From: a virus | Reading direction: 5' to 3' (one strand) | Virus record (IMG/VR): IMGVR_UViG_3300033143_005517 | Coordinates: 1 to 34,225 of that record | Length of the DNA: 34,225 nt | In this document: positions 1 to 34,225 of the stretch, piece after piece | Layout: every line of letters begins with the position of its first letter | Numbering within the stretch: the stretch's first letter is position 1 | Notes under the pieces: generated by a model | Told to the model about the DNA's origin: nothing | Seen by the model: only the letters and a program-made list of their open reading frames with translations | Databases searched by the model: none | Made by a program: the position numbers and the translations under genes

Positions 1-126
1 TTTCAAGATTTGTTCTTGTGGGTTAAGACTCTATTTGGGTGGGTTGTGACTAATTATTTTGATTTGACCGATTTCTGGCAACCAGATGACAACCTGGGGG
101 GAAGGTTTGACAGTAAAAGGGACTAG
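1..126 (+). CDS. C-terminal end of an unknown protein (partial)
   Basis: Frame 1 is open from the first base to a TAG at 124-126 and gives 41 residues with a protein-like, aromatic-rich composition (FLWVKTLFGWVV, then TDFWQPDDN). The start lies outside the window. The late promoter at 107-135 is embedded in its last codons, so this gene probably closes the preceding transcription unit. I do not recognise the family. The short length leaves room for it to be chance. Confidence 0.5.
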   Translation, partial: FQDLFLWVKTLFGWVVTNYFDLTDFWQPDDNLGGRFDSKRD

Positions 127-135
127 AAGTATAAT
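107..135 (+). promoter_or_regulatory. Consensus sigma70 promoter for the holin/packaging/structural block
   Basis: TTGACA (107-112) and TATAAT (130-135) are separated by 17 bp, an exact match to the bacterial housekeeping consensus. Transcription would start near 142 and run into the holin, terminase and capsid genes. It implies that the host's primary sigma factor can read this block without a phage factor. Confidence 0.85.
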
Positions 136-187
136 GAAGACAACAAATGAAGATTACATATTTTATAGATAGATGAAAGTAGGAAAG

Positions 188-222
188 GGGGCGGTCAGCT
201 CTTTGACCGCCCCTGTCAGGGG
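188..222 (+). promoter_or_regulatory. GC-rich hairpin pair in the late leader
   Basis: GGGGCGGTCA (188-197) pairs perfectly with TGACCGCCCC (204-213) around a 6-base loop, a 10-bp stem that stands out in AT-rich DNA. A second small hairpin, CCCC (210-213) with GGGG (219-222), competes for the same C run, so the two exclude each other. No U tract follows directly, so a simple terminator is unlikely. Attenuation, mRNA stabilisation or control of holin translation are possible. A 13-codon ORF with a CAGGGG signal starts at 226 and its stop overlaps the holin start. Confidence 0.55.
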
Positions 223-260
223 AATATGAAAATCTTTATTTGTTTTTTTATAACAAGAAT

Positions 261-719
261 ATGTTAGAAAGTTTATTACCGTTTGTGAAAGCAAATGCGT
301 TAAAGTTATTTGTACTAGTAATTCCAGCAGGATTATTCACTTATACTGCTCAAGATTTTCAGGCGGTTCAACTGCTTTTTATTGTGTTGGGTGTAGATAT
401 ACTTCTTGGAATTGCGCTAGCGATAAAAATGAGGCGATTTAGTTCTCATAGAATGGGGGCTTGTATTCCCCGTATGATTGGCTATATGGTGGCTATTATT
501 CTTTTAACAGTTATTATGAGAATAATTCCAGAAGCAGCCTTTCTTTTTTATTACACTTTAACTTTATTTATCTTCCGTGAAATTTCCAGCCACATTGAAA
601 ACCTTTCTTTGTTAGGAATTAAATTTCCAGATAAAGTAATGAAGTTAATAAATAGTGAATATGAAGATATTGAAAAAGCAAAAAAAAAGTGGATAGAAAA
701 AAATAGAAATAGTTTTTAG
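261..719 (+). CDS. Phage holin, family 4 (TcdE/phi29-type)
   Basis: A membrane protein of about 152 residues with three to four hydrophobic segments, then a charged tail rich in Lys and Glu. The middle matches the family-4 holin pattern: VDILLGIALAIK, then an S-H-R-M segment, then REISSHIENLSLLGIKFPDK, which corresponds to the family's E-x2-SI-x-EN-x3-G-x3-P signature. Holins form membrane lesions that let the endolysin reach peptidoglycan and time lysis. I chose the ATG at 261; a TTG at 240 in the same frame would add seven residues. No good Shine-Dalgarno precedes either, but a 13-codon ORF at 226-267 overlaps the ATG and may couple translation. It is the first full gene after the consensus promoter. 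Confidence 0.8.
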   Translation: MLESLLPFVKANALKLFVLVIPAGLFTYTAQDFQAVQLLFIVLGVDILLGIALAIKMRRFSSHRMGACIPRMIGYMVAIILLTVIMRIIPEAAFLFYYTLTLFIFREISSHIENLSLLGIKFPDKVMKLINSEYEDIEKAKKKWIEKNRNSF

Positions 720-721
720 TT

Positions 722-811
722 ATGGAAATAATAACACTTCTCAAATTATATTATAAAAGTATCAAAGTTCCAGTATTTGAAATTTGGGAAAAGATTAAAA
801 ATAGGTTATAA
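722..811 (+). CDS. Tiny hypothetical ORF (29 aa)
   Basis: An ATG two bases after the holin stop opens 29 codons ending in TAA. The peptide is Lys/Ile/Leu-rich with an amphipathic pattern (FEIWEKIKNRL). The tight spacing suggests translational coupling with the holin. No family is recognised, and it could be chance in AT-rich DNA. Confidence 0.3.
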   Translation: MEIITLLKLYYKSIKVPVFEIWEKIKNRL

Positions 812-828
812 TAAGGAGGATATACAAA

Positions 829-957
829 ATGCTGAAATTGATAGACGGAAAGATAAGGACATGGAATGTCCACGAGAAGAAAACAGTTCAAGCAACGCTT
901 GGCAAGTATTTCAAAGAAGGATTCGGAGAAGCATTAGTTTCAAGCAAGAATAGCTAG
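829..957 (+). CDS. Small hypothetical protein (42 aa) with a perfect Shine-Dalgarno
   Basis: ATAAGGAGG lies 8 bases before the ATG, the strongest ribosome-binding site in the window, which makes this short frame credible. The product begins MLKLIDGKIRTWNV and is basic and soluble, with no membrane segment. It sits between holin and small terminase, where phages often carry short lysis or regulatory peptides, but I do not recognise it. Its last codons lie inside the 5' arm of the hairpin at 926-969, so translation and hairpin folding would interfere. Confidence 0.65.
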   Translation: MLKLIDGKIRTWNVHEKKTVQATLGKYFKEGFGEALVSSKNS

Positions 958-969
958 CTAATGCTTTTC
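926..969 (+). terminator. Possible rho-independent terminator or attenuator before terS
   Basis: GAGAAGCATTAG (926-937) pairs with CTAATGCTTTTC (958-969), 12 bp including one G-U, around a 20-base loop. Pyrimidine-rich sequence with TTTTTT follows at 970-979. The loop contains the stop codon of the 42-aa ORF. It may reduce read-through into terS or protect an mRNA end. The T run is slightly separated from the stem, so strength is uncertain. Confidence 0.45.
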
Positions 970-1019
970 CCTATTTTTTAGGAAATTAGTGAATTAGATT
1001 ATTAGATTATTAATTTATT

Positions 1020-1448
1020 ATGGCAACTAGATTAGACGGAGAAAAAGATAACAGAGGAGGAACAAAACCTGGAGCTGGAAGACCTAAGGGGGCTATTTCG
1101 TTGGAAACAAAAAGGAAACAAGCGTTTGAAAAGTTATTTATTTCAGAAGTAAATAAAAATAAAAAGCCGATTATTGAAGCGTTAATGAAAAAATCAAAAG
1201 AAGGAGATGTTAGGGCTTTGACGGATATTTTAAATAGAATTGTAGGAAAGCCAACAGAGAAACTTGACCTTACTTCAAAAGGAGAACAAATTTTAGTAAA
1301 TGTCGTAAATTATAAGAATGACGGAGATAACAATACCATACCAGTTCAAGCCGAGAAAGCATCAGCTGGAGTTCTTGAAGAGCAAAGCCCGATTCAAGAT
1401 AGCGGTGTTTCACAGACGGGCGGGGAAATCCTCAATGGCTCTAAATGA
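1020..1448 (+). CDS. terS: Terminase small subunit (putative)
   Basis: 142 residues, of which the first ~90 look conserved: a basic Gly-rich N-terminus (GGTKPGAGRPKGAIS, an AT-hook-like G-R-P-K) then a helical segment with DVRALTDILNRIVGKPTE, typical of small-terminase and DUF5681-like proteins. Small terminases bind the packaging site and load the large subunit. Position directly before terL supports the call. The last ~43 residues (from about 1318) overlap terL in another frame and look unstructured. The upstream sequence is A/T-rich without a Shine-Dalgarno. Stop is TGA. Confidence 0.7.
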   Translation: MATRLDGEKDNRGGTKPGAGRPKGAISLETKRKQAFEKLFISEVNKNKKPIIEALMKKSKEGDVRALTDILNRIVGKPTEKLDLTSKGEQILVNVVNYKNDGDNNTIPVQAEKASAGVLEEQSPIQDSGVSQTGGEILNGSK

Positions 1449-2628
1449 GCAGATAAAGAAAGCAGTCACTAATCCTAATATCTATTATTATTTCTTACCG
1501 ACTTATACTTCAGCGAAAAGAGTAATTTGGGATGGCTTAGTTAAAAAGCATGTTCCTTTACAGTTAGTAAAGAAAATGAATGAAAGTGAAGGCAACCTTG
1601 CTATTTATTGGAAGAATGGAAGTATCCAGCGTTTTGTCGGAGCAGAGAATCTTGATAGCCATAGGGGAATTGATGCTATTGATGTGGTATTTGATGAGTA
1701 TTCTGAAATGCATGAAGATATTTGGACAGCAATCGTTCAGCCAGTGCTTAGGGCAAATAAAGGAACGGCAACATTTATTTTTACTCCTAAGGGTAGAAAT
1801 CATTCTTGGAAACTTATACAGCAAGCGAAAGGAAATCCAGAGTGGTGGAGTTCTATAAAAACTGTAGAAGATACTGACGTTATAGATGACGCAGAATTAG
1901 AAGAAGCAAAAAAGACAACGACTGAAGCATTCTTCCAACAAGAATACTATTGTGAATTTCTTGAAGGTGCTGGACAATTCTTCAACGGATTAGATAAAGT
2001 CCTTTGGGATGGCAATTTAGTTCCTAATGATGACAGATATTATCAAATAGGGCTTGATCTTGGCAAGATGAATGATTGGACAGTGCTTACTCCTTGTGAT
2101 AGACATTCTTTCAAAATAGGGAAACAGGATAGATTTAATCAAACTGATTGGGTATTTCAAAAACAAAAGATTGAAGCATATACAAAAAAATATAAACAGC
2201 ATTTACTTTTGATGGATAATACAGGACTTGGTAATCCTATTTACGATGACTTGCACCGAAAGGATGGGATAAATGTTCATCCGTTTAATTTCACAGTAGC
2301 TAGTAGGGAACCATTGCTCAAGAACTTGGCTATAATGATTGAGAATAAGCAAGTAATGATACCGAATGAACCAATTTTCCTTGATGAGATGAGAAGTATG
2401 CAGTATGAGATGTTGAAGAGTGGAAAGGTCAGAGTTCAAGTTCCAAATGGAGTGCATGATGATTGTATAATGTCAGCTGCACTAGCTGTCTGGGAACTAA
2501 AACACAGGATGCCAGTTCCTCAGATAAGGAAAGAAATGCCTAGAGGAGAATTACGCAAAGACGATGAAGGAGTTGAAACTATACGATTTAATTATGAGGA
2601 TTCTGACGATGGGATTATAAACGTTTAA
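1318..2628 (+). CDS. terL: Terminase large subunit
   Basis: 436 residues with both motor domains. The ATPase has Walker A HRRAGKSS (32-39), Walker B VVFDE (D126, E127) and a coupling motif near TPKGRNH. The RNase H-like nuclease has catalytic acidic positions in IGLDLG (D247), LLMDN (D300) and GVHDDC (D381/D382). It packages DNA into the procapsid through the portal and cuts concatemers. The normal N-terminus (KPRKHQLEFL, shortly before Walker A) supports the ATG at 1318, although this overlaps terS by 131 bases in a different frame. No Shine-Dalgarno is evident, so translation may depend on that of terS. Confidence 0.93.
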   Translation: MTEITIPYQFKPRKHQLEFLKSKARFKIAVFHRRAGKSSMALNEQIKKAVTNPNIYYYFLPTYTSAKRVIWDGLVKKHVPLQLVKKMNESEGNLAIYWKNGSIQRFVGAENLDSHRGIDAIDVVFDEYSEMHEDIWTAIVQPVLRANKGTATFIFTPKGRNHSWKLIQQAKGNPEWWSSIKTVEDTDVIDDAELEEAKKTTTEAFFQQEYYCEFLEGAGQFFNGLDKVLWDGNLVPNDDRYYQIGLDLGKMNDWTVLTPCDRHSFKIGKQDRFNQTDWVFQKQKIEAYTKKYKQHLLLMDNTGLGNPIYDDLHRKDGINVHPFNFTVASREPLLKNLAIMIENKQVMIPNEPIFLDEMRSMQYEMLKSGKVRVQVPNGVHDDCIMSAALAVWELKHRMPVPQIRKEMPRGELRKDDEGVETIRFNYEDSDDGIINV

Positions 2629-2638
2629 TTTTAAAAAT

Positions 2639-3070
2639 ATGTTCACATTTCACCACAAATCAACTATTCTGGATATAGAAAAATACGATTGCTTAGCGTT
2701 CGTTAATCCAGAAGAGAATGAAAGCGATATTTTTATTGAGAAGATTTATGTTGACACGACATATCCTGTTCAGTTATTTCTTGTTTCTGCACCTGATTCT
2801 TTTGATGGATACAAAGAGAATGACTTGTCAGAATTAATCAAGAGTAATGTAATAAACAAAAGAGTTCATTCTGGTGCCAAAATGTATGGTCATCCATATG
2901 TTGAAGGGGAATTAGAAACTGTGAAGGAAGTTCTTGTTGACGAGCCAATGAATGTCGTTGAGAATGAAGATAACTATGTGTTGAAACCAGGGAACGCTTT
3001 GATTTTTAGAGTAAAGCCAAAAGCAGTCAATACGGAAGTGAACTTTGCTATAACTTATTTAGAAGAATAA
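2639..3070 (+). CDS. Hypothetical virion protein (143 aa)
   Basis: Unrecognised. The protein is acidic, without membrane segments, and has alternating hydrophobic residues typical of a beta-sandwich; its C-terminus reads NALIFRVKPKAVNTEVNF. It starts after an A/T-only leader 10 bases beyond terL and is followed at 10 bases by a second beta-rich protein. Placement between terminase and portal suggests a head decoration, fibre or connector component, but that rests on context only. Confidence 0.6.
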   Translation: MFTFHHKSTILDIEKYDCLAFVNPEENESDIFIEKIYVDTTYPVQLFLVSAPDSFDGYKENDLSELIKSNVINKRVHSGAKMYGHPYVEGELETVKEVLVDEPMNVVENEDNYVLKPGNALIFRVKPKAVNTEVNFAITYLEE

Positions 3071-3079
3071 TTTGAAACT

Positions 3080-3712
3080 ATGCCAGACACAGACAGACAA
3101 TTACCAGTATTTGTTGTAGATATTCATGGGAATATTGTTCAAGTAGCACTAGCTTCAAACCAAATAGACGGAAGCCAAAAAACTAAAATAACAGATGGAA
3201 CGAATGAGTTGTATATTTGGGACAGTGGTGGTATCACCTCAGTACGGGCTGTTCATTACAGAATCAAAGAATCTAAAGAGTTTTATGCTAATTATTGTTG
3301 GGCAGATATTGCTGATACTAATTCTGTTTATTTTCTTATAAAAGCAGGAGATAAAACTCCTCATGGAAACATAGGAATAATGACTTCAGGAAAAGCAAAC
3401 CTTTTTCTTTATGAAACTCCAACTATAACAGGTGATGGAACTGCTGTAACTCCTTATTGCTTAAATCGTGAAACTGATGCAAGTCCAGATGCAACCTTTT
3501 TCAGAGATCCGACTATTGGTGCTGATGGGACAGAATTGGAATGTGCTCTTCTTGGTGCAGCTGGAAAGTTTTCAGCCGTTGGAGGAGAATTATCAGGAGC
3601 ATACTGGTGGTTTGACCATAACAAAAATTACATAGTCAAAGTTACCAATACATCAGGAGGAGCTATAGATATAGCTATTGGGTATGGCTTCCATGAACAT
3701 CTAGCAGTTTAA
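3080..3712 (+). CDS. Hypothetical virion protein (210 aa)
   Basis: Unrecognised beta-rich protein. The N-terminal part (PVFVVDIHGNIVQVAL) and TDGTNELYIWDSGG resemble short strands of virion surface proteins. The C-terminal half has GAYWWFDHNKNYIVKVTNTSGG, reminiscent of jelly-roll strands that end in an N-T-S-G loop. It may pair with the preceding 143-aa protein as a head appendage. No catalytic motif or signal peptide is visible. Operonic, 10 bases after the previous stop. Confidence 0.6.
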   Translation: MPDTDRQLPVFVVDIHGNIVQVALASNQIDGSQKTKITDGTNELYIWDSGGITSVRAVHYRIKESKEFYANYCWADIADTNSVYFLIKAGDKTPHGNIGIMTSGKANLFLYETPTITGDGTAVTPYCLNRETDASPDATFFRDPTIGADGTELECALLGAAGKFSAVGGELSGAYWWFDHNKNYIVKVTNTSGGAIDIAIGYGFHEHLAV

Positions 3713-3733
3713 TAAAAATTTTAATTTAAGTTT

Positions 3734-5461
3734 ATGAACACAAGGACACTACCTGACGGAGGGCTTTCAAAGAAAATCATTTCACAAAAGGATTTCTTTG
3801 AAAAGAGTTCTCAAAACAGACGACAAAAGTGGCTGGAGTGCTATAAGAATTATAACGCTCATTTAGATAAAGCTAGTAATCCATATTTAGCGAATTTATT
3901 TATTCCTAAAACCCATGAAGCCGTTGAATCTTTGTCGGCATACTTTGCTGGTTCCAATCAGACAATTACCGCAAGACCAGAAGATGGCAAAGATGTGCAA
4001 AGAGCAAGAATAGGTGAAAAGCTCTTAGAATACCAATGGCGTAAAGTTTTACAGGGAAGAAGAAAAGTAGTTAGATGGATAAAACAAGATATATTATTCG
4101 GAAATGGTTTAATGAAGGTAGGTTGGGATTATGATAAAAATTCTCCGTGGATGACAATTGTGAATCTTACAGATGTTTATTTTGACTACTTCACATCAAG
4201 CATTCAGGATTCACCAATAATTCATAAGATTATAAAGTTCAAGGATGATGTTGAAGCTGATGATAAGTATGACCGCAAGGATGTTGCTAAAGCATTGATT
4301 GAAGGAGAAAAGGACACAGAGGAAGAAAAGAGTAATGATGGTGTTGATTTCGGAGCTTATGATGAATCGGGAAGTGTGACTCCTATGGCTGATAATCCAA
4401 ATCCAAAGGTTACTTTGTTTGAATACTGGTCAAATGATGGAGAACTTATAACTTTAGGAAGAACTTCAAATGGCTATGAAATTTTAAGAAGAAATAATAG
4501 CCCATTTAAGGATGAGGACAATAATTATTATAAACCATTCGTTAAGATAAGATGTAAAGATTCAATTCTGGCAAATAGGGCATACGATATTGGAGCGATT
4601 GAACCTACTATTAAAATACAGAAAGCGTTTAATGACGCTGTCAATGAATTCTTTGATAATGTAACTCTGGTAAATAACAAGCAGTGGATCAAGAAACGTG
4701 GAGCTTCAATCAATCCAAATGACTTAATCCGAAAACCTGGTGGTATAATTACTGTAGATGATATCAATACTGACTTAAAATCTGAAGAAGTAAGCGATGT
4801 TAAAGCATCAATCATTGAGATGATAAACTTCTTAGATAATGAATTCCAGCAAGCGTCTATGGTTGTAAATCTGATGAAAGGAGTTCCTGGGGCTGATACA
4901 GCGACCGAAGCAGTTATGGGTCAACAAAATGTCTTCAACCTCTTTGATAGCGTAAATCAGAACATTCAGGAAGGTATGTCAGAACTTGGTCAGATGTTGA
5001 TGGGATTGAATATCAAACATTTAGGCAAAGTATCTTCTCTTCAGATTTTAGACAGCGAAGAGAAACTTGCTTTTGCTGAAATTGATAGAAAGACGATTAA
5101 AGGAAGATATGAGATTAGAGTTGTGGCTGATAGGAAAGCGAATCAGAATCAAGCTATAAGACAAAAACAACTTCTTGATTTCTTAGGTGTTGTTGGTTCA
5201 GACCCAAACGTTATGGGAATGTATCCTCATCTTCCTCAAAAGATTTATAAGAAATGGCTGGAAGAAGCTGGATTTGCAGATGCTGATTGGTTCTTTGATG
5301 AAGATGAAAAGCAAGAAGAAAATATTCCTGTTTCTGAAACGGAAGAAGCGAAGAAAGCCCCAACTGGACCAGCTGCTACTGCTAAGCTGATGACTGGAAG
5401 GACAGAGGAATCAATGCCTTCCAAGATTGTTGAAGGAGCAAATAAACCTCCAACTTTATAA
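3734..5461 (+). CDS. Portal (head-tail connector) protein
   Basis: 575 residues, normal for a portal of the P22/N4-related classes. Typical features are the N-terminal helical region with NPYLANLFIPKTHEAVESL, the segment GNGLMKVGWDYD followed by IVNLTDVYFDYF, and a long helical stem and crown region in the C-terminal half (INFLDNEFQQASM, then GADTATEAVMGQQN). The portal forms the dodecameric ring at one capsid vertex through which TerL pumps DNA. It lies after terL and before scaffold and capsid. The C-terminal ~60 residues are charged and low in complexity. No Shine-Dalgarno at the start. Confidence 0.85.
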   Translation: MNTRTLPDGGLSKKIISQKDFFEKSSQNRRQKWLECYKNYNAHLDKASNPYLANLFIPKTHEAVESLSAYFAGSNQTITARPEDGKDVQRARIGEKLLEYQWRKVLQGRRKVVRWIKQDILFGNGLMKVGWDYDKNSPWMTIVNLTDVYFDYFTSSIQDSPIIHKIIKFKDDVEADDKYDRKDVAKALIEGEKDTEEEKSNDGVDFGAYDESGSVTPMADNPNPKVTLFEYWSNDGELITLGRTSNGYEILRRNNSPFKDEDNNYYKPFVKIRCKDSILANRAYDIGAIEPTIKIQKAFNDAVNEFFDNVTLVNNKQWIKKRGASINPNDLIRKPGGIITVDDINTDLKSEEVSDVKASIIEMINFLDNEFQQASMVVNLMKGVPGADTATEAVMGQQNVFNLFDSVNQNIQEGMSELGQMLMGLNIKHLGKVSSLQILDSEEKLAFAEIDRKTIKGRYEIRVVADRKANQNQAIRQKQLLDFLGVVGSDPNVMGMYPHLPQKIYKKWLEEAGFADADWFFDEDEKQEENIPVSETEEAKKAPTGPAATAKLMTGRTEESMPSKIVEGANKPPTL

Positions 5462-5475
5462 GTTAATATAAATTT

Positions 5476-5661
5476 ATGTCATACGAAATAACAGAAAAGG
5501 GGAAAAAGTTCATTGTCTCAAATCAAAATACTGGAAGAGTCGTAGCTGCTCATAAGACCAAAGCTAAAGCTGTTACTCAAGTGAAAGCGTTATATGCCAG
5601 TGAAGACGGTGAAGCAGATAGAATGGAAGTAGAGATTATAGAGGAAGTTGAAAAAGTTTAA
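5476..5661 (+). CDS. Small hypothetical protein (61 aa)
   Basis: Begins MSYEITEKGKKFIVSNQNTG and contains AHKTKAKAVTQVKALYA, a basic helix like those in small phage proteins carried between portal and capsid genes. The C-terminus is acidic (EVEIIEEVEKV). Function is unknown. A short A/T-rich gap separates it from the portal gene, so it is probably co-transcribed with the head genes. Confidence 0.6.
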   Translation: MSYEITEKGKKFIVSNQNTGRVVAAHKTKAKAVTQVKALYASEDGEADRMEVEIIEEVEKV

Positions 5662-5678
5662 TTTTTAAGAATAACATT

Positions 5679-5966
5679 ATGGAAAAAGATGTTGATAAAA
5701 TAATAGAAGGATATAGAGAAGTCGTTGATAAAGGAAGGCAAATAGAATCATTGCTCAAATCTGGTGGATGGAAATGTTACTTGGAGATTAAAGAAAAGAG
5801 AAAACAAGAGATGATGGATAAGATGTTTAAGTCTGAAATGACTGTTAAGAAACATGAATATAACAGAGGTGCTATAAATTTTACAGAAGATATAGAAAAT
5901 GAATTAAGAGGATATGTTGATGAAGCAAGAGCTGCTTCTAAATCAATTGAAGAATTAGAATATTAA
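5679..5966 (+). CDS. Small helical hypothetical protein (95 aa)
   Basis: Almost entirely charged and helical, with likely coiled-coil segments (VDKIIEGYREVVDKGRQIE; KEKRKQEMMDKMFKSEM) and a conserved-looking SGGWKCYLEIKE stretch. Proteins of this shape are common next to portal genes in phages, but their role is not established. There is no membrane segment or enzymatic motif. It ends about 70 bases before the scaffold gene. Confidence 0.6.
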   Translation: MEKDVDKIIEGYREVVDKGRQIESLLKSGGWKCYLEIKEKRKQEMMDKMFKSEMTVKKHEYNRGAINFTEDIENELRGYVDEARAASKSIEELEY

Positions 5967-5996
5967 ACATGAATATTAGCTTATTAATTGCCTAAC

Positions 5997-6014
5997 CCTT
6001 TTTAACCAAAAAGG
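5997..6014 (+). other. Small stem-loop before the scaffold gene
   Basis: CCTTTTT (5997-6003) pairs with AAAAAGG (6008-6014) around the loop AACC, 20 bases before the scaffold ATG. It is weak because it is AT-rich and has no following T tract. It might set mRNA stability or start-site access for scaffold and capsid. Confidence 0.3.
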
Positions 6015-6034
6015 ACTGGCGTAACATATTAAGT

Positions 6035-6727
6035 ATGAGTGAAGAAAACCAAACTCCTTCAGGCGACACTCTTGAAGATGGGGCTGACAAAATCACTATC
6101 GTTGAAGACAACGGTGGAGACGGAGCGGCTGATGATCAAGGGCAATCAAATAAAGGAACGGCAGGTGAAAAGGAAACACCTGAAATTGACTACAAGAAAA
6201 AGTTTGCTTTTTCTACTTCAGAAGCACAACGGCTTGCTAGTGAAAACAAAATCCTACAAGGTGAAGCAGAGAAATCGCAAGGACGCTACTCCACTTTGGA
6301 AGCAGAAAAAGCTGAAATGGAAAAAAGGTTCGCTGAAGAAGACCCTGAAAAGTTTGATTCTATCAGGACTAAGAAAGAGATTGGCGACCTTAAGCAAAAG
6401 GTGTTATTGCAAGAAGAGAAGGGGGCTGTGGACGATTATTTAGAGTCAAACCCAAAAGCAGCTGCTCATAAAGATTCCTTGAAGCGACTTGGACGAGCTT
6501 TCCCAGACAAATCCTACGAAGACCTATGGAATGAAAACTTCAAACCATTCGTTGGAGAAGGAGATGAATCGGTCGAGGGAAAACAAGCTCAGAAAAAGTT
6601 GCAGCCTGAAAAAGGCGATGGCACGATGTCAGAAATGACATCAGCTGGAATGACCTTGTCAGAATTTAGAAAGCTACCTCTTGCTAAAAGAAAAGCTATC
6701 TTAATGAAGAATGAAGGGAAACTCTAG
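6035..6727 (+). CDS. Capsid scaffolding protein (putative)
   Basis: 230 residues: a very acidic, disordered N-terminus (residues 1-50), a central coiled coil (about 55-110: AQRLASENKILQGEAEKSQ), and a short basic C-terminal helix pair (TLSEFRKLPLAKRKAIL). This layout and position directly before the major capsid gene are those of scaffolds, whose basic C-terminal helices bind capsid subunits during procapsid assembly. No protease gene is apparent nearby, so removal may be by exit rather than cleavage. The ATG follows an A/T-rich leader. Confidence 0.7.
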   Translation: MSEENQTPSGDTLEDGADKITIVEDNGGDGAADDQGQSNKGTAGEKETPEIDYKKKFAFSTSEAQRLASENKILQGEAEKSQGRYSTLEAEKAEMEKRFAEEDPEKFDSIRTKKEIGDLKQKVLLQEEKGAVDDYLESNPKAAAHKDSLKRLGRAFPDKSYEDLWNENFKPFVGEGDESVEGKQAQKKLQPEKGDGTMSEMTSAGMTLSEFRKLPLAKRKAILMKNEGKL

Positions 6728-6758
6728 TGTGCTATGTTTATTCACGTAACTGAAATTT

Positions 6759-7673
6759 ATGGCTGTTGGAACTACAACCACTGGCGCAAAAGCCCTCAAA
6801 CAATATTGGCATGATTTCTTTATTGAAAATCTTTACGATACTTTAGCTCTTAAAGGATTAACCCGAAAAGCTATTGTTCCTAAAGGTAATGGTAAAGTTG
6901 TTTGGTGGGTAGGGATTTCGAAAGGAAGCCCAGCTGGTGGTACTCTTAGTGAAGGTGCTGATCCTACTGCTCGTTCTGCAAACGCTACTCGTATTTCTGG
7001 TACTTTAACAGAATACGGAAATCTTCAAAAGAACTCTACATTATACATGGATACTTCTATGGATGGTGTTAAAGAAGCTATTTTGAAAGATTTGGCGATG
7101 GACGCTGCTAAGACCTTGGATGATGCTGTGCTTGCGAAAGCATTAGCGGGTGGAACTGTTATCTTCCCTGGTGGTAAATTACACAGAAGTGGTATTGTTG
7201 AAGCTAACACTGCAACAATCGCTGATGTGCGTAATGCCGTTAGGTTACTTCAACTTTCATCTGTCCCTAGATTCGCTGATGGTTTCTATGTAGGTTTGGT
7301 TCATCCAGACATTGCATATGACCTTCAAAGTGATTCTAAGTGGCAAGATATTGTGAAGTATAGAGACACTGTTAAGTACGATATTCCTGGTGAAGTTGGG
7401 AAGATTTGGGGTGTGCGTTTCGCAATCGCTCCGACTATTCCTGTTTTGGTAAATTCTGGTTCTGCTAATACTGATATTTATAGAACTTTAATCTTTGGTA
7501 AAGATTTTATAGGTCAATCAGAACTTGGTGGATTAGAAATTCATATCAATGAACCAGGTCGTGCTTCTGAGTTAGGTACATTTAATACTTATGGATATAG
7601 ATTTGTTATGTCCTCTGAGGTTCTTAGTGACCAAAAAGGTATTAGGCTCGAAAGCAATGCTACCAAAGCTTAG
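6759..7673 (+). CDS. Major capsid protein, N4-gp56 family
   Basis: 304 residues with the N4-gp56/HK97-fold layout: N-terminal helix (KQYWHDFFIENLYDTLALKG), the strand pair around GKVVWWVGIS, the loop GGTLSEGADPT, a spine-helix region (AILKDLAMDAAKTLDDAV), and a C-terminal A-domain ending GTFNTYGYRFVMSSEVLSDQ. It builds the icosahedral shell on the scaffold. It follows the scaffold by 31 bases. A hairpin after the gene could set its mRNA end. Codon use favours GCT and GGT, as expected for a highly expressed gene. Confidence 0.88.
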   Translation: MAVGTTTTGAKALKQYWHDFFIENLYDTLALKGLTRKAIVPKGNGKVVWWVGISKGSPAGGTLSEGADPTARSANATRISGTLTEYGNLQKNSTLYMDTSMDGVKEAILKDLAMDAAKTLDDAVLAKALAGGTVIFPGGKLHRSGIVEANTATIADVRNAVRLLQLSSVPRFADGFYVGLVHPDIAYDLQSDSKWQDIVKYRDTVKYDIPGEVGKIWGVRFAIAPTIPVLVNSGSANTDIYRTLIFGKDFIGQSELGGLEIHINEPGRASELGTFNTYGYRFVMSSEVLSDQKGIRLESNATKA

Positions 7674-7721
7674 ACTGCTTGGAGTGTGATAAATACTCTT
7701 TTAATCAATTTATCAGGTTCA

Positions 7722-7765
7722 GGGGACGACCTCAAAGTCCCCCTTATGAAATCTCTTTATTATTT
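7722..7765 (+). terminator. Hairpin after the major capsid gene, possible weak terminator
   Basis: GGGGAC (7722-7727) pairs with GTCCCC (7737-7742) around a 9-base loop, followed a few bases on by a T-rich stretch (CTCTTTATTATTTT). It lies in the only long gap between the capsid gene and the carbohydrate cassette, so it could limit transcription of the cassette or stabilise the capsid mRNA. The T run is imperfect. Confidence 0.45.
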
Positions 7766-7777
7766 TAAAAAGAAAAA

Positions 7778-9235
7778 ATGCCTAAAATATCTTGTATAAT
7801 TTCTACCTATAATCGCTCGTCTCTTTTAAAGAAAGCAATCAATTCTGTCCTTAGACAAACCCTTGAGGATTTTGAGCTTATTGTTATTGATGATTGTTCA
7901 ACCGATAATACAGAAAAAGTGGTAAAAAGTTTTAAGGACGAAAGAGTAAAGTATGTTAAAACTAAAGAGAATTGCGGACATGATGGTCAACCTAAGAATA
8001 TTGGTATCCGTTGTGCTACTGGTGAATATGTTTGTTTCCTTGATGACGATGATATGTATCGCAAGAAAGAGGCGTTTTTTATTATGTATAATTATTTGAA
8101 ACACACTGGAGCTGATGTAGGATATGGTGATTATATCACTAGGATTGAAGGAAAGAAAAAGAAAGAAGCTGGATGGTCAGTGGATTTTAATCCTATGATG
8201 CTGGCACAAAGAAATTATATTTCTATGTCAGTAGCTTTTGCCAAAAGGGAAAAGGTGGTTGAAGTTGGTGGATTTAATGAAGAACTGAAACAGTTCAAAG
8301 ATTGGAACTTATTTATGAGATTACATAAGAATGGTTGTCGTTTTATCCATGTTCCTGTTTTAATAACAGAAGTATATCAGCATGAAGGAACTATCAGCAG
8401 CAAGAACAAGCTGAAGTATGATGAAAATGGCAATTACATTCCAACCTTCAATCCAGCTGATTGTAAGATTTACGCAAACAAAACTATTATAGGAGAAAAG
8501 AAACCTTTGAAAGTGGCTATTTTTACTTTAACGATGGATCGGCTTGACTATACTAAAGAAATGTATGAGGCAATGAAGAAAACTGCTGGTTATGACTTTG
8601 ATTGGCATATTATTGACCAGCATTCAACGGATGGAACAGTGGAATGGTTGAAAGAGTTAGCGAAAAAGGAAAAGAATGTATTCCCATTATTCTTAAAGGA
8701 AAATCTAGGAGTAGCTGGCGGTTGGATGAAAGCGATTGATACTATTAGAGATTTGAAGAAATATGATATCGTAATCAAGGTTGATAACGATTCTTTGTTA
8801 ATTACTGACGGCTGGCTAGACGCTATGGTGGACTTATTTGATAGGAATAAAGGTTTAGTACTCAGTCCTACCGTAGAGGGCTTAGAGGGAACGCCAGGGG
8901 GCGTATTAAGGCAACGAATGGACGGACAGAGCCCGTATGTATCAATAAATGACAAAATACTGGGCGTAGTGCCTAATTTAGGTGGTATAGTGTTCGCTTC
9001 TTACCTTGAAATGTATAATGGATTTGAATTTCCAGAAGACCTTCCAGGAAACAAAGATTATTACTTATCTATGGCAGTGAAAGGAAAAGGATTTAGCTTA
9101 TTCTATATGGAAGAATATAATGTAGTTCACATGGATGGCTCTACTGGACAATTGAAGAAATATCCTGATTATTTTAAGAAAACTTTAAAAATACACAAGA
9201 ATGAAAATACTCCTAACGACAAACAAACTAAATAA
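7778..9235 (+). CDS. Two-domain family 2 glycosyltransferase
   Basis: 485 residues with two GT-A domains. Domain 1 (about 1-230) opens with ISCIISTYNR, has the VIDDCSTD nucleotide-binding motif and the metal-binding LDDDD at 89-92. Domain 2 (about 248-470) opens with KVAIFTLTMDRLD, repeats the pattern as IIDQHSTDGT and has DND at 336-338. Both would transfer sugars from nucleotide donors with inversion. Two domains in one chain often add two successive sugars. It begins the carbohydrate cassette after the capsid gene and overlaps the next gene by 35 bases. The acceptor is unknown. Confidence 0.85.
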   Translation: MPKISCIISTYNRSSLLKKAINSVLRQTLEDFELIVIDDCSTDNTEKVVKSFKDERVKYVKTKENCGHDGQPKNIGIRCATGEYVCFLDDDDMYRKKEAFFIMYNYLKHTGADVGYGDYITRIEGKKKKEAGWSVDFNPMMLAQRNYISMSVAFAKREKVVEVGGFNEELKQFKDWNLFMRLHKNGCRFIHVPVLITEVYQHEGTISSKNKLKYDENGNYIPTFNPADCKIYANKTIIGEKKPLKVAIFTLTMDRLDYTKEMYEAMKKTAGYDFDWHIIDQHSTDGTVEWLKELAKKEKNVFPLFLKENLGVAGGWMKAIDTIRDLKKYDIVIKVDNDSLLITDGWLDAMVDLFDRNKGLVLSPTVEGLEGTPGGVLRQRMDGQSPYVSINDKILGVVPNLGGIVFASYLEMYNGFEFPEDLPGNKDYYLSMAVKGKGFSLFYMEEYNVVHMDGSTGQLKKYPDYFKKTLKIHKNENTPNDKQTK

Positions 9236-10049
9236 TTACAGTGGGATGAGAAGATGGGTTTATACAGTGGCAAAAGAGCTGTCAAAAGAACATGAAGTAT
9301 CAGTGGCATCATTTGAAGATGGGTTGATGACAGAAAAGATAAAGCCGTTTGCCAGAGTATTGAATATAAAGGAAATGTCGGAAGAATTTGATTTAGCTAT
9401 TGTTGGTCAGAATGATTGTGTTCCTTTTGTGAAGGCAAAGAAAAAGATATTTATTTCGCACGGAACGACTCTTCCTTCTGAAGTTCCACCAGAAAAAGAT
9501 TATATCTTGGTAGCAGTGTCTGAAGAAGTAAGAGATTATTATAAAAGAAATGCTAAAGTAATTCTTAATCCAGTAGATATAGAAACATTTTCTTCTAACA
9601 GAGAATCTAGTCATAGTATAAAAAACGTATTATTTGTTTCTAGCTATGCTTCAACAGATATTCTAAGGCAAGTATGTTATGAAGAAGGACTGAATTATTT
9701 ACAGATTAAAAATGAATGGAACATTGAAATCTTTATGAATTGGGCTGATATGGTATTTTCTACCGCTAGGGGCTGTTACGAAGCAATGAGTTGTGCCAAG
9801 GAAGTGATAATTTTTAACGACAGAGAACCAGATGGAATTCCTCTGGCTGAAGGATTTGTCAGAGAAAGATATTATGAAGTAATTAGTCATAATTGCTCGG
9901 GAAGAAAAGAAAGAATAGTTTATGATAAAGAATTTATTAAAAAAGAAATACTGGCAAAGTATAGTGAAGAAGGAGGATCAAAGAATCGGGAAATAATCAT
10001 GAAACACCATAATGTTAAAGATATTTGTAACCAATTACTAAACTTATGA
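9201..10049 (+). CDS. GT-B fold glycosyltransferase (GT4-like)
   Basis: 282 residues. The N-terminus (MKILLTTNKLNNYSGMRRWVY) is the first strand and loop of a GT-B Rossmann domain. VAVSEEVRDYY and NPVDIETF are typical GT4 linker motifs. The C-terminal domain has a short acceptor-side region with STARGCYEAMSCAKEVIIF, matching the E-A-M-x-C-x-K donor-binding motif. It is short for the family (usually 330 or more). The start overlaps the previous gene by 35 bases and its stop overlaps the next start (ATGA), so translation is coupled. Confidence 0.78.
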   Translation: MKILLTTNKLNNYSGMRRWVYTVAKELSKEHEVSVASFEDGLMTEKIKPFARVLNIKEMSEEFDLAIVGQNDCVPFVKAKKKIFISHGTTLPSEVPPEKDYILVAVSEEVRDYYKRNAKVILNPVDIETFSSNRESSHSIKNVLFVSSYASTDILRQVCYEEGLNYLQIKNEWNIEIFMNWADMVFSTARGCYEAMSCAKEVIIFNDREPDGIPLAEGFVRERYYEVISHNCSGRKERIVYDKEFIKKEILAKYSEEGGSKNREIIMKHHNVKDICNQLLNL

Positions 10050-10591
10050 TTGAATCTAAAACTGGGGAATTCTTTCTTCCTTGTGATAGCGGAAGACATG
10101 AAATATCAGTAAATATGCAGAGATATTTATTTGCCTTACATTATTGTTCGGATAAGATAGTTTTAGACGCTTCTTGTGGAGCTGGACTAGGAACTTACTT
10201 TTATAGCTTGGTTGCGAAGAAAGTCATAGCGGTAGATAACAATGATGAAGCACTGGAACATGCCAAGTCATATCCGTATCCTAAAGATAATGTTCAATTT
10301 ATAAAAAGAGATTTAGAGAAAGACCTTTTACCAGAACACGATATTTGCGTTTCAATGGAAACAATAGAACACTTAAAAAACCCAGATTTTTTCTTGTCTC
10401 AGCTGAAAGGTGGTGAACTTGCTTTCTCAATTCCCCTTAATGCCTTGAAGATTTCTCCTGGATTTCATAAATATGATTTTGTGGATTTGGCAGATATTAA
10501 AGAAGTTGTTGGAAGATATTATAAAATTGAAGAATATTTAATTCAAGAAAATAAATGGATATATGGGCATGGAAATAAAATCGGTCGTTGA
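10046..10591 (+). CDS. Class I SAM-dependent methyltransferase
   Basis: 181 residues. SAM-binding motif I VLDASCGAGLGT (about 39-50), the acidic end of strand 2 at AVDNN (D64), and motif IV/post-I SMETIEHL are those of Methyltransf_11/23 proteins. In a glycan cassette such enzymes often cap sugars by O-methylation; the actual substrate is unknown. It starts in the ATGA overlap with the preceding glycosyltransferase and overlaps the next gene by 29 bases. Confidence 0.82.
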   Translation: MIESKTGEFFLPCDSGRHEISVNMQRYLFALHYCSDKIVLDASCGAGLGTYFYSLVAKKVIAVDNNDEALEHAKSYPYPKDNVQFIKRDLEKDLLPEHDICVSMETIEHLKNPDFFLSQLKGGELAFSIPLNALKISPGFHKYDFVDLADIKEVVGRYYKIEEYLIQENKWIYGHGNKIGR

Positions 10592-11924
10592 TATAATTGT
10601 AGTTAAGTATGGGCAGAAAGATATGGAATATCAATGTGCTGAAAGCGTGAAAATGTATACTGAACATCCATACAAACTGACAATTTTTGATAATTTTAAA
10701 ACAGATATTCTATTAACTGAACTTTGGAATAAACTTATTGATGACTCTGACTGTGAATATATTTGTTTGTTAAATTCAGACACTATCGTTACTCAAGATT
10801 GGCTGTCTAGAATGATGAAACATTTTGATAATGATACTGCTATAATTTCTTGTTCTACCTGTCATTGTCATAGCAATCAGAAACTAACTGAATACGAAGA
10901 GGATAGATTCAATCACAGATTTGCAGACAGTAATACAATAAAGAAAATTGGTAGGGATGTTTGGGAAAAATACGGAGACATAGTAAATGAAATAGCACAG
11001 CCATCTGGATTCTGTTATTTGTTAAGGAAAGACATTTGGAAAAAGCTCGGAAAGTTTGATGAAAGAATTCCATCTTATGGGAATGAAAGTGAATATAATT
11101 ATAGAGTTGAGCAGGCTGGCTATAAAATGAAACATGTTAAAGGAGTTTATATTCATCATCTTGGTGGAATGAGTTTCATTGATAAGAACTATCAAAGTAA
11201 AGAACAAAAAGCTGGAGGTTATTTATACAGAATACTGACTTCACCGATTAAGGTTTTGTCAGCAAAAGAAACAGTTTTAGAAATAAAGAAGTTTAAAAAA
11301 AGAATGGCTTATGTCAGATTCGGAGATGGTGAATTGCAGATGATGGAAGGATGGGAAGGTTACGCAGGAAATAATATAAACTGTCCTAAATTACAAGAAG
11401 AATTATTGGAAGCATTCCAAATAACAGATGCAGATTATAAGATAGGAATTGTTTATCCTTACGAAGACAAAAAGGAAAGAGAAATATTCAGAAATAGTAA
11501 CTGTGATTACATAGGAGCAATTTTAGACAATTCAAAAAGGAATAAATACTGTGATTCAGTTGCTCTGCATTATTTGAGTATAGTTGAACCAGAAATTGTC
11601 CAGAACTTTATTGAAAAAATAAATGAAAAAAGGATAATGTTGGTCGGTGGAAAGCATTTGGAAGAAATTAACAAGAAATTAAATGTAAAATGTTTCATAG
11701 AAACTCCTGTAACTCAGTCATATTATGAAATTAACAGATTCTATCCGAGAATAATTGAAAAGATTGAAGATGTGGACATTATAGTATTGGGAACTGGGAT
11801 TTGTTCAAAGGTAATTCAGAAAAGGATTTGGAAAGAAGGACATGAAGTCATTACTTTGGACTTGGGAAGTTTCTTAGATAATATGTTAGAAATAAAATCA
11901 AGACAATGGATAAATTTCAAATAA
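10563..11924 (+). CDS. GT2 glycosyltransferase fused to a GT-D (DUF1792) domain
   Basis: 453 residues. The N-terminal part (about 1-220) is GT-A like: VDIIVVKYGQ, the ICLLNSDT donor motif, and a late PSGFCYLLRKDIWKKLG acceptor-loop segment. The C-terminal part (about 235-450) begins KKRMAYVRFGDGE; RFGDGE (252-257) is the metal-binding signature of the GT-D fold first characterised as DUF1792 in glycosylation of a streptococcal serine-rich adhesin. The rest (GIVYPYED, IMLVGGKH, VIVLGTG) fits a Rossmann-like core. The fusion implies two sequential sugar additions. It overlaps both neighbours. Confidence 0.82.
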   Translation: MGMEIKSVVDIIVVKYGQKDMEYQCAESVKMYTEHPYKLTIFDNFKTDILLTELWNKLIDDSDCEYICLLNSDTIVTQDWLSRMMKHFDNDTAIISCSTCHCHSNQKLTEYEEDRFNHRFADSNTIKKIGRDVWEKYGDIVNEIAQPSGFCYLLRKDIWKKLGKFDERIPSYGNESEYNYRVEQAGYKMKHVKGVYIHHLGGMSFIDKNYQSKEQKAGGYLYRILTSPIKVLSAKETVLEIKKFKKRMAYVRFGDGELQMMEGWEGYAGNNINCPKLQEELLEAFQITDADYKIGIVYPYEDKKEREIFRNSNCDYIGAILDNSKRNKYCDSVALHYLSIVEPEIVQNFIEKINEKRIMLVGGKHLEEINKKLNVKCFIETPVTQSYYEINRFYPRIIEKIEDVDIIVLGTGICSKVIQKRIWKEGHEVITLDLGSFLDNMLEIKSRQWINFK

Positions 11925-12424
11925 AGTATTTAGATCATATGGAAAGAAAAACGAAACAGTTAAAGGACGGAAGCAATGCTCCTTTTAATGAGCAGGTAAT
12001 GAGTGGATTTACAGAAGTGCTGAATACTATAACAAATAGAAGAAGTAGAAGAGTTTTCAGGGAAAAGGTGGTTGACGATGAGTTGAAGTTAATCATAGAA
12101 AGTGCTAACAGAGCTCCTTCAAGTTGTAATCGGCGTGGAGTGTCTCTAAAAGAAGCACCAGAGGATTTAATTCCATTATTGGTAGGTGGAGTCGGATGGT
12201 GTGACAAAGGGACTGTGCTGGCGTTCTATGCGGATATGACAGCTTACAAATCACCATATGAAAAGGATTTTATGCCTTATCTGGATACGGGGTTTATGGC
12301 ACAGAATATTTGTTTGCTTTGTGAAGTTATGGGATTAGGATGTTGTTTCATAAATCCGAATACACATAATAAATATAAGTCAGAGCATCTTTTAACAGGA
12401 GCAATTTCAATCGGTAAAATATAA
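11906..12424 (+). CDS. Nitroreductase-family (FMN) protein, short C-terminus
   Basis: 172 residues. ITNRRSRRVFREKVVDDELK (42-61) is the FMN-phosphate-binding start of nitroreductases, followed by ESANRAPSSCN and, later, DTGFMAQNICLLCEVMGLGCCFI, the dimer-helix region of the family. Members reduce nitro groups, quinones or flavins, and some act in sugar or cobalamin chemistry. Here it ends at AISIGKI, where most members continue past an IGYP motif, so the C-terminal arm is missing or divergent. It overlaps the GT2-GT-D gene by 19 bases and lies 3 bases before a glycosyltransferase. A redox enzyme is unexpected here and its substrate is unknown. Confidence 0.7.
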   Translation: MDKFQIKYLDHMERKTKQLKDGSNAPFNEQVMSGFTEVLNTITNRRSRRVFREKVVDDELKLIIESANRAPSSCNRRGVSLKEAPEDLIPLLVGGVGWCDKGTVLAFYADMTAYKSPYEKDFMPYLDTGFMAQNICLLCEVMGLGCCFINPNTHNKYKSEHLLTGAISIGKI

Positions 12425-12427
12425 TTT

Positions 12428-13138
12428 ATGTCTAAAGAAAATCCTAAATTTAGTATAATAATTGGAATGTATAATCAGCTGCAGTATTTGCCAAGACTGA
12501 TTGAAAGTTTAAATAATCAGTCGTTCAAAGATTTTGAAGTTATTTTTTGTGATGATAAATCAAATGATGGCACTAAGGAATTCTTTCATGCAGAACCAGA
12601 ATTTCAGTTTGAAGCAAGATATAAAAGACCTTTTTTCAAGAAGCATTTAAGTGGAATGATGAATATAGGAATTAAGGAAGCTAAAGGAGATTATTGTGTA
12701 TTCATTATGGGTGATTCATTTCCAGAGACGAATTATCTTGAGATATTAAATAATCATATCAATGAAGAAACTATAGTGTGCGGTATTAAAGTTCAAGTGG
12801 ATGGAGAAAGAGCAGTTGATGTTGACTGGAGAATAGCTAAGCAGTCCATACCACAACATGAAGCTATAATTATAAATGAACCTTATAATGCTTTGACTGG
12901 AAACGGATTAGCAATTCCAAGAAGTGCTTTAGTAAAATACGGAGGATGGGATGAGCATATTAAGAAGTATGGAGGTGATGATACTTTATTAATAGGCAAA
13001 TTCTATTTCAAAGGTTATCTTTGCAAGTCAGTTCCTCAATTAGTCCTTTACCATAATTGGCACAAAGGACAAGAAACTCCTAAGGATACTTCAAGGTACT
13101 GCGAAAAAGTATTAACTAAACTATTTTATGGAAAATAA
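12428..13138 (+). CDS. Family 2 glycosyltransferase
   Basis: 236 residues, a single GT-A domain. FSIIIGMYNQLQYLPRLIES and IFCDDKSNDGTKEF are the nucleotide-binding motifs, and IMGDS takes the DxD place. GNGLAIPRSALVKYGGWDE is the usual acceptor-loop strand with the family's G-G-x-D/E motif. Inverting transfer from a nucleotide sugar is expected. The ATG follows the previous stop closely and the end overlaps the deacetylase-like gene by 11 bases. Confidence 0.82.
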   Translation: MSKENPKFSIIIGMYNQLQYLPRLIESLNNQSFKDFEVIFCDDKSNDGTKEFFHAEPEFQFEARYKRPFFKKHLSGMMNIGIKEAKGDYCVFIMGDSFPETNYLEILNNHINEETIVCGIKVQVDGERAVDVDWRIAKQSIPQHEAIIINEPYNALTGNGLAIPRSALVKYGGWDEHIKKYGGDDTLLIGKFYFKGYLCKSVPQLVLYHNWHKGQETPKDTSRYCEKVLTKLFYGK

Positions 13139-13781
13139 AAAAACTAAACGTTATTATCTTGATGTCCATGATTTTGGATTTCTTATGCCTGGGATGGATG
13201 ATATCTTAAGGTTGAAAGAAATTATTCCAGACCTTAAAATAACTTGTTTTACAATACCTTTCCCGAAGGAGTTCTTTCTTCCAGAGAATCAAAAACATTT
13301 CAAGATTGAGAAATATAAGAAATGGGCAAAAGTCATTAACAGTTACGACTGGTTGGAAATAGGTTTTCACGGATTTGCTCATACGCATAATGAAATGAAT
13401 TGTGATTATGACAAAGCAATAACAATATTGAAGGGGTCTGAGAATTTATTTAAGAAAGTTGGACTGAATTATAAAAAGATATTTTGTGCTCCTTATTGGC
13501 AGTATTCGTACGATGCTTTAACAGCGTTAAGAGATAGAGGATATATTATTGCTATAGATAGAAATCATGTAAGAGAAGTTCCTGAAGGATCTAAAGTATT
13601 TATTTATAATCATTCTTTGGAAGAACCGTTTCCAGATTTAGACAAAGTAATTAGTCATGGACATGTTGGACATTCTCCTAATGTAAAGAATGATTTAGAA
13701 AGTTGTTATCCAAATATAATTTTAAATATTAAATCTGATGCAAAATTCGGATTTTGCAGTGAATGCGTAACTCAAAAATAG
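13128..13781 (+). CDS. Polysaccharide deacetylase-like protein (NodB/DUF2334 type)
   Basis: 217 residues with carbohydrate-esterase family 4-like motifs: YLDVHDFG (10-17) at the TFDDG position, GFHGFAHTH (79-87) for the metal-binding H-x3-H, and CAPYW (120-124) for the R-x-P-Y motif; SHGHVGH near 175 would supply the late histidine. Such enzymes remove N- or O-acetyl groups from sugars. In this cassette it may tailor the glycan built by the neighbouring transferases, or act on host wall polymer. No signal peptide, so action is intracellular. Some motif positions differ from classical CE4, so activity is not certain. Confidence 0.68.
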   Translation: MENKKTKRYYLDVHDFGFLMPGMDDILRLKEIIPDLKITCFTIPFPKEFFLPENQKHFKIEKYKKWAKVINSYDWLEIGFHGFAHTHNEMNCDYDKAITILKGSENLFKKVGLNYKKIFCAPYWQYSYDALTALRDRGYIIAIDRNHVREVPEGSKVFIYNHSLEEPFPDLDKVISHGHVGHSPNVKNDLESCYPNIILNIKSDAKFGFCSECVTQK

Positions 13782-13822
13782 TTTTAATTAATAATAATAA
13801 TAAATAGAAAGGAAACAAGCTT

Positions 13823-14008
13823 ATGTCAAAAGCGACTAAGAAAAAGAAAACAGAAGTTGAAATGCCAAAGCCAAAACAGTCAAAATTACGAAAAGTAATT
13901 TTAGAGACAGATGGTAATATGGTAAGAGTTTCAGTTAATGAAACATCGGGAAATTTGGAATTAGTTTCAATGCTACAGGCGGTGATAGGTTTAATTGCTA
14001 AAAGTTAA
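13823..14008 (+). CDS. Small hypothetical protein (61 aa)
   Basis: Basic Lys-rich N-terminus (ATKKKKTEVEMPKPKQSK), then a strand-like segment (KVILETDGNMVRVSV) and a short hydrophobic helix (VSMLQAVIGLIAK). It has a clear AGAAAGGA ribosome-binding site 11 bases before the ATG, unlike its neighbours. Function is unknown. Two bases separate it from the next glycosyltransferase. Confidence 0.62.
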   Translation: MSKATKKKKTEVEMPKPKQSKLRKVILETDGNMVRVSVNETSGNLELVSMLQAVIGLIAKS

Positions 14009-14010
14009 TA

Positions 14011-15069
14011 ATGGAAAAAAAGGAAAAGAAAAAACTAAAAATTTATTGCATCCATAATGGCTCGGGGTCAAGATATTATAGATTAATACCAGAGTTAAAG
14101 TATATGCAAGAACAAGGACATGAAGTAATACTAAAAGACAGTGATGATAAAGAAATGACTCAGCATATTGAATGGTCTGACATTGTAATTCTTGAAATGG
14201 TTTATTCAGTAGGTATTGTTAAGATGTGTAAAAAATTAGGAAAGAAAGTTGTTTTTGAATGTGATGATTTAGCGCATATAGTTCCTAAATCTCATTATAG
14301 TTATGATGAAATGAAAGGAATTAAAAATAGAATAAAGTGGTGGAAAGAAATAATCCAAGTACTAAGACGATGTGATGGTTTCATTACTACAAACAAAATC
14401 CTTAAGCGTAAATATGGCTGGCTGGCAAAGAAAAGTTTTGTCTTTGATAATTACTGTGATTTGCCTCATTGGTTGAAAGAACACAAGCCAAACAGGTCAA
14501 ATGAAATCCGTTTGCTCTGGGCTGGGTCAATGAGCCATAAAGGAGATTTGATAGCATTCAAACCAATAATGAAAAAGGTTTTAGAAAAGTATCCACAAGT
14601 AAAATTCATTTATGTTGGTGATGGTGGAATTAAAACAGATGATTTACAAGCAAAGTTTATTTATGGAGATGATTTATGGGAAGGACTTCCTGGCAATCGT
14701 GAAAACATTCTAGGAGTTCCTGGAAACATTTTCCCATATAAGTTAGCGGCTCTTCAAGCTGATATAGCTATAGCTCCTCTTGAAAAGAATTTCTTTAATT
14801 CTTGTAAGTCAACTTGCAAGTATTTAGAATATGGAATCAATAAAATTCCAGGAGTATATTCAGCTCATCACTATAAAGATGTTATCGTAAATAGACGTAC
14901 TGGAATTTTAGCAGATACTCCAGATGACTGGGTTGCTGGAATCAGTGAATTGATAGAAAGTGAAGAAATGAGAAAAAAGATAGGTGAAGATGCTTATAGA
15001 GATGTAATCAATAATCATAATATGAAAGATTATGTTCACGAATGGGAAGAATTTATTTTATCACTTTAA
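14011..15069 (+). CDS. GT-B fold glycosyltransferase (GT4-like)
   Basis: 352 residues. The N-terminal domain (KIYCIHNGSGSRYYRLIPELK) has the first strand and Gly-rich loop of GT-B enzymes. VVFECDDL and ITTNKILKRKYG lead into the linker. The C-terminal domain has LLWAGSMSHKGD, KFIYVGDGG and IAIAPLEKNFFNSCKSTCKYLEYG, the last matching the donor-binding E/S-x3-K-x3-Y segment of GT4-like proteins. It closes the carbohydrate cassette before virion genes resume. Confidence 0.82.
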   Translation: MEKKEKKKLKIYCIHNGSGSRYYRLIPELKYMQEQGHEVILKDSDDKEMTQHIEWSDIVILEMVYSVGIVKMCKKLGKKVVFECDDLAHIVPKSHYSYDEMKGIKNRIKWWKEIIQVLRRCDGFITTNKILKRKYGWLAKKSFVFDNYCDLPHWLKEHKPNRSNEIRLLWAGSMSHKGDLIAFKPIMKKVLEKYPQVKFIYVGDGGIKTDDLQAKFIYGDDLWEGLPGNRENILGVPGNIFPYKLAALQADIAIAPLEKNFFNSCKSTCKYLEYGINKIPGVYSAHHYKDVIVNRRTGILADTPDDWVAGISELIESEEMRKKIGEDAYRDVINNHNMKDYVHEWEEFILSL

Positions 15070-15078
15070 TATAAACGT

Positions 15079-15774
15079 ATGAACTTAAAAGAATTACGGG
15101 AACAGACCCGTTTTAAATCAAATATCACTGATACATCAACTTTGACAAATGCAGAAATTGATCAGTTAGTTAATGATGCTCAGTTTAAGTTGGTCATGCG
15201 TATTATAAGAATATCGGAGGACTTTTTTGAAGAGCAAAAAACAACCTTTAATCTAGCTGCTAATTCTGGACTATATCAACTTCCTACTGATTTGATTAAA
15301 TTCAAACAGTTGAGATTAGCTTATTCTACTCCAAGCGACGACAGTGATTATTTTATTGCTACTGGATATAATCCTTCAGATATTCAATATCCCCAAAATG
15401 AAGAATCGGGCGTTGGTACATCTAATCCGATAATAGATATTACTAATAATTATATGCGGATTAGACCTAAACCAACTACTGATGTTACAAAAGGTGGACA
15501 AATTTATTACATAGCTCGTCCTTCTGCTTTGGCGAATACAGGAGATATTTCAGTAATTCCTGAAGATTATCATGACTTGATGGCTATTTATGCTGCAGGA
15601 AAAGCTTGTGAAAAGTATGAAGTATGGGATAGAGCCGATAGATTTGAAGCACAATTCTTTAGAGGAGCTGAAACTATGGCAAAGGAACTGGCAACTAGGG
15701 AATTAAATCATTCTGTAAGATTTAAGAACCCATTAGAGATTGGAAAGAAACTTCCTACAAGGGAATTATATTAA
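15079..15774 (+). CDS. Head-tail adaptor (connector) protein
   Basis: 231 residues. The N-terminus is a helical bundle typical of adaptors (MNLKELREQTRFKS, then TNAEIDQLVNDAQFKLVMR). A middle beta region contains ANSGLYQLPTDLIKFKQL, and EDYHDLMAIYAAGKACEKYE forms the second helix pair, the standard pattern of portal-bound adaptor rings in short-tailed phages (P22 gp4/T7 gp11 role). It probably sits under the portal. It resumes the structural block after the carbohydrate cassette, supporting the view that the cassette was inserted. Confidence 0.7.
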   Translation: MNLKELREQTRFKSNITDTSTLTNAEIDQLVNDAQFKLVMRIIRISEDFFEEQKTTFNLAANSGLYQLPTDLIKFKQLRLAYSTPSDDSDYFIATGYNPSDIQYPQNEESGVGTSNPIIDITNNYMRIRPKPTTDVTKGGQIYYIARPSALANTGDISVIPEDYHDLMAIYAAGKACEKYEVWDRADRFEAQFFRGAETMAKELATRELNHSVRFKNPLEIGKKLPTRELY

Positions 15775-15790
15775 TAATTAAGAATTTATT

Positions 15791-16333
15791 ATGGAAAGTA
15801 GAATAGATCTTGCTAAACATTTTGCAGAACTTGGCTTCACTAAAGGAGCTGAGATTGGAGTATATGAAGGACATTATTCTAAAATATTATTAGATAATAT
15901 TCCAAACTTAAAGTTGTTTTGTGTTGATGATTGGAATGAGGGAAATTATCGTAGAAAAGCATATCCGATAGCAGTAAAAGAATTAAGTTCTTATTCTGAT
16001 GTTACTATTATACGAAAAGTTAGTGTTGAAGCAGCAAAAGAAATAGAAGATGATTTTCTGGATTTTGTATTTATAGATGCTGCTCATGATTACAAGAATG
16101 TTAAAGCAGATATAGAAGCATGGTATAAAAAAGTAAGGGTTGGAGGTATTTTATCAGGGCATGATATGCATAAGTTTCACTTTAGTGGAAATACTGGCGT
16201 GCTTGATGCAGTGAATGAGTTTGTCAAAAAAAATGATATAGAATTAAATATAATAGATTGGTATAAAAAAACTTCTGATAAAAATGATCAAACTCCTTGT
16301 TGGTGGTTCATGAAGGAAAAAGAATATGTTTAA
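15791..16333 (+). CDS. Methyltransferase, family 24 type
   Basis: 180 residues. GAEIGVYEGHYSKIL (19-33) is SAM-binding motif I, LFCVDDW the acidic strand 2, and FVFIDAAHDYKNVKADIEAW the conserved Methyltransf_24 / CmcI-like metal-site motif. GGILSGHDMH follows. Members O-methylate sugars or small molecules. It lies away from the main carbohydrate cassette, directly before the adhesin gene, so it may finish glycans on that protein. It overlaps the next ORF by 8 bases. Confidence 0.8.
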   Translation: MESRIDLAKHFAELGFTKGAEIGVYEGHYSKILLDNIPNLKLFCVDDWNEGNYRRKAYPIAVKELSSYSDVTIIRKVSVEAAKEIEDDFLDFVFIDAAHDYKNVKADIEAWYKKVRVGGILSGHDMHKFHFSGNTGVLDAVNEFVKKNDIELNIIDWYKKTSDKNDQTPCWWFMKEKEYV

Positions 16334-16508
16334 TAAAAAAATAATGAAAGAAGAATTTCTAGTTTCTAAAAGTTTTAAATATTCTCTTGGGAATATTTCT
16401 TTAGAATTTCAATTAAGAAATGATACAAAGGAAGATATGCAGGATTTTTTACAATGCTTAAAAAAAGCAACAGAAGGGGTTCAAGAAGAATTAAATAAGT
16501 TAAAATAA
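16326..16508 (+). CDS. Small hypothetical protein (60 aa)
   Basis: Two strands (SFKYSLGNISLEFQL) then a helix (KEDMQDFLQCLKKATEGVQE). No family is recognised. The ATG at 16326 overlaps the methyltransferase gene by 8 bases; a second ATG at 16344 would give 54 residues. It is 4 bases before the adhesin gene. Similar short proteins often accompany phage fibre genes but their role is not known. Confidence 0.55.
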   Translation: MFNKKIMKEEFLVSKSFKYSLGNISLEFQLRNDTKEDMQDFLQCLKKATEGVQEELNKLK

Positions 16509-16512
16509 ATAA

Positions 16513-18156
16513 ATGGCAACAGTAAAAGCATTAGTAGTAGCTGGTGGTGGTGGAAGCGCAAATGGCGGCGGTGGAGCTGGTGGTTTTTTATATGATGCTT
16601 CAAAAAGTGTAACGGCTCAAGCATATTCAGTAACTGTTGGTGCTGGAGGAACTAAAGGAATTGGAAGAACTGAAAAAGGTGGAAATGGTGGTAATTCTGT
16701 TTTTGATACAATGACAGCAGTAGGCGGCGGTGGCGGCGGTGTAGCAGGAACTACTGGTGGAATTGGGCTCGGTTCTGATGGTGGTTCTGGTGGTGGCGGA
16801 GGTGGTTATAACGGCGGAGTTTTTAATGCTGGTGGTTCAGGAACTTCAGGACAAGGAAATGATGGTGGCAGTGCTTCTGGTGCTGGTGACTTCTATGGAG
16901 CTGGAGGAGGTGGTGGATCAGGTGCAGTTGGTAGTAATGGAAGTAGTTCTGCAGGTGGGAATGGAGGAGCAGGAACAAGTAATTCAATCTCAGGTTCAGC
17001 AATAACTTATGCGGCTGGAGGAAAGGGTGGAGGTGCTAGCTGGACACCTGTTGCAGGTGGCGCTAATACTGGGAATGGAGCAATAGGAGATAGTGCTAAT
17101 GGAAATGGTGAAGATGGTGGCTCTGGAATTGTTATTTTCTCATATGCTACTGATGAAAGTGATGGAGTTTCAACTGATTCTACTGGTGGAACTATTACTA
17201 CTTCAGGAGGTCAAACAATTCATACTTTTACAAGTAGTGGAACTTTTACAGTAGTATTACTAGCAAGTCCTAGTGCTAGTATTAGTTCTTCAATAAGTCC
17301 AAGTGCAAGTATCTCTGCTTCTATAAGTCCTAGTTCAAGTGAAAGTCCTTCTATAAGTCCTTCTGCAAGTATAAGTCCTTCTTCAAGTATAAGTTCTAGT
17401 CCTAGTTCAAGTATTAGTTCTAGTCCTTCTTCTAGTATTTCTGCAAGTATAAGTCCTTCTTCTTCTATATCTTCAAGTCCTAGTTCTTCTATATCAGCTT
17501 CTATAAGTCCATCTGCTTCTATAAGTCCAAGTTCTTCAATTTCTTCAAGTCCTTCTTCAAGTATTTCGGCTTCTATATCTCCAAGTTCTAGTATTAGTTC
17601 TAGTCCTTCTTCAAGTATTTCTGCTTCCATAAGTCCAAGTTCTTCAATATCTTCTAGCCCCAGTTCTTCTGTTTCTGCTTCTATAAGTCCTTCTGCTTCT
17701 TTAAGTCCTTCTGCTTCTATTTCTGCAAGTATTTCTCCAAGTTCTTCTACTTCTCCTTCAACATCAACTTCTGCTAGTATTTCTCCTTCTTCTTCAGTAA
17801 GTCCAAGTCCAGGAAGTACAAGTGCTTCTATAAGTCCTTCCTCTTCCCTATCTCCATCTTCTTCGGCTAGTTCTTCAATCAGTCCGTCCTCTTCTGTTTC
17901 TGCTTCTATAAGTCCAAGTGCCTCTGCTTCTATAAGTCCTAGTACTTCCTTGAGTCCTTCTACTTCATATTCTCCTAGTGCTTCTGTAAGTCCTTCTTCA
18001 AGTGCTTCTCCTTCTGCGATGTATAGTCATGAATATAAACCTACTACTTCTTTTACAAATGAAATAAAACCTACTACTTCTTTTACAAATGAAATAAAAC
18101 CAACAACTTCTTATACAAAAGAAAGCAGAACAACAAATACTAATAATGTTAAATAA
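16513..18156 (+). CDS. Glycine-rich / serine-rich repeat adhesin (tail fibre-like)
   Basis: 547 residues in three parts. Residues 1-210 form a Gly-rich domain (AGGGGSANGGGGAGGF through GSGIVIFSY), like the polyglycine-II receptor-binding domains of phage adhesins. Residues about 250-502 are almost only Ser, Pro, Ile and Ala in repeats of the type SISPSSSISSSP, an extended, flexible stalk. Residues 505-547 carry three copies of a KPTTS(F/Y)T(N/K)E repeat. There is no transmembrane segment or sorting signal, so it is a virion rather than wall-anchored protein. The Ser-rich stalk is a plausible O-glycosylation target of the nearby transferases. Confidence 0.72.
   Translation: MATVKALVVAGGGGSANGGGGAGGFLYDASKSVTAQAYSVTVGAGGTKGIGRTEKGGNGGNSVFDTMTAVGGGGGGVAGTTGGIGLGSDGGSGGGGGGYNGGVFNAGGSGTSGQGNDGGSASGAGDFYGAGGGGGSGAVGSNGSSSAGGNGGAGTSNSISGSAITYAAGGKGGGASWTPVAGGANTGNGAIGDSANGNGEDGGSGIVIFSYATDESDGVSTDSTGGTITTSGGQTIHTFTSSGTFTVVLLASPSASISSSISPSASISASISPSSSESPSISPSASISPSSSISSSPSSSISSSPSSSISASISPSSSISSSPSSSISASISPSASISPSSSISSSPSSSISASISPSSSISSSPSSSISASISPSSSISSSPSSSVSASISPSASLSPSASISASISPSSSTSPSTSTSASISPSSSVSPSPGSTSASISPSSSLSPSSSASSSISPSSSVSASISPSASASISPSTSLSPSTSYSPSASVSPSSSASPSAMYSHEYKPTTSFTNEIKPTTSFTNEIKPTTSYTKESRTTNTNNVK
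17262..18018 (+). repeat. Degenerate Ser-Pro codon repeat tract
   Basis: Within the adhesin gene the DNA consists of degenerate short repeats built from AGT, TCT, CCT, GCT and ATA codons. Codons vary while the amino acid pattern is kept, which points to selection on protein rather than fresh slippage. Long near-identical stretches could still recombine and change stalk length. Confidence 0.8.
18031..18120 (+). repeat. Three 30-bp tandem repeats in the adhesin tail
   Basis: Copies at 18031-18060 and 18061-18090 differ at one base; the third, 18091-18120, is diverged. Each encodes E-(Y/I)-K-P-T-T-S-(F/Y)-T-(N/K). They preserve the reading frame, so copy-number change would only lengthen or shorten the C-terminus. 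Confidence 0.8.
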
Positions 18157-18170
18157 TTTAATTTACGAAT

Positions 18171-19649
18171 ATGGCAACTCCTCCACAAAAAGAAGAATTT
18201 TATATTGAAATAAGTTCCCCGTTTGGCGGATTCATCCCTGCTTGGTATAAACCAGAAAATAACAATGTTTTTATAGGAAATAAAAATCAGTTTTCAAAGA
18301 TGACTTCTATTGATATGCGTGATCCCAACTGTTTCAAACAAGGTTCTGGATTAACCAAATTAGCTAATTCAGCATCTGTCACTTCATTGATTAGGGGAAT
18401 CACTCCAATAGTCGCTTCTGCCGATGTGGCTTTTGCTATAGGTGGAAATCTTTTATACAAAGTAAAAGCAGCTTCCGTAGTCGCTACTGGTTATCCTAAA
18501 GCGATAGATAAAGCAGCAGTAACTGGTGAAGATGGTGAAAGTGTTATTGTTTTTCAAGAAGATGTTTATGGTTTTTATAATTATACTGGCGGCGGGGATA
18601 TTCTAAAACTGATAGTAGCGACAAATACTATGGATGTAGATTGGGGTAGCACCGTTCCAGCTGGAGCGGCAGCGCTTAATAACGCTAAGCACCCTTCTTG
18701 GAATGCGGCAGACAGGATGATGTTTGGGAACGGAAGATATGTAGGTTCATTTGATGGCACTACTCTTGATAAAGGAGACGGGAATTTCGGACTTGATTTG
18801 AAAGCAGGTTCAGAAGTTGCTGATGGTTGCTATACTAATAATTGGAATTATGTCGGAGTAAATCACCCTTCTGTTGCTGGCAATAATTCAAACGAAGCGA
18901 TTATTTATTTATGGGATGGTGAAAGTGAAAGTTATCATAATACAATTTCTTTCAAGGGAAGATTAGGAGCGATTCTGGCTGACAATGGAACTGTTTATGT
19001 TTGGTATCAAGAGGAAAATTCTGATGGCGGATATAAGCTAGGGTATGTAAGTGGCAGTATGCTTCAAGAAATAGAAAGTTATGATGGTTCAATGCCTTTG
19101 TATTATCAGAGAACAAAGAGTAAAGGTTTTCTTAACTGGATTTCGGATGGTAAAGTTTATTCTTGGGGAACAGCTAATAAAAAAGTAGTTTCTCCAGTAT
19201 TATTTAATTTAATGGATGGCGGACTTTCAAATGTTGGCGGGCTGGGAAATCCTTTTGGAACTTTGATGGTAGCTTCCAGTGATGGTTCAACTGCTTATCA
19301 ACTTGCGAAAGAATCTGGACTTGACACTGATTCAGATGCATATTCGTTAGTATTTGATATTACGAAATCCAACAAAGGAGGCATGATTGACGAGATACTC
19401 GTTGACTTATTCCCGATGGCTTCAGGTGCCAGGATGGATATAACTATATTTCCAGATTTAGTAGTGGCTAATTCGGCAAGCATAGGAACTATATCTCATA
19501 CTGGAGATGGAGCGACTAAAATCCATAAAAGCTTTTATCCAAAGAAAGAATGTCGGAACTTCAAACTTAAATATGATTATTCCAATGGCAGCACTTCTAA
19601 CTCAGTAAAGATAAGAGGCATCAAGATTCTAGGACACTATTTAAAGTAG
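18171..19649 (+). CDS. Beta-propeller-like tail protein (tail nozzle / stabilisation role)
   Basis: 492 residues rich in beta repeats of the type GxxxYxW/F-D-G: FAIGGNLLYKV, DVYGFYNYTGG, MFGNGRYVGSFDGT, IIYLWDGESESYH, GTVYVWYQEE, GKVYSWGTANK. A C-terminal beta-sandwich ends KLKYDYSNGSTSNSVKIRGI. This arrangement, after an adaptor gene, fits the propeller tail proteins of short-tailed phages (T7 gp12 or P22 gp10 role). Its last 29 bases overlap, tail to tail, with the reverse-strand HNH gene. No signal peptide. Exact homology cannot be set from inspection. Confidence 0.65.
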   Translation: MATPPQKEEFYIEISSPFGGFIPAWYKPENNNVFIGNKNQFSKMTSIDMRDPNCFKQGSGLTKLANSASVTSLIRGITPIVASADVAFAIGGNLLYKVKAASVVATGYPKAIDKAAVTGEDGESVIVFQEDVYGFYNYTGGGDILKLIVATNTMDVDWGSTVPAGAAALNNAKHPSWNAADRMMFGNGRYVGSFDGTTLDKGDGNFGLDLKAGSEVADGCYTNNWNYVGVNHPSVAGNNSNEAIIYLWDGESESYHNTISFKGRLGAILADNGTVYVWYQEENSDGGYKLGYVSGSMLQEIESYDGSMPLYYQRTKSKGFLNWISDGKVYSWGTANKKVVSPVLFNLMDGGLSNVGGLGNPFGTLMVASSDGSTAYQLAKESGLDTDSDAYSLVFDITKSNKGGMIDEILVDLFPMASGARMDITIFPDLVVANSASIGTISHTGDGATKIHKSFYPKKECRNFKLKYDYSNGSTSNSVKIRGIKILGHYLK

Positions 19650-20013
19650 CTAATTTTTTGTCATATTTTCTATGACATTTAATACATCTTGGTAAGTAAT
19701 CATCTGGATTATCTGAATATAAATGATTTATGTTACTCCATTCTTCTGCTGATTTATTACAATCTATGCACTTATAATTTTTAGCAGATCCTTTCATTTT
19801 ATAAATTCTTTTATGTTTTCCAAGATAACCAACTTCATCGCCTTTCCAATGTGTATTTCTAGAACCAAGAGTTTTTCCTTTTAGTCCTTCTCCAATTTTA
19901 TCTTTATGGTCTTGTGTATGTTTTTCCCCCAAATGCTTTTCTCTTATTTTCTCTTTTGATTCTTCAGAATGTTTCCATCCGCTTTGATTGTGTTTTGAAT
20001 ATCCTTTAGGCAT
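19621..20013 (-). CDS. HNH homing-type endonuclease with NUMOD3 repeats
   Basis: 130 residues. Two NUMOD3-like DNA-binding repeats (SGWKHSEESKEKIREKH near 11-27; HTQDHKDKIGEGLKGK near 32-47) are followed by an HNH nuclease: zinc cysteines C82 and C85, N-H at 96-97, and C110-x2-C113-H114. Such enzymes nick or cut DNA and spread by copying into allelic sites. It is the only reverse gene inside the structural block, overlaps the tail gene's end by 29 bases, and has its own promoter and leader RNA to the right, the layout of a mobile, self-regulated insert. No intron is visible. Confidence 0.85.
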   Translation of the reverse strand: MPKGYSKHNQSGWKHSEESKEKIREKHLGEKHTQDHKDKIGEGLKGKTLGSRNTHWKGDEVGYLGKHKRIYKMKGSAKNYKCIDCNKSAEEWSNINHLYSDNPDDYLPRCIKCHRKYDKKLATLNSVLES

Positions 20014-20030
20014 ATACTTAATTTAATAAT

Positions 20031-20072
20031 AAAAAATCCCGCTTCAAGAGATTGCACCTCTATCCACGGGAT
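20031..20072 (-). terminator. Rho-independent terminator ending the leader RNA before the HNH gene
   Basis: Leftward: stem ATCCCG/CGGGAT with internal AGAG/CTCT, followed at once by TTTTTT (complement of 20036-20031). The loop of this hairpin is the partner of the upstream hairpin's loop, so folding and termination may be linked. Confidence 0.7.
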
Positions 20073-20110
20073 AAATGAATGATAACATAAAAGATTGGTG
20101 CAATCAATCT
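20031..20110 (-). ncRNA. Candidate ~80-nt leader/small RNA with complementary hairpin loops
   Basis: Read leftward from a promoter at 20117-20145. Hairpin 1 (20110-20092) has stem AGATTG/CAATCT and loop ATTGCAC. Hairpin 2 has outer stem ATCCCG/CGGGAT (20072-20067 with 20041-20036), inner stem AGAG/CTCT, and loop GTGCAAT. The two 7-base loops are perfectly complementary and could form a kissing interaction. TTTTTT follows hairpin 2, as in a rho-independent terminator. The HNH start codon lies 18 bases beyond, so it may be an attenuated leader or a free small RNA. No known family is recognised. Confidence 0.7.
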
Positions 20111-20116
20111 AAATGA

Positions 20117-20145
20117 ATTATAACATACGATAAATTTTAAGTCAA
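20117..20145 (-). promoter_or_regulatory. Sigma70 promoter driving the leader RNA / HNH gene
   Basis: On the reverse strand TTGACT (20145-20140) and TATAAT (20122-20117) are 17 bp apart with a TG extension before the -10 (ATGTTATAAT). The predicted start is near 20110, exactly where the first hairpin begins. It lies just before the rightward fibre gene's ATG at 20150. Confidence 0.8.
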
Positions 20146-20149
20146 TATT

Positions 20150-23100
20150 ATGGCTACTAAGAAGATAGATATTCTTTATAAGAAGAATTTAGTTGAAGCC
20201 CCTTTGATGGGTGAAATAATCTTGCCTACTGATTGGTCTGTGATGCAATCAGAGGGCGGTGTTTCTATTGTTGGTCATGATATAAAGGACGATACTATTA
20301 CTAATGAAAATATTGAAGGAAAAACCATTACTGCGGCTGAAATAGCAAACGCTACTATAACTGGAACGCAAATAGCGGCTGCTACTATAACTGGAACTAA
20401 TATAGATAGCGCTACGATTGAAGCTGGAAATATAGCGGCAGGAACGATTACAGCCACAGAAATAGCTAATGCCACTATAACTGCAACCCAAATAGCTAAC
20501 GCTACGATTACAGCCACACAGATAGCCAATGCTACTATCACGACTACTCAAATATCAGGAACAGCAGGAATTACTGGCGGACAGATAGCAAATGCGACTA
20601 TCACAGCAACACAGATAGCCAACGCTACGATTACTGGAACGCAAATAGCAGCTGCTACAATAACAGGAAGCAATATAGCAGCGGCTACGGTTGAAGCAGG
20701 AAATATAGCCAATGCTACTATAACTGGAACGCAAATAGCAGCGGCTACAATTGAAGCAGGAAATATAGCCAATGCTACTATCACGACTACTCAAATATCT
20801 GGTTCAGCTGGAATTACTGGCGGACAGATAGCAAATGCTACAATTACAACTACGCAGATTTCAGACACAGCTGGTATTATAGGCGGACAGATAGACAATT
20901 TAACAATCATCGCAGGAAATATTGCTAACCTTACAATTACAGGCGGAAAGATAGCCAACACGACTATTACAGGTGAAAAGATTGCTTCTGATACTATTAC
21001 AGGTTCTAAATTAAAAATAGGCAACCAATCTTGGTCGCACGATTTAGTTTTCAGTTCAACAGATTTGAACACAGTTAGTTGGGCGTTAGGCACAATAACA
21101 ATGGCTGACGGTTCAACGACTTATAGCATAGATGCTGGAAATACTGGAGATATGGCGGCAAGGACTTATATTTATTTAGATATAGCAGTATCAACAACAG
21201 TTCTTCAAACAACTACAACCGCTTCGTCGGCAGTCGGGGATGTGAAGATTTTAATAGCGGTAGCGGAAAATTCAACAACAGAAGCAAGTTTTCAGGTGCT
21301 TGGCGGAATTGGAGGTATTGCTATTAGTGGCGGGGATATTGAAAGTTCAAGTATCACCAATACACAAATAGCAGCTAACACAATCACAGCCAATGAAATA
21401 GGAGCTAATGTTATTACCGCTTCTGAAATATTTGCGGGAACTATTACAACAACGCAAATAGCCGCTGATACGATTGTAGCAGGGAACATAGCCGCAGAAA
21501 CGATTACGGGAACAGAAATAGCGGCTGATACTATTGCCGCTGGGAATATAGCCGCAAATACTATTACTTCGTCTGAACTTACGACCAGTGCTTTTGTAAC
21601 TTCAACAGCAAACATTTCAGACGCTATTATTACAAACGCTAAAATTGTAGATTTAGATGTTTCAAAACTTACCGCTGGAACTATAACTTCAAAAATTATA
21701 AATATGGCAGTTACTGCTGGAACAGGAGATGTTGCTATCAGGTTAGGAAAGACGGATTTTGGAGACACTACTGAAGGTATAATTTTTGGCATAGATGATT
21801 CTGTCGCTGGTGATCCGTTCAAATTTGAAATGGGTAACGCTACTGATTATTTTAAATGGAGTGCGGCTGCTGGAACAGAATTAAAATGTAGCGCAGCAGA
21901 CGCTTTGAAAATAGAATATGGTTCAGATATTCTTTTAGAACACGGCGGAGATATTAAATTTACTTCCGTAACCGCACCGACTGCTTTGACCGCTACTTTA
22001 GTGGCAACTGATGTCGGAAATGTGGACGCAGGAACTCATAGTTACAAAGTAACTTATGTTAATGAAACTGGTGAAACAGAATTAGGAGCAGTTTCAAATA
22101 CGGTTACTAATGACGCAACACATAAACAAAATGCTTTAACAAACATTCCTACAAGTTCTTCAAGTTCGGTTACTTCAAGAAAGATTTATAGGACAAAAGC
22201 AGGCGGAAGTAGTTATTATTTACTTACAACAATAGCAGATAATACAACTACTACTTATACAGATAATACGGCAGATGCTAGTTTGACTGGATATTCAGCA
22301 GATTCAAGAGAAAATACTACCTTTGGTAAAATTATTGTTGATGATGTTCCAGTTATGCTTTGTGCAACTACTAATACTTTTGTAGGACAAGGTGCTGGAA
22401 AAGATGGTATGTATAACATTTATAATGTAGCTTTTGGTCATGATGCTTTAGGAGAAATAACAGATGGTTTTAGAAATACTGCTTTAGGGGAAAGTACTTT
22501 AGCAGCTCTTACTGTGGGATATTCAAATGTTGCGGTTGGAGCTATTAGTCTTTTTTCTCTTACTGATGGAACTAATAATGTAGCTGTCGGAGGAGAAAGC
22601 ATGCAACGATTGACTACAGGAGACTATAATGTAGCAGTAGGCACAACTAATTTAGAATATCTTATTAGTGGAAATAATAATACTGCAATAGGAGATGCAG
22701 CTTTAGAGTATTGCACAGGAAGTAATAATGTTGGAGTCGGAGGAAGTGCTTTGGAGTCTGATGGTTCGGGGTATAGTAATACTGCAATAGGAGTAACTGC
22801 AGGATATTCAAATGATACTGGAGCTGGAAATGTTTTTATTGGAGCTTCTGCTGGATATAATGAAACAGGAAGTCAGCATCTTTACATAGCAAATACAAAT
22901 ACATCAGCTCCTCTTATTGGCGGTTATTTTGGATCAGGAGCATTTGTAGCAATTAGAGGAAACCTAGGAGTAGGAACTGGAACTTTTGGAACTTCAGCGG
23001 CTAATGTTTTTAGTATAGCAAATGGAACTGTTCCTACTTCCAGTCCAGCCAACAGCGTTCAATTATATGCAGAAGATGTTTCGTCTAGTTCAGAATTAAA

Positions 23101-23566
23101 AGTAAGAGACGAAGCTGGAAATATAACAACTCTGTCTCCTCATAATTTTACATTGTTTGAACCTAATTCTAGTTATGAATATCCCTGGTCATTTTATTCT
23201 AAAAATTCTTATCTTGGAAAAGAAATAAATGTTGATATGTATGGAGCTATAAAAGCAATAGAAAAATTAACTGGTAAAAAATTTATTTATACTAAAGATA
23301 TTCCTAAAGATAGTTGGGAAAAACATCAAATAAAATTAGTGAAAGATAGTATGAAAGAATTAGAGAAAACAAAAGAAAATAATAAAAAATTATCTAAGAT
23401 TATAGCTAAAATAAAGAAGATAAATAAAGAAAAGAAGGAAAAAGGAAAAAAGGTAAAGATGATGAGACAAGGATACGAAAAGAATTCTAAATTAGTTGAA
23501 GCATTACCAGAACTAAAAGAGCTTCCAAAAATTTATATTAAGAAACCTAAACTAAAATATCTTTAA
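20150..23566 (+). CDS. Long repeat-built tail fibre
   Basis: 1138 residues. Residues 45-290 and 390-510 consist of beta-helix-type repeats of the pattern (A/D)TIT-x2-(Q/N/E)IA, about 10 residues each. Residues about 603-717 resemble a fibronectin-III-like domain (TALTATLV to TTTYTDNT). Residues about 740-915 contain N-(T/V)-A-(I/V/L)-G repeats of trimeric adhesin head type. The last ~90 residues are Lys-rich and helical (KELEKTKENNKK; KKINKEKKEKGKK), probably a coiled coil. A C-terminal S74 chaperone, common in such fibres, is not seen. It likely trimerises and binds the host surface. Confidence 0.8.
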   Translation: MATKKIDILYKKNLVEAPLMGEIILPTDWSVMQSEGGVSIVGHDIKDDTITNENIEGKTITAAEIANATITGTQIAAATITGTNIDSATIEAGNIAAGTITATEIANATITATQIANATITATQIANATITTTQISGTAGITGGQIANATITATQIANATITGTQIAAATITGSNIAAATVEAGNIANATITGTQIAAATIEAGNIANATITTTQISGSAGITGGQIANATITTTQISDTAGIIGGQIDNLTIIAGNIANLTITGGKIANTTITGEKIASDTITGSKLKIGNQSWSHDLVFSSTDLNTVSWALGTITMADGSTTYSIDAGNTGDMAARTYIYLDIAVSTTVLQTTTTASSAVGDVKILIAVAENSTTEASFQVLGGIGGIAISGGDIESSSITNTQIAANTITANEIGANVITASEIFAGTITTTQIAADTIVAGNIAAETITGTEIAADTIAAGNIAANTITSSELTTSAFVTSTANISDAIITNAKIVDLDVSKLTAGTITSKIINMAVTAGTGDVAIRLGKTDFGDTTEGIIFGIDDSVAGDPFKFEMGNATDYFKWSAAAGTELKCSAADALKIEYGSDILLEHGGDIKFTSVTAPTALTATLVATDVGNVDAGTHSYKVTYVNETGETELGAVSNTVTNDATHKQNALTNIPTSSSSSVTSRKIYRTKAGGSSYYLLTTIADNTTTTYTDNTADASLTGYSADSRENTTFGKIIVDDVPVMLCATTNTFVGQGAGKDGMYNIYNVAFGHDALGEITDGFRNTALGESTLAALTVGYSNVAVGAISLFSLTDGTNNVAVGGESMQRLTTGDYNVAVGTTNLEYLISGNNNTAIGDAALEYCTGSNNVGVGGSALESDGSGYSNTAIGVTAGYSNDTGAGNVFIGASAGYNETGSQHLYIANTNTSAPLIGGYFGSGAFVAIRGNLGVGTGTFGTSAANVFSIANGTVPTSSPANSVQLYAEDVSSSSELKVRDEAGNITTLSPHNFTLFEPNSSYEYPWSFYSKNSYLGKEINVDMYGAIKAIEKLTGKKFIYTKDIPKDSWEKHQIKLVKDSMKELEKTKENNKKLSKIIAKIKKINKEKKEKGKKVKMMRQGYEKNSKLVEALPELKELPKIYIKKPKLKYL
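20300..21010 (+). repeat. Tandem ~30-bp coding repeats of the fibre stalk
   Basis: Degenerate units of about 30 bases (ACTATAACTGGAACGCAAATAGC-like, varying in sequence) encode the ATIT-x2-QIA repeats; some neighbouring blocks are nearly identical. They can recombine and change fibre length in frame. The repeats keep several antisense frames open, which are not genes. Confidence 0.75.
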
Positions 23567-23587
23567 ATTATCAACTAACATACAATT

Positions 23588-26500
23588 ATGGCAACAAGTT
23601 ATTACAAAAGAGGAAAAAGAATAGTCAGGATTCGGGATGGAAAAGAAACTTGGCTAAATGAAATTGGTTCGGCAAACCGCGCTAGACACATGGGCGGTCT
23701 TGCTAGCGTACCTGATTATTCTAGTTATAAAAAACCGTCAGCAACAAAACCTAAACCTCGTCCAAGACCAGCGCCAGTAGCAAGACCAAAGCCAGTAGCA
23801 AGACCAGCACCTAAACCAGCACCTAAACCAGCACCAGCGCCGAAAACTTCAGCTGCTCGTTATCAGAAAACGGGTCAAGAAGTGATTGACATTCAAACGG
23901 GTAAGTGGCTTACTGCTGAAAGAAGCAAACAAATAGCTGAAATGTCAGGCGGTTGGAATTATGTTCCAAGTTATTCGGGATCAGTCGCTAAGCCAGCACC
24001 TGTCGCTAAGCCAACACTTCCTAAACCAGTTCCAGTAGTAAAGCCAGTAGCACCAGTTCAGCCAGTGGCAATGCCAGAAGTAAAAGAACCTTCAGAATAT
24101 GCTTCAATAAGAAAAGTATTTGGTGAAGGATGGAAACCAGCTCCAATCTTTGAACAAAGAGGATTGACTGGTCAGGGCGTTTATGGCGCGGTTAGGATTA
24201 AAGGGACTAAGGATGTTTATACAATTGGAAAAGGTGGCAGAAAAGAAACTGCTGAAAGTTATGCTCAAAAATTTGGAACTTCTTCACAGTCAGGAATTGT
24301 AGGGGAAATTACTGCTGAACAAGCAAGAAAACTAGGGATTTCAGTCCCAGTTCCTGACAGAGGCAAGATTGACTTAGGTGATGGAAATAAAGTTCCAGTT
24401 ACCGTAATTCCTAAAAAAGGATTTTTAGACACTCTTGCTCCAGAAGAACCAGAACCAAAAGTTTCTGTTAGCGAATTAGCTGGACTTGGTGAAAGGTTTG
24501 GGATTGAAGGCGTTGGCGAAATACCATCGTTTAGGGAAGGGCTTACTGCTGAACAACGAAGGAATATTGAAACCTTAATAAAAACAAAACCAGAATCACG
24601 ATGGACTGATAAGGATTGGGAAGATTACAGATGGGCAACGGAAGGAACTACTGATGCTGAACCAGTAATAACTGGTAATCCTGTTATTGATGCTTATAAC
24701 AAACGACCAGATGTTCAAGCTGCTATCGCTAGAGCGTTTCCAGGTCAAGACCCATTTAGACAAGGGTCAGAGGCGAATAAATGGCTAAACGACTGGTGGA
24801 ATCGGACAGGTCGTGTGGAAATGGCTGAACAAATTCCAATTACAGAAGAAGAGGCAGTTGTTACTGGTGAACCAGTTATAGATTATTATAATAAACGACC
24901 AGATGTAAAAGCAGCTATTGAAGAAGCTTTTCCTGGTCAAGATCCGTTTCAACAAGGGACTGAAGCTAACACTTGGTTAAACGACTGGTGGAATTCTACA
25001 GGTCGTGCTGAAAGTGAAGCAGAGGCAGAAGTTGCTGGTGAAGTAGTAACAGAAGAAAAAGTAACAGGAGAAGTAGTAACAGGAGACCAAAGTTTAATTG
25101 ATATTTATAATTCAAGGGAAGACCTTCAAAAGGAAGTTGCAAGACTATTTCCTGGACAAGACCCACTGGAAGCTGGAACGGAAGCCAATAAATGGTTAAA
25201 CGATTGGTGGAATTCTGTAGGAAAATCTGAATATCCAGATGTCTCTTTGGTTGAACCAACTGATGAAACAGGAGTTTCCAAAACTGAAGATGCTGATGCT
25301 ATCATTCCAGATGCAGATGATGAACAGAAAACTTTTATGCAGACAATGGTTGATAAGATTAGAGAATTGTTTGGAATTAAAAAAACAGCATATAAAACTG
25401 CTGCAGAAGAATTAGGGATGGAAGAAAAATCTCAAAAGATAACTGATATTCAGAACTTAATTCAAGACAGAAAAGAATACTGGGAAAAAGAAACAGCAAG
25501 AATTAAAAACAGAATAGCTCCAATGTCTGCTATCAATGCTGAATTGGGAAGGTCAGAAAGCAGAAGAATCGCTGAAATGGCTAACCTTGAAATTAGAGAA
25601 GCTATCGCTCAAGGCAACTGGGATCGCGCTCATGACTTAGCGAAAGAATCTGCTGATGATGCTTATGCAGCAGCTGAACTTGAAATTAAAGCATTGGAAA
25701 TTCAAGGAGATATAAGCAAGGATGAAAAAGATAACTTAATGGATATGCTAAAATTCCATAAAGATTTATTGTTAGAAGGATTTGTTCCAATTACCGAAGA
25801 AGAAACAGTAGGATTGCCAGTGGAAAATTATATTACTTTCCCAGATGGTAGTATTTATGCTTTACCAGTTGAAGGATTAAATGGAGATATTGATACTCAA
25901 GCGATAACTTTACCAGATGGCAGAATCCAATTAATAAATAAAAAAACTGGGGCTGTAATAAAAACTTACGGAACTGCTGAACCAGAAAAAACTGATAAAT
26001 ATAAGGATGCTCAATATAAAGCAGCTACTTATGCTACTCGTATGACAAATGCTTCTAAAATTATTACTGGAATGGAAGCTGATTTGAAAGATAAATGGGC
26101 TGTTACTCAATGGCTTGAAGGAATATTTCCTAATTGGATGAAACCAGCTGATAGACAAGTATATGAACAAGCTATGCGTAATTTTGTGAATGCAGTATTA
26201 AGACAAGAATCTGGTGCGGCAATTGCTGAAAGCGAATTTGAATCTGCAAAGAAACAATATTTCCCTCAACCTGGAGACAGTCAAGCTGTAATTGATCAGA
26301 AGAGAAAGAATAGACAAACTTCTATTGATGGAATGGTAGAACAAGCAGGCGGAGCTTTTAAGGATGGTGGGGGCGGAACACCTACAGCCTCATTGGGAAT
26401 AGTAGCTGAAAAGAAAGTAGGAAGTATCGGCGGACAGTGCGGAAGATTCGTAAATTCTATTGCTAAATTAGGAGTAGGAGATACATATGCTTCTAAGATG

Positions 26501-26713
26501 GCAAAGATGGATAAATCTATCAAAACACCTGCGCCTGGTATGGTATTTACAATGCCTTATAAAAATACAGGTCATTGTGGATTTATATTGTCTATCAAAG
26601 ATGGAATTGCTACTGTTAAGGATTCTAATTGGTTACTTGATAAAAAGATCAAAATACACACGATTCCAGTATCAAAAATGACTGGCTTTGCTTATATTAA
26701 TCGTTTAGCTTAA
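23588..26713 (+). CDS. Large virion (ejection-type) protein with C-terminal CHAP-like hydrolase
   Basis: 1041 residues. The N-terminus has two related modules (YYKRGKRIVRIRDGKETWL; RYQKTGQEVIDIQTGKWL) joined by Pro/Ala/Lys linkers (about 48-85, 133-163). Three ~50-residue repeats follow near 360, 424 and 496 (core RPDV...AFPGQDP...EAN-x-WLNDWWN). A long helical section spans about 600-930. The C-terminus is CHAP-like: IGGQCGRFVN with nucleophile C951, TGHCGFI with H996, then DSNW. It would cut peptidoglycan during DNA entry, as virion-associated lysins do. Its place between fibre and another helical protein fits an internal ejection protein. Confidence 0.72.
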   Translation: MATSYYKRGKRIVRIRDGKETWLNEIGSANRARHMGGLASVPDYSSYKKPSATKPKPRPRPAPVARPKPVARPAPKPAPKPAPAPKTSAARYQKTGQEVIDIQTGKWLTAERSKQIAEMSGGWNYVPSYSGSVAKPAPVAKPTLPKPVPVVKPVAPVQPVAMPEVKEPSEYASIRKVFGEGWKPAPIFEQRGLTGQGVYGAVRIKGTKDVYTIGKGGRKETAESYAQKFGTSSQSGIVGEITAEQARKLGISVPVPDRGKIDLGDGNKVPVTVIPKKGFLDTLAPEEPEPKVSVSELAGLGERFGIEGVGEIPSFREGLTAEQRRNIETLIKTKPESRWTDKDWEDYRWATEGTTDAEPVITGNPVIDAYNKRPDVQAAIARAFPGQDPFRQGSEANKWLNDWWNRTGRVEMAEQIPITEEEAVVTGEPVIDYYNKRPDVKAAIEEAFPGQDPFQQGTEANTWLNDWWNSTGRAESEAEAEVAGEVVTEEKVTGEVVTGDQSLIDIYNSREDLQKEVARLFPGQDPLEAGTEANKWLNDWWNSVGKSEYPDVSLVEPTDETGVSKTEDADAIIPDADDEQKTFMQTMVDKIRELFGIKKTAYKTAAEELGMEEKSQKITDIQNLIQDRKEYWEKETARIKNRIAPMSAINAELGRSESRRIAEMANLEIREAIAQGNWDRAHDLAKESADDAYAAAELEIKALEIQGDISKDEKDNLMDMLKFHKDLLLEGFVPITEEETVGLPVENYITFPDGSIYALPVEGLNGDIDTQAITLPDGRIQLINKKTGAVIKTYGTAEPEKTDKYKDAQYKAATYATRMTNASKIITGMEADLKDKWAVTQWLEGIFPNWMKPADRQVYEQAMRNFVNAVLRQESGAAIAESEFESAKKQYFPQPGDSQAVIDQKRKNRQTSIDGMVEQAGGAFKDGGGGTPTASLGIVAEKKVGSIGGQCGRFVNSIAKLGVGDTYASKMAKMDKSIKTPAPGMVFTMPYKNTGHCGFILSIKDGIATVKDSNWLLDKKIKIHTIPVSKMTGFAYINRLA
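24664..25222 (+). repeat. Three coding repeats (VxTGxPVID ... WLNDWWN)
   Basis: Each copy encodes about 50 residues: a V-(I/V)-T-G entry, a helix (YNKRPDVQAAIARA), FPGQDP, and EAN-x-WLNDWWN. The third copy is most divergent (YNSREDLQKEVARL). They are strong in aromatic and charged residues and may be binding modules for cell wall or other ejection proteins. Confidence 0.8.
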
Positions 26714-26717
26714 ATTT

Positions 26718-28397
26718 ATGACTATAGAACAATTAGGACATCTAGCAAAAAATAGATTTCCAGACAATCCAGAATACAAGGGAAAATCCGACAGAGAAGT
26801 TGGCGAAATGCTTGTAGTAAAACATCGCGCTTATCGTGGCAGACATAAAGTTGATTTCAGTAAGAAGAAAGAACCTGCTCCAGAGAAAAAAACTGAGAAA
26901 AAGGAAGAAAAAAAATATCCTCATATGCCAAAGGGATATAAGCCAGAAGGAGCGGTCATGTATGATAAACCGATTGGTCCAGAACCAGCTCCTGAAAAAG
27001 GTACAATAGAAACAGGATTTGCTCCAGTTGATGCAGCAGGTAATATTGGATTAGGTATAACCAAAGGAGTTGCTAGTTCTTTCTTAGGAATGGCTTCACT
27101 TCCTCATTCTGTTGGTAAATGGCTTGCTGAAAAATTTACAGGCAAACCAGCTCCAGAAGCGTTCCAAAAAACAATCAGACAGAAGGTAGAAGAAAGTGGT
27201 AGCTTAGAAGCTAAAGGAAAGTGGGAAAAGATTGGCAAAGGTGGCGAACAGCTTGCTGAGTTTTTTGCTCCTACTCCAGTTGGAAAAAGCAAAGGCATTG
27301 CTGCTGGAATTAAAATTCTTAACAAATTAAAAAAGCCAGCGATTGTTGAAAAAGCCATTATTAAATCAGCTCCAGTAGTTTCAAGGATGGCTAGAGAAGG
27401 CGCTAAATTTGGCGGCGTGGTCGCAGTTCAAGAAGGAGAAATAGGAAAAGAAGCTAAAGAGGCTGCTATGCTTGGTGCTGCATTTCCTCTTGGTGGAGCT
27501 ATAACCAAAGCAGGCATTCTTAAAATAATTTCTCCAGTTAAAACAAAAATTAAAGATATTCCAAGCTGGGCATGGGAAAAGATATTAAAAAGATCTCCAG
27601 CTGAAATTCAAAAAGCCCCTGAATTAGCAAAAGACATATCTAAACTTGAAATAGTGGGAAAAAGCAGAGGAGAAATATATGATAAACTTTCAAGCAAGAT
27701 AATAGCATCTAATAAATTGATAGATAAAATGTTAGCAACACAAAAAGATGTTAAAGTCCCTTGGCAAGAAGCTCCTATAACAATAACAAAATATGCTAAT
27801 ATAAAAGAGATGGTTAAATCATTAGAAGAATTAAAGGCATCTTATGCTAAAATTCCAGGAGAAGCTGCTTCTGTCAAAGCTGTTGAAAAAATAATTGCTG
27901 ATATTAAACCATATGCAGCTATGACTGCAGCAATAGCACAAGAACTTAAAAAGGCATTGTATAAAATGACAAGTAGTAGTTATAATAAAGGATTTTTAGA
28001 AATACCTGCAAAGAAAGAAGCTCAAAAAATATTAGCTAGAGAAATAAAAAAACAGCTAGAAATTCTAGCTCCTGGAGTAAAGAATGAAAATACAAGAGAA
28101 GGTATTTTAATAGGAGCGCGTGATGCTATAGAAAAAGCAATGAGTAAAGCTGAAAGTAAAAGTCCTATTGGTCTTACAGACATTTTAGCGGGTGGTATGT
28201 ATTTAAGTGGAAGTGGTCCAAGTGGAATTTTTGCAGCACTTGGACTTAGAGCTATGGATACACCTATGTTTTTGAGCGGTATTTCTAAGATAGTTAAATA
28301 TTTTGAAACTCTTCCGCCGATAAAACAAGCATATTATTATGAAACATTAAAAACACTTACTGCTGGATATGAAATGCTTACAAGAAAAAAAGAATAA
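26718..28397 (+). CDS. Probable internal virion / ejection protein (559 aa)
   Basis: No family recognised. The N-terminal 60 residues (IEQLGHLAKNRFPDNPEYKG) are basic and end in a Lys/Glu/Pro linker. Residues 95-290 hold several Gly/Ala-rich amphipathic or weakly hydrophobic helices (AAGNIGLGITKGVASSFLGM; EAAMLGAAFPLGGAITKAGI), the remainder is Lys-rich helix, and a hydrophobic stretch near 490-515 (LTDILAGGMYLSGSGPSGI) follows. Such membrane-active helical proteins next to a virion lysin are typical of ejection proteins that form a channel for DNA. It is last in the rightward block, five bases after the CHAP-like gene. Confidence 0.62.
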   Translation: MTIEQLGHLAKNRFPDNPEYKGKSDREVGEMLVVKHRAYRGRHKVDFSKKKEPAPEKKTEKKEEKKYPHMPKGYKPEGAVMYDKPIGPEPAPEKGTIETGFAPVDAAGNIGLGITKGVASSFLGMASLPHSVGKWLAEKFTGKPAPEAFQKTIRQKVEESGSLEAKGKWEKIGKGGEQLAEFFAPTPVGKSKGIAAGIKILNKLKKPAIVEKAIIKSAPVVSRMAREGAKFGGVVAVQEGEIGKEAKEAAMLGAAFPLGGAITKAGILKIISPVKTKIKDIPSWAWEKILKRSPAEIQKAPELAKDISKLEIVGKSRGEIYDKLSSKIIASNKLIDKMLATQKDVKVPWQEAPITITKYANIKEMVKSLEELKASYAKIPGEAASVKAVEKIIADIKPYAAMTAAIAQELKKALYKMTSSSYNKGFLEIPAKKEAQKILAREIKKQLEILAPGVKNENTREGILIGARDAIEKAMSKAESKSPIGLTDILAGGMYLSGSGPSGIFAALGLRAMDTPMFLSGISKIVKYFETLPPIKQAYYYETLKTLTAGYEMLTRKKE

Positions 28398-28406
28398 TTA
28401 TAGATT

Positions 28407-28574
28407 TTAATTATCTATATTATGTTTAGCGTCATAGATTGCCTGCATTTCATCAGCATCTGTTATTCCTTCATAATCATAATCAGAAGAAATATCTTTC
28501 CATTTCATTGCTTCCATATAATTATCTATTTTGTAAGCGATTAGTATTAGAACTATTATTAAGATAATTCCCAT
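28407..28574 (-). CDS. Small membrane protein (55 aa)
   Basis: From the ATG at 28574, an N-terminal membrane helix (MGIILIIVLILIAYKI) is followed by an acidic soluble tail (DISSDYDYEGITDADEM). A GTG at 28610 would extend it by 12 residues but overlaps the edge of the rightward terminator. No Shine-Dalgarno. It may sit at the end of the leftward block. Function is unknown; small single-helix proteins of this kind can act as antiholins, exclusion factors or toxins, which is speculation. Confidence 0.5.
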   Translation of the reverse strand: MGIILIIVLILIAYKIDNYMEAMKWKDISSDYDYEGITDADEMQAIYDAKHNIDN

Positions 28575-28610
28575 ATATTTATTATTAAAGGTTAAGTTTT
28601 CTTCCCCCAC

Positions 28611-28655
28611 ACCCCGCTAGCGTTCACACGGCTTCGCTAGCGGGGTTTATTTTTC
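28611..28655 (+). terminator. Rho-independent terminator of the rightward structural block
   Basis: ACCCCGCTAGCG (28611-28622) pairs with CGCTAGCGGGGT (28635-28646), 12 perfect bp around a 12-base loop, followed by TTTATTTTTC. It is the most stable hairpin in the window. The T run exists only in the rightward direction, so it ends transcripts from the late genes; leftward transcripts would meet a hairpin without a U tract. Confidence 0.88.
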
Positions 28656-28728
28656 ATTTAGGTATCATTGTCGGCTTTACTATTACAGCTCCTAAAAACG
28701 CTTGCTGTTCGGTCTAAAATGTCAAGGA

Positions 28729-28821
28729 TTACAGATTAAATACAATCCATCCGACAATTCCCATAAAAGCAATTGTACCGACAAAATCCAAAGCAAATAT
28801 TGCCTTCTTATAAATAGTCAT
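28729..28821 (-). CDS. Tiny single-helix membrane protein (30 aa)
   Basis: ATG at 28821 with AGAAAGGAAC 5 bases upstream opens 30 codons. The peptide is MTIYKKAIFALDFVGT then a hydrophobic helix (IAFMGIVGWIVFNL). The strong ribosome-binding site and a 12-base gap from the ParB-methyltransferase gene support it as real. Function unknown. Confidence 0.6.
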   Translation of the reverse strand: MTIYKKAIFALDFVGTIAFMGIVGWIVFNL

Positions 28822-28833
28822 TTTAGTTCCTTT

Positions 28834-29958
28834 CTAGTTAGTTAAATTATTGTCCAACCCCCAGTTATCCCAACCCTTCACTGGCTGTCTGCTAAATAAT
28901 TCTATTCGTGGAAGTTTGCCGACCAACTGGACTATTTTTTCACGAACAATGTCTGGCTTCTTAGAATGTTCTTCAATCGGCGCTTCTATTACCTGTGAAA
29001 CAGACCTGTCTATTCTTTCTGTTTTGCCTTTAGTGGCTATCAAACAAAGTTCTGAATTGCTTCTAGTCCAGCTTCCCAATCCTAAGAAGTGGCTGTCCTT
29101 ATTCTTATTTTTCTTAATCCAGTTAAACCCACAGGTAGAATAGGTAAAACCCCACGCTTTTATTACTTCAAACGCTTTATCCAGAATAGGAAAAGTCACC
29201 CAAAGAAATAAAATACAGTTTTCATCAGCGATATTCTTGACTGGAACTTCACAGATTTCTTCTATCGTCATTCCTTTGTAATGAAGCGATTGATTCTTTC
29301 TTCCGCCAGTGAAATAAGACCAAGCTGGATCTGCCAGAATAATATTGTATTTATTCTTGGTAGCATAAATATCTGTGAAACTATCTTTCTGTTTTCGTCC
29401 TTTAAACTCTTTAGCTTTTTCTTCCACTGCTTTTAACTTTTCCCTTCTTTTTACTTCTTGATAAGCATCATTAACATTTCCAGTTTCATCCATTTTCTCA
29501 ATTAGTTCCTTATCTCCAAAATCTATAACTTTTTCTGCATTCAATAATGTTGTTCTTCCTATGTCAAATCCTTTGGCTATCTTTTCATCTGTCCTACCCT
29601 TGTCCAAATTGGACGAGGGTCTGCCAATTTTCATTCTCTTTTCTGCTTCTTTCTTTTTCAAGGGTTCAATAGCTTTCTTAATTGCTATCATTTCTGTAGG
29701 AAGAAATTGTTTCCTAACAACATTTTCATCATATTCTCCTTTTAGGATGTCATTAATTTTAACAACATTTACATCAATTTCTTTCCAGCCAAGTTCTTTA
29801 CAAGCCAGCAACCTTCTTTGTCCAGCGATTAAATTATTTTTCTCGTCAACGACTATCGGTTGTAAAAGCCCGATTTCTTTAATAGAATTTTTAAGTGTTT
29901 CTAGTTCGCCGATGTCTTTCCTAAATCTTTTTCTTATCTTTATTTTATTTATTTCCAT
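28834..29958 (-). CDS. ParB-like / MT-A70 adenine methyltransferase fusion
   Basis: 374 residues. Residues 1-95 are a ParB/sulfiredoxin-like domain with AGQRRLLACKELGW (45-58); a helix-turn-helix region with IAKGFDIGRTTLLNAEK follows. Residues about 200-360 are an MT-A70 methyltransferase with the catalytic DPAW (210-213), the FLWVTFP segment and SNSELCLIATKG. These enzymes methylate adenine N6 in DNA. In phages the fusion is common and may protect phage DNA from restriction. The start has AGGAAGG upstream. The gene is 13 bases downstream of a PD-(D/E)XK-like gene. Confidence 0.87.
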   Translation of the reverse strand: MEINKIKIRKRFRKDIGELETLKNSIKEIGLLQPIVVDEKNNLIAGQRRLLACKELGWKEIDVNVVKINDILKGEYDENVVRKQFLPTEMIAIKKAIEPLKKKEAEKRMKIGRPSSNLDKGRTDEKIAKGFDIGRTTLLNAEKVIDFGDKELIEKMDETGNVNDAYQEVKRREKLKAVEEKAKEFKGRKQKDSFTDIYATKNKYNIILADPAWSYFTGGRKNQSLHYKGMTIEEICEVPVKNIADENCILFLWVTFPILDKAFEVIKAWGFTYSTCGFNWIKKNKNKDSHFLGLGSWTRSNSELCLIATKGKTERIDRSVSQVIEAPIEEHSKKPDIVREKIVQLVGKLPRIELFSRQPVKGWDNWGLDNNLTN

Positions 29959-29971
29959 AAGTTTATCCTTC

Positions 29972-30565
29972 CTAGATTAAATTAAGAAGTACTTCACTAT
30001 CCTCCTTTGATATTAAGGGGGCGTTTGCGGGAACTGGATCGTCGCTTATTATTTCTTCAGGTTCTTTTTTAGCTGACTTCCAATGAAAGGAATAGAATCC
30101 TTCAAATTCAGATAAAGGAACTACTCTAAACGCTGATTGCCAAGTGCTGTCAGAATCATTTCTGTAAGATGTTGTATTACTATGCAGTTGATAATTTTCT
30201 TTAATTTCTTCGTATCTGTCATAAAGCTGTTTAGTTCTTTTAAGAAATATCATCGTTCGGGTTTCATCTGAAACAAATACAATCCAGTTCGCTTCAGATT
30301 TATACCACCATCCTTCTTTTTTTATGCCAAGTTCTTCATTGTAGTCAGCGTAGTCTTCAATGAATAGTTTCTCGTCATCCTTATAATTATTTTTAACTTC
30401 ATATCCTTTCCCTCCAGCAACAACATAATCAATGTCTTTTTTCTGATATGCTGGATTTTTAGAAACATCTTTGAACGGAATGTTAAAGAAGTTAAGATAA
30501 TCATTCTCAAAAATGTTTTCTGCTATCAATCCTTTGTTTCTGTCATCGTCAAAATCTGTAGCCAT
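29972..30565 (-). CDS. PD-(D/E)XK nuclease-like protein
   Basis: 197 residues. A helix with E16, then KKDIDYVV (D46) and KGYEVKNN (E56, K58) match the D-x(n)-E-x-K nuclease motif; EWW-like aromatic segments and a later strand (NWIVFVSDETRTMIFLK) fit the core fold. Related proteins are restriction-type enzymes, resolvases or recombination exonucleases. Next to an adenine methyltransferase it might form a modification-linked pair, though phage repair nucleases look the same. No Shine-Dalgarno is seen before the ATG at 30565. Confidence 0.65.
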   Translation of the reverse strand: MATDFDDDRNKGLIAENIFENDYLNFFNIPFKDVSKNPAYQKKDIDYVVAGGKGYEVKNNYKDDEKLFIEDYADYNEELGIKKEGWWYKSEANWIVFVSDETRTMIFLKRTKQLYDRYEEIKENYQLHSNTTSYRNDSDSTWQSAFRVVPLSEFEGFYSFHWKSAKKEPEEIISDDPVPANAPLISKEDSEVLLNLI

Positions 30566-30665
30566 AAATCAAATGTATAATGCGAATAAAAACATTGTTT
30601 TTTTATTCCTTATTTTCATCTTCATTTGATTTAAGCCGAGCAATGATGCTGCTTTTGTCTGTCTG

Positions 30666-31022
30666 CTAAGCGTAGATTCTGCTTAGTTCTTTCATTTTCA
30701 TTTGCTTGTAATAGTCCCTAGCGTAGGTATTAATTCGTTCTCTGTTTTCAAGGTAATAATTTCTGCGATAAAGTTTAAGGCGTTCGGCGTTTTCCTTTTG
30801 CCATTTCTCTGTTTTAGCCATCATTTCTTCCCGATGATCCCAGTAATAATCCCTATTCTGTTTCAGACAAAATTCCAAGTTCTTTTTCCTATATTCTTTA
30901 TTTATTATTCTAACGCAATCTTTACAGTATTTATTCTTTCTGTCTTTTCTATGGTTATCAGTAGTGAACTCATCTTCATTTTTCTTCATTTGACATTTCA
31001 TACAAATCTTCTGGTAAGTCAT
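30666..31022 (-). CDS. Zinc-ribbon, basic coiled protein (118 aa)
   Basis: C7-x2-C10 and C33-x2-C36 form a zinc ribbon like the N-terminal fingers of phage endonuclease VII-type proteins, but no HNH or nuclease residues follow. The rest is a highly charged helical stretch rich in Arg, Tyr and Glu (YRKKNLEFCLKQNRDYYW). It may bind nucleic acid. The TAG stop is followed in frame by 20 sense codons to a TAA. Function uncertain. Confidence 0.6.
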   Translation of the reverse strand: MTYQKICMKCQMKKNEDEFTTDNHRKDRKNKYCKDCVRIINKEYRKKNLEFCLKQNRDYYWDHREEMMAKTEKWQKENAERLKLYRRNYYLENRERINTYARDYYKQMKMKELSRIYA

Positions 31023-31039
31023 ATTTCTAATTTAACAAG

Positions 31040-31732
31040 TCAATCATTTTCATTTTTTATCAATTCAACAAATTCATTATCCCAAAATTCCAGATTAGGA
31101 AGCGTACAATGTCCTCCTTGTTTCTTCATCATCGGGATAAGCAGCGGCATCTTATATTCTGGAAATCCCAGCTTTTCATATCCTTTGTTATAGTCCGCAG
31201 AAGGAATGGTATAAACTTCTGAAAAAGATAATCCGTGCTTATCGCATTCCCTTTTCAGCATCTTCACATATTCTATCATCGCCGCATAGAAAGTAGTTTG
31301 GGATATTTTCATCAGTTCTGTCGTTTCGGGCTTATCAAAGAGATAAACTTTCATTCCTGCCCTTCTAAAGTAGTCCGCTACTTCGCTTGCCTGTTCGCCA
31401 CCAAGAAACTTAGTAAAAGTTTTCAGTGATTCTTCTAAGTGTGGATGGATTCCGACAACAGGACTATGGATGGCATTTACTTTTCTTGAAGTTCCAACAG
31501 GAACTGTTGAGTGAATGACTGTGAAATTTGGTTTATACTTTTCTTGATATTCTTTCACTTGTTCTATAAACTTATCAGAATAAGGGAAAACAATATGCAT
31601 AATTTCAATATCTGTTGAGCCAGCCGCTTGATCCAAAGTCCTATTTTTATCAACTATGGAAATTGGATAAGATTTTAATACTTTTTGTAAGGACTTTCCA
31701 ACTTCACCATAACCACAAATTAAAGTTCTCAT
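31040..31732 (-). CDS. Nucleotide-sugar dehydrogenase-like NAD-binding protein
   Basis: 230 residues. A Rossmann G-Y-G-E-V-G (7-12) opens the protein, VIHSTVPVGTS (73-82) corresponds to the S-T-V-P-G-T motif of the UDP-glucose/GDP-mannose dehydrogenase family, and ETTELMKISQTTFYAAMIEYVKML is the helix that holds the catalytic Lys in relatives. The protein is much shorter than the family (about 400) and lacks the C-terminal UDP-binding domain and an obvious catalytic Cys. It may supply or modify sugars for the glycan cassette, or have another oxidoreductase role. GAAAGGAG precedes the start. Confidence 0.65.
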   Translation of the reverse strand: MRTLICGYGEVGKSLQKVLKSYPISIVDKNRTLDQAAGSTDIEIMHIVFPYSDKFIEQVKEYQEKYKPNFTVIHSTVPVGTSRKVNAIHSPVVGIHPHLEESLKTFTKFLGGEQASEVADYFRRAGMKVYLFDKPETTELMKISQTTFYAAMIEYVKMLKRECDKHGLSFSEVYTIPSADYNKGYEKLGFPEYKMPLLIPMMKKQGGHCTLPNLEFWDNEFVELIKNEND

Positions 31733-31900
31733 TTATTTTTTTCTCCTTTCTTCTTTTCTATTAATTACTCCTTTGCTAATTACTTCATTTATTCTTTTGG
31801 ATTGAAGCTCCTTTTTTATTTCCATTTGTTGTTTGATAATTTTCTTAACAACTTTGTTAGCTTCTTCTGGATGAGCTTTTGCCCATTTGTTATTTTTCAT
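31733..31900 (-). CDS. Small basic hypothetical protein (55 aa)
   Basis: Starts MKNNKWAKAHPEEANKVVK and is nearly all charged helix (QQMEIKKELQSKRINEVI). Its stop directly touches the next start codon (TAA-ATG), and its last codons carry the GAAAGGAG signal for the dehydrogenase-like gene, which argues for translational coupling. No family recognised. Confidence 0.6.
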   Translation of the reverse strand: MKNNKWAKAHPEEANKVVKKIIKQQMEIKKELQSKRINEVISKGVINRKEERRKK

Positions 31901-31901
31901 A

Positions 31902-32537
31902 TTATTTTAAGTTTAATCTATTAGCGAATCTATAATCATCCCATCTTTTATCCTTCTTGTTGTGTTCTTTCTTTTTTTCTATTTCTTCTTTTGTTTGCTT
32001 CATTAGTTGAAAACAATTTACTTTTGGGTCATATTGAGATATTACTCCGTCTTCTCCTCCAACGCTTACTCCAGCAACTCTAGCTCCTAATCGTTTTTCT
32101 CTGAAATCAATAGGATATTCCATACAAGATAAATATTTTAGAGTAGCAACTAATTCACCATTAAGGAAACAATAATTAACATTGATTTTTAGTTCCTTGT
32201 CTCCTTTTCCTTTTTCAGAAAGATATTCTTCCTCTAGCGTACATAGCTGTTTATTTATTCTTAACAAAGACCTGTACATTTCTCTATTTATTTCAGCCAT
32301 TAATTCATCTCTTTGGATTTTTTGTAAGTGTTTCTTCATTTCCTTTCTTGTCAACTTGAAAGATTTATGTTTATCAATACAAGGCAAATGTTTTTTTAAA
32401 TCTTTCTTGCCAGCAGCAATTGTTTCAGATATACTAGCGTTTGGATTCTTTTTAATCTGAAGATCAGATTCGTACATAGCAATTGTCCAACTCATTTTTA
32501 CGTATTTTATAAATTTTGTTAAATACGGTATAGTCAT
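31902..32537 (-). CDS. Hypothetical protein (211 aa)
   Basis: Unrecognised. The N-terminal half is charged and helical (RKEMKKHLQKIQRDELMAE), the middle has a strand segment (ELKINVNYCFLNGELVATLK), and RLGARVAGVSVGGEDGVISQ looks like a compact beta region; the C-terminus is Lys-rich. A later ATG at 32495 (MSWTIAMYE) would drop 14 residues and may be the true start. No Shine-Dalgarno before either. It is part of the leftward early block. Confidence 0.55.
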   Translation of the reverse strand: MTIPYLTKFIKYVKMSWTIAMYESDLQIKKNPNASISETIAAGKKDLKKHLPCIDKHKSFKLTRKEMKKHLQKIQRDELMAEINREMYRSLLRINKQLCTLEEEYLSEKGKGDKELKINVNYCFLNGELVATLKYLSCMEYPIDFREKRLGARVAGVSVGGEDGVISQYDPKVNCFQLMKQTKEEIEKKKEHNKKDKRWDDYRFANRLNLK

Positions 32538-32551
32538 AAGCTTATTATTAG

Positions 32552-32653
32552 TTACACTGTTTCTAGGGGTTCAAATCCCTTTTCTGCTGATGTTAAATCT
32601 TCATTTTCTTGCTCTTCGGAATACTGATAGCATTCCTCATTAAAATTTTCCAT
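32552..32653 (-). CDS. Tiny acidic hypothetical protein (33 aa)
   Basis: ATG at 32653 with AGAAAGGA 7 bases upstream; 33 codons to TAA. Very acidic (MENFNEECYQYSEEQENED), with no membrane segment. The clear ribosome-binding site and place between the RHH gene and the 211-aa gene support it. Small acidic phage proteins sometimes mimic DNA, but there is no evidence here. Confidence 0.55.
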   Translation of the reverse strand: MENFNEECYQYSEEQENEDLTSAEKGFEPLETV

Positions 32654-32679
32654 GATGTTTCCTTTCTAAGTTAGATTAA

Positions 32680-32817
32680 TTATTTTTCATTTTTTACAAT
32701 TTGTTTAATTGCTTCCACAATTTTTTCGTTCATAGAGATATTCTGACGAACGCAAATTAATTTTAACTTTTTGCGAAGCTCTTCTGAAAGAAAGATTCTA
32801 AATACTTTGTCTTCCAT
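32680..32817 (-). CDS. Ribbon-helix-helix (Arc/CopG-like) DNA-binding protein
   Basis: 45 residues: a short strand KVFRIFLSEEL, helix 1 (RKKLKLICVRQN), the S-M-N-E-K turn and helix 2 (IVEAIKQIVKN) give the RHH pattern. Arc-type dimers bind DNA through the strand pair. It has an AGGAAGG site and is the first gene after the leftward promoter at 32856-32883, so it probably regulates that promoter or the facing one. The repeats at 32958-32968 and 32986-32995 are possible operators. Confidence 0.8.
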   Translation of the reverse strand: MEDKVFRIFLSEELRKKLKLICVRQNISMNEKIVEAIKQIVKNEK

Positions 32818-32855
32818 GTTGTTGTCCTTCCTAGTAGTTTAATTATTATAGTCCT

Positions 32856-32883
32856 ATTATAGCAAATATAAGAACCTTGTCAA
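32856..32883 (-). promoter_or_regulatory. Consensus leftward sigma70 promoter
   Basis: On the reverse strand TTGACA (32883-32878) and TATAAT (32861-32856) are 16 bp apart with an extended TGC before the -10. It drives the RHH gene and the leftward block. Confidence 0.87.
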
Positions 32884-32957
32884 TAGCCCCAAGTATCGCT
32901 AAGATTAGCCATAATAAAATACTTTCTTTTTCTACACCCATAGAATATAAAATAAAA

Positions 32958-32995
32958 ACCCCCTTAAAATTGCCTGTGGATAAGTACCCCCTTGA
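32958..32995 (+). promoter_or_regulatory. Direct repeat ACCCCCTT in the divergent promoter region
   Basis: ACCCCCTT occurs at 32958-32965 and 32986-32993, 28 bp apart. The second copy overlaps the -35 of the rightward tRNA/ncRNA promoter. Their position suggests operator half-sites, for example for the RHH protein, but this is only inferred. Confidence 0.35.
32975..32983 (-). promoter_or_regulatory. Perfect DnaA-box match
   Basis: TGTGGATAA on the plus strand reads TTATCCACA on the minus strand, the 9-mer DnaA box. It is one isolated site between divergent promoters and may be chance, but tandem repeats lie 1 kb to the right. Confidence 0.4.
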
Positions 32996-33019
32996 CACGA
33001 TTTTTTAATCTGCTATACT
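32992..33019 (+). promoter_or_regulatory. Strong rightward promoter for tRNA-Trp and the large structured RNA
   Basis: TTGACA (32992-32997) and TATACT (33014-33019), 16 bp apart, with an extended TGC before the -10. Transcription would start near 33026, about 50 bases before the tRNA, and nothing terminator-like separates the tRNA from the RNA that follows. Confidence 0.85.
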
Positions 33020-33055
33020 GATAATAATATTTTCCTCATTGGTGTTTCCAATGTG

Positions 33056-33074
33056 TCCGCTCTGTCAGAGCGGA
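33056..33074 (+). other. GC-rich hairpin just 5' of tRNA-Trp
   Basis: TCCGCTCT (33056-33063) pairs with AGAGCGGA (33067-33074) with a 3-base loop, or as 7 bp with a 5-base loop. No T tract follows, so it is not a terminator. It may guide processing of the tRNA 5' end or protect the transcript. Confidence 0.55.
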
Positions 33075-33077
33075 TAT

Positions 33078-33149
33078 ATCTCATTAGTTCAACTGGTAGA
33101 ACATCGGTCTCCAAAACCGAAGATGGAAGTTCAAATCTTTCAGGAGATG
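33078..33149 (+). tRNA. tRNA-Trp (anticodon CCA)
   Basis: A full cloverleaf can be drawn. The acceptor stem is ATCTCAT with AGGAGAT, one A-G mismatch at the sixth pair. The D arm is GTTC/GAAC with GG in the loop. The anticodon stem TCGGT/ACCGA has loop CTCCAAA, anticodon CCA (33111-33113). The T arm is GGAAG/CTTTC with loop TTCAAAT. Discriminator is G and CCA is not encoded (CAA follows). The middle closely resembles bacterial tRNA-Trp. TGA is still a stop in this window, so it serves ordinary UGG codons. Confidence 0.85.
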
Positions 33150-33150
33150 C

Positions 33151-33910
33151 AAAGCTTGACAAGATAATCAAAATGAATTAAACTAATAATAATGAAACGA
33201 AACACAACTGCTACGACAAAAAGACTTTTTTCAACCATTGGCGATTACATTCGCCAAAAGCGATTGGATGTTTGTCGTAGAACATCGTTTCGTCGCCAGT
33301 GTTTGAAAGAAGTTTTTTTTATTTTGAAAGTTGATTATAGTTGTAATTAACTTTTAGAATGAAAGTTCTAACAATACAATTAAACTGACAGGATTGGTAG
33401 GCGAACCCTAGAAGCCACCTGTTGGATGCTTTTATTAAATTCTAGGGATGGGTGATAGCAGTAAATGGAATCACCAGCTGGCAGAAATGCTAGGATGCTA
33501 TCATGGAGTTGCTAGAACACGGCTAATAATGTGTTCGCCATGTCAAAGAAACACACTTTTTACCTTAAGAAATGCAATTTAAACCAACAGACTATCTATG
33601 TCATTAAGCTAATTCAAGTTATGGCATAGCTGTATCTCATGTCCACATCAACGTGGTCGCATCTAACGGAGGTTCGTAAGAACCCTGAGGAGAACTTGAT
33701 AATATCCTGCCGAGACAAAACGGAACAACAGGAATTGCTAAAAGGTTTGATACTTCTACTTAATTTCAGAAAACGCACAAATTATTTTCTGAAATCACAC
33801 AATATAGAATAACTATATTATAGTAAGAAGACAGGCTTTATGGAGACTTCTTGCCAGTCAATTTCCACCAAAAAAGAGAAAATACACGATCTCTGATACT
33901 TCCAAGCTTT
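33151..33910 (+). ncRNA. Candidate giant structured RNA (~760 nt), GOLLD/ROOL-like in setting
   Basis: No ORF of note in any frame, but helices fill the region. A closing pair AAAGCTTG (33151-33158) / CAAGCTTT (33903-33910) brackets it. Inside: 33194-33200/33285-33291, 33211-33220/33271-33280 (10 perfect bp), 33240-33244/33251-33255, 33326-33337/33344-33355, 33453-33460/33496-33503, 33515-33520/33531-33536, 33596-33604/33621-33629, a GTAA-capped hairpin 33671-33684, 33705-33712/33721-33733, 33763-33773/33785-33795 (11 perfect bp) and 33801-33807/33813-33819. CCCTAGAA (33406-33413), in a hairpin loop, pairs with 33440-33447 as a pseudoknot. Size, phage origin and adjacency to a tRNA match GOLLD and ROOL RNAs; class is not proven. 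Confidence 0.75.
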
Positions 33911-33938
33911 TCTAAACACACACATAATGATATTAAGA

Positions 33939-34043
33939 ATTATAGGAACTTGTACTAACAGATTCTAAAATTATAAGAACTTGTACTAACAGATTCTAAA
34001 ATTATAAGAACTTGTACTGAAATTCTTACTGATAGATTCTAAA
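33939..34043 (+). repeat. 31-bp tandem direct repeats
   Basis: Copies at 33939-33969 and 33970-34000 differ at one base. A third copy, 34001-34043, carries a 12-base insertion, and a partial fourth begins at 34044. Each contains GAACTTGTACT and ends GATTCTAAA. AGAAT and ATTCT at the unit borders could pair. There are no spacers, so this is not CRISPR. Possible iterons of a replication origin or binding sites; no function can be assigned. The remaining gap to 34121 shows nothing else. Confidence 0.8.
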
Positions 34044-34121
34044 ATTACGGGATGTTACGCTTATAGGTTAATTAGGGAAATTATTTTGTGCGATTTTTGC
34101 GTTTAATTAACAATAAATAAT

Positions 34122-34225
34122 ATGAAAAAAAGAAAAATTGATAATGTTGGTGATTTCTGCAAGAAATGTAATACGCCAGTAATTTATAATGATACTAAAA
34201 AAGTTAGAAAAACTTTTGAAGGATA
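34122..34225 (+). CDS. N-terminus of a protein with a C-x2-C zinc motif (partial)
   Basis: ATG at 34122 opens a frame that runs off the window: about 34 residues, MKKRKIDNVGDFCKKC then NTPVIYNDTKK. The C-K-K-C pair suggests a zinc ribbon, as in many phage replication or HNH proteins. No Shine-Dalgarno; the leader is A/T-rich. Too little is present to name it. Confidence 0.5.
   Translation, partial: MKKRKIDNVGDFCKKCNTPVIYNDTKKVRKTFEG

Follow-up and report, generated by a model that had tools for sequence, protein, structure and literature searches.

What is made from the roughly 760 bases that follow the tRNA-Trp gene of this uncultured phage? The original prediction for the window (the whole stretch of 34,225 nt analysed, IMG/VR record IMGVR_UViG_3300033143_005517) was a giant, ornate non-coding RNA joined to the tRNA. 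The tRNA-Trp, with a CCA anticodon, is present at 33078-33150 (+), and the 762 nt after it fold on the + strand at −203 kcal/mol (z = −8.5), with 0/20 shuffles equally low. Nowhere in the record is folding stronger than at 33201-33400 (+), where a 200-nt window scores z = −8.0; the 330 windows taken from the rest of the phage average −0.23 (sd 1.1). The folding signal ends at both edges (z = 0.2 for 33915-34120 and 1.3 for 32600-32990), and the RNA region folds better on the + strand than on the − strand. With this fold statistic, and with no conserved protein frame found over the RNA region when the window was compared with the related phage G031, the predicted structured non-coding region is borne out.

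A homologue and its conserved core

The homologue was reached through the capsid protein (6759-7673): two alignment-based scans brought up some 16 fragments, all from a single phage group. One of them extends to the locus and carries a homologous RNA: G031 (IMGVR_UViG_3300031920_000321; 31,353 b, uncultured), whose capsid protein is 84% identical. Its RNA lies at ~29,908-30,475 of the reverse complement (L266 ~879-1446, minus strand), and its core aligns over 373 columns with 65% of positions identical (E = 9e-31 in a local 2.9-kb comparison). The RNA is syntenic in the two phages, following a sigma-70 promoter and diverging from a ribbon-helix-helix-like gene. DNA searches of phage and plasmid records with the RNA sequence returned tRNA or chance matches only, and exact-pattern scans for RNA motifs gave no matches, or chance matches in coding sequence. 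The terminase and a 211-aa neighbour, used as protein queries, did not find near relatives, and a third member was also missing from the records scanned with models R1 and R2, 50 for each model with overlap between the sets. The RNA, ~570-670 bases long, is thus known in two related uncultured phages.

G035 (IMGVR_UViG_3300025087_000022), the other long relative, had no match to the RNA. Its own strongly folding region was considered as the same RNA and set aside, being a repeat-flanked tRNA-like element instead. In this element (~13,860-14,380, minus strand; L268), direct and inverted copies of CTGCCCAACTAAGCACCGAT, with arms up to 50 nt and a fold z of −11, surround two candidate tRNA-like cloverleaves, neither of which is called by ARAGORN. 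Elsewhere in the window, glycosyltransferase, methyltransferase and similar genes (7778-15069; named by eye from translations) form a block between the capsid and tail genes that is mostly kept in relatives.

Close relatives also carry group I introns (RF00028; L113:4679-4910, L115:6351-6582 and L112:5973-6192). Those of L113 and L115 lie inside the major capsid gene, and the capsid gene of L110 is split by ~650 nt near the same codons. Together with a conserved AACAGACUA in the RNA that resembles, by eye, the group I R element, these introns would suit a self-splicing element, such as a decayed group I intron. We regard this origin as highly improbable: RF00028 has no match in either member, though it recognises the introns of L112, L113 and L115, and the RNA is intergenic, not inside a gene.

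Pairing was tested on two unadjusted MAFFT blocks (A5 and A6), using ungapped pairs in the two phages. All 48 aligned pairs are standard in both; 12 have changed, nine of them on both sides and three by G-U, and none is broken. Sliding the 3′ partners as a control left 28-51% of positions paired and produced no double changes. Simulated independent substitution at the observed rate kept all pairs in 0/100,000 sets; as with our other simulated p-values, this is less than a full significance test, since it comes from two sequences and a structure chosen on those same sequences. Given the alignments only, RNAalifold returns nearly all of the same core helices. An alignment with related phage contigs had been proposed as a check on the original prediction; the one built with G031 shows compensatory changes in core helices and no broken pair among the 48.

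The core (all coordinates on the + strand) begins with a conserved pseudoknot at 33388-33447, in which a hairpin (33388-33392/33418-33422 and 33400-33402/33414-33416) presents loop 33406-33413 for pairing with 33440-33447. The pseudoknot that had been predicted is real and conserved in G031; CCCUAGAA/UUCUAGGG in one phage and CUAUAGAA/UUCUAUGG in the other differ by one compensatory and one G-U change, with no pair broken. A long-range helix (33424-33429/33659-33664, spanning 33424-33664) forms in both phages, its 3′ strand within the conserved AUCUAACGGA. The stems of a three-way junction at 33452-33504, namely 33452-33460/33496-33504, 33466-33468/33474-33476 and 33478-33483/33488-33493, carry three, one and one double changes, respectively, and the last is capped by a GNRA loop (GAAA in the window, GCAA in G031). 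A helix at 33507-33512/33574-33579 (33507-33579), formed from different sequences in the two phages, encloses hairpin 33515-33520/33531-33536, which has the conserved loop GCYAAUA and in which 5/6 pairs have changed on both sides, all kept. The conserved AACAGACUA precedes another hairpin, which the two phages form from differing sequences (33596-33629; 33596-33604/33621-33629 with inner stem 33607-33610/33617-33620), which displays CUAAUUC at its tip.

The most conserved block, on which model R1 is based, follows at 33633-33733, with four double changes and no broken pair. It consists of helix 33633-33636/33698-33701, hairpin 33643-33646/33653-33656 with loop AUCAAC, a GUAA hairpin at 33667-33687 and helix 33705-33712/33721-33733; RNAalifold recovers the block unguided, except for 33633-33636/33698-33701. 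The GTAA tetraloop hairpin noted at the outset (33671-33684) is real and conserved in G031. Near the 3′ end, both phages share GACAGGCUUU (33830-33839). Loops whose sequence is the same in both are GGCGAACNNUAGAAGCC, GUAA, AUCAAC, AUCUAACGGA and GACAGGCUUU. Other predicted helices fared less well: an 11-bp hairpin at 33763-33795 is without a counterpart in G031, and two helices from the single-sequence fold, 33392-33401/33850-33859 and 33441-33445/33512-33516, were rejected for the same reason.

Promoters, RNA start and neighbouring genes

The original prediction held that the tRNA and the RNA are made as one transcript. The strong promoter that this requires is present before tRNA-Trp at 32992-33019 (+; 11/12 consensus match, TG). 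The leader after it (33019-33077; fold z = −4.5) contains two hairpins at 33038-33073 (+), seen as inverted repeats in the sequence (CATTGG/CCAATG and CCGCTCTG/CAGAGCGG). The adjacency of tRNA and RNA, however, is absent in G031, where tRNA-Trp lies between structural genes ~17 kb from the RNA (G031:18127-18198, minus). A perfect sigma-70 promoter, TTGACA-16-TATAAT, stands directly before the G031 RNA, with no tRNA there.

A weaker promoter-like TTGACA at 33156 had been noted with the caution that it could move the 5′ end to about 33190. It was found as TTGACA-17-TAAACT at 33156-33184 (+; 10/12), by position the counterpart of the G031 RNA promoter, and homology with G031 agrees with the caution. 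The predicted outer closing pair (33151-33158/33903-33910, AAGCUU) is without a counterpart in G031 and was dropped as part of the RNA. Because neither the tRNA link nor the AAGCUU helix is conserved, the RNA probably starts near 33190. We place it at 33191-33860 (+), with the 5′ end taken from promoter homology and the 3′ end uncertain. Most simply, the RNA would be driven by a promoter of its own, and the tRNA unit would have been added locally in the window phage. Of the giant ornate RNA joined to a tRNA, then, the ornate RNA stands on its compensatory changes, and the joining is confined to the window phage.

In both phages an ATG frame opens on, or close to, the predicted start of the RNA and spans the 5′ domain, with 52 codons in the window (33192-33350) and 48 in G031 (L266:1294-1440 (-)). 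Their peptides are dissimilar, and a peptide product from the 5′ end found no support.

The gene divergent from the RNA (32680-32817, −) encodes, from its translation, a 45-aa ribbon-helix-helix-like protein that is 37% identical (E = 3e-5) to a 48-aa protein at the matching place in G031. The promoter of this divergent operon is TTGACA-16-TATAAT with an extended -10 (32856-32883, −), and in G031 a promoter matching at 11/12 positions points the same way. Strong sigma-70-like promoters thus stand back to back between the RNA and the ribbon-helix-helix-like gene in both phages. Nearby, CTAGGGGTTCAAATCCCTTTTCTGC at 32563-32587 resembles a tRNA T arm and 3′ end without the rest, and may be what is left of a tRNA, or an attachment site.

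These neighbours raise the question of whether the RNA serves replication, copy number or partition in a plasmid-like phage, acting with the divergent ribbon-helix-helix protein. The ParG-like gene is divergent in both phages, a ParB-like N-terminal domain fused to an MT-A70 adenine methyltransferase is encoded in the same operon region (28834-29958, −), and three 31-nt direct repeats (AATTATARGAACTTGTACTAACAGATTCTAA, the third copy partial) come directly after the window RNA (33938-34030). Such a role nevertheless seems unlikely to us, as inspection by eye showed no similar repeats following the G031 RNA, the Pfam ParG match of the G031 48-aa protein is weak (E = 0.0045) and below the curated cut-off, and no replication initiator was seen in the window.

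Two predicted folds of the 5′ domain

Upstream of the core, two folds are predicted for the RNA in both phages. Fold A (33194-33291, +) is a nested pair of helices, H1 (33194-33200/33285-33291) and H2 (33211-33220/33271-33280), of 16-17 bp in total and of different sequence in the two phages. H2 is the 10-bp stem of the original prediction, real and conserved in G031. Nested helices as long as H1 and H2 arose in 3/2000 and 24/2000 shuffles (one set per phage). Fold B (33220-33320, +) is a 25-26-bp hairpin (33220-33234/33303-33317 and 33236-33245/33292-33301) with a small inner hairpin, H4 in the window (33267-33273/33280-33286), and its 3′ side runs into a U tract (U8 at 33313-33320 in the window, U7 in G031). 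Overlap between the main stems of A and B is one base at most: the last base of H2 is the first base of B and the last base of H1 adjoins the 3′ strand of B, with no linkers in either phage. A 21-bp A/U-rich hairpin (33318-33363, +) follows in the window phage only and is absent in G031.

When the transcript ends before the 3′ strand of B (until 33291 in the window), A is the minimum-energy fold (−27.4 kcal/mol in the window, −21.7 kcal/mol in G031). Once B is complete, B is better by ~12 kcal/mol in the window (−42.3 vs. −30.4) and by 12.6 kcal/mol in G031 (−36.5 vs. −23.9). These computed energies fit a co-transcriptional switch, from A to B. It is also possible that A and B are both formed, as a pseudoknot or a strand-swapped dimer, instead of switching. 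A more specific version would be a new RNA-only assembly, in which H1 and H2 are intramolecular, the B strands are paired with a neighbouring molecule or make a two-helix pseudoknot with no linker, and the order of transcription builds an oligomer; we consider this unlikely.

A cis-acting leader is the main competing explanation. The RNA would sense something and control downstream genes through the A/B switch and U tract, in the manner of an attenuator, a put-like antitermination RNA or a riboswitch of giant size. The bistable 5′ domain with its U7-8 tract is conserved in both phages, and the scan called no terminator after the RNA and ahead of the following gene in the window or in G031. However, the U tract comes early in the RNA, ahead of its conserved core; in G031 a promoter-like sequence (10/12) separates the RNA from the gene that follows; and the downstream gene start in the window and the G031 gene look unlike each other (by eye, unaligned). 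We therefore hold a cis-acting leader to be a possible but doubtful explanation.

Comparison of the two phages shows a conserved predicted core and a conserved 5′ domain with two predicted folds. The explanation that we favour, with moderate confidence, is a stand-alone structured phage RNA that belongs to no catalogued family, made from a sigma-70 promoter in an intergenic region that serves as a regulatory hub and combining A-to-B gating with a scaffold role. Fold A (H1 and H2) would form first during transcription; as the last strand emerges, the computationally more stable fold B hairpin, with its U-tract end, could replace A. The A-to-B step would then gate either the amount of full-length RNA or its maturation, and the finished RNA may be a folded scaffold, by analogy with GOLLD, ROOL and ARRPOF. 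Gating by termination is weakly supported, because hairpin B is rich in A/U at its base and the terminator scan calls none there in the window or in G031.

Relation to known large RNAs

The Rfam search that had been suggested for GOLLD, ROOL and other large RNAs was run with all 4227 models of Rfam 15. At E ≤ 10, neither the window RNA nor the G031 RNA had a convincing family match; the window gave only the tRNA, and low E-values of G031 for microRNA families reflect hairpin B, with scores far below gathering. The ROOL covariance model had no match at E ≤ 10 in the window or G031, whereas the same tool detected the ROOL positive control in pMP118 at 130 bits. The GOLLD model likewise had no match at this threshold in either member (with ROOL, not GOLLD, as the positive control), and ARRPOF and OLE, assuming that both families are among the 4227 models, also had none.

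A divergent GOLLD or ROOL RNA would account for the size, phage origin, pseudoknot and, in the window phage, adjoining tRNA, all of which are features described for these RNAs (PMC12286853). Given that the models fail at E ≤ 10 while the ROOL control is detected, and that the tRNA adjacency is not conserved, we think this very unlikely. Of the two options first offered, a divergent GOLLD or ROOL member or a new class, the second is the better reading: a previously uncatalogued class of large phage RNA with two known members. Both are long, non-coding and pseudoknotted with compensatory changes, as expected of large ornate phage non-coding RNAs, a functional kind rather than a family. The known classes of large structured phage RNA are few; another one, unrelated to them and supported by comparison, would widen the set and provide a second lineage in which the function of such RNAs can be tested. 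For function, the conserved 5′ domain with its two predicted states offers a concrete, testable handle.

Transcription attenuators and riboswitch expression platforms have competing helices, the later of which is a hairpin followed by a U tract. With its two predicted folds, the 5′ domain would resemble them in this respect in both phages; here, in contrast, the switch precedes a large conserved core and the base of the hairpin is A/U-rich.

Among large RNAs, ROOL forms a homo-octameric RNA cage and GOLLD a 14-mer cage. That two large structured phage RNA classes form RNA cages has been reported (PMC12286853). Like ROOL (RF03087), which is 520-660 nt and often near tRNAs, our RNA is large, phage-borne and ornate with a pseudoknot (PMC12286853, PMC5643018). 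In contrast to ROOL, it has other helices and no sequence or covariance-model match, and its tRNA is not adjacent in G031. With GOLLD it shares a phage origin, large size and multiple domains, and in the window it lies downstream of a tRNA, as does GOLLD env-38 (PMC12286853); GOLLD, however, is often >800 nt and has a universally conserved 3′ region, whereas the conserved core here is central. Finally, ARRPOF is likewise a large structured RNA of a mobile element, and it is described as a ring-like homodimer (PMC12641628); our RNA has no match to its covariance model.
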